NCBI RefSeq assembly: GCF_001425165.1
Contig: NZ_LMDU01000001.1
Coordinates: 1,395,311 to 1,459,310, forward strand
Source: Pelomonas sp. Root405
GTDB lineage: Bacteria; Pseudomonadota; Gammaproteobacteria; Burkholderiales; Burkholderiaceae_C
Direction: 5' to 3'
DNA: 64,000 nucleotides
Shown: positions 1-64,000 of the stretch, piece by piece
Layout of the letters: the number at the start of each line of letters is the position of its first letter
Numbering within the stretch: the stretch's first letter is position 1
Position numbers and translations under genes: made by a program
The notes under the pieces: generated by a model
Told to the model about the DNA's origin: nothing
Database searches by the model: none
The model's input: only the letters and a program-made list of their open reading frames with translations

Positions 1-971
1 TGACCGCACAACAGGCGCTGATTGCGGCGCTGCACCGCGCGATGGCCGCCGACGAGCGCGTGATCTTCCTCGGCGAGGGCGTGGCGACGAAGAACCCCGC
101 CCTGCTGGCCGCCTTCGGCGCCGAGCGCGTGCGCAACACACCGCTGGCTGAGGCCAGCATCGTCGGCTGCGCCGTGGGCGCCGCGGCCATGGGCTTGCGC
201 CCCGTGGTGGACCTGCTGTTCTCGCCCTTCCTGATGCTGGCCATGGACGCGCTGGTCAACAGCGCCGGCAAGCTCGGGGCCTTGAGCGGCGGCCAGTTCG
301 AGTTCCCGCTGGTGGTGCTGGCCCAGACCGGCGCCGGCTGGGCCATCGGTGGCCAGCACAACCACAACCTGGAGGCCTTGTTCGTGCACGTGCCCGGCCT
401 GCAGGTGCTGATGCCCAGCACGCCGGCCGACAGCGCCGGGCTGCTGACCGGCGCGTTGGGCCAGCCGCGGCCCAGCCTGCTGTTCAGTGACATCGGCCTG
501 GCTCATGAGCGCGGTGAGGTGACAGGCGAAGAGCTGCAGCTGCCGGGCCTCGCGGCGGTGCGCCGCCGTGGCGAAGCGCTGACGCTGGTGGGCTATGGCA
601 AGACCGTCCATCACTGTCTCACGGCGGCGCAGACGCTGCAGGCGGAAGGCGTGGCGGCCGAGGTCATCGACCTGCGCAGCTTGAAGCCCCTGGACACCAT
701 GACCTTGCTCGCCTCCGTGCGCAAGACCGGCCGCCTGCTGTGCGTCACCGAGGCCAGCGGCCTGTGCGGCCTGGCCGCCGAGCTGTGCGCCGTCGTCGCC
801 GAGCAGGCCTTTGCCGACTTGAAGGCGGCACCCCGGCGCCTGACCGGCCCCGACGCTGCGGCGCTGGCCAGCTGGCCGCTGGAGCAGGCCGCCGTGCCTC
901 AGCCCGAACAGATCGCCGCCCACGCAAGGGCGCTGCTGCAGGACCGTCTCTCAAACACCTCGTCCTCCTGA
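1..971 (+). CDS. 2-oxoacid dehydrogenase E1 component, beta subunit (5' end cut by one base)
   Basis: This is the beta subunit of a thiamin-diphosphate-dependent 2-oxoacid (pyruvate/acetoin-type) dehydrogenase. The frame is open from base 3 (TAQQALIAALHRAM), and the window opens with TG, so the ATG very probably starts one base outside and overlaps the stop of an upstream E1 alpha gene as ATGA. That gives about 323 residues, a normal length. Family signatures are LGEGV near the N-terminus, NTPLAEASIVGCAVGAAAMG, GGQHNHNLEALFVHVPGLQV in the centre and a transketolase C-terminal domain (VIDLRSLKPLD). The exact substrate cannot be read from the sequence. The E2 and E3 genes do not follow on this side; a PEP-CTERM gene comes 22 bases later. 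Confidence 0.88.
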   Translation, partial: TAQQALIAALHRAMAADERVIFLGEGVATKNPALLAAFGAERVRNTPLAEASIVGCAVGAAAMGLRPVVDLLFSPFLMLAMDALVNSAGKLGALSGGQFEFPLVVLAQTGAGWAIGGQHNHNLEALFVHVPGLQVLMPSTPADSAGLLTGALGQPRPSLLFSDIGLAHERGEVTGEELQLPGLAAVRRRGEALTLVGYGKTVHHCLTAAQTLQAEGVAAEVIDLRSLKPLDTMTLLASVRKTGRLLCVTEASGLCGLAAELCAVVAEQAFADLKAAPRRLTGPDAAALASWPLEQAAVPQPEQIAAHARALLQDRLSNTSSS

Positions 972-993
972 ACCTTCCTGATCGGAAAGCACC

Positions 994-1764
994 ATGAACA
1001 AGACCTCGATGACCCTCTTGCTGGCCCTGGCCAGCGCCACCCTGCTGGCCACCTCGCCGGCTCGTGCCGCCACGCCCAACTACGGCAGCTATGCCGGCAC
1101 CAGCGGTGGTGCCCGTAGCGGCGGCGAAGGCAGCTTCTCAGCCATGGCCAACACACCGTCCTACTACAAGTACTCCTATGCCTGGGGCATGGCCGGCCTG
1201 GGTGATGGCACGCTGCACGCGGCCGCCAGCGCCACGCCTTGCCCGGGCTGCCATGCCAAGACGGGTGCCGAATCGTCGGCCCGCTTCTGGGACACGGTGA
1301 GCTTCCGCAACGGCCAGAACCTCGGCCTGGCCAACCTCAGCGTCACCATCGATGGCACCCTCACGCCGGGCGGCAATGCGCAGGCTTGGGCGCGCTTCTA
1401 TGTCGGCGATCCCAAGGCCGACTTCTTCGACCGCCTGAACCACTATGCCCCGGCCGTGGCGCTGAAGTCCGGCACGACGGTCCTGGGCGACGAGCTGGTC
1501 ATTCCCTTGGGCGACAGCAGGTTCTTCATCTATGCCGAGCTCTACACCTCGGCCGTCGCGCTGCCCTATCCCGGCAGCCCCAACACCAGCGCCGACTTCG
1601 GCAACACCCTGCACTTCAACTGGACCCTGCCCGACGGCGTGACAACGAGCTCGGCTTCGGGCCAGTTCATGACCAGCGCCGTGCCAGAGCCATCGAGCTG
1701 GGCGATGAGCGGCGCCGGCCTGCTGCTGCTGAGCTGGCTGCTGCGTCGCCGCCGCGCGGCTTGA
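994..1764 (+). CDS. PEP-CTERM sorting domain protein with a CxxCH motif
   Basis: This is a secreted 256-residue protein. It has a signal peptide (residues 1-25, cleavage after SPARA) and a C-terminal exosortase sorting signal: VPEPSS, then a hydrophobic helix, then RRRR. That tail is known to direct proteins to exosortase/EpsH-type processing, usually together with exopolysaccharide. Unusually, it contains C83-P-G-C86-H87, the consensus for covalent haem c attachment; whether haem is bound is an inference. The rest looks like a beta-rich Gly/Ser/Ala domain without a recognised family. It follows the E1 beta gene by 22 bases on the same strand and converges on the hydrolase at 1766. Confidence 0.8.
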   Translation: MNKTSMTLLLALASATLLATSPARAATPNYGSYAGTSGGARSGGEGSFSAMANTPSYYKYSYAWGMAGLGDGTLHAAASATPCPGCHAKTGAESSARFWDTVSFRNGQNLGLANLSVTIDGTLTPGGNAQAWARFYVGDPKADFFDRLNHYAPAVALKSGTTVLGDELVIPLGDSRFFIYAELYTSAVALPYPGSPNTSADFGNTLHFNWTLPDGVTTSSASGQFMTSAVPEPSSWAMSGAGLLLLSWLLRRRRAA

Positions 1765-1765
1765 A

Positions 1766-2563
1766 TCAGCGCAGGCCGGCGAGAGCCACGGCCATGGCCT
1801 GCCGGTAAGCGGGCATGTCCTGCAGGTCGTTGTGGCTGCCGCCTTCGATGCGCAGCAGCCGGGCCCCCGGCAGCACCGCCTGGAGCTTGGCGCTTTCGGC
1901 GAAGGGAATGACCTCGTCGCGGTCGCCATGCACCAGCAGCACTGGGCCGCGTATGCGCTCGATCACACGGTCAGTGCGCAGCGGGTAGCGCAGTGCCAGC
2001 GTCGGCACCCAGGGGTAGTGGTGGCGTGCCAGGCCGGCGATGCTGGCATAGGGTGACACCAGCACCGTCAGGTCGGGCTGCACGGTCGCCGCCAGCTCGG
2101 CGGCCAGGCCGGTGCCCAGCGAGCGGCCATAGATGACGACGCGCTTGCCGGCATAGCGCGGTGCGACGCTGCGCCACACCGCCATCACATCGGCATGCAG
2201 CTGGGCCTCGCTCTCGATGCGCCCCGTGCTCTTGCCGTAGCCGCGGTAGTCCGGCATGACGAGATCGAAGCCGGCGCGGCGGTAGAAGTCCGTGTCGGTG
2301 AACCAGTTCTGCAGGCTGCCGCCATTGCCATGCAGGAAGAAGACCACACCGCGCGGCTCAGGCAGGCGCAGCGCCAGGACCGACAGCTTGGCACCTGGCA
2401 CGTCGACAAGGCGCTCGTGCACATCCGGCTCGGTGGCCAGGCGCGTATCGGCGGGCAGGGCCTGGGGGAAGAAGAGCAGGCTTTCCTGCTTCCACCACAG
2501 CAGCGCCACCACGGCCAGCCAGGCCAGCAGCGGCAGCAGCAACAGGGCCGCAACGACGCGCAT
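1766..2563 (-). CDS. alpha/beta hydrolase (BEM46/YfhR-like serine hydrolase)
   Basis: This is a membrane-anchored alpha/beta hydrolase of about 265 residues. An N-terminal hydrophobic segment (MRVVAALLLLPLLAWLAVVALLW) anchors the domain outside the cytoplasm. Visible motifs are the oxyanion loop FFLHGNGG, the nucleophile elbow GRSLG, the acid-loop HGDRDEVIP and the catalytic His in EGGSHND. This pattern matches the BEM46/YfhR group. The ATG at 2563 gives the membrane anchor; the frame stays open further upstream but that part is a shadow of the lipoprotein gene. It lies 20 bases after the transport lipoprotein gene and is probably the last gene of the Mla-type operon. The substrate is unknown; a lipid or ester would fit the context. 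Confidence 0.82.
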   Translation of the reverse strand: MRVVAALLLLPLLAWLAVVALLWWKQESLLFFPQALPADTRLATEPDVHERLVDVPGAKLSVLALRLPEPRGVVFFLHGNGGSLQNWFTDTDFYRRAGFDLVMPDYRGYGKSTGRIESEAQLHADVMAVWRSVAPRYAGKRVVIYGRSLGTGLAAELAATVQPDLTVLVSPYASIAGLARHHYPWVPTLALRYPLRTDRVIERIRGPVLLVHGDRDEVIPFAESAKLQAVLPGARLLRIEGGSHNDLQDMPAYRQAMAVALAGLR

Positions 2564-2583
2564 CCCGCGGCGGCGCGGCGCGT

Positions 2584-3159
2584 TCAACGGCAGCTCGCCG
2601 CCAGCCAGTTGGCCAGCTGCGGCAGCCAGTCGTCCACCGCCAGCGCGAGCGTGCGCACGGCGCCGGGCGCGTCGGGCGGGGCAGGCCGCTCGATGCGCCA
2701 ATGCTGTTGCTGCGCCGCGCCGGCGGACCACAGCGTGGCGTGCACGCGCAGCACGACCTGGCTGTTGCCCGGGCTGCTGAACACCTGCTCGAACTCGTCG
2801 AGGTTGACGGACAGCAGCGCTGCCGGCCGGCCGGCGCAGGCGGGCGAGACGGGTACGGCGGCCAGATGCTGCCGCAGACGCTGGGTCAGCAGCGCGGCCG
2901 GTGGCGCGGCCCACAGGCTGTCGCGGTAGTGCTGAAGGCGCTGGGCCTGCTCGAAGGCCAGGCGGTAGGCGATGCCTTCGCTGGCCACGGAGGGGGCTGC
3001 GGTCACCTCGGCAATGCGCCAAGCGAGCGCGCTGCTGGCCGCCATGAGCGCTGGTGCGGGGCCGAGGTCGTAAACCGCGCGCGTCGGCGCGGTGGGGGTC
3101 AGTGAGCAGGCGCTCAGGAGCAGCGCCGCGGCCAGCAGGGTTGTTGATGTCGCTTTCAT
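2584..3159 (-). CDS. ABC-type transport auxiliary lipoprotein (PqiC/DUF330-like)
   Basis: This is a 191-residue lipoprotein with a type II signal ending in the lipobox LLLSAC. It continues with TRAVYDLGPAP, the typical start of the auxiliary lipoprotein family associated with MCE transporters (PqiC/YmbA type). In that family the lipoprotein works with the MCE protein between inner and outer membrane in phospholipid trafficking. The ATG at 3159 overlaps the stop of the MCE gene by four bases (ATGA), indicating translational coupling. The assignment rests on the lipobox, the size and the gene neighbourhood more than on a catalytic motif. Confidence 0.82.
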   Translation of the reverse strand: MKATSTTLLAAALLLSACSLTPTAPTRAVYDLGPAPALMAASSALAWRIAEVTAAPSVASEGIAYRLAFEQAQRLQHYRDSLWAAPPAALLTQRLRQHLAAVPVSPACAGRPAALLSVNLDEFEQVFSSPGNSQVVLRVHATLWSAGAAQQQHWRIERPAPPDAPGAVRTLALAVDDWLPQLANWLAASCR

Positions 3160-4112
3160 TTGTTGAGCCGCTCCGCAAAGCCGGTTTCGCCAGGACCGGG
3201 CGACTGGGCGCCGCGGCCGAAGATCAGGCTTTGCGGCTGGGCGCCGAGGTCGGTGGCGGCGCGCTCGATGCTGCGGCTGGCGGCCGACAGGTCGCCCAAC
3301 AGCGGGCGGGTGCGCTGCGGCGTGTCGCCGACCAGCGCGAGTTCGAGATTGCGGCTGGTGGCCTGCACTTGCGCTGCGGCGCCGTCGATGCGGTCCAGCA
3401 CGGCCACGCGCGCTTTCAGTTCCTGCGTCAGCGCGCGGCTGTCGGCGGCCAGCGCCTCGATCTCGCGCAGGGCGGCGCTGGCGCGCTGGGCGGTCGCGTC
3501 GGCGTCTTTCAGGAAGACGGGCAGTTCGCGTGCGCCCGGCTGCAGTGCGGCCATCAGCCGGCTGGTGTCGGTGGCGGCCTGCTCCAGCTGCACCAGGCTG
3601 CGGTTGAGCTGCGCGCGGTTGCCCTCGCTGAGCAGGGCATTGAGCCGGTCGGCCGTCTCCGCAAAGCCGGCCAGCAGCAGCGGGCCGCTCTCGGCCAGAC
3701 GGTCCAGCAGTGTGGGCTTGAGGGCGATGCGGGCGCCCGGAGGCGCGCGCGTCAGTGGGGCCTTGGCATCCGCCTCTTCCAGGCTGACGAAGGACAGGCC
3801 CGTGACGCCTTGCAGGCCGAGCTGTGCATGGGTGGTGGCCGACACGGGTGCGGCCGCATCGACGGCAATGCCGACGAGGATCTGGCGCGGGTCGGCGGGG
3901 TCGAAGGCGATGGTGTCGACATAGCCGACCTGCACGCCGCGCAGCTTGACGGGCGCCTTCAGGTTGAGGCCCGGCACGCCGCTGCGGGCGACGACGGTGT
4001 AGTGCACGCGCTCGGTCCGGTCGCCCTGGAACCAGGCGACGCTGGCCGCCAGCGCAAGGCCGAGCAGCAGCAGGAAGAGACCGGCGGCAATGGCGTGGGC
4101 TTTGTTTTCCAT
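3156..4112 (-). CDS. MlaD-family MCE protein
   Basis: This is the periplasmic lipid-binding subunit of an MCE transporter (318 residues). It has one N-terminal transmembrane helix (about 9-28) and then a single MCE domain (about 37-115) with the hallmark segment GLNLKAPVKLRGVQVGYV. A long alpha-helical C-terminal region (about 140-290) follows, predicted to form a coiled tunnel or stalk. In the family, MlaD hexamers accept lipid next to the permease. It sits six bases after the ATPase gene and overlaps the lipoprotein gene, so it belongs to the same operon. Confidence 0.88.
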   Translation of the reverse strand: MENKAHAIAAGLFLLLLGLALAASVAWFQGDRTERVHYTVVARSGVPGLNLKAPVKLRGVQVGYVDTIAFDPADPRQILVGIAVDAAAPVSATTHAQLGLQGVTGLSFVSLEEADAKAPLTRAPPGARIALKPTLLDRLAESGPLLLAGFAETADRLNALLSEGNRAQLNRSLVQLEQAATDTSRLMAALQPGARELPVFLKDADATAQRASAALREIEALAADSRALTQELKARVAVLDRIDGAAAQVQATSRNLELALVGDTPQRTRPLLGDLSAASRSIERAATDLGAQPQSLIFGRGAQSPGPGETGFAERLNK

Positions 4113-4117
4113 GGCTT

Positions 4118-4960
4118 TCAGTTGAGGGCTTCTTCGCGGAGCACCGCGGGCACGCCGCCTTCGTCGCTGGTGTCATCGAGACTCAGGCGGAAGCGCCTGA
4201 CATCCTCTTCTGCGCAGCGTTCGATATGGCCCAGGAAGAAGTTGCGCACGAAGTGATGCGGCAGCCGCGCGACCTCGGCGAGCGGGCCGCTGGCGATGAT
4301 GTGCTGGTCGGCCAGCACGGCCACGCGGTCGGCCACGGCGAACAGCGTGTCGACGTCGTGCGTGACCATGACGACGGTCAGGCCCAGCTCCTGGCGCAGC
4401 CGCCGCAGCAGCTTGACGAACTGCTTGGCGCTGTCGGGATCGAGGCCGGCGGTGGGTTCGTCCAGGAAGAGCAGCTGCGGGTCGAGGATCAGCGCGCGTG
4501 CCAGCGAGACGCGCTTGATCATGCCGCCCGACAGCTCGGCCGGGCGCTTGAGCGCGTCCTCGGGCTTGAGGCCGACCTGGGCCAGCTTGAGCATGACCAG
4601 GGGCTTGAGCAGGTCGGGCGGCACGCTCTTCAATTCACGCAGCGGCAGCGCGACGTTGTCGAACACGCTGAGCGCCGAGAACAGCGCGCCGGCCTGGAAC
4701 AGCACGCCCCAGCGGTAGCGCACGCGCTCCAGGTCGCGCACCGCGCAACGGCCCAACGGGTGGCCGAAGATCTTCACGCTGCCGGCCTGCGGCACCTCCA
4801 GCCCGAGCAGCAGGCGCAGCAGCGTCGTCTTGCCCGATCCGGAGCCGCCGATGAGCGCAACCACCTCGCCGCGGTGCACCGTCAGATTGAGGTTGCGGTG
4901 GATGACATGGCCGCCAAAGGCCGTGGTCACGTTGTTGACTTCGATGATGGCTTCGCTCAT
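4118..4960 (-). CDS. MlaF-like ABC transporter ATP-binding protein
   Basis: This is a 280-residue cytoplasmic ATPase powering the lipid transporter. It contains Walker A (GGSGSGKTTLL), the ABC signature in the form LSGGMIKRVSLARA, Walker B (LLFLDEPTAGLDPDS) and the H-loop (VTHDVD). The LSGGM variant is typical of MlaF-type ATPases. The ATG at 4960 (MSEAIIEVNNV) is chosen because the upstream extension runs into the repeat region and matches no family. The gap to the permease gene upstream is 129 bases and is filled by the 5000-5075 inverted repeat, unusual inside this otherwise compact operon. Confidence 0.9.
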   Translation of the reverse strand: MSEAIIEVNNVTTAFGGHVIHRNLNLTVHRGEVVALIGGSGSGKTTLLRLLLGLEVPQAGSVKIFGHPLGRCAVRDLERVRYRWGVLFQAGALFSALSVFDNVALPLRELKSVPPDLLKPLVMLKLAQVGLKPEDALKRPAELSGGMIKRVSLARALILDPQLLFLDEPTAGLDPDSAKQFVKLLRRLRQELGLTVVMVTHDVDTLFAVADRVAVLADQHIIASGPLAEVARLPHHFVRNFFLGHIERCAEEDVRRFRLSLDDTSDEGGVPAVLREEALN

Positions 4961-4999
4961 TTCTGCCGCTCCATCGCGCCCCGAACGCCATGCAGAAAT

Positions 5000-5075
5000 G
5001 CAACCACAGAGGCACGGAGGCACAGAGAAATTCGTTGTCTATACGGCCTCTGTGTCTCTGTGCCTCTGTGGTTGC
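5000..5075. repeat. long inverted repeat (CACAGAGGCAC type) inside the mla-like operon
   Basis: Two 28-base arms (5000-5027 and 5048-5075) are inverted copies differing at only two positions, around a 20-base AT-richer loop. The arm core reads GCAACCACAGAGGCAC. In RNA this would fold into a very stable hairpin on either strand. It fills the gap between the permease and ATPase genes and could be a REP-like or non-autonomous mobile sequence, or act on transcript stability or polarity; the role is inference. Confidence 0.85.
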
Positions 5076-5089
5076 CTTTGAGTTTCACT

Positions 5090-6274
5090 TCAGACCCCTA
5101 CGTCGGAGAACAAGACGGCGAACACCGCATCGACCACGATGACCAGTGTGATCGCCGTGACCACCGACTGCGTGACGCTCTGCCCCAGGCTCTCGGTGTT
5201 GGGCTTGACCCGCAATCCGAAGTGGCAGGCCAGCAGCGCGATCAGGCCGCCGAAGAGCACGGACTTGGCCGAGCCCAGCCACAGGTTGACCGGCTCGACG
5301 ACGCTGGGCAGGGTGTGCATGAACTGCGTCGGGTCCAGCCCCAGCTGGGCCGCGGCCGCGGCCATGCCGCCGAGCAGCATCATGGCGCTGGTCCACAGCG
5401 CCACCAGCGGCAGCGACACGGCGAGCGCCACCACCTTGGGCAGCACCAGGCGCACGGTGTGCGAGATGCCCATGACCGACAGCGCGTCGAGCTCCTGCGT
5501 GACGCGCATGACGCCGATCTGCGCCGTCATGGCCGAGCCCGAGCGGCCGGCCACGATGATGGCCGCCAGCAGCGGCCCCAGCTCGCGCAGCACGGCCAGG
5601 CCGAGGATGTTGATGACGAAGATGTCGGCGCCGTAGGTCTTGAGCTGGCGCGAGATCAGGTAGGACAGCGTCAGGCCGACGAGGAAGCCCACCAGCGCCG
5701 TGATCGGCAGCGCCTGAGCGCCGGTGCGAAAGACATTGGCCGAGATCTCGCGCCAACCGATCAGCGACGGGTGGCGCAGCACCTGCACCAGGTCCAGCAG
5801 CAGGCGGCCGACCAGGGCGACGAGGTCGACCGCATGGCGGGCGAAGGCCAGCAGGCTGAGGCTCGCGCGTTCCAGGCCGGGGCCGACACGCGGGCCCCGT
5901 TTGGGCAGGGCGACCGGCTGCATGAACTGCGCGAACAGCGTCACATGCTCGGGCAGCCACAGCAGCCGCGGCGGTGGCTTGCGGCCCCAGCCCTGCCACA
6001 GCGTCAGCGCGCCGGCGGTGTCCAGGCGGTTCAGGGCGCGCAGGTCCCACAGCGCCTCGGGCGTCTCGGCCACCGCGGCGGCCACGCGCTGGCGGAACTC
6101 GGCATAGCGCTCGCGCAGGGCCAGCACGGTCCAGTCACCGCTGACGCGCCATTCGCGCGCAGAGCCCGGGCCGCCGCCGGCCTGCAGCTGCGGCGCGGCG
6201 TCGGCCGACGCGTCCGCCCGCGCCGCGGTCGGGCTGTCCACGGTGGGCAGGGGCAGGGCGCCGGCTTCGCTCAT
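5090..6274 (-). CDS. MlaE-family permease with N-terminal STAS-like domain
   Basis: This is the inner-membrane permease of the lipid transporter (394 residues). The C-terminal 250 residues are MlaE-like: VGFLVGLTLSYLISRQLKTYGAD, VLRELGPLLAAIIVAGRSGSAMTAQIG and later helices. The first 120 residues contain a STAS-like fold (WRVSGDWTVLAL... ALWDLRALNRLDTAGALTL), the function carried in E. coli by the separate MlaB protein. It is the first gene of the operon that continues through the ATPase, MCE protein, lipoprotein and hydrolase. The ATG at 6274 lies 88 bases from the divergent fusion gene. Confidence 0.88.
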   Translation of the reverse strand: MSEAGALPLPTVDSPTAARADASADAAPQLQAGGGPGSAREWRVSGDWTVLALRERYAEFRQRVAAAVAETPEALWDLRALNRLDTAGALTLWQGWGRKPPPRLLWLPEHVTLFAQFMQPVALPKRGPRVGPGLERASLSLLAFARHAVDLVALVGRLLLDLVQVLRHPSLIGWREISANVFRTGAQALPITALVGFLVGLTLSYLISRQLKTYGADIFVINILGLAVLRELGPLLAAIIVAGRSGSAMTAQIGVMRVTQELDALSVMGISHTVRLVLPKVVALAVSLPLVALWTSAMMLLGGMAAAAAQLGLDPTQFMHTLPSVVEPVNLWLGSAKSVLFGGLIALLACHFGLRVKPNTESLGQSVTQSVVTAITLVIVVDAVFAVLFSDVGV

Positions 6275-6362
6275 GGTGCAACGATAGCGCCTCCGACGCC
6301 TTGATGAGGCAAGCTGCGCTGGCAGTTGCTAGCGTCGCGCCTTGCCCAGAGGAAAGCCCACC

Positions 6363-8567
6363 ATGGACCGTTTCATCCGCCGTGCCGATCCCAAGTCGTT
6401 GAGCGTGCGCGACCTGCTCGAAGCCCGCGACCACTACCACGTGCACATCGCCAACCTGCCGACGGTGCTGGGCACGGCGGTGGGCCGCTACCGCATCCGG
6501 CTGGACGATGCCAACTTCCAGGACGAGCAGGCCCGCCAGACCGGCGAGGAGCTGGGCCCGAGAACGCTGGACAACAGCGACTTCCGCCCCTGGTCCTGGC
6601 CCTGCGTGCTGGTGTTCGTCAGCGAGTGGCTGGACCGCGCGACGCTGGCCCGCCACCCCGAGCTGGCGGTGCCCCCGGTGCTCTACCTGCCCGACGGGCG
6701 CCAGGTGCGCACCTGCCCGGTGCTGGTGCAGCGGCGCGAGCACAACCTGGCGCCGGCCGACACGGCCGTCTATGCGGCCGACAAGTTCGGCCCCAACTTC
6801 CAGGTCCATGTGGCCGACCAGGGCCGCACGCGCATGGGCGTGGCCTCGGCCATCGTCGAGGACGGCGCCTGTGCCTTCGCGCTGGTCAGCCGCCACCTGA
6901 CCGCAGGCATCGACGCCGGCGCCGACGTCCACGCCCTGCCGCGAAGCCGCAAGCAAGTCATCGGCCGCACCACCTCGCGCAGCGTCGACGCCGTGCCGCT
7001 GACCGACATCTATCCCGGCTTCTCCAGCCGCGGTGCGCAGCTGACGCTGGACGCCGCGCTGGTGAAGCTGGACAGCATCGCGGCCACGCAGTCGCACTAC
7101 CTGGGCGTGGGCGCCATGGGGGCTGCCGTCGACCTGAGCTCGGACAAGATGAGCCTCAACCTGCTCGGCTGCCCGCTGTTCACCGAGCTGCCCGGTGGCA
7201 TCCGCGTGCAGGGCTGCGTGCACGGGCTGTTCTACCGGCACGCGAGCGTGGGCGGCGTGGATGCGCTGGCCGAGTTCCTGATCGGCCCGCGCCAGTCCGG
7301 CGGCAGCGTCGAGACGCGCCCGGGCGACTCGGGCGCCGTGTGGTTCTGGGACGAGGCGGCGGACACGCCGGCCGTGCCGGGCGCGGCGCCGCCGGTCAGC
7401 TTTCGCCCCCTGGCCGTGCAGTGGGGCGGCCACGGGTTCGGCGCGCTGAACGCGGGGCGGTCGACCGAGTTCGCGCTGGCCACGGGCTTCAGCTCGCTGT
7501 GCAAGGCGCTCAATGTCGGCCTGGTCGAGGACTGGCGCAGCGGCCAGAGCCGCTACTGGGGCAAGGTCGGGCACTACAACATCGGCTATGCGGCCTGCTT
7601 CGCGCTGCAGACCGACAAGGCCCGGGCGGTGTTCAAGGCCAACGCGACGGCCATCGGCGTGCGCGACGAGGACATCGTTGCCGGCCGCCTGCCGCTGGCC
7701 ACGCAGACGTCGAAGTTCATCGCGTTGGCCGACGTGCCCGACCTGGTGTGGCGCCGCAGCCGCGGCAAAGACAAGGCCAACCATTTCGCCGACATGGATG
7801 AGACGGGCACCGGCGCCTTCCAGGGCAAGACGCTGATGCAGCTGTGGCGCCAGCGGCCGTCATCGCGCGACCCGCAGGTGTGGAACGCCTTCTACAGCAG
7901 CATCGACCCCGACCGCAAACCGGCGCACCGCGGGGCGCTGCCGTTCCGGGTGGCGCAGCTCTACCGCGTGATGGTGCAGGCCGTAGCGGACCGCGAGCTG
8001 GACGCCTATGTCTGCGCGGCCGGCGTGCTGGCCCACTACATCGGCGACGCCTGCCAGCCGCTGCATGTGTCTCACCTGCACCACGGCGAGGCCGACGACC
8101 CGGACGATGACGAGGTGCATGCCGTCTACGAGACCGACATGCTGGACCAGGCCGCCGACGAGGTGGTGGTGGGCGTCAAGCAGCGCGTGGCCGACCTGGC
8201 CGGCCGGCCGCTGGTCAACGGGCCGCTGGGCGCGGCGGATGCCGTCGTGCAGCTGATGCGCCGCACCATGAAGGCGCTGCCGCCCGCGGAGGTGCTGGAG
8301 GTCTTCAACCGCGTGCGCGGCCGGGGCCAGGCGGCGGCGTTGTGGGCCGAACTCGGCCCGCGCACGATGGACCGCATGGCCGATGGCGCCGTCACGCTGG
8401 CGACCGTCTGGCAGTCGGCCTGGTCGGCGGGCGGGGGTGACGAGCACATGACGCTGGCGGCCTGCAAGAAGCCCGTGCCCACCCGGCAGCTCAAGAAGCT
8501 CTATGACACCAAGAGCTTTGCCGAGTCGCGCTGGCTGCACGAAATGACGCTGGCGGACCTGAGCTGA
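6363..8567 (+). CDS. fusion of trypsin-like serine protease domain and phospholipase C/P1 nuclease-like zinc domain
   Basis: This 734-residue protein appears to join two hydrolases. The N-terminal half has a plausible chymotrypsin-fold triad: His178 in LVSRHLTAG, Asp230 in LDAALVKLD and Ser323 in RPGDSGAVW. The C-terminal part carries zinc-hydrolase motifs in the order known from bacterial zinc phospholipase C: NHFADMD (His474), H558-YIG-D562, His568 in QPLH and H586-AVY-E590. The spacing of H558, D562 and H568 matches the family exactly. No signal peptide or membrane helix is visible. The ATG at 6363 is chosen because AGAGGA precedes it by nine bases; an upstream TTG at 6342 lacks this. It is monocistronic and divergent from the lipid transporter. 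The substrates are unknown. Confidence 0.72.
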   Translation: MDRFIRRADPKSLSVRDLLEARDHYHVHIANLPTVLGTAVGRYRIRLDDANFQDEQARQTGEELGPRTLDNSDFRPWSWPCVLVFVSEWLDRATLARHPELAVPPVLYLPDGRQVRTCPVLVQRREHNLAPADTAVYAADKFGPNFQVHVADQGRTRMGVASAIVEDGACAFALVSRHLTAGIDAGADVHALPRSRKQVIGRTTSRSVDAVPLTDIYPGFSSRGAQLTLDAALVKLDSIAATQSHYLGVGAMGAAVDLSSDKMSLNLLGCPLFTELPGGIRVQGCVHGLFYRHASVGGVDALAEFLIGPRQSGGSVETRPGDSGAVWFWDEAADTPAVPGAAPPVSFRPLAVQWGGHGFGALNAGRSTEFALATGFSSLCKALNVGLVEDWRSGQSRYWGKVGHYNIGYAACFALQTDKARAVFKANATAIGVRDEDIVAGRLPLATQTSKFIALADVPDLVWRRSRGKDKANHFADMDETGTGAFQGKTLMQLWRQRPSSRDPQVWNAFYSSIDPDRKPAHRGALPFRVAQLYRVMVQAVADRELDAYVCAAGVLAHYIGDACQPLHVSHLHHGEADDPDDDEVHAVYETDMLDQAADEVVVGVKQRVADLAGRPLVNGPLGAADAVVQLMRRTMKALPPAEVLEVFNRVRGRGQAAALWAELGPRTMDRMADGAVTLATVWQSAWSAGGGDEHMTLAACKKPVPTRQLKKLYDTKSFAESRWLHEMTLADLS

Positions 8568-8583
8568 CGGCCGGCTGTCAGCT
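8562..8583 (+). terminator. 22-base palindromic hairpin at the end of the fusion gene
   Basis: An almost perfect 22-base palindrome (AGCTGACGGCC then GGCTGTCAGCT) overlaps the stop codon of the fusion gene. No T-run follows, so it is at best a weak or Rho-assisted terminator, or a 3' end stabiliser. It lies 84 bases before the sigma factor start. Confidence 0.35.
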
Positions 8584-8666
8584 GACGGGCCACCTCGCTA
8601 CGATCGCTTTGAACCTCCGGGCGTCGGGCCGGAACTCACCCCGCAAGAGAAACGGAAGTGGCGGGC

Positions 8667-9287
8667 ATGTTGAATTGGCTCAAGGTCAGCAAGAAGCGCG
8701 ATGAGCGCGCGCCGGCACCCGGGCGTGGGCCGGCCGCCGAGGCGCTGGAACTGGCGTTGCTGGACGGCATCCGGCGCGGCCGGCGGGCGGAGTTCGATGC
8801 CCTCTACCGCCTCTACCACCCGCGGCTGTCGCGTTTTCTGGCGCACATGATGCGGCAGTCCAACGCCCTCGACGAGGTGCTGAACGACACCATGCTGGTC
8901 GTCTGGCAGCGCGCCGACAGCTTCGACGGGCGCAGCAAGCTGTCGACGTGGATCTTCGGCATCGCCTACCGAAAGGCGCTGAAGGCGCTGAGCCGACAGG
9001 ACCTGGCCGTGGACGCCGACGCGGTCGACGAGCCGGCAGACACCGGCCCCGGGCCGGAACAGCGGCTGGGCTTGGCTCAGCTGCGCGGGCGGCTGCGCGG
9101 CGCGATGGCCGAGCTGTCGCCGGAGCACCGGGCGGTCGTGGAACTCTGCTATTTCCATGACATGGCCTATGCCGAAATCGCCGAGGTCGTCGGCTGCCCG
9201 GCCGAGACCGTGAAGACTCGGATGTTTTATGCGCGGCGCCGCCTGCGCGTGTTGCTCGACGATCTCGCCGGGCACGGAGAACTGTGA
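8667..9287 (+). CDS. ECF-type RNA polymerase sigma factor
   Basis: This is a 206-residue extracytoplasmic-function sigma factor. Region 2 is visible as FDALYRLYHPRLSRFLAHMM and WIFGIAYRKALK; region 4 is ELSPEHRAVVELCYFHDMAYAEIAEVVGCPAETVKTRMFYARRRL. The ATG at 8667 is preferred to a GTG at 8658 because GGAAG sits eight bases upstream of it. The stop overlaps the anti-sigma start (TGATG), so the pair is made together. It should direct polymerase to an envelope-related regulon, probably including its own operon. Confidence 0.9.
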   Translation: MLNWLKVSKKRDERAPAPGRGPAAEALELALLDGIRRGRRAEFDALYRLYHPRLSRFLAHMMRQSNALDEVLNDTMLVVWQRADSFDGRSKLSTWIFGIAYRKALKALSRQDLAVDADAVDEPADTGPGPEQRLGLAQLRGRLRGAMAELSPEHRAVVELCYFHDMAYAEIAEVVGCPAETVKTRMFYARRRLRVLLDDLAGHGEL

Positions 9288-9907
9288 TGAGTGTGGTTGT
9301 ACCGATGGAACATGACGAACACGCGGCCGTGCAGGCCTTGCTGCCCTGGTACGCGCGCGGGCAGCTGGGCGACGCCGAGATGGGCGAGGTGCAGCGCCAT
9401 CTGCTGCAATGCGCCGCCTGCCGCAACGAGCTCGCGGCCGAGCAGCCCATGCAGACGCTGATGCAGGCGGCCGGCGGCCAGGCCCACGGCGGTGATGTGG
9501 AGGCCGGCCTGGCCAGGATGCATGCGCTGATGGAACCGGCCCGCCCGAGGGCTGCCGCAGCGCCGCGTTGGGTACCCTGGGCTTTGGGCCTGCAAGGCGC
9601 GGCGGTTGCGGTGCTGCTGGGGCTGCTGCTGATGCCCCGCCAGGACGAGCCGGACTACCAGGGCCTGTCTGCCGCAGCGGCAGCCGGCGCAACGCCGGTG
9701 GTGGCAGACGCCCTCGTCATGTTCAAGCCCGGCGCCAGCGAGCAGGCCGTTCGCGAGCTGCTGCAGGCCCACAGGGCAGGCGTCGTCGCCGGGCCGACCG
9801 AGACCGGCGCCTGGCTGCTGCGTGTCGATGCCCGGGGCTTGGCCGCGCTGCGCACCGCGTCCATCGTCGCCATGGCGGAGCCGTTGCAGCCGGGGCCGGC
9901 GCGATGA
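9287..9907 (+). CDS. zinc-finger anti-sigma factor with propeptide-like periplasmic domain
   Basis: This is a 206-residue membrane anti-sigma factor. The N-terminal cytoplasmic domain has the ZAS/zf-HC2 motif H38-x3-C42-x2-C45 (RHLLQCAAC), a known sigma-binding fold. A single transmembrane helix spans about residues 94-115. The remaining 90 residues are periplasmic and contain ALVMFKPGASEQAVRELLQ and GAWLLRV, resembling the inhibitor/propeptide domains at the front of subtilases. The next gene, overlapping by four bases, encodes a subtilase. The propeptide likeness is my reading of the pattern and is not proven. Confidence 0.82.
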   Translation: MSVVVPMEHDEHAAVQALLPWYARGQLGDAEMGEVQRHLLQCAACRNELAAEQPMQTLMQAAGGQAHGGDVEAGLARMHALMEPARPRAAAAPRWVPWALGLQGAAVAVLLGLLLMPRQDEPDYQGLSAAAAAGATPVVADALVMFKPGASEQAVRELLQAHRAGVVAGPTETGAWLLRVDARGLAALRTASIVAMAEPLQPGPAR

Positions 9908-11112
9908 AGCTCTGGTTGCGCCTGCTGGCCTTGCTGCTCTGCTGCATGGCCAGCCCGGCCCAGGCGCAGGCCGAGGAAGCCCAGCGCCAGGTCCTCGTCA
10001 TGCTGCAGCTGCCCAAGGCCCACTACCGGCCCGATGGCAGCTATGCCGGCACCTATGGCGAAGGCGTGGGCCGCCAGTCGCGCCAGCAGACCGCCCAGGC
10101 GCTGGCCCAGGCCTACAAGCTGGAGATGCGCAGCGAATGGGCCATGCCGCTGGCCGGCGTGGACTGCTTCGTCATGCGCCTGCCCGAGGGCGATGCGCGC
10201 ACGTCGGCCGATGCGGCCCGCGCCGTGGCCGAGGACAGGCGCGTTGCCTGGGCCCAGCCGGTCGGCCTCTACCGGGCCGAGGCCAGCCAGCAGGAGCCGC
10301 TCTACCTGGCCCAGCCGGCGGCGCGCCAATGGCAGCTGGCTGAGCTGCACAAGCTGGCTACCGGCCGCGGCGTGCGCGTGGCCGTGGTCGACAGCGGCGT
10401 CGAGGCTCGGCATCCCGATCTGGCCGGACAGGTCGTCTTCAATGAGAACTTCGTCGACGACAAGCTGCCGCCGGCCGAAGGCCATGGCACGGCGATCGCC
10501 GGCGTCATCGCTGCACGGGCCGACAACGGCGCCGGCATTGCCGGCGTCGCCCCCGAGGCACGGCTGCTGGCGCTGCGCGCCTGCTGGCAGGCCCCGCAGG
10601 AGCAGACGCTGTGCACCGGCCTGAGCCTGGCCAAGGCGCTGTATGCCGCCATCCAGCAGGGTGCCCACATCATCAACATGAGCCTCGGCGGACCGGACGA
10701 CCGCCTGCTGGCCCTGCTGCTGGACCAGGCGCAGGCACGCGGGGCGATGGTCGTCGCGGCGCTGCCGCGCAGCGGCGGGCCCGACCAGTTCCCGGCCAGC
10801 CACCCCGGCGTGCTCGTCGTCGGCAGCGCACTGCCGCTGCCCGTGGGGGCCGTGCTGGCGCCGGGGCGTGACGTGCCGAGCACGGCGGTGGGAGGCGGCT
10901 GGGCGGTCGTGTCGGGCTCGTCCTTCGCGGCTGCGCATGCCGCAGGGCTGCTGGCCCTGGTGCGCGAGCTGGACGGTCGGCGCGGCACGCTGGCAATGAA
11001 GACGGCCCTCGTCACCGCGGCGCAGGGCCGCATCGACAGCTGCGCCACGCTGGCCCGCCATGCCGGCACGCGCGGTGTGGCCTGCACCGGACTGGGGCAA
11101 ACTGCCGATTGA
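9904..11112 (+). CDS. secreted S8 (subtilisin-like) serine peptidase
   Basis: This is a 402-residue exported subtilase. It has a signal peptide (MKLWLRLLALLLCCM... AQAQA), a pro-region of about 120 residues and the catalytic domain with Asp163 (VAVVDSGVEARHPDL), His194 (GHGTAIAGVIAA) and Ser340 (SGSSFAAAHAAG, replacing the usual GTSMA). All three triad residues are present, so it should be active. Start ATG 9904 overlaps the anti-sigma stop (ATGA); the longer open frame upstream is a shadow of the anti-sigma gene. Its place after sigma and anti-sigma suggests it belongs to the same envelope response. Confidence 0.88.
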   Translation: MKLWLRLLALLLCCMASPAQAQAEEAQRQVLVMLQLPKAHYRPDGSYAGTYGEGVGRQSRQQTAQALAQAYKLEMRSEWAMPLAGVDCFVMRLPEGDARTSADAARAVAEDRRVAWAQPVGLYRAEASQQEPLYLAQPAARQWQLAELHKLATGRGVRVAVVDSGVEARHPDLAGQVVFNENFVDDKLPPAEGHGTAIAGVIAARADNGAGIAGVAPEARLLALRACWQAPQEQTLCTGLSLAKALYAAIQQGAHIINMSLGGPDDRLLALLLDQAQARGAMVVAALPRSGGPDQFPASHPGVLVVGSALPLPVGAVLAPGRDVPSTAVGGGWAVVSGSSFAAAHAAGLLALVRELDGRRGTLAMKTALVTAAQGRIDSCATLARHAGTRGVACTGLGQTAD

Positions 11113-11831
11113 TGCCTCCCCCCGCGCGCCCGGCCGGATTGAAGATGCTGACCGCCGCCGCGCTGCTGGCGGGCGCGGGCGCGGCGTGTGCCGACGTGGG
11201 CGGCACGCTGTCCTTCCAGACGGATGCGCGGGCGCGCGGCGTGTCCTACGGCGGCAACCGCCCTGGTGTGCAGCTCGGCTTGGCCTGGGACGGCAGCGCC
11301 GGCTGGTATGCCGGCGCGCAGCTGGCACGCGCGCGCTTCGACGCTGAACGCAACGGCGGCTGGCTGCAGGCCTATGGAGGCCGTGTGGTGGAACTGACGC
11401 CTGGCCTGGACGGCGAGGCCGGCGTCATCGTGCAGGCCTTCGAGAACGTGTCGCGTTACGACTTCCAGGAGGTCTATGCCGGCCTGCTCGGCGACGGCTG
11501 GAACCTTCGCCTGTACCTGTCGCCCGACTACTACGGCAGCGGGCAGCGCAGCGCCTATGCCGAGATCGATCTGCGCTGGCCCATCGCGAAGGGCTGGGCC
11601 GCCACGGGCCACGTCGGGCTGCTGCGCGGCGAACGCAGGGGCCAGGTCTTGCCCTATGCGCAGCCGCACGGAAGCGCGCGCGTGGATCTGCGCGTCGGTG
11701 CGTCGTGGCAGCTCGGCGCGAGTACCGAGCTGCAATTCGCCTGGGTGGCCGCCGGCCGCGGCGGCCCCTACACATGGACCGATTCGACACGCCGTCGCGC
11801 TGTCGTCCTCGGCCTGACGACCGCGTTCTGA
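11112..11831 (+). CDS. TorF-family-like putative outer-membrane porin
   Basis: This is a 239-residue exported protein predicted to form a beta-barrel, with a signal peptide (LKMLTAAALLAGAGAACA) and alternating beta-strand sequence. Features such as GGTLSFQTDARARGVSY, the YAEIDLRWP segment and the C-terminal aromatic LGLTTAF recall the TorF/Gcw_chp putative porins. The ATG overlaps the subtilase stop by one base (TGATG), making it the fourth gene of the sigma-anti-sigma-protease operon. The cargo is unknown. Confidence 0.72.
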   Translation: MPPPARPAGLKMLTAAALLAGAGAACADVGGTLSFQTDARARGVSYGGNRPGVQLGLAWDGSAGWYAGAQLARARFDAERNGGWLQAYGGRVVELTPGLDGEAGVIVQAFENVSRYDFQEVYAGLLGDGWNLRLYLSPDYYGSGQRSAYAEIDLRWPIAKGWAATGHVGLLRGERRGQVLPYAQPHGSARVDLRVGASWQLGASTELQFAWVAAGRGGPYTWTDSTRRRAVVLGLTTAF

Positions 11832-11934
11832 GCCGCTGCGGCCGCGGGCTGCATCCCTTGCTTCATCGTCCCTTGAACCTGCCGTGCGCGGGCTGGCACT
11901 CATGCCGCAATGACAGCAGCAAAGGTTGACGACG

Positions 11935-12384
11935 ATGACACTCTCTAGAACGCTTTGGATCGCGCTGGCGTCCGCGGCCGTGCTGGCCGCCGGTTGCGGG
12001 GGCGGCAGCGGCGAGGGGCTGGACGCCAACGGCCGGCCGCTGGGCGAGGGCGACGACCCCAGTGGACCGATGACGGCGAGCTTTCGCTCCATCCAGTCGC
12101 ATGTCTTCACGCCCGCCTGCACGGCCTGCCATGCCGGCGCCAGTGCGCCGCGCGGCCTGCGGTTGGACGCGAGCAACAGCTACGCGATGCTGGTGGGCGT
12201 CAACAGCGGCGGCGTGCCCTCGCTCAAGCGCGTGGCGCCGGGCGATGCGGCCAACAGCTATCTGATCCACAAGCTCGAAGGCCACCAGGCCGTCGGCGCA
12301 CGCATGCCCCTGGGCGGCCCCTACCTGGATGCGCAAGCCATCAATCTGATCCGCCAATGGATCAACAACGGAGCACAGCCATGA
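11935..12384 (+). CDS. c-type cytochrome-like lipoprotein
   Basis: This is a 149-residue lipoprotein with lipobox LAAGC21 and one haem c motif, C62-T-A-C65-H66. Downstream GARMPLGGPYLD could provide the Met axial ligand, and the C-terminal IRQWINNGA is typical of cytochrome c-like surface domains. The ATG at 11935 is chosen over an upstream TTG (11926) because AAAGG lies nine bases before it. Its stop overlaps the start of the porin-cytochrome gene (ATGA), so the two proteins are probably made together and may pass electrons to one another. The haem assignment is by motif only. Confidence 0.8.
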   Translation: MTLSRTLWIALASAAVLAAGCGGGSGEGLDANGRPLGEGDDPSGPMTASFRSIQSHVFTPACTACHAGASAPRGLRLDASNSYAMLVGVNSGGVPSLKRVAPGDAANSYLIHKLEGHQAVGARMPLGGPYLDAQAINLIRQWINNGAQP

Positions 12385-13463
12385 AGGTCGCGCATCTGTT
12401 GTTCGGGCTGCTGTTCGCGCTGTTGTTCTCAGCGGCGCAAGCCGAGCCCTATCTCGCCATCCGCAGCGGCCTCAAATGCGTGGCCTGCCATGTCAACCCG
12501 ACCGGCGGCGGCCTGCGCAATGCGGTCGGCAATGCCTTTGCGCAAGGTGCTATTCCCGCCAATGCGCTGCCCGATGCGCTGCAGGGCTGGAACGGCTCGC
12601 TGCTGGACGACCGCCTGCGCCTCGGCGGCGACTTGCGCACCTCGAAGACCCGCACGGCCGTGTCCGGCCAGCCCACGCGCAGCGTCGGCGGCACCGAGCA
12701 GTTCAGGCTGTATGCCGACGTCCAGCTGATCAAGGACTATCTGGGCGTGCACCTCGACCAGCAGGTCGCACCGGGCAAGTCGGAGCGGCAGGAGGCCTAT
12801 GTGCGCGTCTCGACGCCGGGCCTGGGCTGGTATGCCAAGGCCGGCCAGTTCTACCTGCCCTTCGGCTGGCGTCTGCAGGACAGCCTGGCCTTCGTGCGGC
12901 AGCTCAGCGGCGTCAGCATGCCGGTGCCCGACAAGGGCCTGGAGCTGGGCCATGAAAGCGATGAATGGTCCATCCAGCTGGTGCGCAGCAACGGCCCCGG
13001 CAATGCCGGCGGCTCGGACGGCCACCAGACCACGGCCCAAGCCATCTGGCTGCAGCCCTGGGGCCGCATCGGCGCGGCGGCGGCCCGCGTCAAGGCGGCG
13101 GCGGGCAACCGCCAGGCTTACGGCCTCTTCGCTGGCACGACGACCGGACCGATCGCCTGGCTGGCCGAGATCGACATCGTCAGCGACACCGGCTACCCCG
13201 AGGGCAGCCGCCGCCAGTTCGCAACCTTGCTGGAGGCCAACTGGCTGGTGCAGCAGGGCCACAACCTCAAGCTGACCAGCGAATACCTCGACCCCGACCG
13301 CCGCGTGGCCCACGACAACAAGGTGCGCCACAGCCTCGTCTACGAGTACACGCCGATTGCCTTCGTGCAGTTGCGTGCGGGCTACCGCAAGTACGGCGGC
13401 ATTCCGCAGAACGCCGTCGACAACCGGCGGCTGAGCTTCGTGGAGCTGCACGGCATGTTCTGA
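12381..13463 (+). CDS. monohaem cytochrome-porin fusion (Cyc2-like architecture)
   Basis: This is a 360-residue exported protein with a signal peptide (1-21) directly followed by a haem c motif, C33-V-A-C36-H37 in RSGLKCVACHVNPTGGG, and then about 300 residues of beta-barrel-like sequence ending in ELHGMF. An N-terminal haem in front of an outer-membrane barrel is the layout of Cyc2-type fused cytochrome-porins used for electron transfer across the outer membrane. The porin part also resembles short phosphate-selective-porin-like barrels. Direct relationship to Cyc2 is not shown; a maturation remnant of haem is possible. It is translationally coupled to the cytochrome lipoprotein. Confidence 0.75.
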   Translation: MKVAHLLFGLLFALLFSAAQAEPYLAIRSGLKCVACHVNPTGGGLRNAVGNAFAQGAIPANALPDALQGWNGSLLDDRLRLGGDLRTSKTRTAVSGQPTRSVGGTEQFRLYADVQLIKDYLGVHLDQQVAPGKSERQEAYVRVSTPGLGWYAKAGQFYLPFGWRLQDSLAFVRQLSGVSMPVPDKGLELGHESDEWSIQLVRSNGPGNAGGSDGHQTTAQAIWLQPWGRIGAAAARVKAAAGNRQAYGLFAGTTTGPIAWLAEIDIVSDTGYPEGSRRQFATLLEANWLVQQGHNLKLTSEYLDPDRRVAHDNKVRHSLVYEYTPIAFVQLRAGYRKYGGIPQNAVDNRRLSFVELHGMF

Positions 13464-13477
13464 CGGGCGCTGCACTT

Positions 13478-13640
13478 GGCTTGCGTTGACCAGAGCGACC
13501 GTGCCAATGGAACGCTCTTCTCCCGTCAACCCGCCCAGTGCCAGCGCGAGTTCACGGGCATTTGGCCGACGCTCGATGCTCGGCAGCTCGTCAAGCTCGT
13601 TGCCGGACAGGTCCAGCTCCTCCAGCGCCTAGACCTCCTC
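13478..13640 (-). pseudogene. possible leucine-rich-repeat gene remnant
   Basis: In the 283-base gap between 13464 and 13746 the minus strand reads PEEV-stop-ALEELDLSGNELDELP, followed by about 35 further codons. LDLSGNELDELP is a classic LRR unit and the in-frame TAG could be a mutated TGG. There is no start, no further repeats and no complete frame, so at most this is a decayed fragment. Nothing else is recognised in the gap. Confidence 0.3.
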
Positions 13641-13746
13641 GGGCGTCTGGCACAACAAACGAAACAATATCGCAGCGCGCTTGAAGCGCGGCTGATGCAG
13701 GCGGCGCCCACAGTACCGGTCTTCTGTCACTGCCAGGGGCCAAGCC

Positions 13747-14058
13747 ATGGACCACACACATCGTTCGAGCGTTCGCAAGATCCAGTCGTCGTTGACCACC
13801 CGCATCGCCGTCTGCTGCCTGGCAGCGGGGCTGTCCTTCTCGCCGGCCAGCCACGCGGCCGATGACTCGGGGCCGCTGAAGGCCCTGCTGGCCGAGAGCC
13901 TGGCCAAGGGCCGCGGCGTCACGGTGCATGCCGCGGGCGCGGCGATCTCGATGGTGGTGACGTCGGTCGAGGGCTGTTGTGTGGTGGGCCGCAACGCGCA
14001 GTCTTCGCGCATCGTGGTGCGCCTGGACCGTATCGATGCCGTTGTCGCCAGTTTTTGA
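13747..14058 (+). CDS. small exported protein of unknown function
   Basis: This is a 103-residue protein with a signal-peptide-like stretch (TRIAVCCLAAGLSFSPASHAA). The mature part is about 65 residues and contains EGCCVVGR and IVVRLDRIDAVVASF, which look like a small beta-sheet domain. No family is recognised. It precedes two further unrecognised genes on the same strand (30-base gap) and belongs to the accessory stretch. Codon use looks like that of its neighbours. Confidence 0.55.
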   Translation: MDHTHRSSVRKIQSSLTTRIAVCCLAAGLSFSPASHAADDSGPLKALLAESLAKGRGVTVHAAGAAISMVVTSVEGCCVVGRNAQSSRIVVRLDRIDAVVASF

Positions 14059-14087
14059 TAACGCTCAAGCTCGACGGCATCCGCGCC

Positions 14088-14594
14088 ATGAACCCCATCT
14101 CGATGGCGATGCTCGCCAGCCTGTTCACTTGGGCAGGTGCGCTCGTTGGTGCGCCGTCGACCGTGGTGCTGGTGCTCTATGGCTTGTACAGGGCGGTGGG
14201 TGCTGGCGGCGACGCGAGTGAGCGTGCAACGGGCGCCGGCTTCGGCAGCAACCCCGACGCCATCCTGCTGATGCTCAAAGGCGTAAGCACGGTCATCGCC
14301 TCCATCGCCAGTGCGGTGGGCTCGGCCGCGCAGTTCGTGTTCAACGTGCTGGCCATGGCCGCCGTGGCGGGCCTGGTGGTCGCAGCCCTGTGCTGGTTCA
14401 CCGGCCGTGGCCTGGCGGCACAGGCCGCCTGGGCGCGCGTCAGCGCCGGTGCGATGTTCACCCTGCTGCTGCCGTCGCTGCTGCTGGCCTTGTCGGCAGG
14501 GAGCGGCCTTCGCTTGCCCATGGTGGCGCTGGCGGTCTTCTGCCTTTTGGCGCTGCACACCTTGTGGGCCGGCTACGTGCCGCAGAGCGCTTGA
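14088..14594 (+). CDS. hypothetical multi-pass membrane protein
   Basis: This is a 168-residue protein with about four hydrophobic segments (roughly 4-27, 62-88, 95-118 and 125-160) and a short polar stretch containing GDASERATGAGFGSNPD. The ATG at 14088 (MNPISMAMLASLF) is chosen because earlier codons overlap the upstream gene and are arginine/cysteine-rich shadow. Its stop overlaps the TTG start of the ankyrin gene by four bases, so the two are probably cotranslated. No function is recognised. Confidence 0.6.
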   Translation: MNPISMAMLASLFTWAGALVGAPSTVVLVLYGLYRAVGAGGDASERATGAGFGSNPDAILLMLKGVSTVIASIASAVGSAAQFVFNVLAMAAVAGLVVAALCWFTGRGLAAQAAWARVSAGAMFTLLLPSLLLALSAGSGLRLPMVALAVFCLLALHTLWAGYVPQSA

Positions 14595-15487
14595 AAACCC
14601 GGCCCGTAGCCGGGCTGCTGGCGGGCCTGCTGCTCGTGAGTGGCGCGCAGGCCCAAGGCAATGAGCAGGCATCCGCCAGCGCCGCACCAGGTGTACCCAT
14701 GACCCGCCACATCGAATTCACCGCTGAATGGGACGATGCGCTCCAGGCCCGTGACGTGCCCCGCGTGACCGCCTTGATGCGCCGCGCCAAGGGCGACATG
14801 CCGCGCAACCGATTCGGCGACACACCGCTGCACAAGCTGCCCGCGTGGCATGAGTCTGACGATGTCGTGCCCGTGATGACGGCCCTGCTGGCCCACGGTG
14901 CCGACGTGCAAGCCGCGACACCGGGCGGTTTCACGCCGCTGCACATGGCGGCCTTTTCCACCTGCACACCCTGCGTGCAGCTGCTTCTGCGTGCCGGTGC
15001 CCGCGTGCAGGCGGCCAGCCACAAGCACGGCACGACACCCCTGCACATGTCCAGGCCCGAGACCCGCGCCGCGTTGCTGGCCGGCGGAGCGGACATTGCC
15101 GCGCGCGACAAGCTGGGCCGCGTGCCCTTGCACACGGTGGCGATGCCCAGCGCCCACTTGATGGGCCCGGGCGTGGGCCTGGCCGTGGTGGACGCGCAAG
15201 GCTTCACGCCCTTGCACTGGGCGGCCTTCGAGGGCGCGCATGAGGCTGCCGAGTGGCTGCTGGCCCATGGCGCCAACCCGCGCCTGCGCAGCACGGCGGC
15301 CTATGTCTACAGCGACCCCATCCTGGCTGCCGAATGGGCGTCCACCGTCACCTACCCGGCGGGCTTGCGCCCCTACGACCTGGCCAAGGCACGGCACGAC
15401 GAGGTCAAGTGGTCCACGGGCAAGTTCCGTCGCGTCTGGGAACTGCTGGACAAGGCCACGCCGCGCGAGGGCTGGTTCTCTCGTTGA
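14591..15487 (+). CDS. exported ankyrin-repeat protein (TTG start)
   Basis: This is a 298-residue periplasmic or secreted ankyrin-repeat protein. No ATG gives a signal peptide, but TTG at 14591, overlapping the previous stop as TTGA, yields KTRPVAGLLAGLLLVSGAQAQ, a clean signal sequence. The repeats follow at about residues 45-240, seen as FGDTPLHKLPAWH, GGFTPLHMAAFSTC, GTTPLHMS, GRVPLHTVAM and GFTPLHWAAFEGAHEAAEWLLAHGA. Ankyrin repeats bind proteins; the partner is unknown. Being coupled to a membrane protein of unknown role suggests a joint function. Confidence 0.8.
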   Translation: MKTRPVAGLLAGLLLVSGAQAQGNEQASASAAPGVPMTRHIEFTAEWDDALQARDVPRVTALMRRAKGDMPRNRFGDTPLHKLPAWHESDDVVPVMTALLAHGADVQAATPGGFTPLHMAAFSTCTPCVQLLLRAGARVQAASHKHGTTPLHMSRPETRAALLAGGADIAARDKLGRVPLHTVAMPSAHLMGPGVGLAVVDAQGFTPLHWAAFEGAHEAAEWLLAHGANPRLRSTAAYVYSDPILAAEWASTVTYPAGLRPYDLAKARHDEVKWSTGKFRRVWELLDKATPREGWFSR

Positions 15488-15489
15488 GG

Positions 15490-16503
15490 TCAGCGGCGGC
15501 TGTCGTCGGGGCGCAAGGCGTGTTCAAAGGCGGCCAGCGTCGGCGCGAAGTCCACGCCGCTGCCCTCGAACTTCGTGGCGAGGGTGGCGAAGGTCTTGCG
15601 GCCCCACTTCAGCAACTGCTTGCGGCGATCGGGCGGCATGTAATTGGGCGCGGGAATGCCGTCCGTGAACCGCTGCAGCGCGCCTTGGGTGGGCAGGGCC
15701 AGCAGCGCCTTCTCTTCGGGCGACAGCGTGGCGGCGAGCACGAATTCCAGTGCGTGTTCGTTCCTGCTGCCCGCCAGTTCCGCAGCCAGCCGCGCGGGGA
15801 AGTCGGCCACCGATCGCAGGCGCGCCGTGGCGGCCTCGCGCACGGCGCTAGCGTGGTAGCCATCCGCCAGTGTGAGCAGCGCCGCAAAGCCGATGTCAGT
15901 CTTTGGGTCGAGGCGGCCAATCTCGGCCAGCTGCGCAGGCGCGTTGTCATGGGCCTGCTGGAAGTGGTGGACGATGCCGGCCACGCTGCCAAACCCCGTG
16001 CGCGCGAGCTGAGAGCCGAAGAAGCCCACGCAGGCGACCAGGCTCAGCGCGGCAAAGGCGGTCCACGGCCAGCGCAGCCACTGCACCGAGGACCCGGGCG
16101 CCAGGCCGGGATTCAGGCTCAGGCAGATCAGCAGCGCCGTGGCGAGCGGCACCAACACGATCAGCGGCAGATAGATCACCCGGGGCGAGAAGCCCGGCTG
16201 GATGAACATGGCCACCAGCACGAAGCAGACGACGGCCAGCGAAGCCGCCGTGGCGACGGTCAGCACATACAGGGCAGGGCGCGCCAGGCGCAGCCCGTCG
16301 AAGCCACCGCTGGCGGTGACGCAGAGCAGCCCACCCAGCAACAGCAGCCACTGCGGGATCAGGATGAACAGCAGCTCCGGCTCCCAGCCATTGCGGAATG
16401 CCTTTTCGTGGGAGTAGGCCCACAGCAAATGTTGCAGCGGCCACAGCAGCAGGACGGTGGCGATGGCAGCGCAGACATTGCCGATGGTTTGATAGGGCAG
16501 CAT
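15490..16503 (-). CDS. hypothetical membrane protein with C-terminal soluble domain
   Basis: This is a 337-residue protein with about five transmembrane helices in the N-terminal 170 residues (LLLWPLQHLLWAY, LLLLGGLLCV, VVCFVLVAMFI and others), then a roughly 160-residue helical soluble domain. The second half resembles HEAT-like or tetratrico-type helical packing, without a clear repeat. The start is uncertain: ATG at 16503 is used here; an in-frame GTG at 16518 would add five residues and neither has a good ribosome site. No family is recognised. It converges on the ankyrin gene. Confidence 0.6.
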   Translation of the reverse strand: MLPYQTIGNVCAAIATVLLLWPLQHLLWAYSHEKAFRNGWEPELLFILIPQWLLLLGGLLCVTASGGFDGLRLARPALYVLTVATAASLAVVCFVLVAMFIQPGFSPRVIYLPLIVLVPLATALLICLSLNPGLAPGSSVQWLRWPWTAFAALSLVACVGFFGSQLARTGFGSVAGIVHHFQQAHDNAPAQLAEIGRLDPKTDIGFAALLTLADGYHASAVREAATARLRSVADFPARLAAELAGSRNEHALEFVLAATLSPEEKALLALPTQGALQRFTDGIPAPNYMPPDRRKQLLKWGRKTFATLATKFEGSGVDFAPTLAAFEHALRPDDSRR

Positions 16504-16682
16504 GGCGGGCAGGGTCACCGTGGTTGGGGCGGCTGAATGTAGGGGCCGGCAGCCGCCCGTGCTTGCCGCTGAGACCAGTGAAACAAAGGAAACGCGCGGG
16601 GCCTTTCGGGAAGGCGGATTGAAACGCGGCGTGTCGACACTGCGGGCATTCCGGCAATAGCTGCATCGCAGGCGACACGACC

Positions 16683-17819
16683 ATGAACACGAGCAACTCG
16701 CAGCGCCTGGCCATTGGCGGTGCGCTCCTGCTGGCGGCTGCCGCAGCGGTGGGCATGCAGGGCCTCTTCACCGTGAAGTCGGGCTCGGGCGTGCCGATGG
16801 GCGCCTCGGTGCGAACACCGCAACATGTGGCGACCTTGATCTCCACGCTGGAGCCGTATGTGCCGTCGCTCCACCACAGGCCCGAGAACGACCGCTACAC
16901 GGTCAGCCTGCTGCTGGCGCCGGTGGACGGGCGCTCGGGCGAGCAACTCATCCCCATCGCCAAGGGCAAGCGCGCCGGCGAGCTGACGCTGGCGCGCCTG
17001 CTGGGCGGTGATGGCCGGATGGTGTGGTTCAACGTGGCGGGGCTGGGTGGCGTGGATGTGGCCTCACGCAAGCTCATCGGCCCCGCCGAGCTGGGGCGGG
17101 CCAATGCCGGGCTGGACGAGTCCTGGGACGACTACCGGCGCGTCGAGTTCGACCAGCGGCTGCGTGTGACCTCACCCGACCGCCAGCGCGTCCACGCCAT
17201 CGACCCCGCCACGCTGCGCGCCGAGCCCGTGGCGCCGGCCAAGGCGAAGCCGCCGTTCACCCCCGACGTGCAGGACTTCCTGAGCGTGGGTGCGCACCCG
17301 GCGTCGCACCAGTGGCTGGCCCTGCTGTCGCCGCGACAGGCGGCGCGCGAGTTCAGGCCCGGCCAGCGGCTGTCGCCGGTGATTGCGGCAGAAAGCGCCA
17401 AGGTGATGCGGCGCCTGCACCGCGCCGAGCTGGGGCCGGTGACGGACCGCGGCATGCGCACTATCCAGTCGCTGACGCCGCTGTCGGCCGACGAGTACTT
17501 CAACGCGGCCTTCGTGCGCAGCGGCAACGCGGGCGAGCCCATCCGTGTCGCCTCGCCGGACAGCTTGCTGATGACCTACAACGCCTCGGCAAGCCTTGGC
17601 GCCACCGTGGTCGTGGCCCGCGTGGACAGCGCCGGCAAGTTGCTGTGGCGGGTAGACACGGGCATCGAGCGCTTCAAGCTGTCGCAGATCCTGCCGGGCT
17701 CGCCCTGGGTGGCCTTTATCGGCACGCGGCCGCCGGTGCCTAACAAGGTGTCCGAGCCGCTGCTGGTGCGGGTGAACAGCGAGACCGGCGCCATGGTCAG
17801 CACTTCCTTGTGGAAGTGA
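16683..17819 (+). CDS. hypothetical exported protein (PA2928-like)
   Basis: This is a 378-residue protein with a hydrophobic N-terminal segment (LAIGGALLLAAAAAVGMQGLF) acting as signal or anchor. The extracytoplasmic part has beta-propeller-like passages (RMVWFNVAGLGGVDVASRKL, TVVVARVDSAGKLLWRVDTGI, PLLVRVNSETGAMV), suggesting a family related to the Pseudomonas PA2928 group. That naming is from pattern memory and tentative. It stands alone on the plus strand between two minus-strand groups. Confidence 0.6.
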   Translation: MNTSNSQRLAIGGALLLAAAAAVGMQGLFTVKSGSGVPMGASVRTPQHVATLISTLEPYVPSLHHRPENDRYTVSLLLAPVDGRSGEQLIPIAKGKRAGELTLARLLGGDGRMVWFNVAGLGGVDVASRKLIGPAELGRANAGLDESWDDYRRVEFDQRLRVTSPDRQRVHAIDPATLRAEPVAPAKAKPPFTPDVQDFLSVGAHPASHQWLALLSPRQAAREFRPGQRLSPVIAAESAKVMRRLHRAELGPVTDRGMRTIQSLTPLSADEYFNAAFVRSGNAGEPIRVASPDSLLMTYNASASLGATVVVARVDSAGKLLWRVDTGIERFKLSQILPGSPWVAFIGTRPPVPNKVSEPLLVRVNSETGAMVSTSLWK

Positions 17820-17835
17820 GCATCCTGCCGGTGCG

Positions 17836-18555
17836 TCAGGGTGGGCTCATCGAGCGCCAGATGACCCGCCAGGTGTCCAGCTCTGACAAGGGCTGGCCCT
17901 GCTCCGCGCGCCACAGCGCCAGGCGGCAGAACGAGCGCAGCAGGGGCCAGAGGTCGGCCTCCTCGCTGCAAGACGCCTCGGACGGGTAATCGCCCTCATC
18001 GGTGCGCACGAAGCGGCCGGTACGCCACATGAGGGTGCTGCTGCCTTCCTTGTCGGACCGGTTGAAGCGCGCCTCTCGTTTCAGCGCATGAACGATGGCT
18101 TGCTGAATGGCTTCGACGCTGTCCGGGCAGGTGAGCGCCGACGGATGCTGCGATGGCTGCGGGCCAAGGCGGGCTTGAGCGGGCAGGCGCTGCGTGGCGC
18201 CTTCAGCGCCCAGCGGCTGATCGAGCGGCGCGTGCGACCGGCGGATCGCGTCCATGCTGGGCAGCGCCGGCGCCGCAACCGGTGGCAGCAGCACGAAGAA
18301 GTGGCGCCCTGCGTCCGTGAACTCGCCGCTGGTGATGGCGCTGTTGCGGGCGCGGAAGTCCAGGCCCTGGCCGCTGGCGACCGGGCGCGTTGTCAAGGCA
18401 CGGACCAGCAGCACGTACGCGCCCACGGGCGGCGCCGGGAAGCTGTGGCCGATGTCCTCGATGGCGTTGCCCGCTGCCAGCTCCGCGTGCACCAGGTCGC
18501 GCAGGGCGCAGGGAAAGCGCGCCAGATCTGCGTGCTGTTCAGCGGTCAGGTGCAT
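17836..18555 (-). CDS. hypothetical protein
   Basis: This is a 239-residue soluble protein with no signal peptide or recognised domain. Visible features are an N-terminal stretch with many acidic and histidine residues (MHLTAEQHADLARFPCALRDLVHAELA) and a C-terminal part rich in Trp and Arg (DTWRVIWRSM). The ATG at 18555 is used because longer versions run into the WG-repeat gene, which ends 22 bases upstream; this start has only a weak ribosome site. It is probably cotranscribed with the WG-repeat gene. Confidence 0.5.
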   Translation of the reverse strand: MHLTAEQHADLARFPCALRDLVHAELAAGNAIEDIGHSFPAPPVGAYVLLVRALTTRPVASGQGLDFRARNSAITSGEFTDAGRHFFVLLPPVAAPALPSMDAIRRSHAPLDQPLGAEGATQRLPAQARLGPQPSQHPSALTCPDSVEAIQQAIVHALKREARFNRSDKEGSSTLMWRTGRFVRTDEGDYPSEASCSEEADLWPLLRSFCRLALWRAEQGQPLSELDTWRVIWRSMSPP

Positions 18556-18577
18556 GCCGATGCGGAGCTCAAGGTGC

Positions 18578-19762
18578 TCAGGGATTGGCGCTGCGCCACA
18601 CGGCCAGCCCGTCGGCATTGATGTAGCTGGAGCTTCGCCCCGCACCCACGAATGCCAGGCCACGGCTGAAGGGCCGTGCAAAGCTGTATTGCGGCGCGAT
18701 GACGGTCTTGCCGCGATTGTCGATATAGCCGTGCAGCTTTCCCAGCTTGACCACCGCCAGACCTTCCGAGAACGACCAGGCGCGGTCCACCGCCGGCTGC
18801 AGCTGCACCTGGCCCTGCGCGTCGATGAACAGGATGCGGTCGCCTTGTTTCACCAGGGCCAGGCCGTCGGCGAAGTCCTCTGCCGTGTCGTACTGGGCCG
18901 GCACGATCAACCGGCCCGCGCGGTCGATGTAGCCGTACTTGCCGTCCACCCACACGCGGGCGCGGCCCTCGCTGAACTCGCTGGCCTGCTCGAAGCGCGG
19001 CGGCACGAGCAGCTCGCCGGCCACGGTCATGTAGCCCTGCTTGCGACCCTCCCACACACGCACCATGCCCTCGGCCGGGATGCCGACGAAGTCGATCTTG
19101 GGCGGCGTGATGTCGCGCCCCGTCGCATCGAACACGCGGTGCGTGCGCTGCTTGCTTTCACTGCGCACCAGGCCGCTGGTGGCGGGCAGCAGCTTGTCGT
19201 GCTGGGCGGCCACCACCAGCTTGCCGGTGCGGTTGATGGTGCCGTACTTGGTGCTGCCCCAGGCGTCGTCCAGGCCCACCACCGCCACACCGCCCGAGAA
19301 AGGCCCGGCACTGTCGTAGGCGGGTTTGATCGCCCAGGCACCGGCAGCGTCCACATAGCCCCAGCGCGCACGGCCCTGTGCGTCCTTGCCCAGCGCCGGC
19401 ATCAGGCCTTCGGTGTAGGGCAGCGTCCAGGCCGCCTGCGGTGCCACCACCATGCGGCCGGCTCCGTCCAGATAGGCGGTTCGCTGGCCCTTGCGCACCA
19501 GCGTCAAGGGCTGGCCCGGGATCACTTCCTGGAACTCCGGCGGCAGCACGACGCGGCCCTGGGCGTCGATCAGACCGAAGAGGTCGCCCTCCCGGATGGT
19601 GTGCAGCACCGCTTCGGCCGGCACGGGCGTCGCCGCCATCGGGGCTCGGGCCACCAGCAGGCCGCACATCGCCAGCAGGCATTGCACGGTCTTGCGCACC
19701 CATGGCACGAGGCCACGCTTCGGTGGCTGCTTGTCGGGGGTGGTCATGGCGGGTGTGGCCAT
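18578..19762 (-). CDS. exported WG-repeat protein
   Basis: This is a 394-residue protein with an N-terminal hydrophobic segment (VQCLLAMCGLLVARAPMAA) and at least eight WG/beta-propeller-type repeats. Examples are FGLIDAQGRVVLPPEF, WGYVDAAGAWAIKPAYDSAGPF, YGTINRTGKLVVAA, YGYIDRAGRLIVPAQYDTAEDF and HGYIDNRGKTVIAPQYSFARPF. WG repeats occur in many exported bacterial proteins with mostly unknown roles, probably in binding. The ATG at 19762 overlaps the preceding gene's stop by one base (TGATG). Confidence 0.85.
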   Translation of the reverse strand: MATPAMTTPDKQPPKRGLVPWVRKTVQCLLAMCGLLVARAPMAATPVPAEAVLHTIREGDLFGLIDAQGRVVLPPEFQEVIPGQPLTLVRKGQRTAYLDGAGRMVVAPQAAWTLPYTEGLMPALGKDAQGRARWGYVDAAGAWAIKPAYDSAGPFSGGVAVVGLDDAWGSTKYGTINRTGKLVVAAQHDKLLPATSGLVRSESKQRTHRVFDATGRDITPPKIDFVGIPAEGMVRVWEGRKQGYMTVAGELLVPPRFEQASEFSEGRARVWVDGKYGYIDRAGRLIVPAQYDTAEDFADGLALVKQGDRILFIDAQGQVQLQPAVDRAWSFSEGLAVVKLGKLHGYIDNRGKTVIAPQYSFARPFSRGLAFVGAGRSSSYINADGLAVWRSANP

Positions 19763-20247
19763 CACTGTTGGTAGAAGTAGTAGCAGCCCAGCATCGTTCC
19801 CAGCTCGGGCTTGCTCAGCGGCGCGGTCAGCATGGCGGTGCGCTTCTCGGCAATCGGGCGATCGCACATCAGCGCGCCGTCGCTCTTCTCGCAGTTGCCC
19901 AGCGGCTGCCCGACGAGCTGTTCATAGGCAGGCTTCACGTCATTGGCCACCGCCTTGACCGTGACGGCAAAGCCCAGGCCCATGCCGATGCTCTGCGGCG
20001 TGATCTCGATGATGGGTTTGCCCAGCCAGCTCGTCGGCCGACGCGGCTTCCACGTCGGCGCACGGTCGTCCTGCACGAAGTGAGTCTTGATGACGTCGGC
20101 AAACTTCTGCGCGCGTGCCGGGTCGTCCTTCATGTCCAGCCAGGAATCCTGGCAGGAGGCCAGGCGCGACAAGGTGTCTTGCGGTTCGGCGGCCTGGGCC
20201 GCAGTGCCGATCACCAGCAGGGCAACGGCCGTGGAAAAGTGGTTCAT
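19762..20247 (-). CDS. small exported protein of unknown function
   Basis: This is a 161-residue periplasmic protein with a signal peptide (MNHFSTAVALLVIGTAAQAA) and four cysteines after cleavage (SCQDSW, GNCEKSDGALMC, LGCYYFYQQ), likely forming disulfides. The ATG at 20247 is supported by GGAG seven bases upstream; the longer frame is arginine-rich shadow. No family is recognised. It is coupled to the WG-repeat gene, which hints at a shared process. Confidence 0.65.
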   Translation of the reverse strand: MNHFSTAVALLVIGTAAQAAEPQDTLSRLASCQDSWLDMKDDPARAQKFADVIKTHFVQDDRAPTWKPRRPTSWLGKPIIEITPQSIGMGLGFAVTVKAVANDVKPAYEQLVGQPLGNCEKSDGALMCDRPIAEKRTAMLTAPLSKPELGTMLGCYYFYQQ

Positions 20248-20344
20248 CGATGGGCTCCGGTTGTGTATGCCGGCACGATGCCTTGCCCCGGTTTCAAGCG
20301 CGTTGCCTGAGGGGCGTGCGCTTGTTTCGTTGGTTGCAGCGTGG

Positions 20345-21772
20345 CTATTGGCCGCCCAGTTCGCGAATGAAATCGTCGCGCTCCATCGACAGCGCCGCAC
20401 CTTCGCCGCCACTGGTGGCGCTGCCCGCGTAGCTGTAGGCCCACTCCACCGCCTTGCTGCGTGCATGGGCTGCACCGGCCGTGTCGCCGGCCTGGGCCAG
20501 GCGCAGCATGCGTCTGCGGTACATGTGGGCAATCGACATCAGCACGCCGATGTGGTCGCAGCCCCGGCGCATGGCCTGCTCGGCTTCTTCCAGCCGGTCC
20601 TGCGCCTCGAGCGCGTCTGCCTCTCGTGCCCATTCGGGCCGGTCGTCGTCGGGGGCCGGCGGCTCGAATTCCATCTGGAACTGGATGCCGTACAGCAGCA
20701 CCTCGCCCAGGTCGCCGGCCATCTTGGCTTGCTCGCGCGTGGTCGTCACGCGCGCACGCAGCGCCGTCTCGGGCGCATTGCCGGCCACCAGCAGGTGCAA
20801 CTGCGCGATCGGCTCGGCGCCGTCGTCGATGTCGAACACCGCCAGGCCCACGGTGGCGCCACTGGCGATGCGCTGGCACTGCGGCGCGGGGTAGTCGGCG
20901 CGCGCTTGCGCCTCGATGCGGCCGAGCAAGGCCTGCAGGTCGCCCTCGGGCGCGGGCAGTTGCTCCAGGCTGATCTGCACCGAGCTGTCGGGGTGCAGCA
21001 GCAGCAGGCGCCGGCTGTCGTCCAGCAGGTGCCAGCCCAGCGGCACGGCCAGCACGGCCTGCAGCGCCGGGCTGACCACCCAGGCCCGGCCGTTGTCTTC
21101 GTCCATCGCCTGGATGCGCGGCGCAAAGCCCTTGCCTTGTTCGAGCAGCGCCTGGTTGATGGGATGGGTCTGCTCCAGCGTGGCGCGGCCACCGGCCAAG
21201 GCGAAGCTGCTGATGTCGGGCAGCGTCATGTCGTCGCCCGGCGCCGCGGTCATCACCTCGGGCTGGGCGTGCAGCAACACCGTGGCGCCCTGCGGCGCGG
21301 CCAGCCGAAAGCTGGCCAGGACACGTTGCCAGACCTCGAACACGTGCGCGGCCAGCGCGTCCGGGCCGATGAGGCTGAGGTGCAGCAGCCGCCCGCCGTC
21401 TTCTGCAAAGGCAAAGAACATCGTCATCGGGCCGAAGTCGCCCTGCACGGCGCACTGGCCCAAGATGGCGGGCAGGTCGCCCAGGCTGGCCGGGCCCAGC
21501 GTGCTGGGCTGCACCTGGTGTTGCTGGATCAACCACAGTGCCCAGTCCTGCACCGTGCCTTCGTCGAAGGCCGGCCGGGCCGAGGCGACCAGGATGATGG
21601 CGGCATAGGGCGCCGCCACGGCGGCCAGACCGAACAGCCGGGTGGCGTCGTCGAAAGCGGGCTCTTCTTCCGGCAAGTCCTGCGCTTGCCAGCTGTCGGG
21701 CAGGTCGACGGAAAAGCCGAGGTTGGCGATGCGCGGGGCGAAGTCGCGCTGCACGAAAGTCGATGAGGTCAT
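20345..21772 (-). CDS. hypothetical protein with two related halves
   Basis: This is a 475-residue soluble protein. It contains two similar alpha/beta passages (ANLGFSVDLPDSWQAQDLPEEEPAF near residue 15 and ALQAVLAVPLGWHLLDDSRRLLLLHPDSSVQISLEQLP near 210) and ends in a helical region (RLEEAEQAMRRGCDHIGVLMSIAHMYRRRMLRLAQ) resembling a TPR-like segment. No signal peptide is seen with the ATG at 21772. The first part looks like an uncharacterised domain of the DUF1795/DcrB kind, but this is not firm. It probably begins the operon that continues into the exported small protein and WG-repeat genes. Confidence 0.6.
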   Translation of the reverse strand: MTSSTFVQRDFAPRIANLGFSVDLPDSWQAQDLPEEEPAFDDATRLFGLAAVAAPYAAIILVASARPAFDEGTVQDWALWLIQQHQVQPSTLGPASLGDLPAILGQCAVQGDFGPMTMFFAFAEDGGRLLHLSLIGPDALAAHVFEVWQRVLASFRLAAPQGATVLLHAQPEVMTAAPGDDMTLPDISSFALAGGRATLEQTHPINQALLEQGKGFAPRIQAMDEDNGRAWVVSPALQAVLAVPLGWHLLDDSRRLLLLHPDSSVQISLEQLPAPEGDLQALLGRIEAQARADYPAPQCQRIASGATVGLAVFDIDDGAEPIAQLHLLVAGNAPETALRARVTTTREQAKMAGDLGEVLLYGIQFQMEFEPPAPDDDRPEWAREADALEAQDRLEEAEQAMRRGCDHIGVLMSIAHMYRRRMLRLAQAGDTAGAAHARSKAVEWAYSYAGSATSGGEGAALSMERDDFIRELGGQ

Positions 21773-21908
21773 GGCGGTGTCCGCGAGGGTGGGCGATTCG
21801 CCATCGTGCGCGGGCGGCGTTTCAGTCGGATTTCGTCTGCGCGGGCGATGACACGCCGACGCTGAAACCATTGAAACAGTCGCCCGTGGGGGCACTGCAC
21901 CCCGGCGC

Positions 21909-22250
21909 TCACGCCTTCTTGACGAACTCCGACTTCAGCCCCATCGCACCGACGCCGTCGACCTTGCAGTCGATGTCGTGATCGGCGTCGACCAGACGGA
22001 TGCTCTTGACCTTGGTGCCAAGCTTCACCACCAGGGACGAGCCCTTGACCTTGAGGTCCTTGATCAGGATGACCGTGTCGCCGTCCTGCAGCACGTTGCC
22101 GACCGCGTCCTTGACGACGCGCACCTCTTCGGCGGCAGCCGCGGTGGGCGACGCCGACCACTCATGGCCGCACTCGGGGCAGATCAACTGAGCGCCGTCC
22201 TCGTAGGTGTACGCAGACTGGCATTTCGGGCAGGCGGGCAGGGTGGTCAT
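21909..22250 (-). CDS. yjdM: YjdM/PhnA-family zinc-ribbon protein
   Basis: This is a 113-residue protein, the usual length of YjdM (formerly PhnA). The N-terminal zinc ribbon is [25 protein letters not shown], and the rest is the conserved PhnA domain with [22 protein letters not shown] and [33 protein letters not shown]. The biochemical role is not established; it is not a phosphonate enzyme despite the old name. The ATG at 22250 places the ribbon near the N-terminus as in the family. The gene follows a tRNA terminator, so it needs its own promoter. Confidence 0.92.
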
Positions 22251-22275
22251 GGGTTCTCTCTTGGCTCGGCTCGGC

Positions 22276-22311
22276 AAGAAAAAAGCCCCACAGGCTTGCG
22301 CATGTGAGGCT
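22276..22311 (-). terminator. intrinsic terminator of the tRNA-Asn operon
   Basis: On the minus strand AGCCTCACA (22311-22303) pairs with TGTGGGGCT (22292-22284) in a nine-pair stem with one G-U pair. It is followed by a TTTTTTC-TT run (22283-22277). It lies eight bases after the second tRNA-Asn gene. Confidence 0.85.
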
Positions 22312-22318
22312 TCTGATT

Positions 22319-22394
22319 TGGCTCCCCGACCTGGGCTCGAACCAGGGACCTACGGATTAACAGTCCGGCGCTCTACCGACTGAGCTATCGAGGA
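22319..22394 (-). tRNA. tRNA-Asn (GTT), downstream copy
   Basis: This 76-base gene starts TCCTCGATAGCTCAG and ends with an encoded CCA. The anticodon GTT lies in the loop CTGTTAA, and the T-arm reads GGTTCGAGCC. It is identical to the copy at 22457-22532 and lies 62 bases after it on the minus strand, so both are probably processed from one transcript that ends at the terminator beside it. Confidence 0.97.
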
Positions 22395-22456
22395 ATTGTC
22401 TGTGACGACCGCCCGCCGTTCGGTTGCAGCGGGCTCTTTTTGCGGTGATGTTCTGT

Positions 22457-22532
22457 TGGCTCCCCGACCTGGGCTCGAACCAGGGACCTACGGATTAACA
22501 GTCCGGCGCTCTACCGACTGAGCTATCGAGGA
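22457..22532 (-). tRNA. tRNA-Asn (GTT), promoter-proximal copy
   Basis: This second, identical 76-base tRNA-Asn gene has anticodon GTT and an encoded CCA. A strong sigma-70 promoter lies just upstream at 22545-22574. The spacer to the next copy holds no gene. Confidence 0.97.
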
Positions 22533-22544
22533 ACAGAGCCCGCG

Positions 22545-22574
22545 ATTATAGAGACTTTTTCGGGTGCTTCACAA
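22545..22574 (-). promoter_or_regulatory. sigma-70 promoter of the tRNA-Asn pair
   Basis: On the minus strand TTGTGA (22574-22569) is followed after 18 bases by a perfect TATAAT (22550-22545), placing initiation about 22537, five bases before the tRNA. The -35 element overlaps the stop codon of the upstream TonB receptor gene, so the tRNA promoter is embedded in the end of that gene. Confidence 0.75.
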
Positions 22575-24701
22575 GCGGACCTCAAGACTTGCACGCAAAG
22601 TCCGCGGCGCCAGGGGGTAGAGGTAGCTGTGCTCGAACTGCCAGGGCGACTCGCGCCAGGCGCGGCGGTTGGTGACGTTGTCGACGGCGGCGCGCCAGAT
22701 CCATGTCTGGTTGCCAGCGCCCTGCGTGTAGCGAAGGCCGGCGTCGGCCACGGTCCAGGCAGGCACGGTGATGCTGTTGTCGGGCGTCGCGAAGCGCCGG
22801 CCTTCGTGCCGCAGGCCAGCTTGCACCTGCAGGCCGGGCAGCAGGTCGTGACGCAGTTGTGCCTTGATCGTGGTCTGCGGCACGTTGGGCGGCAGCAGGC
22901 CGTTGAGACTGCCGTCGGCACTGCCGCCGCGCCGCGCATGCAGGCGGGTGGCGCTGGCGAACAGCCCGCCGCCGTTCCACTTGAGGTCGGCGCTGGCTTC
23001 GATGCCGCGGTGGCGGGCGAAGCCGTCGGCGCGGCGCTCGCAGCTGTTGTCCTCGTCGCAGAAGCTGAAGCCGGGCAGGGCGACGTCACGCCATGCGGGT
23101 CGCCGGATGTCGAAGACGGTCAGCGAGCCCTCGACGCGCTGGGTGCCGGTCTTCACGCCGGCTTCGAGCTGGCGGCTCTTCAATGCTCGCAGGGCCTGGC
23201 CGGCGTTGACGTAGCGCGGTCGGTTTGGTGTGACCTCGCTTTCTACGCCCTGGCCCCAGCTGGCATAGACCAGCCAGTTGCTGGCGACCGCATGGCTAAG
23301 GGCGATCCACGGTGTCGTGACGCTCTGCGTGTAGTCGGTCGGCCGCGAGCCGTCGGTGCGCACGCTTTCGCGATGCAGGCGGGTGTGGCGCAGGCCCAGC
23401 CAGGCGGTGGTGTCGGCACCGAGCGCCACGCGGTCGCGCAGGTAGAGCTCGTTGCTGCGCTCGTCACGGTTGGTGTTCTCGTCGGTCAGGTCGGGCGACG
23501 GTGGCGTGACGGCGCTGCCGTCGATGTTGCCGGTGCCGGCGTAGTTGTAGGCCTGGCGTTGGAAGCGGCTCTTGAATTGGGTGCTCAGTCCACCGACGGT
23601 GACGTCATGGCGCATGCCGGCCAACTGCAGGGGGCCGCTGGCAGAGATGTCCAGCGAGGTGGTGTCGCGACGCTCGTTCTCGCTGCGGAAATCGTAGAGG
23701 TCAAAACTACCGTCCGCGCAGTAGCGGCTGTAGTCCTCGACGGCAAAGCAGCCGAAGGGGAAGGCCATGCGGTCATCGGTGCGCAGGCGCTGGATGCCGA
23801 GGGCGGCCTGCGCGCGCCAGTCGCCCGTCAGCTTGTGCTGTACGCGCAACGAGGCATGCGTGTTGTCGAAAACAACCGGCAGGCTCCAGGGCTGGTTGTT
23901 GAGGTTCAGACGGGGGTCGACGCCCTTGGCGTCGGGCAGGCGGTTGCCGAGCAGGCTGAAACCGGCCTGACTGGGTTGGCTCTGGCGGTTGAACTCGATC
24001 TCGGCTTCGACGAGTGTGCCGGCGCCAACGCGCCAGTCGGCTGCCAGTGCGGCGGTGTGCGCCCGGCCATCGCTGCTTCGCAACTGCGGCTCCAGGTGGG
24101 CCGCCGCGAGGTTCACGCGCAGGCCGAATTCGCGGCGTGCGCCCAAGCGCTGCGAGTGGTCGATGCTGGCTTCAACCGTGCCGCCCTGGATGGCGCCGAG
24201 CGTCAGCGTCGTCGCGTCCTCGGCAAGCGGGCGCTTGACGACGAGGTTGACAAGGCCGGCCGGCGCGCTGGTGCCCGCCTGCATGCCGGAGCTGCCTTTC
24301 AGCAGCTCGACGGCCGACTTGTTGGCCAGCGACAGCACGGTCTGGCCGGTCATGGGCAGGCCGTCGCGGCGCAGGTTGAAACGGCTGTCCACGTCGAAGC
24401 CGCGCACCTTGAGCTGCGACCAGTAGCCGACCGCGTTGTAGCTGTCGGAGACCGAGGCATCGAGCTTGGTCAGGCCCGAGAGGTCGCTGATGCCCAGGTC
24501 GGCCAGGCGCTCGGCGGACAGGCTGATGGCCTGCATGGGCAGCTTGGCCGGCGGGTCGCTGAAGCCGGTGAGGCCCGGCGCGGCCTCGGTGGCCCTGCCA
24601 GTCACGCTGACTTGAGGCAAGGTCTGTGCGTGGGCCAGGCCGGCCAGAAGCAGCGCCGTGGCGGCGCCGAGGGTGGAGCGGGTAAGAGTCAGAGTTGCCA
24701 T
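22569..24701 (-). CDS. TonB-dependent receptor, probably for a thiamin compound
   Basis: This 710-residue outer-membrane receptor has a signal peptide (ending LAGLAHA), a plug domain (LPMQAISLSAERLADLGISDLS... VRGFDVDSRFNLRRDGLP, ELLKGSSGMQAGTSAPAGLVNLVVKRP) and a long beta-barrel ending SLEVRL. By sequence it belongs to the ferric-siderophore receptor class. However, a TPP riboswitch lies in its leader (24783-24863), which is strong evidence that the cargo is thiamin or a precursor. Energy would come from TonB-ExbB-ExbD. The ATG at 24701 gives the signal peptide. Disulfide pairs in extracellular loops are likely (CFAVEDYSRYC, CDEDNSC). Confidence 0.88.
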   Translation of the reverse strand: MATLTLTRSTLGAATALLLAGLAHAQTLPQVSVTGRATEAAPGLTGFSDPPAKLPMQAISLSAERLADLGISDLSGLTKLDASVSDSYNAVGYWSQLKVRGFDVDSRFNLRRDGLPMTGQTVLSLANKSAVELLKGSSGMQAGTSAPAGLVNLVVKRPLAEDATTLTLGAIQGGTVEASIDHSQRLGARREFGLRVNLAAAHLEPQLRSSDGRAHTAALAADWRVGAGTLVEAEIEFNRQSQPSQAGFSLLGNRLPDAKGVDPRLNLNNQPWSLPVVFDNTHASLRVQHKLTGDWRAQAALGIQRLRTDDRMAFPFGCFAVEDYSRYCADGSFDLYDFRSENERRDTTSLDISASGPLQLAGMRHDVTVGGLSTQFKSRFQRQAYNYAGTGNIDGSAVTPPSPDLTDENTNRDERSNELYLRDRVALGADTTAWLGLRHTRLHRESVRTDGSRPTDYTQSVTTPWIALSHAVASNWLVYASWGQGVESEVTPNRPRYVNAGQALRALKSRQLEAGVKTGTQRVEGSLTVFDIRRPAWRDVALPGFSFCDEDNSCERRADGFARHRGIEASADLKWNGGGLFASATRLHARRGGSADGSLNGLLPPNVPQTTIKAQLRHDLLPGLQVQAGLRHEGRRFATPDNSITVPAWTVADAGLRYTQGAGNQTWIWRAAVDNVTNRRAWRESPWQFEHSYLYPLAPRTLRASLEVRL

Positions 24702-24782
24702 CGGAATGCAAAGCGATGGCAGGTCGGCAAACGACAGAGCCCAGGAGCGGGAGACGAAAGATTCGGCCTGGGCTTTCAGCGT

Positions 24783-24863
24783 GCTTCCCTGCGCGAGGAT
24801 TACCTCAATCAGGTTCAAAGGGACTGTCTCAGTCGATGGCGCCAGGCCATCAACACCCCTAGC
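24783..24863 (-). promoter_or_regulatory. TPP riboswitch (THI element)
   Basis: Reading the minus strand, this stretch has the conserved elements of the thiamin-pyrophosphate aptamer in order: GCTAGGGGTG (from 24863), a variable hairpin, CTGAGA (24832-24827), CCTTTGAACCTGAT (24821-24808) and the closing CAGGGAAGC. The first GCT pairs with the last AGC as helix P1. Between the aptamer and the receptor ATG, AGCCCAGG (24774-24767) pairs perfectly with CCTGGGCT (24745-24738), a candidate expression platform. By family knowledge, TPP binding turns expression off. Confidence 0.92.
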
Positions 24864-24900
24864 GAAGAGCTGCCAGACACGTCTGGCAACAGGCGGCATT

Positions 24901-24936
24901 CTAAAAGCAAACGACCCGCAGAGCCGCGGGCCGTTG
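24901..24936 (-). terminator. intrinsic terminator of the sulfate/ferredoxin operon
   Basis: On the minus strand ACGGCCCGC (24934-24926) pairs with GCGGGTCGT (24919-24911), with one G-U pair, around a six-base loop. It is followed by TTGCTTTTAG. It lies 20 bases after the ferredoxin-NADP reductase stop and before the riboswitch of the next gene. Confidence 0.7.
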
Positions 24937-24955
24937 TCTAGACAAGCGGCAAGCT

Positions 24956-26041
24956 TCAGTCGAATACCGGGGACTCGACGCCGAGCACCTTGTGCAGCTT
25001 CGGGCTGGTTGTCGTGTACTGCAGGTGCACGCGCTTGTCCGGGAAGACATAGGGCGCCGCGCCGAATGCGGCCAGCGCGGTCTCGTGGAAGCCGCTCAGG
25101 ATGAGCTTCTTCTTGCCCGGATAGGTGTTGACGTCGCCGACGGCAAAGATGCCCGGCACGCTGGTCTCGAACTTCTCGGTGTCGACGACGATCTGCTTGC
25201 GCTCCAGCGCCAGGCCCCATTCGGCGATGGGGCCGAGCTTGGGGGACAGGCCGAAGAAGGCCAGCACCTGGTCGCAGGGCACGACGCGCGTGATGCCGTC
25301 GTTGCCGGTGATCTTCAGGCCCGTGAGCACGCCGTCGCGCTCGTCGATGCCGGTGGCCTGGCCGACGATGAACTGCATCTCCTGGGCTTCGCAGAGTTCA
25401 TGCATCCTGGCCACGCTTGCGGGTGCGGCCTTGAAGCCGTCCCTGCGGTGCACGAGGATGATGCTCTCGGCCTTGTGCGGGTTGCCATCCGCATGGCCAG
25501 CGCAGAAGTTCAGCGCCCAGTCGAGCGCGGAGTCGCCCCCGCCGATGATCAGCAGGTTCTTGCCGGCAAACTGGGCGGGGCTCTTGACGCGGTAGTGGAC
25601 CTGCTCGCCTTCGTACTTCTCGATGCCCTCGACCTTCAAGGTGCGCGGCTGGAAGCTGCCGACGCCGCCGGCGATGAAGACGGTCTTGGTCAGGAGCTGC
25701 GTGCCCTTGTTGGTCTCGACAACAAAGCGCCCGTCCTCCAGTTTCTGCACGACGGTGACTTCCTGGCCGAGGTGGAAGGTCGCACCGAACGGCTCGATCT
25801 GCCTGAGCAGGTTGTCGGTCAGTTCCTTGCCGGTGCACACGGGCACGGCCGGGATGTCGTAGATGGGCTTGTCGGGATACAGCTCGATGCACTGGCCGCC
25901 GGGGTAGGCCAGGCTGTCGATGATGTGGGCATTGATCTCCAGCAGGCCCAGCTCGAAGACCTGGAACAGGCCGACCGGGCCGGCGCCGACGATGACGGCG
26001 TCCGTCTCGATGGCATCGGGCCTGGTCTGTACTGCCTGCAT
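24956..26041 (-). CDS. ferredoxin--NADP reductase (thioredoxin-reductase-like type)
   Basis: This is a 361-residue flavoprotein with an N-terminal FAD motif ([19 protein letters not shown]), an NADP-binding motif ([18 protein letters not shown]) and a late FAD motif ([32 protein letters not shown]). It lacks the CxxC of thioredoxin reductase at the usual place, which identifies the TrxR-like FNR family. It transfers electrons between NADPH and ferredoxin. The gene lies 16 bases after the ferredoxin gene, and both sit at the end of the sulfate-assimilation operon, so it may feed sulfite reductase through FdxA. Confidence 0.9.
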
Positions 26042-26057
26042 AGGGAGGAGGGAAAAT

Positions 26058-26381
26058 TCAGCGGATCAGCTCGGGCAGCTTGCCCGTCTTGTCTTTCCAC
26101 TCGTCGGCGTCCGGCAGGGCGGGCTTGCGCTTGGTGATGCTGGGCCAGCCCTTGGCCAGGTCCGCGTTGATCTTGATCATGTGGATCTGATCGCCCGGCA
26201 CATCCTCTTCCGGCAGGATCGCGTTGACCGGGCACTCGGGGATGCAGACGGCGCAGTCAATGCACTCGTCCGGATCGATCGTCAGGAAGTTCGGGCCTTC
26301 GCGGAAGCAGTCGACAGGGCAGACGTCGACGCAGTCGGTGTATTTGCAGCGGATGCAGGCTTCGGTGACGACGTGGGTCAT
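26058..26381 (-). CDS. fdxA: 7Fe-8S ferredoxin FdxA
   Basis: This is a 107-residue ferredoxin with two iron-sulfur motifs, [17 protein letters not shown] (3Fe-4S/4Fe-4S side) and [15 protein letters not shown] (4Fe-4S), and the C-terminal extension typical of FdxA. It is a small cytoplasmic electron carrier. Its ATG overlaps the SUMT stop by four bases (ATGA), coupling it to the cys genes. Together with the following reductase it makes a plausible electron supply for the CysI protein of the same operon. Confidence 0.93.
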
Positions 26382-27169
26382 GAGCGGCTCTGGGAAGTAA
26401 GGGGCGCCTTCAGGGGCAATGTTTCGGGCGAAACGACGATTTTACCGGCGGGGCGGATTTGATCCTGGCCCGGCACGGGCAGGGCGCCTGTCCCGACGGT
26501 GACGACGGTGGGACGGCCGCGGTGCAGCAGTGCGGCGCGGGCCAGGTCGGCCAGCGCATGTTCGCTGACCAGCGCATCGGCGCAGCCGGCTCGGCTGACG
26601 ACGAGGGTGGGTGTGCTTTCGGCCCAGCCGGCGGCGAGCAACTGGCGGCCCAGCGCGGCGAGCTGGCGGCCGGCCATGTAGAAGACTTCGGTGTCGGCGG
26701 ACTGGGCGGCGCGCAGTTCGCCGGCTTCGGTCATCGCTGTGGTCAGCGACACGCTGCGGCCTCGGCCGCGGCGCGTCAGGGGGCGTCCGGCTTGTGCGGC
26801 GGCGGCAAGGGCTGCTGTCACGCCGGGAACCACGTCGCTGGCAATGCCGGCCTCGGCCAGCGCGATGAGTTCCTCTTCCAGGCGGCCGAAAATGCTGGCG
26901 TCGCCGCCCTTGAGCCGCACGACGAGGGCATGTTCCTGTGCTGCCTTGACGAGCAGCGCATTGATCTCGGTCTGCTTGGCCGAATGCTCGAAACCGCGCT
27001 TGCCGACCGAGATCCACTTGGCTTGCGGGGCCAGGTCGCGCAGGGCCGGGTCGGCCAGCGCGTCGGCCAGCACGACGTCGGCCTGCGCCAGCGCACGGGC
27101 GCCGCGCAGCGTGATCAGGTCGGCGGCGCCTGGGCCGGCGCTGACGAAGACCACACGGCCGCTGGACAT
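26378..27169 (-). CDS. cobA: uroporphyrinogen-III C-methyltransferase (SUMT)
   Basis: This is a 263-residue SAM-dependent methyltransferase that methylates uroporphyrinogen III twice to precorrin-2, the first step to sirohaem. Motifs are [34 protein letters not shown] and [22 protein letters not shown]. Sirohaem is the prosthetic group of the sulfite reductase in this operon. The dehydrogenase/chelatase half of CysG is absent here and must be elsewhere. ATG 27169 overlaps the CysN stop by one base. Confidence 0.93.
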
Positions 27170-28455
27170 CACCAGGCCTCTTCCGCCGGAGCGGCTTGCA
27201 CATCCACGAGCAGCGCGCCGCTGGTGCGGTGGCTGGCGGGGTCGACGACGATCAGAGCGCCGCCGACGCGGTTGTCCGCGAAGGGCTCGACGGGCAGCTC
27301 GTGCTGCACTTCCATCTGCACGCGGCCAATCGTGTTGACGGGCAGCTCGTGCGCGTCCTGCGGCGTCAGCGTGTTGATGTCCAGCACCGAGTCGATGGCC
27401 GAGATGCGTGCCTGCACCCAGCGGTTGCCGTGGCGCACCCAGTACTTGCGGCCGGGCTTGGCGGCTTCGGTGTCCAGCCAAGCCAGCGTCGCGGAAAAGT
27501 TCTTGGTGACCGCGGCGCTGCCGGGCGTGACGATCCAGTCGCCGCGGCTGACGTCGAGCTGGCGGTCCAGCACCAGGCCGGCCGAGTCGCCGGCTTCGGC
27601 GCTGGGCACGGCTTCGCCGGCCAGCCGGACTTCGGAGACCACGGCGGTCTGCTTGGACGGCAACACCTCGATGGTGTCCCCGGCCTTCACAGCGCCGTGG
27701 GCGATGCGGCCCCACAAGACACGCGGCTGGAAGCCAGTGCCGGCCGATTGGTAGGCGTCCTTCTGCACGTACTGCACGGGCAGCGACAGCGGCGCGTCGG
27801 CGCGCTCGCTCAGCGTGGGCAGGCGCTCCAGCACCTGCAGCAGGCTTTCGCCGTTCCACCACGGCGCGTCCAGCGGCTGGGTGACGTTGTCGCCACGCAG
27901 CGCGCTGACCGGCACGGTGGCGGCGACGTTCAGGCCGGCGGCGGCGGCGAACTTGTCCAGCGCCGTCTTGACCTTCTCGAAGCCCGCGCCCGCGTCGTCC
28001 AGCGCGTCGATCTTGTTGATGGCGAACACGATGCTCGGCACGCGCAGCAACTGGGCCAGCAGCGAGTGGCGGCGCGTCTGCGGCAGCAGCGTGACTTCGG
28101 CTTCGGTCAGGTCCAGCTTGGTTATGTCCACCAGCACCACGGCGGCATCGCTGCCGGCGGCGGCCGTGACCATGTTGCGCGTGTACTGCTCATGGCCGGG
28201 CGCGTCGGCAATGATGAACTTGCGCGTCTTGGTGGCGAAGTAGCGGTAGGCCACGTCGATGGTGATGCCTTGCTCGCGCTCGGCTTCTAACCCGTCTGTC
28301 AGCAGGCTCAGGTCGATGGGCCGGCCCGCGGCGCGGCGCTCCAGCGTGTCGAGCTGGTCGGCCAGGATGGCCTGACCGTCGAACAGCAGTCGACCGATCA
28401 GCGTGGACTTGCCGTCGTCAACGGAACCGGCCGTTAGGAATCGCAGCGCCTTCAT
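27169..28455 (-). CDS. cysN: sulfate adenylyltransferase, large (GTPase) subunit CysN
   Basis: This 428-residue GTPase subunit of ATP sulfurylase drives formation of adenylylsulfate (APS). It has P-loop GSVDDGKSTLIGRLL, switch-type DAPGHEQYTRNM and NKID, followed by EF-Tu-like beta-barrel domains. No C-terminal APS kinase (CysC) domain is fused. It forms a complex with CysD, which ends at 28455 with a one-base overlap. Confidence 0.95.
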   Translation of the reverse strand: MKALRFLTAGSVDDGKSTLIGRLLFDGQAILADQLDTLERRAAGRPIDLSLLTDGLEAEREQGITIDVAYRYFATKTRKFIIADAPGHEQYTRNMVTAAAGSDAAVVLVDITKLDLTEAEVTLLPQTRRHSLLAQLLRVPSIVFAINKIDALDDAGAGFEKVKTALDKFAAAAGLNVAATVPVSALRGDNVTQPLDAPWWNGESLLQVLERLPTLSERADAPLSLPVQYVQKDAYQSAGTGFQPRVLWGRIAHGAVKAGDTIEVLPSKQTAVVSEVRLAGEAVPSAEAGDSAGLVLDRQLDVSRGDWIVTPGSAAVTKNFSATLAWLDTEAAKPGRKYWVRHGNRWVQARISAIDSVLDINTLTPQDAHELPVNTIGRVQMEVQHELPVEPFADNRVGGALIVVDPASHRTSGALLVDVQAAPAEEAW

Positions 28456-29420
28456 CAGAAATACCCTTCCTTCTTGCGCTTCTCCATCGAAGCTTCACTG
28501 GTGCGGTCGTCCATGCGCGTGGCGCCGCGTTCGCTCACCGTCACAGTCAGCGTCTCGGCCACGACCTCGCTCGCATTGGCGGCGGGGCTCTCGACCGGGC
28601 AGGTGCAGGTCATGTCGCCGACGGTGCGGAAGCGCACCAATGCTGTTTCGACGGTCTCGCCTTCTTCCGGCGGCGTCACGTCGGTTAGCGGCACCAAGAG
28701 GCCCTTGCGGCGGATGACCTGGCGCTGGTGCGCGAAGTACATCTGCGGCAGCGGGATGTTCTCGCGGGCGAGGTAGAGCCACACGTCCAGCTCGGTCCAG
28801 TTGCTGATCGGGAAGCAGCGGAAATGCTCGCCCGGGCGGATGCGCGTGTTGAACAGCGTCCACAGCTCGGGGCGCTGCTCCTTGGGCTGCCATTGGCCGA
28901 AGCTGTCGCGGTGGCTGAAGATGCGCTCCTTGGCGCGCGCCTTCTCCTCGTCGCGGCGGGCGCCGCCAATCAGGCAGTCAAACTTGTGCTCCTCGATGGT
29001 CTCCAGCAGCGTCACCGTCTGGTGGCCGTTGCGGCTTTCCAGCGGGTGGGCCAGGCGGATGGTGCCGCGGGCCATGGAGTCTTCCAGGTGTCCGACGATC
29101 AGGCGCTCGCCCATGTCCGCCACGCGCTGGTCACGGAAGGTGATGACCTCGGGGAAGTTGTGGCCCGTGTCGATGTGCACCAGCGGGAAGGGCAGCGTGC
29201 CCGAGTAGCCACTCGGATGCGCCGCGTTCTTCATCTTGAAGGCCTTCTCGGCCAGGCGCAGCACGACGCAGGAATCCTTGCCGCCGGAGAACAGCAGGGC
29301 GGGGCGCTCGAAGCTGGCCGCCACCTCGCGCAGGATGAAGATGGCTTCCTCTTCCAGCGCATCGAGGTGCGCGTGGTCTACGTCAGCAATGAGTTGTTCG
29401 GGTTTCACAGCAGCATTCAT
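28455..29420 (-). CDS. cysD: sulfate adenylyltransferase, small subunit CysD
   Basis: This is the 321-residue catalytic subunit of ATP sulfurylase, an N-type PP-loop ATP pyrophosphatase (ALLFSGGKDSCVVLRLA). Conserved family segments are PFPLVHIDTGHNFPEV, DCLIGGARRDEEKARAKERIFS and the C-terminal RKKEGYF. The ATG at 29420 (MNAAVKPEQL) overlaps the CysH stop by four bases; longer versions read into CysH. It makes APS from sulfate and ATP with CysN. Confidence 0.95.
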   Translation of the reverse strand: MNAAVKPEQLIADVDHAHLDALEEEAIFILREVAASFERPALLFSGGKDSCVVLRLAEKAFKMKNAAHPSGYSGTLPFPLVHIDTGHNFPEVITFRDQRVADMGERLIVGHLEDSMARGTIRLAHPLESRNGHQTVTLLETIEEHKFDCLIGGARRDEEKARAKERIFSHRDSFGQWQPKEQRPELWTLFNTRIRPGEHFRCFPISNWTELDVWLYLARENIPLPQMYFAHQRQVIRRKGLLVPLTDVTPPEEGETVETALVRFRTVGDMTCTCPVESPAANASEVVAETLTVTVSERGATRMDDRTSEASMEKRKKEGYF

Positions 29421-30172
29421 GATTTGGCGTGCAGTCCGCATTCCTTGGTCGAGTCTTCCCACCACCAGCGGCCGGCGCGGAAGTCCTCGCCGACCGCGAT
29501 GGCGCGGGTGCAGGGCGCGCAGCCGATCGAGGGCATGAACTGGTCATGCAGCGGGTTGTAGGGCACGTCGTATTTCTCGACATAGGCCCAGACCTCGGCC
29601 CAGGTCCAGTCGGCGATGGGGCTGATCTTGCGGCGGCCGTTGCCGTCGTCTTCATCAAACGCCACATCGCCACGCGCGCCGCTCTGTTCGCGGCGCAGGC
29701 CGGTGATCCAGGCGCTGCGACCTTTGAGCATGCGGCCTAGCGGCTCCATCTTGCGGATGCCGCAGCAGGCCTTGCGCAGCTCGATGCTCTTGTACATCGG
29801 CTCGTCGCCCTCGCGGGTGACGAACTGGATGACGGCATCGGCCACGGGCTTGAAGACTTCGACCTCGCGGCCGTAGCGCTCATGGATGCGCGGCAGCAGC
29901 GCCAGCGTCTCGGGATGCAGCTTGCCGGTGTCCAGCGTCGAGATGGCGATGGGCAACTGGGTGCGGGCGATCAGGTCGGTGATGACCATGTCTTCCACGC
30001 CCAGGCTGCTGCTCTGCACCAGGCCGTCACCGTGCTCGATGCTGGCGTCGCGCAGGCGCTGCAGGGCCGCATCGATCTTGGCGTCCAGCGCTGGCGTCCA
30101 CTTGGCGTAGAGGTCGATGGCATTGCCAGCCGCAGGCGCGGCGGCCCAAGGCAGGCTGCTCACTTCACTCAC
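29417..30172 (-). CDS. cysH: adenylylsulfate (APS-type) reductase CysH
   Basis: This 251-residue reductase produces sulfite from adenylylsulfate. It contains KACCGIRKMEPL and CAPCTRAI, the CC...CxxC pattern of the 4Fe-4S enzymes that reduce APS directly, unlike E. coli PAPS reductase. The C-terminal ECGLH active-site cysteine is present. No APS kinase gene lies in the operon, in agreement. The start is GTG at 30172, overlapping the DUF934 stop (GTGA); no nearer ATG fits. Confidence 0.92.
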   Translation of the reverse strand: MSEVSSLPWAAAPAAGNAIDLYAKWTPALDAKIDAALQRLRDASIEHGDGLVQSSSLGVEDMVITDLIARTQLPIAISTLDTGKLHPETLALLPRIHERYGREVEVFKPVADAVIQFVTREGDEPMYKSIELRKACCGIRKMEPLGRMLKGRSAWITGLRREQSGARGDVAFDEDDGNGRRKISPIADWTWAEVWAYVEKYDVPYNPLHDQFMPSIGCAPCTRAIAVGEDFRAGRWWWEDSTKECGLHAKS

Positions 30173-30663
30173 GCCGCGCTCCGCATGAACCACGGCCGCG
30201 TCTCGCCGACGTCGCCCTGGTAGAAGCCGACCGGCGCGAACAGGTCCAGCGCCTTCTGCGCCGCGGCCTGCGACTGGTCGCCGCGCAGCACCACCTCGTC
30301 GAAGCCGGTGCGGGCCAGCAACTGCATCATGTCGACCAGTACTTCGCCGCGCGCGCGGATGGCGCCGGTGAATTTGAAGCGGCTGCGCAGAATGTGAGCC
30401 TGGCTGTAGGCGCGGCCATCGGTCCACTTCGGGAAGTTCAGCACGACCAGCGCGATGCGGCCCAGGTCGGGCAACAGCTGGTTGATATCGGCGTCGTTCG
30501 GAAACTCGATGGCGACCGGCACGGTCTGCGGCCAATGGGCGCGCACGGCATGCCATTGCTCCAGGCTCAGCAGGCGGTTCGGCGCCGGATCGGGATCGGG
30601 CTTGGGGCCGTCTTCGCCGACGGCGTGCTTCCATTGGCAGGTGGTGGCGTTGATGAACTTCAT
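30169..30663 (-). CDS. DUF934 protein of sulfite reduction operons
   Basis: This is a 164-residue cytoplasmic protein of the DUF934 family, found in cys operons of many proteobacteria and annotated as probably acting in sulfite reduction. Typical segments are VAIEFPNDADINQLLPDLGRIALVVLNFPKWTDGRAYSQAHILRSRF and GEVLVDMMQLLARTGFDEVVLR. It overlaps CysI upstream and CysH downstream by four bases each. Its exact biochemical role is not known. Confidence 0.9.
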   Translation of the reverse strand: MKFINATTCQWKHAVGEDGPKPDPDPAPNRLLSLEQWHAVRAHWPQTVPVAIEFPNDADINQLLPDLGRIALVVLNFPKWTDGRAYSQAHILRSRFKFTGAIRARGEVLVDMMQLLARTGFDEVVLRGDQSQAAAQKALDLFAPVGFYQGDVGETRPWFMRSAA

Positions 30664-32381
30664 GCCGATGCCTTTGCGGTGGACACGCGCACCGCGTTCG
30701 CGGCGGTCTTGAAGGGGTCGAGGCCAAGGCGCTTGACGGCGTCGATGAAATGCTCGCCCGCCAGGCGCTCGCGCTTGAAGGTCTCGATGACGGCGTCGAT
30801 GGCGTCGGCGATCTCGTCGGCCGCAAAGCTCGGGCCGATGACCTTGCCGGCCACGGTCCCGCCCGCCAGCGTCGTGCCGTCGCCGCCGCCCAGCGTCAGC
30901 TGATACCACTCGGTGCCGTCCTTGTCGACGCCGAGGATGCCGATGTGGCCGCTGTGGTGGTGGCCGCAGCTGTTGATGCAACCGCTGATGTGCAGGTCGA
31001 TCTCGCCCAGGTCTTCCAGCTCATCCAGGTCCTGGTAGCGCTCAGCGATCTCGGCGGCCAGCGGCAGCGAGCGGGCGTTGGCCAGCGCGCAGTAGTCACC
31101 GCCGGGGCAGGCGATCTGGTCGGTCAGCAGGCCGGCGTTGGGCGTGGCAAAGCCGGCGGCGCGGGCGGCCTCGAACAGCGCGGGCAGGTCGGCCGCCTTG
31201 ACCCAGGGCAGCACCAGGTTCTGGCGGTGGGTGACGCGCAGCTCGCCGTGGCTGAACTGGTCGGACAGCGCGGCGGCGGTGTCCATCACGTCGGCGCTGG
31301 TGTCGCCCGGCGGGATGCCGATGCGCTTGAGGCTGAGCGTGACAGCGCGGTAGCCGGCGACCCGGTGGCCGTGCACATTGCGTTGCAGCCAGCGCGCGAA
31401 CGCCGGGTCGCTGGTGTCGAGCACGGGCTCGGCGGTGGGCGTGACGCCGGCCGGGCCGACGAAGCAGGCCGCCACGCGGTCCAGCTCGGTCTGGGGAATG
31501 AGGTGCTCGTGGCCGCCGGCGTCATCCGCCAGGATGCGCTGGAACTCCGTGTTGACCGCGTCGAAGAACTTCTGCCCCTCGGCCTTGACGAGGATCTTGA
31601 TGCGGGCCTTGTAGAGGTTGTCGCGACGGCCGGCCAGGTTGTAGCAGCGCACGATGGCCTCGATGTAGACGAGGATCTGCTGCCAGGGCACGAAGGCGTT
31701 GATCTCGGCGCCGGGGATGGGCGTGCGGCCCATGCCGCCGCCCACGAAGACCTGGAAGCCGACCTCGCCGGCCGCGTTCTTCTTCAGCTGCAGGCCGATG
31801 TCATGCCAGCCGATGGCCGCGCGGTCTTCCGCCGCGCCGCTGACGGCGATCTTGAACTTGCGCGGCAGGTGGGCGAACTCGGGGTGCAGCGTGCTCCACT
31901 GGCGCAGGATCTCGCAGTAGGGGCGCGCGTCGACGATCTCGTCGGGCGCGATGCCCACGAAGGCGTCGCTGGTGATGTTGCGGATGCAATTGCCGCTGGT
32001 CTGGATGCCGTGCATGTCGACCTCCGCCAGCAACTCCATCACCTCGGCGCTGCGGTTCAGCGGGATCCAGTTGTATTGCAAGTTCTGGCGCGTCGTGAAG
32101 TGGCCATAACCGCCCTGGCCGGCAAACGGGCCCTCGGTCACGACGTCGTAGTCGCGGGCGATGCGTGCCAGCTGGCGCAGCTGTCGGCTGGCCAGCTCGC
32201 CGTAGGGCACGGCCACGCGCAGCATGGGCGCGTGGCGCTGGATGTACCAGCCGTTCTGCAGGCGCAGGGCGCGGAACTCGTCGTCACCCAGCGTGCCGGC
32301 GAGATTGCGCTCCAGCTGGTCGCGGTATTGCGCGGCGCGGGCGCGGACGAAGCGGCGGTCGAAGTCGGTGTACTGGTACAT
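30660..32381 (-). CDS. cysI: sulfite reductase, sirohaem/4Fe-4S subunit CysI
   Basis: This 573-residue enzyme reduces sulfite to sulfide. The sirohaem-4Fe-4S cysteines are visible as CPGGDYC and SGCINSCGHHHSGHIG near residues 420-480, and the ferredoxin-like N-terminal halves as GHFTTRQNLQYNW and HGIQTSGNCIRNI. No CysJ flavoprotein gene follows; ferredoxin and its reductase are in the same operon and could supply electrons. The gap to the TauE gene is 10 bases and the start lacks a clear ribosome site. Confidence 0.94.
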   Translation of the reverse strand: MYQYTDFDRRFVRARAAQYRDQLERNLAGTLGDDEFRALRLQNGWYIQRHAPMLRVAVPYGELASRQLRQLARIARDYDVVTEGPFAGQGGYGHFTTRQNLQYNWIPLNRSAEVMELLAEVDMHGIQTSGNCIRNITSDAFVGIAPDEIVDARPYCEILRQWSTLHPEFAHLPRKFKIAVSGAAEDRAAIGWHDIGLQLKKNAAGEVGFQVFVGGGMGRTPIPGAEINAFVPWQQILVYIEAIVRCYNLAGRRDNLYKARIKILVKAEGQKFFDAVNTEFQRILADDAGGHEHLIPQTELDRVAACFVGPAGVTPTAEPVLDTSDPAFARWLQRNVHGHRVAGYRAVTLSLKRIGIPPGDTSADVMDTAAALSDQFSHGELRVTHRQNLVLPWVKAADLPALFEAARAAGFATPNAGLLTDQIACPGGDYCALANARSLPLAAEIAERYQDLDELEDLGEIDLHISGCINSCGHHHSGHIGILGVDKDGTEWYQLTLGGGDGTTLAGGTVAGKVIGPSFAADEIADAIDAVIETFKRERLAGEHFIDAVKRLGLDPFKTAANAVRVSTAKASA

Positions 32382-32391
32382 CGAAATATCT

Positions 32392-33162
32392 TTAGTGGAT
32401 TACTTTCCAGCCTGCCATCAGCAGCGACACGCACAGCAAGCTGCGCACGACGCCATCCGGCAGGCGGCGGGTCAATTGGGCGCCCAGCCAGATGCCGGGC
32501 AGGGAGCCGATCAGCAGCGGCACGAGCAGTGGCCAGTTCACATTGCCGAGCGTGGCGTGGCCAATGCCGGCCACCAGGGTCAGCGGCACGGCGTGGGCGA
32601 TGTCGGTGCCGACGATGTCGCGGGCCTGCATGCGTGGGTAGATCAGCAGGATGAGTGTCGCTCCGATCGCACCGGCGCCGATGGACGATAGCGACACCAG
32701 CACGCCCAGAACCGCGCCGCTGATGACGGTCAGCGCCGGCTTGCGGGCTTCGGGAATCCAGCGCTCCAACCGGAGGCCGAGGGCCTGCCAGCTCTTCTTG
32801 AAGGCGACGACGACGGCCGTCAGCAGCAGGGCAATGCCGAGCGAGAACGTCAGTGCGGCGGCCCAGCCCTTGGTGACGCCGGTCAAGTGCATCAGCGCAA
32901 CGGTGGCCATGGAGGCCGGGATGGAGCCCGCCAGCAGGCGGCGGGTGATGGACCAGTTCACATGGCCGTGGCGGGCGTGGGCCACGGAGCCGCTCATCTT
33001 GGTGAGGGCGGCAAACCACAGGTCGGTGCCGATGGCGACCGCCGGGCTGAGCTTGAAGACGGACAGCAGCAGCGGCGTCATCAGCGAGCCGCCGCCCACG
33101 CCGGTGATCCCGACGATGATGCCGACCCCCAATCCGCTCGCAATCGCAATCCAGTCCAGCAC
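32392..33162 (-). CDS. TauE/SafE-family sulfite exporter or sulfate-linked permease
   Basis: This is a 256-residue inner-membrane protein with seven to eight helices and the two TauE/SafE repeats (GVGGGSLMTPLLL, SLSSIGAGAIGATLILLIYP). Family members export sulfite or sulfo compounds. As the first gene of the cys operon it may vent excess sulfite or take up sulfate. The start is GTG at 33162, supported by GGAG five bases upstream. The 121-base gap upstream must hold the operon promoter and probably CysB sites, which I could not pin down. Confidence 0.85.
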   Translation of the reverse strand: MLDWIAIASGLGVGIIVGITGVGGGSLMTPLLLSVFKLSPAVAIGTDLWFAALTKMSGSVAHARHGHVNWSITRRLLAGSIPASMATVALMHLTGVTKGWAAALTFSLGIALLLTAVVVAFKKSWQALGLRLERWIPEARKPALTVISGAVLGVLVSLSSIGAGAIGATLILLIYPRMQARDIVGTDIAHAVPLTLVAGIGHATLGNVNWPLLVPLLIGSLPGIWLGAQLTRRLPDGVVRSLLCVSLLMAGWKVIH

Positions 33163-33283
33163 GCAGGCTCCAAAACTTGGTCTGGGCGGCCCATGCCACC
33201 CGAGGGCGCGACTCTAAGTAATGTTGCAGTGCGGCAGAACTACAGAATTCTTGGGCCTATATGCCCATGCTGAATAAGCAACT

Positions 33284-34207
33284 TCAGTTTGTGGCGAGAA
33301 GCCGCAGTGCGGTGACCTGCTCGGCGATGCGCGGGGGCACCGCTTCCGCCCCGTCCAGCATCGCGCGGATGAGCGCGGCGTTCTCGGCCGGTGCGCATGC
33401 GGGTGACAGCGCCCAGTCCAGATCCGCTGTGTCGGCCGGGTGCAATGGCACCGTGTTGCCGTCCTGAAAGCCGATCAGATGGGCCTTGCGGCGCAGGTGG
33501 GCATAGGCCTCGCCCTCGCTGGCACGCATCAACATGGCGCGGCCGCCGTCACCGGTCAGGCCGGGTAGGGCGGCTGCCATGCTGTCGAGGTACTCGGGAT
33601 GCGTCACCGCGACGACGCGCACGCCACGGCCGGCGGGAAAGGGGTCGAGCAGCTTGGCCAGGCTGTGCGAGCTGTTGCGCACGCCCAGGCGGGGGCGCAG
33701 GGCCATCAGCGCGTTCAAGCCTGGGTTGAGCATTTGCAAAGGCAGGACGGCGAGTTTGTCGCGCGCCAGCCGCTGTTCGGCATCGGCCGGCGTCGCGCTG
33801 GCGGGCAGGCCGAGGGCGTCCAGCAGCTCAAAAGGGCTGTGGCGACTGTCAAAGTCATGCCGGCCGAAGATCAGCACCGGCACGCCCTCGCGGGCTAGCA
33901 AATGGGCCACCAGCGGCATCAGGTTGGCCTGCTTGCGCGCGCCGTTGAAGCTGGGCAGCAGCACGGTGCGCGGGCCTGCCGGCGCCGCCATTGGCACGGT
34001 ACGCGCCTGCATGGCTGCGAGGAAGCCGGCCACTTCATCGGCGCTTTCGCCTTTCACGCGCAGCGCGATCAGCATGGCACCCAGCTCCATGTCGGGCACG
34101 CGGCCGTCGAGCATCTCGCCGAACAGCTCTTCGGCCTGGGCGCGCGTCAGGTCGCGTGCGCCACGGGCACCGCGGCCCATTTCCTTGATCAGCGGGGCGT
34201 AGTTCAT
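33284..34207 (-). CDS. ybiB: YbiB, DNA-binding protein of the anthranilate phosphoribosyltransferase fold
   Basis: This is a 307-residue member of the TrpD2/YbiB family. The fold is that of glycosyltransferase family 3 (LFGEMLDGRVPDMELGAMLIALRVKGES at the N-terminus), but the usual TrpD active-site glycine motif is replaced, and YbiB proteins are known to bind nucleic acids. Its position directly upstream of a cys operon is common in betaproteobacteria. It has a separate 121-base gap downstream, so it may not be cotranscribed. Confidence 0.85.
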   Translation of the reverse strand: MNYAPLIKEMGRGARGARDLTRAQAEELFGEMLDGRVPDMELGAMLIALRVKGESADEVAGFLAAMQARTVPMAAPAGPRTVLLPSFNGARKQANLMPLVAHLLAREGVPVLIFGRHDFDSRHSPFELLDALGLPASATPADAEQRLARDKLAVLPLQMLNPGLNALMALRPRLGVRNSSHSLAKLLDPFPAGRGVRVVAVTHPEYLDSMAAALPGLTGDGGRAMLMRASEGEAYAHLRRKAHLIGFQDGNTVPLHPADTADLDWALSPACAPAENAALIRAMLDGAEAVPPRIAEQVTALRLLATN

Positions 34208-34228
34208 GGCGCCCAGTGTAGGAATGAC

Positions 34229-34252
34229 AAGGGCCGCACGCGGCGGCCCCTT
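34229..34252 (-). terminator. GC-rich hairpin after the outer-membrane protein gene
   Basis: On the minus strand AAGGGGCCGC and GCGGCCCTT form a stem with one bulge around GCGT. No T-run follows, so termination would be weak. It sits between the 34269 gene end and the ybiB start. Confidence 0.4.
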
Positions 34253-34268
34253 GGTCAGAGCCGCCGGC

Positions 34269-34826
34269 TTAGAACGCGAAGCTTGCGGCGAGTGACATCA
34301 GGCGCAGCGTGCCCTTTTCGCCAGCGAAGTGGGCTTCGGTCGTATCGACGCCCAGTTCCAGCTTGACGGTCTGGGTGATGGCATAGGTAACGCCAAGTCC
34401 AGCGTAGACCTTGGCCTTGCTTTCGGCTTTGGAGCCGCTCAGCGCGCCGACGTTGGCGCTGGCCTGGGTCTTCACCCGAGCGACGCCCAGGCGGAAGTTG
34501 AGGCCCCAGTCGGTGCTCAGTGGCAGCGCGAAGGCAGTGCCCAACGCGATGGCGGTCGGCTTGATGGCGGCGGACATCGTGCCGTCCGCACCCTTGAATT
34601 TGCCGAAGGCCATGTAGCTGGCTTCCAGGCTGAAGCCATTGCCGAAGTTGTAGCCGCCAAACAGCTTGGCGCCGGTGTCCCGCGTGTCGCAGCTGGTCGT
34701 GCCCGTGCAGTCGAGATTGATGTGCGTGGCACCGCCGGCGGTGCCGATGTAGCCATGGGCCTGCGGGTCGGCGTGGGCGGCCGTGGCGGCGAACAGTGCG
34801 GCCAGGACGATGGCTTGCTTCTTCAT
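34269..34826 (-). CDS. small outer-membrane beta-barrel protein
   Basis: This is a 185-residue exported protein with a signal peptide (MKKQAIVLAALFAATAAHA) and an eight-strand-like barrel (GAKLFGGYNFGNGFSLEASYMAFG, FRLGVARVKTQ, VYAGLGVTYAITQTVKLELGVD) ending in the terminal aromatic SLAASFAF, typical of OmpA/OmpX-like proteins. AGGGAAG lies seven bases before the ATG. The 236-base gap to the divergent HD-GYP gene presumably carries both promoters. Confidence 0.82.
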   Translation of the reverse strand: MKKQAIVLAALFAATAAHADPQAHGYIGTAGGATHINLDCTGTTSCDTRDTGAKLFGGYNFGNGFSLEASYMAFGKFKGADGTMSAAIKPTAIALGTAFALPLSTDWGLNFRLGVARVKTQASANVGALSGSKAESKAKVYAGLGVTYAITQTVKLELGVDTTEAHFAGEKGTLRLMSLAASFAF

Positions 34827-35062
34827 GAAAATCTTCCCTGTGGTTCTTGATGGATGGGCCGAGCTGGGTGGCCGGCCCGCCTTGCCTCGTTTGAAGCGGG
34901 CCCGCATGCTAGGGGTTCCGCGCGAGGCGACCGGCGAGCGCTGTCGTGGAGAAGCGACGCAGGTGAATAAGCCCGTGCGACCGCCTTGTTAGCGTGATCT
35001 GCGCTGACCGGCTGGCGGCTGACGCGGGGATACTGGCTTGAACTCGGTCCGACCCGGTCGCC

Positions 35063-37993
35063 ATGCCACGCATCAAGCCCAAGACGCTCTACATCACGCT
35101 CAGCGCCTTGATGATCGGTCTGGTCGCGCTGGTTTACGGGGCGCTGGTCCTGCACGAAATGTCGCGCAGCGATGCGCTGATGCTGCAGCAGGCCGGCGCG
35201 GCGGCGCGGCGCATCGGGCGCGAGGCCGCAGCCACGGTCGAAGCCGAGCTGAGGCCGGCGCGGGTCAGCGTCGCCTTGCTGGCCTCGGGCGCATTGGGGC
35301 GCGCGGGCAGCGAGACCGAACGCCTTGCCGCGTTGCCGCAACTGGCGGCGGCGCTGCGCAGCAATGCCTCGGTATCGGCCGTCTACATCGGCACGGCACG
35401 CGGTTCCTTCGTGCTGCTGCGCCGCCTGGACGACGTGGCCACGCGTGGCCGCATGGGCGCGCCCGAGGGCGCCGCCTATGGCCTGCAGAGCGTCGACCGC
35501 GATGCCGGCGCGGTGCGGGGCAGCTACCGCTTCTTCGACGCCGGCCTGCGGGAGCTGCAGCGCGTGGCGCGGGCGGACTACGAGTTCGACCCCCGTACCC
35601 GGCCCTGGTACGAACTGGCCCGCCAGGCCGGTGAAGGCCGGGCCGTGCAGTCCGCGCCCTACATCTTCTTCACGACCGGCGAACCGGGTGTGACGCTGGC
35701 CGAGGCGCGCGGCGAGGCGGTAGTGGGCGCCGACGTCAGCCTGCGCGCCCTGGGCGACATGCTGGCGCGGCCACGCATCAGCGCGTCGGCCGCGCTGCTC
35801 ATTGCCACGGCGGGCGGCGAGTTGCTGGCGCAAGCGGGCCGCGAGTCATCTCACGCGGGCGCGGCTCGCACCTTGCCGCAGCTGGCAGAAGCGGCGTCGC
35901 CGCTGATGCGCACGCTGTGGGCGCGCCGGGACCGGCAAGGTCGGCTCGACCCCGTGCAGAGCGTCGACGGCCGCGAATGGGTGGCGCATGCCCTGCCGCT
36001 GGCCGCCAACGAGGAGGCCGGTGCAGCGCTGACGCTGCTGATGGCGGCGCCGCGCGACGAACTGCAGGCCTTCCAGATCGAGAGCCGCCGCCATGGCTTC
36101 TACATCTCGTTGGGGCTGATGCTGTTGCTGCTGCCGCTGGTGCACTTGCTGGCCGACCGCGTGTCGCGGCCGCTGCGCGAGCTGGCGCGCCAGGCCGAGG
36201 CCATCCGGCATTTCGAGTTTGGCGGGCCCGATCCCAAACGCAGCCTGATCCGCGAGGTGGACCGGCTGGCCGTGGCGATGACGGCGATGAAGCATTCGCT
36301 GCGGCGCTTTCTCGACATCAGTGCGGCGCTCAGCGGCGAGCGCGATTTCGACACCCTGCTGGACTGCATCCTGCGCGAGACCATGGCGGTTGCCGGTGCC
36401 ACCGGCGGCGCGGTGCACCTGCTGTCGACCGACGGCGGCGAACTGCAGCCGGCCGCCACGCGCCTGCTGGGCGAGACCGCGCCGCGCGCCGGCCTGACCT
36501 GGGACCTGAAGGTGCCCGACGCGATTGCCGCCCCCGTGCTGGCCCTGCGCGCCAATGCGCCCGTCGAGGTGGACCTGAGCTGGGACAACCCCGCCCACCT
36601 CAAGGCCTATGAACCGCTGTTCACCGGCTTGAACGCGTCACGGTTGCGGCTGTTGGCGCTGCCGCTGAAAAACCGCCAGGAAGAGACCATCGGCACGCTG
36701 ACCCTGAGCTTTGCGATGCCCGCCGCCGGCCCGGCCGAACCGCTGGGTGCGGCGCGAGTGGCCTTTGTGCGCGCGCTGTCGGGCACCTCGGCCCTAGCCA
36801 TCGACAACCAGCTGCTGCTGCGCGACCGCAAGGCGTTGCTGGACAGCTTCATCCAGCTTGTCGCTGGCGCCATCGACGCCAAGAGCCCCTACACCGGCGG
36901 CCACTGCCAGCGTGTGCCCGAGCTGACCCGGCTGCTGGCCCAGGCCGCCTGCGATGCAACCCAAGGGCCCTATGCCGGCTTCGCGATGACGGCGGACGAA
37001 TGGGAGGCGTTGCACATCGCTGCCTGGCTGCATGACTGCGGCAAGGTCACGACGCCCGAGTACGTCGTCGACAAGGCGACCAAGCTGGAGACCCTTTACA
37101 ACCGCATCCACGAGATCCGCACGCGCTTCGAGGTGCTCAAGCGCGATGCGCTGATCGAGCGGCTGGAGCATCGGCTGGGTGCCGATGCCGCCGCCCAGTC
37201 GCGGGCCGACGCCGCCGAGGCGCTGGCGGCGCTGGACGCCGAGTTTGCCTTCGTTGCCGAATGCAACCGGGGCGGCGAGTTCCTTGATGCCGCGTCCAAG
37301 GCAAGGCTGCGGGAGATCGGCGCGCGCCGCTGGCAGCGCACGCTGGACGACGGCCTGGGCCTGTCTGCCGATGAGGCGCGCCGCCTGCCGCGGCCGAGGC
37401 CCACGCTGCCAGCGCCCGAGCGCCTGCTGGCCGACAGGCCCGAGCAGGTGCAGCCGCGCCCGGAGGGCGAGAAGTTGAACGATGCCAACCGCTGGGGCTT
37501 CCGCATGCCCCAGCCCGAGCATCTTTACAACCGCGGCGAACTGCACAACCTGACCGTGTCGCGCGGCACGCTGACGGACGAGGAGCGCTACAAGATCAAC
37601 GAGCACATCGTGCAGACGCTGAAGATGCTCGACGAGCTGCCCTTCCCCAAGCACCTGCGCGCCGTGCCCGAGATCGCCGGCGGCCACCACGAGCGCATGG
37701 ACGGCAAGGGCTATCCGCGCGGCCTGACGCGCGAGCAGATGAGCCCGCAGGCCCGCATGATGGCGATTGCCGATGTCTTCGAGGCCCTGACCGCGGATGA
37801 CCGACCCTACAAGCCGGGCAAGCCGCTGTCGGAGGCACTGGCCATCCTGCAACGCATGGCCAGCGAGGGTCATCTGGACGCCGAGCTGCTGGACCTGTTC
37901 CTGCGCTCGGGCGCCTGCATGGACTATGCGCGCCGCTTCATGCGGGCCGCGCTGCTTGACGTCGAGGACGTCGCGCCCTATCTGCCGGCTTAG
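35063..37993 (+). CDS. dCache-HAMP-GAF-HD-GYP signalling protein
   Basis: This is a 976-residue membrane sensor with an HD-GYP c-di-GMP phosphodiesterase output. From the N-terminus: a transmembrane helix (about 9-30), an extracytoplasmic dCache-like domain (about 35-340), a second helix (about 348-367), HAMP (about 368-420), GAF (about 430-600) and HD-GYP (about 605-970). Key residues are H657-D658 (HDCGK), H875-H876-E877 and DGKGYP. The HD and HHE motifs are 218 residues apart because of an insertion of roughly 130 residues. It probably lowers c-di-GMP in response to a small external ligand. It is monocistronic. Confidence 0.88.
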   Translation: MPRIKPKTLYITLSALMIGLVALVYGALVLHEMSRSDALMLQQAGAAARRIGREAAATVEAELRPARVSVALLASGALGRAGSETERLAALPQLAAALRSNASVSAVYIGTARGSFVLLRRLDDVATRGRMGAPEGAAYGLQSVDRDAGAVRGSYRFFDAGLRELQRVARADYEFDPRTRPWYELARQAGEGRAVQSAPYIFFTTGEPGVTLAEARGEAVVGADVSLRALGDMLARPRISASAALLIATAGGELLAQAGRESSHAGAARTLPQLAEAASPLMRTLWARRDRQGRLDPVQSVDGREWVAHALPLAANEEAGAALTLLMAAPRDELQAFQIESRRHGFYISLGLMLLLLPLVHLLADRVSRPLRELARQAEAIRHFEFGGPDPKRSLIREVDRLAVAMTAMKHSLRRFLDISAALSGERDFDTLLDCILRETMAVAGATGGAVHLLSTDGGELQPAATRLLGETAPRAGLTWDLKVPDAIAAPVLALRANAPVEVDLSWDNPAHLKAYEPLFTGLNASRLRLLALPLKNRQEETIGTLTLSFAMPAAGPAEPLGAARVAFVRALSGTSALAIDNQLLLRDRKALLDSFIQLVAGAIDAKSPYTGGHCQRVPELTRLLAQAACDATQGPYAGFAMTADEWEALHIAAWLHDCGKVTTPEYVVDKATKLETLYNRIHEIRTRFEVLKRDALIERLEHRLGADAAAQSRADAAEALAALDAEFAFVAECNRGGEFLDAASKARLREIGARRWQRTLDDGLGLSADEARRLPRPRPTLPAPERLLADRPEQVQPRPEGEKLNDANRWGFRMPQPEHLYNRGELHNLTVSRGTLTDEERYKINEHIVQTLKMLDELPFPKHLRAVPEIAGGHHERMDGKGYPRGLTREQMSPQARMMAIADVFEALTADDRPYKPGKPLSEALAILQRMASEGHLDAELLDLFLRSGACMDYARRFMRAALLDVEDVAPYLPA

Positions 37994-37995
37994 GT

Positions 37996-39033
37996 TCAGG
38001 CTGCCTGGAGCTGGGCGCTGAGCTGCAGCTCGCCGAACAGGTCCTTGGGATCGGCCATCTGCGGGATCAGGTCCAGCGGTGAACCCAGGCCCAGCTGCTG
38101 GCTCATGTCGCGCAGCAGGCGCAGGGCGGAGAAGTCCTCCAGCGCGAAGCCGACCGAGTCGAAGACGGTGACCTGGCTTGACGACTCGCGGCCGGCGGCC
38201 TGGCCGGCCAGCACGCGCCAGAACTCGGTGACGGGGAAGTCGGCCGGCATCTGCTGCATGTCGCCCTCGATGCGGCTCTGCGGTTCGAACTCGCAGATCA
38301 CGCGGGCCATCTCCATCACGCCGCGGTGCAGCTCGGTCTTGCCGGGGCAGTCGCCGCCGACGCCGTTGATGTGCATGCCCGGCTCGATCATGTCCGGCGT
38401 GATGATGGTGGCATTGGTCTTGTCGGCCGTGACCGTGGTGACGATGTCCGCGCCTTTGACGGCCTCGGCGGTGGAGGCGCAGACGGTCAGCGTCAGGCCG
38501 GGCGTGCTGCCGAGATGACGCGCCAGCTTGGCCGTCGCGGCGGCGTCGATGTCGTACAGGCGCAGCTCGCGGATGCCGAGCAGGTGATGGAAGGCCAGGG
38601 CCTGGAACTCGCTCTGGGCGCCGTTGCCGATCAGGGCCATGACGCGGCTGTCCGGGCGGGCCAGGCGCTTGGCGACCATGACCGAGGTGGCGGCGGTGCG
38701 CATCGCGGTGGTCAGGGTCAGTTCGGACAGCAGCACGGGTGCGCCGGTGTCCACATCGGCCAGCACGCCGAAGGCCATGACGGTGGGCAGGCCAAAGCGG
38801 TAGTTCCTGGGGTGGCCGTTGACGTACTTGAAGCTGTACAGGCTGGCATCGGCGATGGGCATCAGCTCGATGACGCCGTCGGGCGAATGGGCCGCCACAC
38901 GTGGCGTCTTGTCAAACTCGGCCCAGCGCAGATAGTCCGCCTCCAGGTAGTCGACGAGGCGGCGCAGTAAATCTGGAAGTCCCACGCGCTGCACGAGTCG
39001 GGCGACGTCTTGGGTGGTGAGGACGGTGGTCAT
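37996..39033 (-). CDS. ornithine cyclodeaminase family protein
   Basis: This is a 345-residue NAD(H)-binding enzyme of the ornithine cyclodeaminase/mu-crystallin family. Signature segments are ELTLTTAMRTAATSVMVAKRLARPDSRVMALIGNGAQSEFQALAF, ADIVTTVTADKT, and GMHINGVGGDCPGKTELH. The likely reaction is ornithine to proline and ammonia. It is divergent from an Lrp-type regulator 125 bases away, a standard arrangement for amino-acid catabolism under Lrp control. Length agrees with long-form OCD enzymes of Proteobacteria. Confidence 0.9.
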   Translation of the reverse strand: MTTVLTTQDVARLVQRVGLPDLLRRLVDYLEADYLRWAEFDKTPRVAAHSPDGVIELMPIADASLYSFKYVNGHPRNYRFGLPTVMAFGVLADVDTGAPVLLSELTLTTAMRTAATSVMVAKRLARPDSRVMALIGNGAQSEFQALAFHHLLGIRELRLYDIDAAATAKLARHLGSTPGLTLTVCASTAEAVKGADIVTTVTADKTNATIITPDMIEPGMHINGVGGDCPGKTELHRGVMEMARVICEFEPQSRIEGDMQQMPADFPVTEFWRVLAGQAAGRESSSQVTVFDSVGFALEDFSALRLLRDMSQQLGLGSPLDLIPQMADPKDLFGELQLSAQLQAA

Positions 39034-39158
39034 GGCGGGTCTCCGGAATACGTTGAGGCCATTCTTCCCAGGCCGCCCGCCAAACAGAAGCGCAAGACTT
39101 GCTCAGTAATGCTGCGGTGTTTGGCAAAATGTCAGGTGAAATTGACTAATTGATCAAT

Positions 39159-39584
39159 ATGGACGCCCTGGACCAGCAACTTCTCGCGCTGCTGCGCACC
39201 GACGCCCGCGCCAGCGTCGCGACGCTGGCGGCCAAGCTCAAGGTGTCGCGTGGCACCGTCACCAATCGCATTGCGCGGCTGGAAGACAGCGGCGTCATCA
39301 CCGGCTACACGGTGCGGCTGCGGCCCGATTCGGTGCCCGACCAGATCACCGCCTGGATGAGCATCACCGTGGAAGGCAACCGCACCCGCGAGGTGGTGGC
39401 GATGCTGCTCGGCGAGCCGGGCGTCACGGGCCTCTTCGACACCAATGGCCGCTGGGACCTGCTGGCCGAGATCCGCAGCTCCAGCCTGCAGGAACTGGCC
39501 GACGTGCTGGAACGGGTGCGCCTCATCAAGGGAATTGCCGGCACCGAGACGTCCATCCACCTGCAGAGCTACAAACTGAGCTGA
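39159..39584 (+). CDS. Lrp/AsnC-family transcriptional regulator
   Basis: This is a 141-residue regulator with an N-terminal winged helix-turn-helix (DQQLLALLRTDARASVATLAAKLKVSRGTVTNRIARLEDSGVI) and an Lrp ligand domain (TAWMSITVEGNRTREVVAMLL... GRWDLLAEIRSSSLQELADVL). The ATG at 39159 is preferred to a TTG at 39150. No Shine-Dalgarno is visible, while TTGGCA (39121) and ACTAAT (39145) 18 bases apart could drive a nearly leaderless mRNA; the palindrome ATTGATCAAT abuts the start. It probably regulates the divergent cyclodeaminase and itself. Confidence 0.9.
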   Translation: MDALDQQLLALLRTDARASVATLAAKLKVSRGTVTNRIARLEDSGVITGYTVRLRPDSVPDQITAWMSITVEGNRTREVVAMLLGEPGVTGLFDTNGRWDLLAEIRSSSLQELADVLERVRLIKGIAGTETSIHLQSYKLS

Positions 39585-39632
39585 ACTGATTGCCTCGCTC
39601 GGTTATCGTGCGCCGCGATTCCATTTCCTGAC

Positions 39633-40559
39633 ATGACCTCTGCCTTGCTTCGCCGCGCCCTGATTGCGGCTTTCCTCACCGCGCTGGCCGGCTGCTCCGT
39701 GCTGCCCAGCCAGCCACCGCAGCCGCCGGTCATCGTCGTCCCGACCCCTTCGGACCCGCCGCCCGTCGTCAGGCCGACCCCCAAGCCGCCGCGCCTGGGC
39801 CTGGCCCTGGGCGGCGGCGCCGCGCGCGGCTTTGCGCATATCGGCGTCATCCAGGTGCTGGAGGAGAACGGCATCAAGGTCGACCTGGTGGCCGGCACCT
39901 CGGCTGGCAGCCTGGTCGCCTCGCTCTACGCCTCGGGCCAGACCGGCCGGCAGATGCAGAGCCTGGCCGACACCATGGACGAGGGCGCCATCACCGACTG
40001 GTCGTTCCCGCTGCGCGGCCTGATCCGCGGCGAGGCGCTGGCGCGCTTCATCCGCGACAAGACCGGCGGCCGCAACATCGAGCAGATGCCGCTGCCGTTG
40101 GGCATCGTCGCCACGGACCTGTCCGACGGCTCGGCCATCCTGTTCCGCAGCGGCGATACCGGCACGGCGGTGCGCGCGTCCAGCGCCGTGCCGGCCGTGT
40201 TCCAGCCGGTGCGTATCGGCCAGCGCGAGTTCGTCGACGGCGGCCTGGTGTCGCCGGTGCCGGTGCGCTTTGCGCGCGAGATGGGTGCGCAGTTCATCGT
40301 CGCGGTTGACATCACCTCGCCGCCCGAGAAGGACCCGCCCGGCGATGCCTTCCGCATGCTGCTGCAGACCTTCGCCATCATGGGCCGCAGCATCAACATG
40401 TTCGAACTGCGCGAGGCCGATGTCGTCATCCGTCCCAGGCTGGACGGCTTCGGCAGCGCCGACTTCACGACGCGCCGCCGCGCCGTTCAAGCCGGGCGCG
40501 AGGCGGCCCAGGCCATGCTGCCCCTCCTGCGCCAGCGCCTTGCGGAGAAAACCCGCTGA
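39633..40559 (+). CDS. patatin-like phospholipase lipoprotein (RssA-like)
   Basis: This is a 308-residue lipoprotein with lipobox LAGC followed by a proline-rich linker (VVPTPSDPPPVVRPTPKPP). The patatin domain has the oxyanion loop GGGAARGFAHIGV, nucleophile GTSAGS and catalytic Asp in DGG (REFVDGGLVSP). The catalytic Ser-Asp dyad is intact. It would hydrolyse lipids at the envelope. Its stop overlaps the next ATG by one base (TGATG). Confidence 0.9.
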   Translation: MTSALLRRALIAAFLTALAGCSVLPSQPPQPPVIVVPTPSDPPPVVRPTPKPPRLGLALGGGAARGFAHIGVIQVLEENGIKVDLVAGTSAGSLVASLYASGQTGRQMQSLADTMDEGAITDWSFPLRGLIRGEALARFIRDKTGGRNIEQMPLPLGIVATDLSDGSAILFRSGDTGTAVRASSAVPAVFQPVRIGQREFVDGGLVSPVPVRFAREMGAQFIVAVDITSPPEKDPPGDAFRMLLQTFAIMGRSINMFELREADVVIRPRLDGFGSADFTTRRRAVQAGREAAQAMLPLLRQRLAEKTR

Positions 40560-41179
40560 TGGACGAAACCCCGCTTTTCCCGCTGCGCTCGGTGCTCTTC
40601 CCCGGCGGCCACCTGCCGCTGCGCATCTTCGAGCCGCGCTACCTGGACATGGTGCAGCGCTGCCAGGCCCGCGGCGAGCCCTTCGGCGTCGTGGCGCTGA
40701 CGGCCGGCGACGAGGTCAGGCGGCGCGAAGGCGAGGGCTTTCAGCGCGAGGCCTTCCACGACTTCGGCACGCTGGCGCACATTGCCCACTTCGAGCATGA
40801 GCAGCCGGGGCTGATCGAGATTCGCGCCGTCGGCACGCAGCGCTTTCGCGTGCTGGACCGGCGCTGCCTCAGCCACGGCCTGTGGGTCGCCCGGCTGGAA
40901 CCGTTGGCCGACGACGCGGCGGTGGCCGTGCCCGACGACCTGCGCAAGGCCGGCCGCCAATTGCAGGAGCTGCTGGCCGGCTGGGCCGAGCGTGCGGCGG
41001 CCGAAGCGCTGCCGGTGCAGCCGCCCTACCAGTGGGACGACGCGGGCTGGCTGGCCAACCGCTGGGCCGAGCTGCTGCCCATGCCCGTCGGCGAACGCCA
41101 GCGGCTGATGGCGCTGGACAACCCGCTGCTGCGGCTGGAGCTGGTGGTGGACCGCCTGGACGCGATTAGGGCCTGTTAA
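40559..41179 (+). CDS. LON peptidase substrate-binding-domain protein
   Basis: This is a 206-residue protein consisting of a Lon N-terminal (LAN) domain, starting LFPLRSVLFPGGHLPLRIFEPRYLDMV and containing GTQRFRVL. It lacks ATPase and protease domains, as do other stand-alone members whose role is unclear. The last codons (AGG GCC TGT TAA) lie inside the left end of the 41167-41336 element, so the element supplies the stop codon and the C-terminal RAC. Confidence 0.88.
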   Translation: MDETPLFPLRSVLFPGGHLPLRIFEPRYLDMVQRCQARGEPFGVVALTAGDEVRRREGEGFQREAFHDFGTLAHIAHFEHEQPGLIEIRAVGTQRFRVLDRRCLSHGLWVARLEPLADDAAVAVPDDLRKAGRQLQELLAGWAERAAAEALPVQPPYQWDDAGWLANRWAELLPMPVGERQRLMALDNPLLRLELVVDRLDAIRAC

Positions 41180-41336
41180 CGCTACGGCAATGGGCCTTCC
41201 CTTCGGGTTCTGGCCAGAAAGGCCGCGCGCGGCGTTGCAAATCCTCGCCGGGTGTCCAACCCGGCTGCGGTTTGCGCCTTGCTCGCTGCCTTTCTGGCCA
41301 CAACGCGACCCGTTGTCGTAGCGTTAACAGGCCCTA
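41167..41336. mobile_element. 170-bp MITE-like element with TA target duplication
   Basis: Left end TAGGGCCTGTTAACGCTACG (41167 on) and the inverse at the right end (to 41336) match for about 24 bases with one difference, flanked by a TA dinucleotide on each side, as expected from IS630/Tc1-type insertion. The interior is also an imperfect palindrome (CTGGCCAGAAAGGC and its inverse). There is no open frame of its own. It lies between convergent genes, both of which end at its edges. Confidence 0.75.
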
Positions 41337-42158
41337 GCGGTTCAGCCAGTCGGTGAGGACGGCGATCACCTCGGCCTTCTCCGGCTCGTTGAGGATCTCG
41401 TGGAATAGCCCGGGCCAGGGCCGGGTGGCGACGACGTTGGCCGGCGCGGCCGAGGCGAAGGCCTCGCTGCCCCGCGGCGCGACGCAGCGGTCGGCCGCCG
41501 CCCACATCAGCAGCGTCGTCAACCGCCAGCGGGGCGCGTCGCCGATGACGCGCTCGCCTGCATCGACGATGAAGCGGGTCAGCCGCGCGGTGATGCGGTC
41601 GTGCACCAGCGGATCGCTGGCGTAGGCGCGCACGACGGCCGGGTCACGGCAGATCCATTCGGGCTTCAGGCCGTTGCCCACGGCAAGACCCGGTGCCAGC
41701 TTCTCCGCCGCGGCCAGGGCCAGCTTCTGGGCGCCGCTCAGGCCCGGGTCCAGCGCGGGAGATGACAGCACCAGGCCGTCCAGTGGCCGGCTCCAGGCGG
41801 CCGGCCGGGCGGCCAGCGCCTCGGCCGCGAAGCGCGCGGCAATGACGCCGCCCAGGCTGTGACCCAGCAGCACGAAGCGGCTATCGGGCCGGCGCACTGC
41901 ATCGATGACGCGGGCGGTGTCCCGCAGCAGCGCGTCGTGGCTGGAGATGTCGCCGCGTTTGCCCTCGCTGCGGCCATGGCCCCGGTGGTCCCAGCCGTGC
42001 ACCTCCCAGCCCGCCGCATTCAACGCGCCGGCGACATGGGCATAGCGCTCGATGTGCTCGCCCAGGCCGTGGACGATGAGCAGCTGGCCCCGTGCGGGCG
42101 CGGTAGTGGGCCAATGCCGCGTGTGGAGCTTGAGGCCATCGTCGGTGGTGGTCGTCAT
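41334..42158 (-). CDS. alpha/beta hydrolase, lysophospholipase/monoacylglycerol lipase-like
   Basis: This is a 274-residue soluble hydrolase (Hydrolase_4 type) with HGLGEHIERYAHVA, WDHRGHGRSEG, nucleophile GHSLGG and catalytic His in PGLFHEILNEPE. These mark the lysophospholipase L2/monoglyceride lipase group. The stop codon TAG uses the terminal TA of the mobile element. The start overlaps the BrkB gene stop by four bases (ATGA), so the two form an operon. Confidence 0.88.
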   Translation of the reverse strand: MTTTTDDGLKLHTRHWPTTAPARGQLLIVHGLGEHIERYAHVAGALNAAGWEVHGWDHRGHGRSEGKRGDISSHDALLRDTARVIDAVRRPDSRFVLLGHSLGGVIAARFAAEALAARPAAWSRPLDGLVLSSPALDPGLSGAQKLALAAAEKLAPGLAVGNGLKPEWICRDPAVVRAYASDPLVHDRITARLTRFIVDAGERVIGDAPRWRLTTLLMWAAADRCVAPRGSEAFASAAPANVVATRPWPGLFHEILNEPEKAEVIAVLTDWLNR

Positions 42159-43078
42159 CGCGTCGGGAGGGAGGAGGGGGGGTGCCAGTTTGCACGAGCT
42201 TCCCGCTCCGCTTCCCCAGCACCCCGCCGCGAGCCCAGCACGCGCGCATAGGCCGCCGTGAACTCGGCACCGATCAGCAGGATTTGGGCCGAAAAATACA
42301 CCCAGGCCAGCAGCGCCACCACCGACGCCGCTGCACCGAAGCCTGAGGCCAGGCCGCTGCGCTGCAGGTACAGGCCGATGCCGTAACGGCCGAGGGCGAA
42401 CAGGCCGGCCGTGACGATGGCGCCGAGCAGCACGTCACGCCAGGCGATGCGGGCGCGCGGCATCAGCTTGAAGATCAGCGCGAACACGGCGATGACCAAG
42501 CCCTGGCTGACCAGCGTGTTGACCAGCGCGGCGACGCGCAGCCAGTCGCCGAACCACGGCTGCCACCAGGTCTGGGCCGCCGCCATCGTCGCGTCCAGCA
42601 GCAGCGACACCAGCAGCAGGAAGCTCAGGCCCAGGATGAGGCCGAAGCTCAGCAGCCGCGCATGCACCCAGTTCAGCCAGCCCTGCACCGGCCGGGCCGG
42701 CACGCGCCAGATGGTGTCGAGCGCGTCCTGCAGCTCGGCAAGCATCGTCGTCGCGCCGACCAGCATCAGGGCGAGGCCGAGCAGGGTGTTGACCCAGCCG
42801 CCGGCCGGCCACGAGACCGACTTCAGCATGCTCTCTATCGTCAGCGCCGCCGTCGGGCCCAGCAGCGTGGCGAGCTGGCCGAAGAGCTGGCCGCGCACGG
42901 CGTCGCCGCCCCACACCAGGCCGGCCACCGACACGACGATGAGCAGCAGCGGCGCCAGCGAGAACAAGGTGTAGTAGGCCAGGGCCGCACCCATGCGCGG
43001 ACCCCGGTGGTCCAGAAAGCCGTCGAAGGTCAGCTGCAGCAAGCGGCCGACGGGGCGTATCGATTCAAGCCAACGCAT
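42155..43078 (-). CDS. YihY/BrkB-family inner-membrane protein
   Basis: This is a 307-residue membrane protein with six helices and family hallmarks GAALAYYTLFSLAPLLLIVVSVAGLVWG and AALVNTLVSQGLVIAVFALIFKLMPRARIAWRDVLLGAIVTAGLFALGRYGIGLYL. The function of this family is not settled despite old RNase BN and virulence names. The ATG at 43078 (MRWLESIRP) is chosen; the in-frame extension upstream does not match the family. Confidence 0.88.
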   Translation of the reverse strand: MRWLESIRPVGRLLQLTFDGFLDHRGPRMGAALAYYTLFSLAPLLLIVVSVAGLVWGGDAVRGQLFGQLATLLGPTAALTIESMLKSVSWPAGGWVNTLLGLALMLVGATTMLAELQDALDTIWRVPARPVQGWLNWVHARLLSFGLILGLSFLLLVSLLLDATMAAAQTWWQPWFGDWLRVAALVNTLVSQGLVIAVFALIFKLMPRARIAWRDVLLGAIVTAGLFALGRYGIGLYLQRSGLASGFGAAASVVALLAWVYFSAQILLIGAEFTAAYARVLGSRRGAGEAEREARANWHPPSSLPTR

Positions 43079-43195
43079 GGCGGCAGTCTGTCTGCAGGCG
43101 CCTGCGCTGCTTGTAGGACGGCAGGCAGGGTGCGGGATGTTGAAGGTGTCAGCGATGCCAAGCCCCTGCGTGGCCAAGGTCAAACCGTCAGGCTC

Positions 43196-43233
43196 TTGTG
43201 TCGATCCTGTTCATGAAACTAATATAGTTACAT
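43196..43233 (+). promoter_or_regulatory. Rrf2 promoter with overlapping operator; predicted leaderless mRNA
   Basis: TTGTGT (43196) and TAATAT (43220) are 18 bases apart, placing initiation at or next to the A of the Rrf2 ATG (43232). There is no Shine-Dalgarno. The dyad ATGAAACTA-ATA-TAGTTACAT (43213-43233, one mismatch) covers the -10 and the start codon and has the size and look of Rrf2-type operators. Autorepression is inferred. Confidence 0.55.
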
Positions 43234-43693
43234 GAAACGAGATGGCAAGCTGTCCGGCGTGCTGCACCTGCTGCTGCACATGGCCGAGACGCAGGAGCCC
43301 GCCACGTCGGAGACGCTGGCGCGGGCGATGAACACCAACCCGGTCGTTGTGCGGCGGCTGATGGCGGGCCTGCGCAAGGCGGGCTTCGTGGCCTCGGCCA
43401 AGGGCCACGGTGGCGGCTGGGTGCTGGGCTGCCCGCTGTCGGCCATGACGCTGGGCGACGTGCATGCGGCCCTCGGCGCGCCGCCCTTCCTGGCCGCCGG
43501 GCTGCGAGACGAGCAGTCGAGTTGCCTGGTGGAGCAGGCCGTCAACAGCGCCCTGGGCTCGGCCTACGCGGGGGCCGAGGCCCTGCTTGTCGCGCGCCTT
43601 CACGGCGTCAAGCTTTCCGCGCTGGCCCAGGACTTCCAACAACGCATGCAGGCCCGCGGCCTGTCGATCAAGGACATGCACCATGATGTTTGA
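43232..43693 (+). CDS. Rrf2-family transcriptional regulator
   Basis: This is a 153-residue regulator with the Rrf2 winged helix (SGVLHLLLHMAETQEPATSETLARAMNTNPVVVRRLMAGLRKAGFVASAKGHGGGWVLG). The usual three-cysteine iron-sulfur site is absent; only one cysteine (SSCLVEQA) lies in the sensor region, so it may sense redox through thiol chemistry or not use a cluster. Its stop lies 11 bases inside the next gene, an FAD oxidoreductase, a recurrent Rrf2 partner. Confidence 0.9.
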   Translation: MKRDGKLSGVLHLLLHMAETQEPATSETLARAMNTNPVVVRRLMAGLRKAGFVASAKGHGGGWVLGCPLSAMTLGDVHAALGAPPFLAAGLRDEQSSCLVEQAVNSALGSAYAGAEALLVARLHGVKLSALAQDFQQRMQARGLSIKDMHHDV

Positions 43694-44564
43694 TGCCCTC
43701 GTCGTCGGCGGCAGCTTTGCCGGCCTCTCCGCTGCCTTGCAGCTCGCGCGGGCGCGGCGGCGCATCGCCGTCATCGATGCCGGCCAGCGGCGCAACCGCT
43801 TTGTCGACGCCTCGCACGGCTTTCTCGGCCAGGACGGCCGCGCACCGGGCGACATCGTCAGCGACGCACGCGCCCAGTTGCTGGCCTATCCCAACGTCAG
43901 CTGGCGCGACGGCCTGGCGACGCAGGCCCACGCGGCGGACGGCGGTTTTGAGGTGCAGGTCGGCGGCGAGGCGGTGCAGGCGCGCCGCCTGGTGCTGGCC
44001 ACCGGCGTCGTCGACGAGTTGCCGCCCGTCGAAGGCCTGGCCGCGCGCTGGGGCAGGACGGTTTTCCACTGCCCCTATTGCCACGGCTATGAATTGAACG
44101 AAGGCGCCATCGGCGTGCTGGCCAGCAGCGCCATGGCCATGCACCACGCGCTGATGCTGCCGGACTGGGGGCGGGTGACCTTGTTCCTGAACGGCGCGTT
44201 CGAGCCCGATGCCGAGCAGGCCGGCGCCCTGGCCGCCCGCGGCGTTGCGGTGGAGGCCGTGCCGGTCGCGCGCCTCGTCGATGCCGCGACGGTGGAGCTG
44301 GCCGATGGCCGTCGCATCCCGCTGGCAGGGCTGTTCACCGCCACACGCACGCGCATGGCCAGCCCGCTGGCCGAGCAACTGGGCTGCGACTTCGAGGAGG
44401 GCGCGGCCGGGCCCTATCTGCGCCGCACGACGATGGAAACCTCGGTGCGCGGCGTGTTTGCCTGCGGCGATGCGGCCCAGCCCTTCGGCAATGTGGCGAC
44501 CGCCGTGGGCGACGGCACGATGACCGGCGTGGCCGCGCACCGCTCGCTGATCCCGGAACTCTGA
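43683..44564 (+). CDS. NAD(P)/FAD-dependent oxidoreductase, thioredoxin-reductase-like
   Basis: This is a 293-residue flavoprotein. The FAD motif is DALVVGGSFAGLSAALQLARA, a redox CxxC lies in HCPYCHGYE and the C-terminal FAD segment is RGVFACGDAAQPFGNVATAVGDGTMTG. The layout is that of thioredoxin reductase, but thioredoxin as partner is not assured. The ATG at 43683 has AGGA eight bases before it. Overlap with the Rrf2 gene suggests that the regulator controls it. Confidence 0.88.
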   Translation: MMFDALVVGGSFAGLSAALQLARARRRIAVIDAGQRRNRFVDASHGFLGQDGRAPGDIVSDARAQLLAYPNVSWRDGLATQAHAADGGFEVQVGGEAVQARRLVLATGVVDELPPVEGLAARWGRTVFHCPYCHGYELNEGAIGVLASSAMAMHHALMLPDWGRVTLFLNGAFEPDAEQAGALAARGVAVEAVPVARLVDAATVELADGRRIPLAGLFTATRTRMASPLAEQLGCDFEEGAAGPYLRRTTMETSVRGVFACGDAAQPFGNVATAVGDGTMTGVAAHRSLIPEL

Positions 44565-44573
44565 GCCCGGACG

Positions 44574-44602
44574 AAAAAAAGCCCGGTGCGTGTGCACCGG
44601 GC
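44574..44602. terminator. bidirectional intrinsic terminator
   Basis: GCCCGGTGC (44581-44589) and GCACCGGGC (44594-44602) form a perfect nine-pair stem with a GTGT loop. Seven A residues precede it, giving a T7 run for the minus-strand phasin transcript; TCTTGT follows on the plus side for the oxidoreductase operon. Confidence 0.88.
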
Positions 44603-44627
44603 TCTTGTGAAGCTTGGCTTCTGAAGC

Positions 44628-45185
44628 TTAAGCGGCAGCGCGCTTGGAGCTGCGGGTCGCCGTTTGCGTGGCCTTGACGGCTTGCGTGGTGGCGGCCTGG
44701 AAGTTGGCTTCGGCCACTTCGACGGCTTGCTTGGTGGCCTTCTGGACCGACTCGAATGCGTTGTTGGCGGCAGCGACGGCCGACTTCACCAGGGCGACGG
44801 CGTTCTCGGTGCCGGCCGGTGCGTTCTTGGCGGCGTTGTCGACGACGGCGGCGAACTTCTGCTGCACGTCGGCCAGTTGGGCTTCAGCGGCCTTGGCGAC
44901 TTCGGCACCGGTGGTGGAGGCGATGTCGTAGATGTGGCGGCTGTAGGAAGCGGCCTTCTCGGCAGTCGGCTGCAGCAGCGAGGCTTGCAGGGCCAGCAGT
45001 TCCTGGGCGTCCTTGACGGACAGCGCAGCGGTCGTGGTGTCGGCGGCTTCGCTCAGCGCCGTCTTGGCGACTTGCAGGTTCAGCTCGACGAGCTTCTCGA
45101 CACCTTCGAAAGCCTTGTTCGTCAGGCCGAAGAGGGTTTCGATGTTGGCCTTGTGGGCGGCAATGACTTGTTCAGCGGTCAGCAT
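44628..45185 (-). CDS. phasin family protein (PHB granule coat)
   Basis: This is a 185-residue phasin (PhaP type), a small amphipathic helical protein that coats polyhydroxybutyrate granules. The phasin_2 domain begins [45 protein letters not shown], and the C-terminus is Ala/Lys-rich ([17 protein letters not shown]). GGAG lies upstream of the ATG. Its promoter is bracketed by inverted TTTGCTGCACTGCA repeats, probably PhaR sites, implying derepression when PHB is made. Confidence 0.93.
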
Positions 45186-45226
45186 GGGGTAACTCCGATT
45201 TCAGTGGTTGAACCGTTTGCTGTGCT

Positions 45227-45304
45227 TTTGCTGCACTGCAACATGGACTGAATGATAGGGCGCCGACCAGGAATTGCAAGAACTATTTTGTGCAGTGCAG
45301 CAAA
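45227..45304 (-). promoter_or_regulatory. phasin promoter flanked by inverted PhaR-like sites
   Basis: On the minus strand TTGCAA (45279-45274) and TATCAT (45257-45252) are 16 bases apart. The 14-mer TTTGCTGCACTGCA lies at 45227-45240 and, perfectly inverted, at 45291-45304, one copy just past the start of transcription and one upstream of -35. The TGC-rich core resembles sites reported for the PHB regulator PhaR. Confidence 0.7.
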
Positions 45305-45349
45305 CTAGGGGTGTCGGGATGTTTCGGGCCGGCCGGCTATCGTGACGCC

Positions 45350-46270
45350 ATGCTGGCTTTCCATTCCGACGCCCACAGCCTGTTGCTGCCACCCGGGCAC
45401 CGCTTCCCGCAGTCCAAGTACCGCCTGCTGCGCGAGCATTTCGAACGCGAACCCGGCAGGATCAGGATGGAGGCAGCGCCCGCGGCAACCGAGGGCGAGC
45501 TGGCGCTGGCGCACACGCCGGACTATGTCGAGGCGGTGCTGCTGGGCCGGCTGAGTGCGGCCCAGCAGCGCGAGATCGGTTTTCCCTGGTCACCATCGAT
45601 GGCCGCGCGCTCGCGGCATTCCGTCGGCGCCAGCATCGCCGCCGCACGCGCCGCGCTGCGGGAGGGCGTGGCGGCCAACATGGCCGGCGGCACCCACCAT
45701 GCCTATGCGGACAAGGGCTCGGGCTATTGCGTCTTCAACGACGTGGCGGTGGCCGCACGGCTGATGCAGGCCGAGTGGGCCAGGACCCACCGCAGCCTGC
45801 TGCGCGTCCTTGTCATCGACCTGGACGTTCACCAGGGCAACGGCACCGCGTCCATCTTCCGCGACGACGAGACGGTGTTCACCTTCTCCATGCACGGCGC
45901 GCGCAATTTCCCCTTTCGCAAGGAGGCCAGCGATCTCGACGTCGACCTGCCCGATGGCTGCGGCGACGCGGACTACCTGTCAGCGCTGGACGCCGCGCTG
46001 GACGAGGTCTGGCAGCGCGTCGACCCCGGCCTGGCCTTTTATCTCGCCGGCGCCGACCCACACGAGGCGGACCGGCTCGGTCGGCTCAAGCTGAGCTACG
46101 ACGGCCTGGCCGAGCGCGACCGCCGCGTGCTTGCTGCGCTGCGTGAGCGCCGCATCCCGGTGGCGCTGAGCATGGCGGGTGGCTACGGTCGCGACCTGGC
46201 GACGACGGTGGCCGTGCAGGTCGGCACGTTGAACCTGGCCGCCGACAGCTGGGCGGCCTGGAACCGCTAG
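45350..46270 (+). CDS. histone-deacetylase-family protein (AcuC/amidohydrolase type)
   Basis: This is a 306-residue zinc-dependent deacetylase of the arginase/HDAC fold. Active-site motifs include [27 protein letters not shown], zinc ligands in [11 protein letters not shown] and [11 protein letters not shown], and SMAGGYGRD. It could act on acetyl-lysine, acetylpolyamines or a small amide; the substrate cannot be told. Divergent from phasin, it shares the intergenic region with the PhaR-like repeats. The ATG at 45350 is used; earlier codons overlap the repeat. It shares CTAG with the MCP stop. Confidence 0.88.
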
Positions 46271-47802
46271 CGCACCCTGAACTGGCTGACCACCTGGGCC
46301 AACCGCTGGGCCTGCTCGCGCAGCGACTCTGCCGCTGCGGCGCTTTCCTCGACCAGGGCGGCGTTCTGCTGGGTCATGTCGTCGACCTGGTTGACGGCCT
46401 GCGTCACGTCGTCGATGCCGCGGCTCTGGGCGGCAGCGCTGGTGCTGATCTCGCCCATGATGTCGGTCACGCGCTGCACGGCGCCGACGATGTCCGTCAT
46501 GGTCGAGCCGGCGTCCTGCACAAGGCGGGCGCCCGACTCGACGCGCTCCACGCTGGCGCCGATCAAGGTCTTGATCTCCTTGGCCGCCGCGGCGCTGCGG
46601 CCCGCCAGGCTGCGCACCTCGCCGGCCACGACGGCGAAGCCGCGGCCCTGCTCGCCGGCCCGGGCGGCTTCCACTGCGGCGTTGAGCGCCAGGATGTTGG
46701 TCTGGAAGGCGATGTCGTCGATGACGCCAATGATGTCGGCGATGCGCTTGGAGGACGACGCGATGTCGGTCATCGTGTTGACCACCTGCTGCACGACGCT
46801 GCCGCCGCGGTGGGCCACCGTGGCCGCACTTGTGGCCAGCTGGTTGGCCGTCTGCGCGTTGTCGGCGCTCTGGCGCACGGTGCCGGTCAGCTGGGCCATG
46901 GAAGAACTGGTCGTCTCCAGGCTGGAAGCCGTCTGCTCGGTGCGCTCGCTCAGGTCCTGGTTGCCCGAGGCGATCTCGGCCGATGCGGTGCGGATGGAGT
47001 CAGCCACCGTCATGACCTCGCCCACCGTCTGCCCGAGCCGCTCGCACATCTGGTTGAGGGCGCGCATCAGGCCGGCCAGCTCGTCATGCCCGAGCGGCGT
47101 GGCGCGCTGGGTCAGGTCCCCGGCGGCGACGGACTCGGCCAGCGACAGCGAGGCGTTGACGTCGGCCGCGATCTTGCGCTGGTTGACCAGCAGCAGCCCC
47201 ATGCCGGCGCCGGCCGCCAGCAGCGAGATCAACGCAAAGATCCAGGCGCGCTGGCGGGCGGTGGCCTGCTGACTTTCGCCGGCGGCTTGCTGGTCGGCGC
47301 TCATGTTCTGCACGACCTTGGCGATCAGCGTGGCCAGTTCCTTGTAGCGGGCCTCGGCGTCCTGCATGGCGGCGACGCCCGTGTTGGGGTCGACCGAGGC
47401 GAGGTCGATGGCGCCGTCGGCCTTGTTCAGATAGGCCTGCAGCAGGGGCTGGGCCGACTTGACGATGGCCTCGGTCTCGGCCGGCGTGCCGGGCATGTCG
47501 GCCAGCGTCGTCAGCGTGCGCGACAGGCCGTCGACCTGACCCTTCAACTGGGCGCGCAGGGCCTTGACCTTCGCCTCGTCGAGCGACGCGATCAGCGCGA
47601 TGGTGCGGAACACGCCGCCATGCATCTCGCCCACCTGCGTCTGCACCGCGACCATGGTCATGAAGACCTCGTTGCGCTGCTGGCCCGCCTCGTTGGCAGC
47701 GACGACCTCGCGCAGGGACAGCAGCGTGCTGCCCAAGGCGATGGCCAGCACCACGGCCAATGCCGCCATCGGCGGCAACAACATCTTGACAGCCAGCTTC
47801 AT
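46267..47802 (-). CDS. methyl-accepting chemotaxis protein
   Basis: This is a 511-residue chemoreceptor with TM1 (about 11-32), a periplasmic four-helix-bundle domain (about 35-190), TM2 (about 192-210), HAMP and the cytoplasmic signalling hairpin with the highly conserved tip [44 protein letters not shown]. It should control CheA. A Cache-domain periplasmic protein gene lies 64 bases upstream on the same strand and could be its ligand-binding partner. Confidence 0.93.
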
Positions 47803-47866
47803 GGCAACCTTCTAGAGTCGCCGTCGGCATGGGGCCGACGGCCGGGACGGCCAGCCAGCCGCTGAC

Positions 47867-48337
47867 TTACTTGTAGATGCCGCCGCAGACGATGGTCTCG
47901 TCCAGCCGCTCGCAGTACATCTGCTTGGGCTCGATCTTCTTGCTGGCCGGGTTGGTGAACTTGTAGTCCTGCCAGAAGCCCTTGGGGCTGGACTTGCCGA
48001 GCTCCACGCGCTCGCGAACGAAGGCCTTGCCGTCGATGTCCTTGAGGTCGATCAGGTCGCGGCCGACCTGCTTCTCGTTGGCGCCATGGGCCAGGCATTT
48101 GCCGTCCATGCCGTAGACGACGAGGTAGAGGTCGCTCTTGACGAACTGCGGGTCCTTGGCCGTGATGGCGGCATAGGACTTGTCCTTGCCATTGGCTTTG
48201 ATGTAGGCCACGCCCTTCTTGACCATCGCGACCGCGTCGTCCTTGGTCGCGTTCTGGGCGAGCGCGGGCTGGGTGCCGATGACGGCCGCCAGTGCGAATG
48301 CAAAACCTGCGAGACCTGTCGTGCGGATGCGGTTCAT
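47867..48337 (-). CDS. periplasmic single-Cache-domain protein
   Basis: This is a 156-residue exported protein: signal peptide MNRIRTTGLAGFAFALAAVIGTQPALAQ, then one Cache-type domain (AVAMVKKGVAYIKANGKDKSYAAI, DLYLVVYGMDGKCLAHGANEKQVGRDLIDLKDIDGKAFVRERVELGK, GFWQDYKF). The family occurs as soluble proteins or fused to MCPs and histidine kinases. Being the first gene of the pair, 64 bases before the chemoreceptor gene, it may pass a ligand to it. The ATG at 48337 gives the signal peptide. Confidence 0.85.
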   Translation of the reverse strand: MNRIRTTGLAGFAFALAAVIGTQPALAQNATKDDAVAMVKKGVAYIKANGKDKSYAAITAKDPQFVKSDLYLVVYGMDGKCLAHGANEKQVGRDLIDLKDIDGKAFVRERVELGKSSPKGFWQDYKFTNPASKKIEPKQMYCERLDETIVCGGIYK

Positions 48338-48473
48338 GCGAGCTCCTTGCCAGCCGTGGGGGGAAACGTTCCTTGCGGCCCAGTGTCGCTCTCGCAAATC
48401 AGCCCGTGCAAGTGCATATGCCCGCATTCGCCCACAAACCTTGGCCTTGCAGGGTGCGTGGAAGAATGCGCGC

Positions 48474-48914
48474 ATGACGACCCGCCCCCAGCCCGATGGC
48501 CGCGAGGCCTACCCTTGCTTCGTGCCGCTGACGACACGGTGGATGGACAACGACGTCTATGGCCACCTGAACAACGTCGTCTACTACAGCCTCTTCGACA
48601 CCGCGGTGAACAGCCTGCTGATCCAGGCGGGTGCGCTGGACATCCACGGCGGCGAGGTCATCGGCCTGGTCGTCGAGACGCATTGCAATTTCTTCGAGTC
48701 GCTGGCCTTCCCGCAGCGTATCGAGGCCGGCGTGCGCGTGGCCAACCAGGGCCGCTCCAGCGTGCGTTACGAAATCGGCCTGTTCGCCGAAGGCGCACCC
48801 AGCTGCGCCGCGCGGGGTCATTTCGTGCATGTTTACGTCGACAGCAAAAGCCGCCGGCCGGTCGCCGAGCTGCCTGCTCCCTATCTTCAAGCGCTGAAAG
48901 CCCTGACCCCATGA
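48474..48914 (+). CDS. acyl-CoA thioesterase (4HBT hotdog fold)
   Basis: This is a 146-residue thioesterase of the 4-hydroxybenzoyl-CoA type, with the catalytic segment RWMDNDVYGHLNNVVYYSLFDTAVN at the N-terminus and VVETHCNFFESLAFPQRIEAGVRV. The acyl substrate is unknown. It overlaps the nitroreductase by four bases (ATGA), starting a run of four coupled genes of apparently metabolic but unrelated type. Confidence 0.88.
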   Translation: MTTRPQPDGREAYPCFVPLTTRWMDNDVYGHLNNVVYYSLFDTAVNSLLIQAGALDIHGGEVIGLVVETHCNFFESLAFPQRIEAGVRVANQGRSSVRYEIGLFAEGAPSCAARGHFVHVYVDSKSRRPVAELPAPYLQALKALTP

Positions 48915-49636
48915 GTCGCCTGGATTCCCGTTTCAGCACGCCGACGCCCGAGCAGACCGCGGCGGTCGACGCGGCCATCAAGACCCGTCACTCGCTGCGC
49001 GCCTTCCTGCCCACGCCGGTGCCGCGCCAGACCATCGAGGACATCCTGGAAGTGGCGTCCTGGGCGCCATCTGGCACGAACACCCAGCCCTGGCAAGTGC
49101 ACGTGCTGACGGGCGCGGCGCTCAAGCGCACGGCCAGCCGCATCCAGGCCGCCTACCTCGACCCGGCGCAGAACGCCGCGAGCAAGGAGGAGTACGCCTA
49201 CTACCCGACCGAGTGGCGCAGCCCCTACATCGACCGCCGCCGCAAGGTGGGCTGGGATCTGTACGGCCTGCTCGGCATCGCCAAGACCGACAAGGCGCGC
49301 ATGCAGCACCAGCACGGCCGCAACTTCATCTTCTTCGACGCGCCGGTGGGCCTGTTCTTCACCATCGACCGCGTCATGCAGCAGGGCTCGTGGCTGGACT
49401 ACGGCATGTTCCTGCAGAACGTCATGGTCGCGGCCCGCGCCCGCGGCCTGCACACCTGCCCGCAGGCGGCGTTCACGCAGTTCCACCGCGTCATCGCCGA
49501 GGAACTGCAGCTGGGTGAAGAGCAGATGCTGGTCTGCGGCATGTCGCTCGGCCATGCCGACCCGGAGGCCGTCGAGAACGGCCTGGTCACCGAGCGCGCG
49601 CCGGTGGCCGAGTTCGCGCGCTTCCTGGAAGACTGA
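48911..49636 (+). CDS. nitroreductase family FMN oxidoreductase
   Basis: This is a 241-residue FMN-dependent NAD(P)H oxidoreductase. The FMN-contacting motif near the N-terminus is TRHSLRAFLPTPVPRQTIEDILEVASWAPSGTNTQPW, and the C-terminal part reads GMSLGHADPEAVENGL. Such enzymes reduce nitroaromatics, quinones or related compounds; the natural substrate is open. Start and stop both overlap neighbouring genes. Confidence 0.9.
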   Translation: MSRLDSRFSTPTPEQTAAVDAAIKTRHSLRAFLPTPVPRQTIEDILEVASWAPSGTNTQPWQVHVLTGAALKRTASRIQAAYLDPAQNAASKEEYAYYPTEWRSPYIDRRRKVGWDLYGLLGIAKTDKARMQHQHGRNFIFFDAPVGLFFTIDRVMQQGSWLDYGMFLQNVMVAARARGLHTCPQAAFTQFHRVIAEELQLGEEQMLVCGMSLGHADPEAVENGLVTERAPVAEFARFLED

Positions 49637-50961
49637 TGGCCCTGTCGGGCGCCGAGCTGGGTCTGGCCTGGGCTGCGCCGTTTACCGGCCTGCTGCTGTC
49701 CATCGCCGTCATGCCGCTGGCGGCGCCGTCCGTCTGGCACCACCACTTCGGCAAGATCGCTGCGTCCTGGACGCTGGCCTTGCTCATCCCCTTCTGGCTG
49801 AGCTTCGGCGCGGCGCAGACGGGCGACGTGCTCGTGCACACGCTGCTGGCGGAGTACCTGCCGTTCACCGTGCTGCTGTGCGCCCTGTACACGGCCTCCG
49901 GTGGCATCTACATCCGCGGCAACCTGCATGGCAGCCCGCGCTTGAATGTCGCCCTCATGCTGGTTGGCGCCCTGCTGGCCAGCATCATGGGCACGACGGG
50001 TGCCGCCATGCTGTTGATTCGCCCGCTGATCCGCGCCAACGACAACCGGCGCCACAACGCCCATGTCGTCATCTTCTTCATCTTCATCGTCGGCAACATC
50101 GGCGGCGCGCTGACACCGCTGGGCGACCCACCGCTGTTCCTGGGCTTCCTGCAAGGCGTCGGCTTCTTCTGGACGGCTGGCCAGCTCTGGTCCCCAACCC
50201 TGTTCCTGGTTGCCGGTTTGCTGGCGGTGTTCTGGATCATCGACAGCTGGCTTTATCGCAAGGAAGGCATCACCCGCGACGACCCGACGCCCGACAGCCC
50301 CGGGCTGGGTGTCGACGGCGCGATCAACCTGCTGCCGCTGGCCGCCGTGGTCGGCCTCGTGCTGATGAGCGGCACCTGGAAGCCGGGCGTCGTCTTCGAT
50401 GTGCGGGGCACGCCGCTGGCGCTGCAGGCGCTCGTGCGAGACCTGGGCCTCGTCGCCGTGACGGCCGTGTCGCTGCTGATCACGCCGGCCGGCGTGCGCG
50501 CCAGCAACCAGTTCAGCTGGGCGCCGATGCAGGAGGTGGCCAAGCTCTTCATCGCCATCTTCCTGACCATGGTGCCCGTGCTGGCCATGCTCAGGGCAGG
50601 CGAGGCCGGTGTGTTCGCGCCGCTGGCCCGGCAGCTTGATTCACCGTGGGCGTATTTCTGGTTGGCCGGCAGCCTGTCCTCGGTGCTGGACAACGCGCCG
50701 ACCTACCTTGCCTTCTTCAACCTCGCGGGCGGCGATGCCCAGCGCCTGATGACGGACGGCGCCGCGGTGCTGGCGGCCATCTCGGCCGGTTCGGTCTTCA
50801 TGGGCGCCATGACCTATATCGGCAACGCGCCCAATTTCATGGTCAAGGCCATCGCCGAGGACCGTGGTGTCAAGATGCCGAGCTTCGGTGGCTATCTGCT
50901 CTGGTCCGGCGCGGTGCTGCTGCCCCTACTTTTCGTGATGGCGCTCATATGGATGCACTGA
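49636..50961 (+). CDS. sodium:proton antiporter/ion transporter superfamily permease
   Basis: This is a 441-residue inner-membrane transporter with about eleven helices. Conserved parts such as MGTTGAAMLLIRPLIRAN, GNIGGALTPLGDPPLFLGFLQGV and SLSSVLDNAPTYLAFF show the two pseudo-repeats of the ion-transporter superfamily (NhaD/ArsB/CitMHS type). Annotation as Na+/H+ antiporter is usual for this branch, but the cargo is not demonstrated. Start overlaps the nitroreductase stop (TGATG). Confidence 0.85.
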   Translation: MALSGAELGLAWAAPFTGLLLSIAVMPLAAPSVWHHHFGKIAASWTLALLIPFWLSFGAAQTGDVLVHTLLAEYLPFTVLLCALYTASGGIYIRGNLHGSPRLNVALMLVGALLASIMGTTGAAMLLIRPLIRANDNRRHNAHVVIFFIFIVGNIGGALTPLGDPPLFLGFLQGVGFFWTAGQLWSPTLFLVAGLLAVFWIIDSWLYRKEGITRDDPTPDSPGLGVDGAINLLPLAAVVGLVLMSGTWKPGVVFDVRGTPLALQALVRDLGLVAVTAVSLLITPAGVRASNQFSWAPMQEVAKLFIAIFLTMVPVLAMLRAGEAGVFAPLARQLDSPWAYFWLAGSLSSVLDNAPTYLAFFNLAGGDAQRLMTDGAAVLAAISAGSVFMGAMTYIGNAPNFMVKAIAEDRGVKMPSFGGYLLWSGAVLLPLLFVMALIWMH

Positions 50962-51938
50962 AACCCAAGGTTCTCGTCTCCCGCCGCGCTCCCGCAGCGG
51001 TCATCGACAAGCTCGCGGCTCATTTCGACGTGGATGCCGTGCAGGGAGACGGCGTGCTGCCGCCCGACGAGCTGCGGGCGCGGCTGCAAGGCAAGGCGGG
51101 CGCATGGATCACCGGCACCGAGCGCGTCTCGGCCGAGCTGCTCGACGCCTGCCCCGACCTGAAGGCCGTCTGCACGATGAGCGTCGGCTACAACCACATC
51201 GACCTGGCCGCCTGCACGGCGCGCAAGGTGCTCGTCACCAACACGCCTGATGTGCTGACCGAGTCGACCGCCGACTTCGGCTTCGCGCTGCTGATGGCCA
51301 CGGCGCGGCGCATGAGCGAGGGCGAGCGCCTGCTGCGCGACGGCCTGTGGAAGAGCTGGTCGTGGGACTTCCTGGCCGGCTCGGACGTGCATGGCGCCAC
51401 GCTCGGCATCCTCGGCATGGGCCGCATCGGCCAGGCCATTGCGCGTCGCGGCCGCTTCGGCTTTGGCATGAACGTGATCTATCACAACCGCTCGCGGCTG
51501 CCGGCCGAAACCGAAGCCCAACTCGGCGCGCGTTATCTCAGCAAGGACGAGTTGCTGCGCCAGGCCGACCACCTCATCCTCGTGCTGCCCTACTCGGCGG
51601 AGTCCCACCACTGCATCGGCGCGGCCGAGATCGCGCTGATGAAGCCCTCGGCCACGCTGGTCAACCTCGCCCGCGGCGGCATCGTCGACGAGGACGCGCT
51701 GGCCGCCGCGCTGCGCGAGCAGCGCATCGCCGCGGCCGGCCTGGACGTCTTCGAAGGCGAACCCAAGGTGAATCCGGCGCTGCTGACGCTGGCCAACGTC
51801 GTCCTCACACCCCATATCGCCAGCGCCACCATGCCGACCCGGCTCGCCATGGCTCATCTGGCGGCCGACAACCTCGTCGCCGTGCTGAACGGTGCCCAAC
51901 CCCTCACGCCACTGAATCCCGAAGTCCTTTCCGCATGA
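50949..51938 (+). CDS. D-2-hydroxyacid dehydrogenase (glyoxylate/hydroxypyruvate reductase GhrB-like)
   Basis: This is a 329-residue NAD(P)-dependent dehydrogenase. The Rossmann motif is LGILGMGRIGQAIARRGRFGFGM, catalytic residues lie in NLARGGIVDEDALAAAL (Arg), VFEGEP (Glu) and LTPHIASAT (His). The GhrB group reduces glyoxylate, hydroxypyruvate or 2-ketogluconate. Its ATG lies 13 bases inside the antiporter gene, the largest overlap in this run. Confidence 0.88.
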   Translation: MDALKPKVLVSRRAPAAVIDKLAAHFDVDAVQGDGVLPPDELRARLQGKAGAWITGTERVSAELLDACPDLKAVCTMSVGYNHIDLAACTARKVLVTNTPDVLTESTADFGFALLMATARRMSEGERLLRDGLWKSWSWDFLAGSDVHGATLGILGMGRIGQAIARRGRFGFGMNVIYHNRSRLPAETEAQLGARYLSKDELLRQADHLILVLPYSAESHHCIGAAEIALMKPSATLVNLARGGIVDEDALAAALREQRIAAAGLDVFEGEPKVNPALLTLANVVLTPHIASATMPTRLAMAHLAADNLVAVLNGAQPLTPLNPEVLSA

Positions 51939-52726
51939 ACCGCCGCCTGATCTGCCTGCTCGCTCTCTTGCCGCTTCTGCCCGCGCTCGCCTTCGCCCAG
52001 AAGAGCAAAGCCGCAGCGCCACCGCCCGAGGCCGCCGCCGAAGACAAGACGCCGCGCGACCCCAACAAGTTCGCGGCCCTGTCCCTGCTTGGCGACAACG
52101 TGCAGCTCATCTCCTTGAGCCCCGCGCGCGGCGACACCGTGCAGTCCGGCGAGTGGACGGCCTCACCCGCCGGCGGGCTGGACAACGCCGTGCTGCAGTC
52201 GCTCAACGAGGCCGTCAAGGCAGCGGGCAAGGACCGCGAGGTCAAGCTCTACACCTCGACCACGCGCAGCCTCTTCGGTGACCCGGCCAACCTTTTCGTC
52301 GACGGCAAGCTGAGCCTGCCCGGCAAGCTGGGCGACGCGGTTCGCCTGAGCGGCGCGGCCAAGCTGTTGCTGGTCACACGCAGCCGCCAGGAGCCAGCGC
52401 TGGCCGCGGCTCTGCCGGCGCGCATCCTCGCCACGCTGGAAGGCCCCGGCTTCGTGCTCGACCAGCGCCCCAGCGCCAACATCGGTTTCGACGGCCAGCC
52501 TGGCCGCGCCGTGCTGGCGCCTTATGTGTCCATCCGCGTGGCGCTGGTCGACCTCAGCGACCTCAAGCTCAGGCGCGAGCAGTCCCTGGCCGTCGCCAGC
52601 CGCCTGCCCGTGGCGGGCGATGCCAACCCCTGGGCCGCAACGACGGCCGAGCAGCGCGTGAAGGCGCTGGAGGCCCTTATCGAAGCCGAGCTGCCGAAGG
52701 CGGTGGCAGGTCTTGTCGCGCCCTGA
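51935..52726 (+). CDS. exported protein of unknown function
   Basis: This is a 263-residue protein with signal peptide MNRRLICLLALLPLLPALAFAQ, a charged Ala/Pro-rich linker and a domain with regular beta strands (FAALSLLGDNVQLISLSPARGDT, DREVKLYTSTTRSLF, VRLSGAAKLLLVTRSRQEPAL, YVSIRVALVDLSDLKLRREQSLAVASRLPVAG). No family is recognised. It is coupled to the dehydrogenase gene by a four-base overlap (ATGA) and ends 36 bases before rmuC. Confidence 0.65.
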   Translation: MNRRLICLLALLPLLPALAFAQKSKAAAPPPEAAAEDKTPRDPNKFAALSLLGDNVQLISLSPARGDTVQSGEWTASPAGGLDNAVLQSLNEAVKAAGKDREVKLYTSTTRSLFGDPANLFVDGKLSLPGKLGDAVRLSGAAKLLLVTRSRQEPALAAALPARILATLEGPGFVLDQRPSANIGFDGQPGRAVLAPYVSIRVALVDLSDLKLRREQSLAVASRLPVAGDANPWAATTAEQRVKALEALIEAELPKAVAGLVAP

Positions 52727-52762
52727 AGTTAGCCTTCGGCGGGCGCGGCGACAATCGCCCGC

Positions 52763-54142
52763 ATGAGCCTGTTCGATGTCTTGCTGCTGGGTCTGCTGGC
52801 CCTGATCCTGGTCCTGCTGATACTGATCTGGGTCCGCCAAAAGACACCGCACGAGGTGCCACCGGAACTGCTGCAGAGCAACGAGCGCATGGAGCGCGAA
52901 CTGCGTGACGAGCTGGGCCGCAGCGGCAGTTCCACCCGCCAGGAGTTGATGCAGGGCCTGGCCCAGTTCCAGCAGCTGCTGACGCAGGGACTGCAGGGCA
53001 GCAACCAGTCCCTGGCCCAGCAGGCGCTGGCTGCCCGCGAGGCCCAGGACGCCGCCGCGCTGCGCAATATGCAGGCCCAGGCCGAATCCATGCAGCGCCT
53101 GGCCGACGGCATGCGCGAGCAGCTGCAGGCGATGTCCCTGCTCAACGAGCAACGCATGGCCGAGTTGCGCCACACCGTCGAGCAGCGGCTGACCAGCATC
53201 CAGCAGGACAACGAGAAGAAGCTGGAGCAGATGCGCGCCACCGTCGACGAGAAGCTGCACGCGACGCTGGAGCAGCGCCTGGGCGAGAGCTTCAAGCAGG
53301 TGGCCGAGCGACTGGAGCAGGTGCACAAGGGCCTGGGCGAGATGCAGAACCTGGCGCGCGACGTCGGCTCGCTCAACCGCGTGCTGACCAATGTGAAGAC
53401 CCGCGGCGTGTTCGGCGAGGTGCAACTGGCCGGCCTGCTGGAGCAGGTGTTCACGCCCGAGCAATACGCCGCCAACGTGGCGACGCTGCCGGGCTCGAAC
53501 GCGCGGGTCGAGTTTGCGATCAAGCTGCCGGGCCAGCGCGACGATGGCCTGCCACTGTGGCTGCCCATCGACGCCAAGTTCCCGCGGGAAGACTACGAGC
53601 GCCTGCTCGACGCGCACGAGCGCGCCGATGCGCCGGCGGCCGAGGCCGCGGGCAAGGCCATCGAAGGGCGCCTGCGACTGGAGGCCCGCACCATCCGCGA
53701 GAAATACATCGGCCCGCCGCACACGACCGACTTCGCCATCCTCTTCGTCCCCACCGAGGGCCTCTACGCCGAGGCGCTGCGCCGCCCGGGGCTGATGGAG
53801 AGCCTGCAGCGCGAACACAAGGTCATGCTCTGCGGCCCCACCACGTTGTTGGCCACGCTGACCAGCCTGCAGATGGGCTTTCGCACGCTGGCCCTGCAGC
53901 AGCGCAGCGCCGAGGTCTGGGATGTGCTGGGCGCCGTCAAGACCGAGTTCGGCAAGTTCGGCGACGTGCTGGCCAAGGCCAAGCAGAAGCTCAAGGAAGC
54001 CGGCAACACGCTCGACGCCGCCGAGGTGCGTACGCGCGCGATGACGCGCACGCTCAAGGGTGTGGAGGCCATGCCCGATGACGCGGCCCAGCGCATGCTC
54101 CAGCTCGGCAAGATGGGTGACGACGCCGAGGACGCCGAGTGA
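52763..54142 (+). CDS. rmuC: DNA recombination protein RmuC
   Basis: This is a 459-residue RmuC-family protein with an N-terminal membrane helix (LFDVLLLGLLALILVLLILIWV), a long coiled coil (about 40-190) and the RmuC core (VLTNVKTRGVFGEVQLAGLLEQVFTPEQY, LPIDAKFPREDYERLL, REKYIGPPHTTDFAILFVPTEGLYAEALRRPGL, GPTTLLATLTSLQMGFRTLALQQRSAEVW). The core is a nuclease-like fold; RmuC limits rearrangements at inverted repeats in E. coli. Its stop overlaps the MFS start. Confidence 0.95.
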   Translation: MSLFDVLLLGLLALILVLLILIWVRQKTPHEVPPELLQSNERMERELRDELGRSGSSTRQELMQGLAQFQQLLTQGLQGSNQSLAQQALAAREAQDAAALRNMQAQAESMQRLADGMREQLQAMSLLNEQRMAELRHTVEQRLTSIQQDNEKKLEQMRATVDEKLHATLEQRLGESFKQVAERLEQVHKGLGEMQNLARDVGSLNRVLTNVKTRGVFGEVQLAGLLEQVFTPEQYAANVATLPGSNARVEFAIKLPGQRDDGLPLWLPIDAKFPREDYERLLDAHERADAPAAEAAGKAIEGRLRLEARTIREKYIGPPHTTDFAILFVPTEGLYAEALRRPGLMESLQREHKVMLCGPTTLLATLTSLQMGFRTLALQQRSAEVWDVLGAVKTEFGKFGDVLAKAKQKLKEAGNTLDAAEVRTRAMTRTLKGVEAMPDDAAQRMLQLGKMGDDAEDAE

Positions 54143-55320
54143 GCCAGGCGACGCCTGGCCAGGGCCAGAGCCTGCGCCATGCCTTCGTGTGGCTGATCGC
54201 CACCATGATCTGCGTGCATGCCTGCATGGCGGTCACGCGTGTCACCGCCAGCCTGTGGGTGCTGCACCGCGGCTATGGCGAGGCCTCGGTCGGCCTGCTG
54301 CTCAGCCTGTTCGCCATCGCCCCCATCGCGCTGTCGCTCTGGGCCGGCCGCCTGGCCGACCGGCATGGCTTCCACCGCCCGGTCGGCGTGGGCGTGCTGC
54401 TGGCCGGCGTCGGCACGCTGCTGGCACTGGGTGTGCAGCAGCTCTGGGCGATTGCCATCGGTTGCCTGCTGTGTGGCGGCGCGGTGGCGGTGGCGGCCGT
54501 GGCGCTGCAGCGCGAGGCCGGGCTGATGGCCGACCAGCCGGGCGAGCTCAAGCGCATCTTCAGCTGGATGGCCCTCGGGCCGGCGCTGTCCAACGCGGTC
54601 GCGCCCATCCTCGCCGGCCTGCTGATCGACTACATCAGCATGACGGCGGCCTTCGCCTTCGCTGCCGTGCTGCCCCTCCTGGCCTGGGCACTGGCGCACA
54701 AGGTGCCGCGGCATCCGCCGGCCGTCTTCACCAAGAGCTTCCGGGAGCCCGCGGCCTGGCATCTGTTCCGGCTGCCGGCGTTCCGGCGCCTCATCCTCGT
54801 CAACCTGGTGCTGTCGGCCGGCTGGGACGCGCACAGCTTCGTCGTGCCCGTGGTCGGGCATTCGCGCGGGCTGTCGGCAGCCAGCATCGGCCTGGTGCTG
54901 GGCTGCTTTGCGGCGGCCGCGATGGTGGTGCGCCTGGCCATCGTGCGCTTTGCCGACGACATCGACGAGGTCAAGGCGCTGCGCGGCGCCATGCTGCTGG
55001 CGATGCTCACCTTCATCGCCTACGCCTGGTTGCCCGGCACGGCGGGCCTGATGTGCGGCTCGGCCCTGCTGGGCATCGCGCTGGGCTCGGTGCAGCCCAT
55101 GATCATGGCCATGCTGCACCGCGTGACGCCGCCTGAGCGCCACGGCCAGGCCCTGGGCCTGCGCATGCTGACCGTCAACGGCGTGACCGTCGGCATGCCC
55201 GCCGGCTTCGGCATGCTGGCCGCGGCCACGGCACTGGCCGCGCCGATGTGGCTGATGGCCTCGCTGTTGCTGGTGGCGCAGTGGCCGGCGCGCAAGCTGC
55301 GCGGCGACGAGCCGGCCTGA
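54139..55320 (+). CDS. MFS transporter
   Basis: This is a 393-residue major-facilitator protein with twelve predicted helices. The loop 2-3 motif LWAGRLADRHGFHRPVG and the symmetric segment near residue 270 are typical. Substrate unknown. The start is GTG at 54139, overlapping the RmuC stop (GTGA); it converges on the response-regulator gene seven bases after its end. Confidence 0.85.
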   Translation: MSQATPGQGQSLRHAFVWLIATMICVHACMAVTRVTASLWVLHRGYGEASVGLLLSLFAIAPIALSLWAGRLADRHGFHRPVGVGVLLAGVGTLLALGVQQLWAIAIGCLLCGGAVAVAAVALQREAGLMADQPGELKRIFSWMALGPALSNAVAPILAGLLIDYISMTAAFAFAAVLPLLAWALAHKVPRHPPAVFTKSFREPAAWHLFRLPAFRRLILVNLVLSAGWDAHSFVVPVVGHSRGLSAASIGLVLGCFAAAAMVVRLAIVRFADDIDEVKALRGAMLLAMLTFIAYAWLPGTAGLMCGSALLGIALGSVQPMIMAMLHRVTPPERHGQALGLRMLTVNGVTVGMPAGFGMLAAATALAAPMWLMASLLLVAQWPARKLRGDEPA

Positions 55321-55326
55321 TCCCCA

Positions 55327-56091
55327 TCACATCGGCCTGAAACGCGGCTGGAAGCTCTGGCTCACCGGCAGCCGTGTGTGGCCGTCCTTGAGCAGCACGT
55401 CCATGCCGCCCAGGCGCCGCTCCACGCGGGCCACCTGCGCCAGGTTGACGACAACGGCGCGGTGGATCTGCCAGAACTGCTCGGCGTCGAGCTGGGCAAG
55501 CAGCTCGCGCAGCGACAGCCGCAGCAGGAACTCGCCCTCGGCCGTGACGGCGCAGGTGTACTTGTTGTCGCTGCGGAAATGGCTCACGTCCGCCACCATC
55601 ACCAGGTGCAGGCGCTCGCCCTGCGAGGCCTGCAGCCAGCGCAGCGGCGCGGCCGGCGTGGCGGGCGCGGGCGACAGCTTGGGCGGCGCCCACTGCTGCA
55701 GCCAGCGCGCCAGCTCGGCCGGCGGCAACTGCAGGCGTTGCTGCAGGCGCTGCACCGTCTCGCGCAGGCGTTCGGTGGCGAGGGGCTTGAGCAGATAGTC
55801 GACCGCGCCCTGGTCGAAGGCGGTCAGTGCGTGCGCGTCGTAGGCGGTGACGAAGACCACGTGGCACAGGCCCTTGATGCGCCGCGCCATCTGCAGCCCG
55901 TCCAGCCCGGGCAGGCGGATGTCGACGAAGACGATGTCGGGCCGCAGCTCCAGCACCAGGGCCAGGCCGTGGTCGCCGTCCTCGGCTTCGCCGATCACCA
56001 GCAACTGCGGCCACAGTTCGGCCAGGCCTTCGCGCAGGCGCTGGCGCGGCAGGGCTTCGTCTTCGATCAGCAGGGCGGTGGGGTTCTTCAT
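55327..56091 (-). CDS. LytTR-type response regulator
   Basis: This is a 254-residue regulator with a receiver domain (phospho-acceptor Asp57 in VFVDIRLPGLDG, Lys in LLKPLATERL) and a C-terminal LytTR DNA-binding domain (DVSHFRSDNKYTCAVTAEGEFLLRLSLRELLAQLDAEQFWQIHRAVVVNLAQVARVERR). The ATG at 56091 overlaps the kinase stop (ATGA). It is the partner of the adjacent LytS-type kinase, last gene of a four-gene operon. Confidence 0.92.
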   Translation of the reverse strand: MKNPTALLIEDEALPRQRLREGLAELWPQLLVIGEAEDGDHGLALVLELRPDIVFVDIRLPGLDGLQMARRIKGLCHVVFVTAYDAHALTAFDQGAVDYLLKPLATERLRETVQRLQQRLQLPPAELARWLQQWAPPKLSPAPATPAAPLRWLQASQGERLHLVMVADVSHFRSDNKYTCAVTAEGEFLLRLSLRELLAQLDAEQFWQIHRAVVVNLAQVARVERRLGGMDVLLKDGHTRLPVSQSFQPRFRPM

Positions 56092-57116
56092 GGGTTCCGG
56101 GCCGCCTCCCAAGGCAGGTCGATGCGCGCGCAGACGCCGCCGGTGGGGCGCTGCTGGATGCTCAGGCGGGCCGAGCCGCCGTACAGGCCGGCCAGCCGGT
56201 CGCGCAGGTTGGCCAGGCCCAGGCCCTGGTCCTGCGTGGGCGGCGCCGCAGCGGCTTGCAGGCCGACGCCGTCGTCACGCACTTCGAGCACGAGGCGGTC
56301 GCCCTCGCGCCGTGCGGCCAGGTCGATGCGCCCGCCCTGCGGCTTGGGTTCGATGCCGTGGCGCACCGCGTTCTCCACCAGGGTCAGCAGCATCAGTGGC
56401 GGCAGCGCGCAGTCCCGGCATTCCGGCTGCGGCTGCAGCCCGAAGTGCAGGCGCTCACCCAGCCGCGTGGCCATGACCGTGAGGTAGGCGCGCGCCAGCT
56501 CGAACTCGCGTTCCAGCGTGCTGGTGGGTTCGCGCAGCGAGGGCAGGGCCAGCCGCAGATAGTCATGCAGCTCGCCGAGAAAGCGCTCGGCGGTGGCCGG
56601 CTGGCTGCGGATCAGCTGCTGCAGGCTGGCCAGCGAATTGAACAGGAAGTGCGGCTCGACCTGGGCCTGCAGTGCCTTCAGCTCGGTCAGGCTGACCTGT
56701 CGCGACAGCTCGGCCATGGCCGCCGTCTGCTCGGCGCGGGCCAGCCGCAGCGCGATGGCCTGCTCCTCGCGCCAGCGCCACCAGCGGGTGGGCAGGTGCA
56801 TCAGCAGCGCGAAGGCGAAGCCTGGCAGCCAGGGCCGCCATTGCGACAGCGGGTTCTGCCAATTCGGCAGGTCGATGGCGGGCAGCAGCAGCGTGCCCGC
56901 CGCCGAGCCCAGGGCTGCGGCCAGCGGTACCGCCAGCGGCCACCAGCGCCAGTTGAGCGTGAACCACGCGGCGCTGTAGGCCAGCCAGAGCTGGGCGGCC
57001 GGGGCCAGCCAGCGAGCGTGGGGCCAGATCCAGTGCAACAGGGCCAACGTCGCCCAGAACAGCAAGGCGGGGATAACGGCAGGAAGCAGGGCGCGGCGCA
57101 GCGGCGGGCGTGGCAT
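56088..57116 (-). CDS. LytS/AlgZ-type sensor histidine kinase
   Basis: This is a 342-residue membrane kinase with about four N-terminal helices and no clear extracytoplasmic domain. The phospho-acceptor is His156 in QVEPHFLFNSLASLQQLI, and the ATPase has TLVENAVRHGIEPKPQGG and LVLEVRDDGVG and GLGLANLRDRL. The ATG at 57116 is preferred because AGGTGA lies eight bases upstream; a GTG at 57128 is possible. The gene follows a paralogous secreted-protein pair. Confidence 0.9.
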   Translation of the reverse strand: MPRPPLRRALLPAVIPALLFWATLALLHWIWPHARWLAPAAQLWLAYSAAWFTLNWRWWPLAVPLAAALGSAAGTLLLPAIDLPNWQNPLSQWRPWLPGFAFALLMHLPTRWWRWREEQAIALRLARAEQTAAMAELSRQVSLTELKALQAQVEPHFLFNSLASLQQLIRSQPATAERFLGELHDYLRLALPSLREPTSTLEREFELARAYLTVMATRLGERLHFGLQPQPECRDCALPPLMLLTLVENAVRHGIEPKPQGGRIDLAARREGDRLVLEVRDDGVGLQAAAAPPTQDQGLGLANLRDRLAGLYGGSARLSIQQRPTGGVCARIDLPWEAARNP

Positions 57117-57132
57117 GGACTGGCTCACCTGC

Positions 57133-57822
57133 TCAATCCAGCGCCGCGTTCAGCAGCGGCGCGGGCGGTTCCTTCGCCATCTCCGCCTTGCGCTCTGCAT
57201 CGGCGCGCCGCGCCGACTGCAGGTCGACGCCGATCTTCGTCGTGGTCGTCGGCACCTCTTTGCTGACAACCTGGAATTGCAGGTTGCGCGCCCAGACCTG
57301 GCCCTTACCGACCAGGGCGAGGCCGAGGACGACCTGCGCCGCGTCGGCTGGCACGTCGAACACGACACTGACGTCATGCCAGTTCCCGTCGGCTGCGAAG
57401 GCAGCGCCAGCGGGCAGCAGCGGTTCGACACCGGGCCGGGGCGTCACGATCGAGTTCAGCCCGCCCCAGCTGCCGCGGCCGAGAAAGAGCCCGGCCCAAC
57501 CCTTCACGGTGTCGGCCCGCAGCTGGCCGCTGAAGCGCAGCCGTTGGCCCCCGTAGCCGGACAGGACCTGGTGCGCCGCACCCATGTCGACGCCCCAGGG
57601 CTTCGTGGACGCCACGAAGCGGACGGTCAGGCTGGGGCTGCCGGCCGCGTCGCTGGCGGGATCGATGCCGACTTCGTAGCCCTTCGAGTGCGACAGCGTG
57701 GCCTCGGAGAAGATGAAAGTGTTGTGCTCGAGCCAGCCTGAGGGTATGCGCAGCGGGGTGGCAGCGCCGACGCTGAGCACGATGGCGGCCAGCGGGGCGA
57801 GAAGGAGAGTGCGGTAGTCCAT
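57133..57822 (-). CDS. secreted jelly-roll-like protein, paralogue A
   Basis: This is a 229-residue exported protein (signal peptide MDYRTLLLAPLAAIVLSVGAA). A beta-sandwich-like domain has GWAGLFLGRGSWGGLNSIV, WHDVSVVFDVPADAAQVVLGLALVGKGQVWARNLQFQVV, a pattern seen in uncharacterised domains near regulators. It has clear similarity to the gene at 57872 (MDYR start, VPA..., GNGQVWAR-type segment), so they are tandem paralogues. It lies five bases or so before the histidine kinase and may supply its signal. Function unknown. Confidence 0.75.
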   Translation of the reverse strand: MDYRTLLLAPLAAIVLSVGAATPLRIPSGWLEHNTFIFSEATLSHSKGYEVGIDPASDAAGSPSLTVRFVASTKPWGVDMGAAHQVLSGYGGQRLRFSGQLRADTVKGWAGLFLGRGSWGGLNSIVTPRPGVEPLLPAGAAFAADGNWHDVSVVFDVPADAAQVVLGLALVGKGQVWARNLQFQVVSKEVPTTTTKIGVDLQSARRADAERKAEMAKEPPAPLLNAALD

Positions 57823-57871
57823 GTGGGCTTGCCTTGGAGAGGGTTCTGATGCAAGGGCGGCTGGGCCGCAG

Positions 57872-58540
57872 CTACTGCAGCGATAGGTTTTGCGGGGGCG
57901 TGGGGTTGCGGTTGCGCATCTGCCACTCGCTCCACTCGCTGTCGGCCTTGATAAGCGCAGCGGCCTCGGCGCCGAAGCGGTGCGCGGTGACCGGTACTTC
58001 GGGCCCGACGATCTCCAGCTTGAAGCCACGTGCCCAAACCTGGCCGTTGCCGATCAGGGCTAGGCCGACAGTGGCCATGCCGTCGCCTGCTGCGGGGACG
58101 TCAGCCACGACGCTCACCTCGCACCACTCGGTGCAGCCAGCAGCGCCGCGCGGCGCGGTGGCGTCGGCCCCGGCCTCCGGGGAATTTGGCGCGACAAAGA
58201 GCGGCACGCCGCCCGAGGCGACGGCGAGCCCGGCCCAGCCGTCCACGCCGGTTGCCTTCACCTGCGCGGAAAAGCGTATGCGCCGAGCGGCATAGCCCCA
58301 AAGCGGTTGACTGATGCTGCCGATCTCATAGGCCTTGCGCTCGCCCAGCGCCTTGATGGTGAGGGCGCGCTGGCCGCCGTTCTCCGTCTCGGCGGCGACG
58401 CCCATCTCATGCGTGGTGCCCGGTGGCCAGGGGTGGCTGGCGCCGGAGAGCCAGCCGGCCGGCTGCCGCAGCGTCTCGGCACTGCTCGCGCTCAGCGCGA
58501 GCGCCGCCAGCGGGATGCTCAAAAGGGCTCGGTAGTCCAT
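57872..58540 (-). CDS. secreted jelly-roll-like protein, paralogue B
   Basis: This is a 222-residue exported protein with signal peptide MDYRALLSIPLAALALSASSA. Similar segments to the next gene are KAYEIGSISQPLWGYAARRIRFSAQVKATGVDGWAGLAV and WCEVSVVADVPAAGDGMATVGLALIGNGQVWARGFKLEIVG. It is the first gene of the operon leading into the two-component system (gap 49 bases to paralogue A). The PdhR/FadR-like palindrome at 58694 and the FecR promoter lie in the upstream intergenic region. Confidence 0.75.
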   Translation of the reverse strand: MDYRALLSIPLAALALSASSAETLRQPAGWLSGASHPWPPGTTHEMGVAAETENGGQRALTIKALGERKAYEIGSISQPLWGYAARRIRFSAQVKATGVDGWAGLAVASGGVPLFVAPNSPEAGADATAPRGAAGCTEWCEVSVVADVPAAGDGMATVGLALIGNGQVWARGFKLEIVGPEVPVTAHRFGAEAAALIKADSEWSEWQMRNRNPTPPQNLSLQ

Positions 58541-58693
58541 GCGTTCGTCCTGTCGGGTTGGTGGGGATGGCCCGCAATGTGACCGGCGTTTGACGAGCCG
58601 GCCCGCGCGATGCGACCAGCCAGCTTCGGCAGCGACGACGCAGCCGATGGCGCGACGAATGACCGCCTATCGGCCGTTCGCTTGAGCGGCGCA

Positions 58694-58708
58694 ATTGGTC
58701 AGACCAAT
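58694..58708. promoter_or_regulatory. GntR/FadR-family-like operator palindrome
   Basis: ATTGGT-CAG-ACCAAT is a perfect palindrome matching the (A)TTGGTnnnACCAA(T) pattern of PdhR/LldR-type GntR regulators. It lies in the 303-base intergenic region 58541-58843 between divergent genes; no other gene or hairpin is seen there. No GntR gene is in the window, so the regulator is unknown. Confidence 0.5.
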
Positions 58709-58843
58709 ATACCGGCATCCTCAGCATCCTTATCTCGCCCGGCCGGCGGACGAGGGAACACTCGGTGGCAGGCGCTCGGTGCATCCGTTCTACTGCGCCG
58801 GCTGCGCCCTCTTCGGTGCCCCCGTCGCGATTGGAGTCTGGTG

Positions 58844-59455
58844 ATGCGTTCGTTGCTACTCTGCCTGGCCCTGTGGGGTTCGGCCGCTTTCGCCCAGCCC
58901 GTCTGCGAGGTGATGGCCGTCAGCGGCGAGGCGCAGCGCGTGGACGGCAAGGCGTTGGCGGTGGGCGACAAGCTCGATGTCGGCACCACGCTGCGCACCG
59001 GCGGCAACGGCCGCGTGCGCCTGCGGTTCATCGACGGCTCCGTTCTCGTGCTGGCCGACCGGAGCCAGCTGCGCATCGAGGCCTTCAGCGCCTCCGCCAG
59101 CCAGCCGCGTGCAGCCGAATTGCTGCTGGAGCTGGGCCTGATCGGCCAGCGTGTCACGCCGTCGGCGAGCGGCAGCTGGCAGGTGCGAACCCCCACCGCC
59201 GTGACGGCCGTGCGCGGCACCGAGTTCAGCGTCGAGGTCGGTGACGACCTCGCGACGGCGGTGCATGTGAAGGCCGGCGAGGTCGATGTCGAAGCCACCG
59301 GCGCGCAGGCCCGCGCTGCCAAGCCGCGCCGGCCGGTGCGCCTGGCCAAGGCACTCAACGGCACCCGCTGCGATGCCAGCGAATGTGGCGCCGCCGTCGC
59401 CTGGGCCGCCGAGCGGGTGGCGCGCGTCGACCAGCGCCTGGGGTCGCTCGATTGA
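58844..59455 (+). CDS. FecR-domain protein
   Basis: This is a 203-residue exported protein: signal peptide MRSLLLCLALWGSAAFAQ and FecR domain (VSGEAQRVDGKALAVGDKLDVGTTLRTGGNGRVRLRFIDGSVLVLADRSQLRIEAF, VRTPTAVTAVRGTEFSVEV). Stand-alone FecR proteins paired with CHASE2 sensors are common in betaproteobacteria; the FecR part probably acts in the periplasm next to CHASE2. GGAG precedes the ATG at 58844. The stop overlaps the TTG start of the next gene (TTGA). Confidence 0.88.
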   Translation: MRSLLLCLALWGSAAFAQPVCEVMAVSGEAQRVDGKALAVGDKLDVGTTLRTGGNGRVRLRFIDGSVLVLADRSQLRIEAFSASASQPRAAELLLELGLIGQRVTPSASGSWQVRTPTAVTAVRGTEFSVEVGDDLATAVHVKAGEVDVEATGAQARAAKPRRPVRLAKALNGTRCDASECGAAVAWAAERVARVDQRLGSLD

Positions 59456-62400
59456 GACAGCGCTTGGGCTATGTGCTGATCGCGCTGGCGGCCGCGCTGC
59501 TGGGCCTGGCCATGCACGCCTGGCGGGCCGATGTGCCCGTGCTGGAGCGGCCTGACCAATGGGCGCTCGACTGGCAGACGCAGTGGCGCGGTCCCCTGGC
59601 GCCCGGCACCGAGTTGCCGCTGCTGCTGGTGCGCGTGGACGACGCCGCATTCGAGGCGCTGGGCGGCCGGGTGCCGGACCGTGGCGAGATGGCGCGCGCC
59701 GTGCGGGCGCTGCAATCCGGCGGGGCGCGCGCCGTCGCGCTGGACATCCTGCTGCTGCCGGGCGGCGGCACACCCGAAGGCAGCGCCGCGCTGGCCGCCG
59801 CGATGAAAGCCTGTGCCTGCGCCGTCATTCCCTTCTCGCTGCCCGATGACGGTCATCCCGCCGCCGCTGCGCCGGCAGCCGTACTCGCCCAGGCCCTGCT
59901 GCGCCATGACGACGAGGCGGCCCTTGCACGCAGCGAGAGCCACTATCGGCCGCACCGCCTGGTCGCGCCCGAGCCCGTGCTGGCCGAGGCGGCTGCGGCG
60001 CTGGGCCACATCAGCGTGCGCCCCGAGGCCGACGGCAGCATGCGCCGCGACCTGCCGCTGCTGCGGCTTGACGGCGAGGTCTACCCGTCGATGCCGCTGC
60101 GCCTGGCCGCCTTCGCGCTGCAGGCAGATTGGCGCCAGGCCCACGCCCGCTTCGGCGCGGAGTTCAGTGTCGGCAGCGCGCTGCGCGTTCAACTGGATGA
60201 GCTGTCCCGCCTGGGCGTCAACTACTACGGCCCGGGTGGGCCGCTCAGCAGCTTCGACAGCGTCGGCTTTGCCGAGCTGCTGGCGGGCGGCGTCGACCCG
60301 GCGCGGCTGCGGGGCCGCATCGCGGTGATCGGCGTGTCGGCGCTGGCTGCCGGCGACCAGGTGCCCACGCCTTTCGACGCCCGCCTGCCCGGCATGGAGC
60401 GCATTGCCACCGTCACCGACAACCTGCTGACCGGCCGCAGCCTGGTGCGCCCGGCCTGGGGTGGCGCGACCGAGCTGGCCGCCGTCCTGCTGCTGCCGCT
60501 GATTGCCGTGGCCTTGCTCGCGCGCCGGCCGCTGGGCATTGCGTTGGGCGCCATCGGGCTGGGTGTGGTGGCCCTGCTCGTGGGCGTGCAATGGGCCTTC
60601 GAGACCCACTACCTGGTCTTCTCGCTGGCGCCGCCGCTGCTGGCCCTGGCCGCCGCTACGCTGGGCGCGAGCGCGCTGCGCGCGGGCATCGAGCAGGCCC
60701 AGCGCCGCGAGGCTGCGCGCCGCCTGGCCGACAGTGAGCAGCGCTATGCGTTGGCGGCCCAGGGCGCCAACGACGGCCTGTGGGACTGGGACCTGCTGAC
60801 GGGCGAGGTCTATTACTCGCCGCGCTGGCTGGCGCTGATGGGCCTGTCGGCCACCGAGACCGGCCACGCCATCCAGGCCTGGACGCAGCCTTTGGAGCCC
60901 GCCGCTCGCGACGCCTTCGATGTCGAACTGCAGGCCCATCTTGACGGCAAGAGCCTGCAGTTCCATCACGTGCTGCATTTCAACCAGGGCGGGCAGGAGC
61001 GCTGGCTGCTGGCGCGCGGCCTGGCGGTGCGTGAAGGCGGCAGGCCGGTGCGCATGGCCGGATCGCTCACCGACATCTCGGAGAGCCAGCGCCTGCAGCG
61101 CCAGATCAGCTTCGACGCGCTGCATGACCGCCTCACCGGCGTGGCGAATCGCGTGCTGTTCCGCGAGCAGCTGACGCAGCTGTTGAGCGGCGTGCCGGCG
61201 CCCGAGACCGGCCTGCTGCTGCTGGGCCTGGACGGCTTTCGAGCGCTCAACGAGACGCATGGTCCCGTCGTCGGGGACACGGTGCTGGCCGAGCTGGGCG
61301 CCCGCTTGAGGTCGGCCTTTGGCGCGCGTCATCTCGTGGCCCGCATGGGGCCGGATCAGTTCGCCTTGCTGCTGGCCGGCGGTGACAACGCCGCCGAGCT
61401 GGCCCGCCGTGTGCGGGCGCTGCTGCAGTCGCCCTTCAATGTGGCCACGCCGATGCTGCAGCTCACGGCCGGCATCGCCTGGGCGCAGCGCCGCCACGGC
61501 CCCATGACGGCCGACGAGCTGATGGCCGCGGCCGAAGGTGCGCTCGCCCGTGCCAAGGCGGACGGCACAGGGCAGACGCATGAGTTCGACCCGGCCGAGC
61601 AGCTCGTCGAGCAGTCGCGCCGCTGGCTGCGCGACGCCATCGACGCGGCGCTGGCCAGCGGCACGCAATTCGAACTGCACTACCAGCCCTTCGTGCGCCT
61701 GTCGGATCGCGCGCTGCTGGGCTTCGAGGCGCTAATCCGCTGGCGCCACCCGGAGCGCGGCGTCATCATGCCGGGCGACTTCATACCGGTGGCCGAGGCC
61801 AGCGGCCAGATCTCGGCGATAGGCCGCTGGGCGCTGCTGGAGGCTGCCGCTCAGTTGAGGCGTTGGCAGCCGCTGGGCTTCACCGGCGAGGTGGCGGTCA
61901 ACCTGTCCGGCGTGCAGCTGGAGCGCGACCTGGAACTGCTGGCCGACGCGCGCGCCACGCTGGCCGCGCTCGGCGATGTGCCGACCCATCGAATCAAGCT
62001 CGAAGTGACCGAGAGCATGGCCATGGCCAATCCCCAGCGCAGCGCCGAGGTGCTGCGGGAGCTGGCGCGCATGGGCTTCAAGCTCAGCATCGACGACTTC
62101 GGCACGGGCTATTCGTCGCTGGCGTATCTGCACCGTTTCCCGTTCGACACGCTCAAGGTCGACCGCAGCTTTGTCGTGCGCCTGGCCGCGGGCCGCGAGG
62201 CCCAGGAGATCGTCCGCACCATCGTCGGCCTGGGCGCGGCACTGGGCAAGCAGACGCTGGCCGAAGGCATCGAGGACGAGAAGCAGGCCGCGCTGCTGGA
62301 GCAGCTGGGCGTGCAGGTGGGGCAGGGTTGGCTGTTTGCAAAGGCGCTGCCGGAAGCCGAGGCGACGAACGTCATCCACAGCCAGCCGTGGCGGCGCTAG
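59452..62400 (+). CDS. CHASE2-PAS-GGDEF-EAL signalling protein (degenerate GGDEF)
   Basis: This is a 982-residue membrane protein. From the N-terminus: a helix (about 6-22), CHASE2 sensor (about 25-330, e.g. RAVALDILLLPG and VRPEADGSMRRDLPLL), three to four helices (about 335-410), PAS (about 430-540), GGDEF (about 550-710) and EAL (about 730-975). The cyclase motif is changed to G633-P-D-Q-F637, so it should not make c-di-GMP; the EAL motif F758-E-A-L-I and DDFGTGYSSL are intact, favouring phosphodiesterase activity. The TTG at 59452, coupled to FecR by TTGA, is the best start, as no ATG lies near the first helix. Confidence 0.88.
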   Translation: MRQRLGYVLIALAAALLGLAMHAWRADVPVLERPDQWALDWQTQWRGPLAPGTELPLLLVRVDDAAFEALGGRVPDRGEMARAVRALQSGGARAVALDILLLPGGGTPEGSAALAAAMKACACAVIPFSLPDDGHPAAAAPAAVLAQALLRHDDEAALARSESHYRPHRLVAPEPVLAEAAAALGHISVRPEADGSMRRDLPLLRLDGEVYPSMPLRLAAFALQADWRQAHARFGAEFSVGSALRVQLDELSRLGVNYYGPGGPLSSFDSVGFAELLAGGVDPARLRGRIAVIGVSALAAGDQVPTPFDARLPGMERIATVTDNLLTGRSLVRPAWGGATELAAVLLLPLIAVALLARRPLGIALGAIGLGVVALLVGVQWAFETHYLVFSLAPPLLALAAATLGASALRAGIEQAQRREAARRLADSEQRYALAAQGANDGLWDWDLLTGEVYYSPRWLALMGLSATETGHAIQAWTQPLEPAARDAFDVELQAHLDGKSLQFHHVLHFNQGGQERWLLARGLAVREGGRPVRMAGSLTDISESQRLQRQISFDALHDRLTGVANRVLFREQLTQLLSGVPAPETGLLLLGLDGFRALNETHGPVVGDTVLAELGARLRSAFGARHLVARMGPDQFALLLAGGDNAAELARRVRALLQSPFNVATPMLQLTAGIAWAQRRHGPMTADELMAAAEGALARAKADGTGQTHEFDPAEQLVEQSRRWLRDAIDAALASGTQFELHYQPFVRLSDRALLGFEALIRWRHPERGVIMPGDFIPVAEASGQISAIGRWALLEAAAQLRRWQPLGFTGEVAVNLSGVQLERDLELLADARATLAALGDVPTHRIKLEVTESMAMANPQRSAEVLRELARMGFKLSIDDFGTGYSSLAYLHRFPFDTLKVDRSFVVRLAAGREAQEIVRTIVGLGAALGKQTLAEGIEDEKQAALLEQLGVQVGQGWLFAKALPEAEATNVIHSQPWRR

Positions 62401-62507
62401 GTCGCGGCCTTCTCCCACACGGCGGCGCGGTTCTCGCGGCTACATTCCATCGTTGGGCGCCTCCCGGTGCCCTGCTGAGATGGCCGTGAGGCCAGCATGG
62501 GAACCCT

Positions 62508-63380
62508 ATGAAGCAGAACAGTGCGGCCGTCGAAACGCTGCTGGCGCAACATCGTGAACAGGTGCTTGCGGAGTGGCAATCCGAACTGGCGGTCGCGAGC
62601 GGGGGGCGGGCGTCGAACACCGACGTGCAGGGCACCGCGCAGCTGCTGGAGGCCCTGCTGGCTGGCCTGCGGGCCAATGGCCGCATCGACGATTTCAACG
62701 ACAGGGTCTGGGAAGCCGGCCGTGAGTTGCTGGCCAGCCTGTCGCGCTCGCGCGCCGCGCAGGGCTCCACGGCGGCGGACACCAGCCGCTTCGTGCTGGC
62801 CTTGAAGAAGCCGCTGTTCTCGGGCCTGCAGCGCATGCTCGGCAACGATCCCGCGGCGCTGCTGAGCGCGGTGTGGGACGTGTCGACGCTGATCGACAGC
62901 ATGGCTCAATTCACGGTGACGGCCTACCAGCGCACCCGCGAGGAAATCATTGCCCGCCAGCAGCAGGAGCTGCTGGAGCTGTCGACCCCGGTCATCAAGC
63001 TGTGGGACGGTGTGCTGGCGGTGCCCATGATCGGCACGCTGGACAGCGGCCGCACGCAGCTGGTGATGGAAGCGCTGTTGCAGCGCATCGTCGACACCGG
63101 CTCGACCATCGCCATCATCGACATCACCGGTGTGCCCACCGTGGACACGCTGGTCGCCCAGCATCTGCTCAAGACCGTGACGGCGATTCGCCTGATGGGC
63201 GCCGAGTGCATCATCAGCGGCATCCGCCCGCAGATCGCGCAGACCATCGTCCACCTCGGCATCGACCTGGAGGGCGTCATCACGAAGGCAACTCTCGCCG
63301 ATGCGCTGGCCGTGGCCATGAAGCGCGCCGGCTTCGTCGTCAGCCGCGGCAAGCCGGCAGCGGCGCTGCCGGCGGCCTGA
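62508..63380 (+). CDS. rsbR: RsbR-type stressosome protein
   Basis: This is a 290-residue stressosome scaffold protein. An N-terminal RsbR/RsbRD-type sensor (about 1-160) is followed by a STAS domain (about 165-280) with PVIKLWDGVLAVPMIGTLDSGRTQLVMEALLQRI and DITGVPTVDTLVAQHLLKT, which contains threonines at the places phosphorylated by RsbT in Bacillus. It is followed by the RsbS gene after one base. It probably senses stress and sequesters RsbT. Confidence 0.88.
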   Translation: MKQNSAAVETLLAQHREQVLAEWQSELAVASGGRASNTDVQGTAQLLEALLAGLRANGRIDDFNDRVWEAGRELLASLSRSRAAQGSTAADTSRFVLALKKPLFSGLQRMLGNDPAALLSAVWDVSTLIDSMAQFTVTAYQRTREEIIARQQQELLELSTPVIKLWDGVLAVPMIGTLDSGRTQLVMEALLQRIVDTGSTIAIIDITGVPTVDTLVAQHLLKTVTAIRLMGAECIISGIRPQIAQTIVHLGIDLEGVITKATLADALAVAMKRAGFVVSRGKPAAALPAA

Positions 63381-63381
63381 C

Positions 63382-63771
63382 ATGGACCGCATCCCCATCC
63401 TCCAGATCGGCCGGCGCCTGCTGGTCACGATCCAGATCGACCTGATGGACCAGACCGCGCTGGCGCTGCAGGACGACCTGGCCGCCAAGATCGAACGCAG
63501 CGGCGCCACCGGCGTGCTGATCGACATCTCCGCGCTCGAGATCGTCGATTCCTTCATCGGCCGCATGCTGGTCAATATCTCCGGCATCGCCAACGTGCTG
63601 GGCGCGACTTCGGTCGTGGTGGGCATGCAGCCGGCCGTGGCGATCACGCTGGTGGAACTCGGGCTGTCGCTGGACGGCGTGCGCACGGCGCTCAATGTCG
63701 AGCGTGGCCTGGAACTGCTCAGCCGGGCAAACGCGGAGCAGTCAGATGACGACAGATCCGACTGGCGATGA
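63382..63771 (+). CDS. rsbS: RsbS-type STAS anti-sigma-factor antagonist
   Basis: This is a 129-residue single STAS-domain protein. The phosphoryl-accepting Ser57 lies in DISALEIVDSFIGR, as in RsbS. With RsbR it builds the stressosome that binds RsbT. Its end overlaps the next ATG by 26 bases. Confidence 0.9.
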   Translation: MDRIPILQIGRRLLVTIQIDLMDQTALALQDDLAAKIERSGATGVLIDISALEIVDSFIGRMLVNISGIANVLGATSVVVGMQPAVAITLVELGLSLDGVRTALNVERGLELLSRANAEQSDDDRSDWR

Positions 63772-64000
63772 AGGCACGGCGCCCGTGCGCAGCGAGACAG
63801 ATGTCGTCCTCAGCCGGCAACTGGTACGCAAGCTGACGCAACAGATCAATTTCTCGCTGGTCGACCAGACCAAGATGATCACGGCGGCCAGTGAGCTGTC
63901 GCGCAACATGCTGATTTATGGCGGTGGTGGTGACATGCGCTGGACGCTGCACCGCGACGGGCTGCGTGCCGGCCTGACGCTGTCCTTCATCGACAACGGC
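63746..64000 (+). CDS. rsbT: RsbT-type serine/threonine kinase (3' end cut by the window)
   Basis: This is the first 85 codons of an RsbT-like GHKL ATPase, running in frame to the last base. It starts MTTDPTGDEG and reads VLSRQLVRKLTQQINFSLVDQTKMITAASELSRNMLIYGGGG (N-box) and FIDNG, the start of the ATP-binding G1 motif. RsbT phosphorylates RsbR and RsbS and then activates a downstream phosphatase or similar output. The 26-base overlap with rsbS supports cotranslation. Probably RsbU or RsbX homologues follow. Confidence 0.88.
   Translation, partial: MTTDPTGDEGTAPVRSETDVVLSRQLVRKLTQQINFSLVDQTKMITAASELSRNMLIYGGGGDMRWTLHRDGLRAGLTLSFIDNG

Follow-up and report, generated by a model that had tools for sequence, protein, structure and literature searches.

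S1/P1-type nucleases and bacterial zinc phospholipases C (PLCs) are the closest described relatives of the zinc enzyme considered here. According to the available sections of the respective reports, Trp21 is the first residue of mature S1 nuclease and binds zinc through its N-terminal main chain (PMC5201275), and Trp27 of SmNuc1 is likewise N-terminal and binds zinc (PMC11705217). The available text on the Listeria PLC (PMC10576769) describes metal binding by the main chain of W1, reduced activity for W1 substitutions other than Phe, and a loss of activity when the propeptide is present or when a single residue is added before W1. The proenzyme has a 26-residue propeptide, which is removed by a separate metalloprotease, Mpl (same portion of PMC10576769). 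Activation of a nuclease by a protease has been described for Hachiman, where a pro-nuclease is switched on by a trypsin-like domain that cleaves after Ile (excerpt of PMC12799240); trypsin-like proteases thus need not prefer Lys or Arg. In Caulobacter LypC the protease is needed, while endonuclease mutants are still functional (excerpt of PMC13236601), and pairs and fusions of trypsin and NucA were described by Kaur et al. (excerpt of PMC7159879).

The gene analysed here lies at positions 6363..8567 (+) of the window, by which we mean the whole 64,000-nucleotide stretch of DNA that was analysed, and its frame is open from ATG to stop (734 amino acids plus the stop codon). A preliminary description had assigned two separate domains to this one 734-residue frame and had proposed, among other checks, structure prediction and a database search for both domains in the same order. 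The predicted whole-chain structure has a two-domain architecture (residues 1–388 and 399–734) rather than a single fold over the whole chain, by which one continuous fold was ruled out, and the search returned near-full-length homologues with 32–81% identity from records labelled Pelomonas, Cupriavidus, Ramlibacter, Myxococcaceae, Minicystis, Acidobacteria and Bacteroidetes. The proteins of two Pelomonas records are 81% identical to the window protein. Chance motif matches were ruled out by the homologues together with invariant alignment columns. The third-position GC content of the frame is 0.94. Comparison with the 81% identical relative L010 gave dN 0.122 and dS 0.465, with alike values for the two halves (0.112/0.473 and 0.134/0.455), indicating that both parts are under selection. 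No signal peptide was evident in the window protein (maximum nine-residue mean hydropathy of 1.6 within residues 1–40), as had been stated beforehand; an ordinary secreted S1/P1 nuclease was rejected on this ground, and the fusion protein is probably cytoplasmic. No NCBIfam model matched it. In the window protein, a NAL1-related protease and a nuclease/phospholipase C-type zinc enzyme form one chain.

The NAL1-like serine protease part comprises residues 1–388 (6363..7526, +) and was assigned from profile and fold matches. Using a profile of 11 homologues, the best match of these residues was rice NARROW LEAF 1 (NAL1; PDB entry 7y77, E 3.6e-11), and NAL1 accounted for nine of the 11 PDB sequences listed by the protease profile search. 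In Foldseek, ranks 1–34 were all NAL1 chains and were followed by bacterial chymotrypsin-like proteases; the best match was 8hau_B (E 3.0e-16, target TM 0.74), with identities of 16–19% over the NAL1 rows. The earlier designation as a trypsin-like protease therefore stands as far as the chymotrypsin fold is concerned and was too narrow as a label, the part being specifically NAL1-like by profile and by Foldseek. Residues H178 (6894..6896, +), D230 (7050..7052, +) and S323, the predicted catalytic serine in G321-D322-S323-G324 (7323..7334, +), are invariant in all 12 aligned protease domains and lie opposite the corresponding H, D and S stretches of NAL1 in the profile alignment, so that the triad had been placed correctly. 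NAL1 (7y77, 8hau and others) has the same fold as residues 1–388 and the same H, D and S places; it differs in its low identity to the window protein, given above, and in that the titles of the NAL1 PDB entries listed mention no zinc hydrolase. The window protein scored 12.5 bits against Pfam NAL1_N (cut-off 27) and Nal1_C was not reported, which marks it as a distant relative and not NAL1 proper. Among three relatives compared with Nal1_C (cut-off 26.1 bits), L017 (46.7) and L034 (32.9) pass and L014 (21.5) fails. The residue six before S323, which we take to correspond to trypsin position 189, the position that sets trypsin specificity, differs among the 12 rows of the protease alignment, and cutting after Lys or Arg is accordingly not expected. 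A stand-alone bacterial protein of 347 residues was seen in genome G748 (L067, 1501-2541, −; Nal1_C 194.8 and NAL1_N 95.0 bits). Scoring far above both Pfam cut-offs, it appears to be a close bacterial counterpart of the plant NAL1 protease.

Residues 399–734 (7557..8564, +) are assigned to the PLC/P1-nuclease superfamily on the basis of Pfam, the predicted model and Foldseek, with a substrate that would be either nucleic acid or lipid. Nine metal ligands are predicted, namely W399, H404 (7572..7574), D460 (7740..7742), H474 in NHFADMD (7782..7784), H558, D562 and H568 (8034..8066), and H586 and E590 (8118..8132; all on the + strand). None of the nine varies among the 13 fusion C-domains, and the spacings H558-x3-D562-x5-H568 and H586-x3-E590 are constant as well. 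The order of the zinc site in the preliminary description, with H474, H558/D562/H568 and H586/E590, was right; its list lacked W399, H404 and D460, which complete the set. E590 occupies the position where P1 nuclease has Asp. The eight ligands besides Trp are kept in 33 of 33 stand-alone relatives; these rows were preselected for a W..H start, so that their Trp count has no weight as evidence, and L070 and L074 (both without the W..H motif) and L032 (cut) were omitted from the set. Residues 399–734 modelled alone (13 rows) gave a pLDDT of 93.0 and a pTM of 0.93. With this part as the query, three PDB matches were found by Foldseek at E <= 0.001, two of them B. cereus PLC entries and one a plant P1-type nuclease; the PLC entry 1ah7 ranked first (E 8.3e-4), level with the nuclease 3w52 (E 9.8e-4). 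Ranks 1–31 were all PLCs or S1/P1-type nucleases, and later ranks outside the superfamily had probabilities of at most 0.08 (best 50 rows). In Pfam, both S1-P1_nuclease (PF02265; 25.4 bits, gathering score 29.5) and Zn_dep_PLPC (PF00882; 16.7 bits, gathering score 26.8) scored below threshold; at E up to 1, they matched ten and 11 of the 11 members, respectively. Since both scores fall under the cut-offs and Foldseek mixes the two groups at similar E values, neither PLC nor nuclease can be assigned, and an attempt to tell them apart by fold failed for want of separation in Foldseek. The earlier term phospholipase-C-like thus holds for the superfamily and does not hold as a choice of PLC over nuclease. 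The zinc domain is found in other arrangements as well: in L052, a frame of 737 residues, a signal peptide is followed by an S1/P1-like domain and then by a long C-terminal part.

W399 (7557..7559, +) corresponds to Trp1, the N-terminal residue of S1/P1 nucleases and PLC: position 1 of the Pfam S1-P1 model (PF02265) aligns to it. In the fusion it is internal to the chain, and it is kept in all 22 fusion loci (a set of 18 plus L078, L103, L104 and L105). In the stand-alone relatives, Trp directly follows a signal-peptide-like hydrophobic stretch in 34 of 36 cases, as judged by a 9-mer hydropathy exceeding 2.0 somewhere in the 25 residues that precede it; these 36 are a subset of longer match lists, from which L038 (a fusion), L067 (protease only) and L069 (a fragment) were set aside. 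In the fusion rows, the hydropathy of the same 25 residues peaks at no more than 1.40 (11/11). By this comparison, the fusion has a protease in the place of its relatives' signal peptide, with the Trp retained. The superfamily also has members without a Trp start, L070 having none and L074 having Phe. The linker (residues 389–398; 7527..7556, +) varies in sequence and is constant in length, the distance from the conserved Leu383 to Trp being 16 residues in 19 of 19 sequences, with the same spacing seen by eye in L103, L104 and L105. The residue before Trp is Tyr in 11, Thr in five and Ser in three of the 19, and Thr in L103, L104 and L105, so that no clear cleavage motif emerges. Residues 389–399 have pLDDT values below 50 in the whole-chain model (11 rows), whereas the first ten residues have a pLDDT of 94 when the chain is modelled from W399 on (13 rows). 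This contrast, drawn from two models built on shallow and differing alignments (11 and 13 rows), fits completion of the metal site only after a cut.

We consider it somewhat probable (roughly 55%) that the protein is a single-chain zymogen in which the zinc site becomes complete once the chain is cut before W399, probably by the protein's own protease domain. In the uncut chain the α-amine of W399 would be locked in a peptide bond and could not bind the third metal, which would keep the hydrolase off. A trigger, perhaps oligomerization, would set off the protease domain, which would then cut the bond that precedes W399 (Y398-W399 in the window protein; relatives have Y, T or S in front of the W), either in cis or between neighbouring molecules. 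W399, the predicted first residue after cleavage, would as a new N-terminal Trp complete the trinuclear site, and an active nuclease or phospholipase would be freed. Given the lack of a signal peptide, its target would be the nucleic acid of the cell itself (or of a phage) or the cell's own membrane, which suggests a self-limiting or anti-phage role; this is the least certain part of the interpretation. The two catalytic sets, the internal Trp and its conservation are read from the sequence; the cut, its maker, the trigger and the substrate are what we infer. The internal Trp399 supplies a chemical basis for activation of the zinc domain by the protease, and the earlier guess that one domain could activate the other is strengthened.

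Several observations run against such a zymogen, and most of them bear on an alternative that we judge unlikely, namely that the uncut protein works as it is. W399 would then stay internal, another ligand or water would serve at the metal site, and the protease would be a regulatory or binding module or would act on other substrates. The constant linker length is expected equally from rigid packing without a cut, and the low pLDDT of the linker may merely reflect the shallow alignment (11 rows). A clear cleavage motif is absent, no conserved neighbour or defence operon was found, and L070 and L074 show that members of the superfamily can do without the Trp start, L070 having no N-terminal Trp at all. 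The fused endonuclease is moreover dispensable in LypC (available part of PMC13236601), so that the effector function need not reside in the hydrolase of such a fusion, and this speaks against a simple effector role. A working uncut chain is nevertheless hard to reconcile with a Trp that is kept in 22 of 22 loci, if its N-terminal role has been lost, with the inactivation of the Listeria enzyme by one added residue (excerpt of PMC10576769) and with the invariance of the protease triad. It is quite improbable that another host protease, or degradation of the N-terminal part, activates the hydrolase, with the NAL1-like domain acting mainly as a sensor or an inhibitory pro-part: the separate metalloprotease that removes the Listeria propeptide (available part of PMC10576769) offers a parallel, but the same chain carries an intact triad in all 12 rows, which makes an outside protease seem unnecessary. 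An exported digestive or scavenging enzyme that leaves by a non-Sec route and is cleaved outside the cell is hardly credible, since the stand-alone relatives look secreted (34/36) but the N-terminus of the window protein has no signal-peptide-like stretch and, as a weak test, no secretion genes were recognized by eye among the neighbouring ORFs.

The fusion gene is rare and patchy. Fusion-length matches were found in three of 20 genomes of the genus and two of 299 in the family sample (own genome included in both), and in the phylum sample (1/398) in the own genome only. The Bacteroidota sample contained two in 345 genomes; in 70 more of these genomes the match was weaker or confined to the zinc domain. 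One match was found among 188 genomes in the phylum sample of G343, with a frame broken near its start; two were found among 199 in that of G345, where a third match is weak; and three were found among 234 in the family of G341, together with one broken-frame and one weak match. Four of 72,556 plasmid records carry the fusion, all alphaproteobacterial and two of them predicted to be conjugative, and these copies are annotated 'hypothetical protein'. None of 50,697 phage records matched and no match was confirmed in viral contigs; a phage origin was ruled out by these results. In the window the gene is flanked by mlaE (5090-6274, −) and an ECF sigma gene (8658-9287, +). At 18 congeneric mlaE loci, the fusion adjoins mlaE in three, the ECF gene is directly there in nine and neither is seen in six (within the stretch covered); the fusion gene is a clean single-gene insertion or loss between mlaE and the ECF gene. 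Downstream, the ORF list gives three frames in a row (8658-11112, +): the ECF sigma gene, a short protein (9284-9907) that may carry an anti-sigma zinc motif, and a protease resembling subtilisin. Frames are broken in five of 22 fusion loci (L013, L020, L036, L037 and L105, the last as L105/L107), perhaps through frequent inactivation, or through assembly errors in some. The scattered distribution, the copies on plasmids and the interrupted frames are compatible with an accessory gene that is costly to its host, a defence gene for example, and also with accessory genes of other kinds. The trees of the two halves (13 rows) agree in grouping the window protein with L010, these with L012, and the Bacteroidota rows with L015; four rows lie on long branches in the C-domain tree. 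This agreement fits inheritance of both parts as a unit, and a single fusion event is likely from these trees.

The preliminary description knew of no standard family with this pairing. That is right for Pfam and NCBIfam, in which no single model covers both the protease and the zinc domain, but the PADLOC profile PDLC03017 ('trypsin-like') matches each half of the window protein taken separately, and does so in order (19.4 and 24.8 bits). It matches 11 of 11 members (best 7.6e-31), and matches neither the stand-alone protease L067 nor a piece of the stand-alone nuclease L039. The profile also matches L098, a trypsin-like part with a P-loop, along its length (168 bits); it therefore mixes architectures and is weak evidence for defence. 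The L098 frame (1192-3525) is open over 778 residues, its P-loop reads GSGKT, and further protease- and ATPase-like frames lie nearby; by reading of the sequence only, this region resembles components of CARD-NLR-type systems. Ten neighbouring ORFs at six loci contained no defence system: nine had no match at E up to 0.01 and the tenth matched RtcR-like regulator models only. Neither a conserved neighbour nor a defence operon was seen among the loci compared, and a conserved operon or immunity gene was ruled out, as the neighbours differ between genera in the ORF lists and these ten ORFs hold no defence system. On a Sphingobium plasmid (L034, 5801-7138 and 7257-7807), the fusion adjoins a ParD/RelE-type toxin–antitoxin pair and a gene annotated as an anti-phage dGTPase. 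As a tentative and rather doubtful proposal, the protein could be a self-activating intracellular effector, a proenzyme without its N-terminal Trp ligand combined with the protease that creates this ligand, and so a one-gene abortive or anti-phage system found over four phyla.

If activation by cleavage before W399 is true, it would be a simple way to silence a metal-dependent nuclease or phospholipase inside the cell, as fusion hides the N-terminal metal ligand and the fused protease exposes it. NAL1-type proteases would be placed in a bacterial context in which a substrate, their own chain, can be tested, and one clear prediction follows, a fragment beginning exactly at W399.

The S1/P1 nucleases (S1, SmNuc1 and AtBFN2) share with the window protein the fold, the metal ligands and the Trp at the start of the domain; their Trp is a free N-terminus after a signal peptide, whereas that of the window protein is internal, behind a protease. 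The bacterial zinc PLCs (B. cereus, 1ah7; Listeria, 8cqm) agree with the window protein in fold, in the order of the ligands, in Trp1 and in the logic of a proenzyme, but in Listeria the activating protease is separate and the pro-part has 26 residues, compared with 398 in the window protein. In the literature covered, which included few subscription journals, a protease joined to the S1/P1–PLC fold was not found described, and gating by a newly made N-terminus as a metal ligand was not met in the literature on protease-activated immune nucleases that was examined. LypC, in the available part of its report (PMC13236601), is also one chain with a trypsin-like domain, a flexible linker and a C-terminal hydrolase; the latter is an endonuclease of another type (catalytic H471/N505), and LypC functions as part of an operon that also encodes LypA and LypB. 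The trypsin–NucA fusions likewise combine a trypsin-like part with a C-terminal hydrolase and differ in endonuclease type (NucA/HNH; excerpt of PMC7159879). As far as the available sections show, the closest precedent in print is provided by the pro-nucleases that proteases activate in phage defence (Tuck et al., 2025; PMC12799240). In the gated metallo-β-lactamase (MBL) nucleases of Hachiman and AVAST a trypsin-like protease likewise activates a pro-nuclease; there the nuclease has the MBL fold, is always encoded by a separate gene and has its active site unmasked by cutting of the nuclease, and a missing N-terminal metal ligand is not described in those sections (PMC12799240). If the cut before W399 is made as proposed, protease-activated pro-nucleases, so far of the MBL fold in the same sections (PMC12799240), would extend to the S1/P1–PLC fold.
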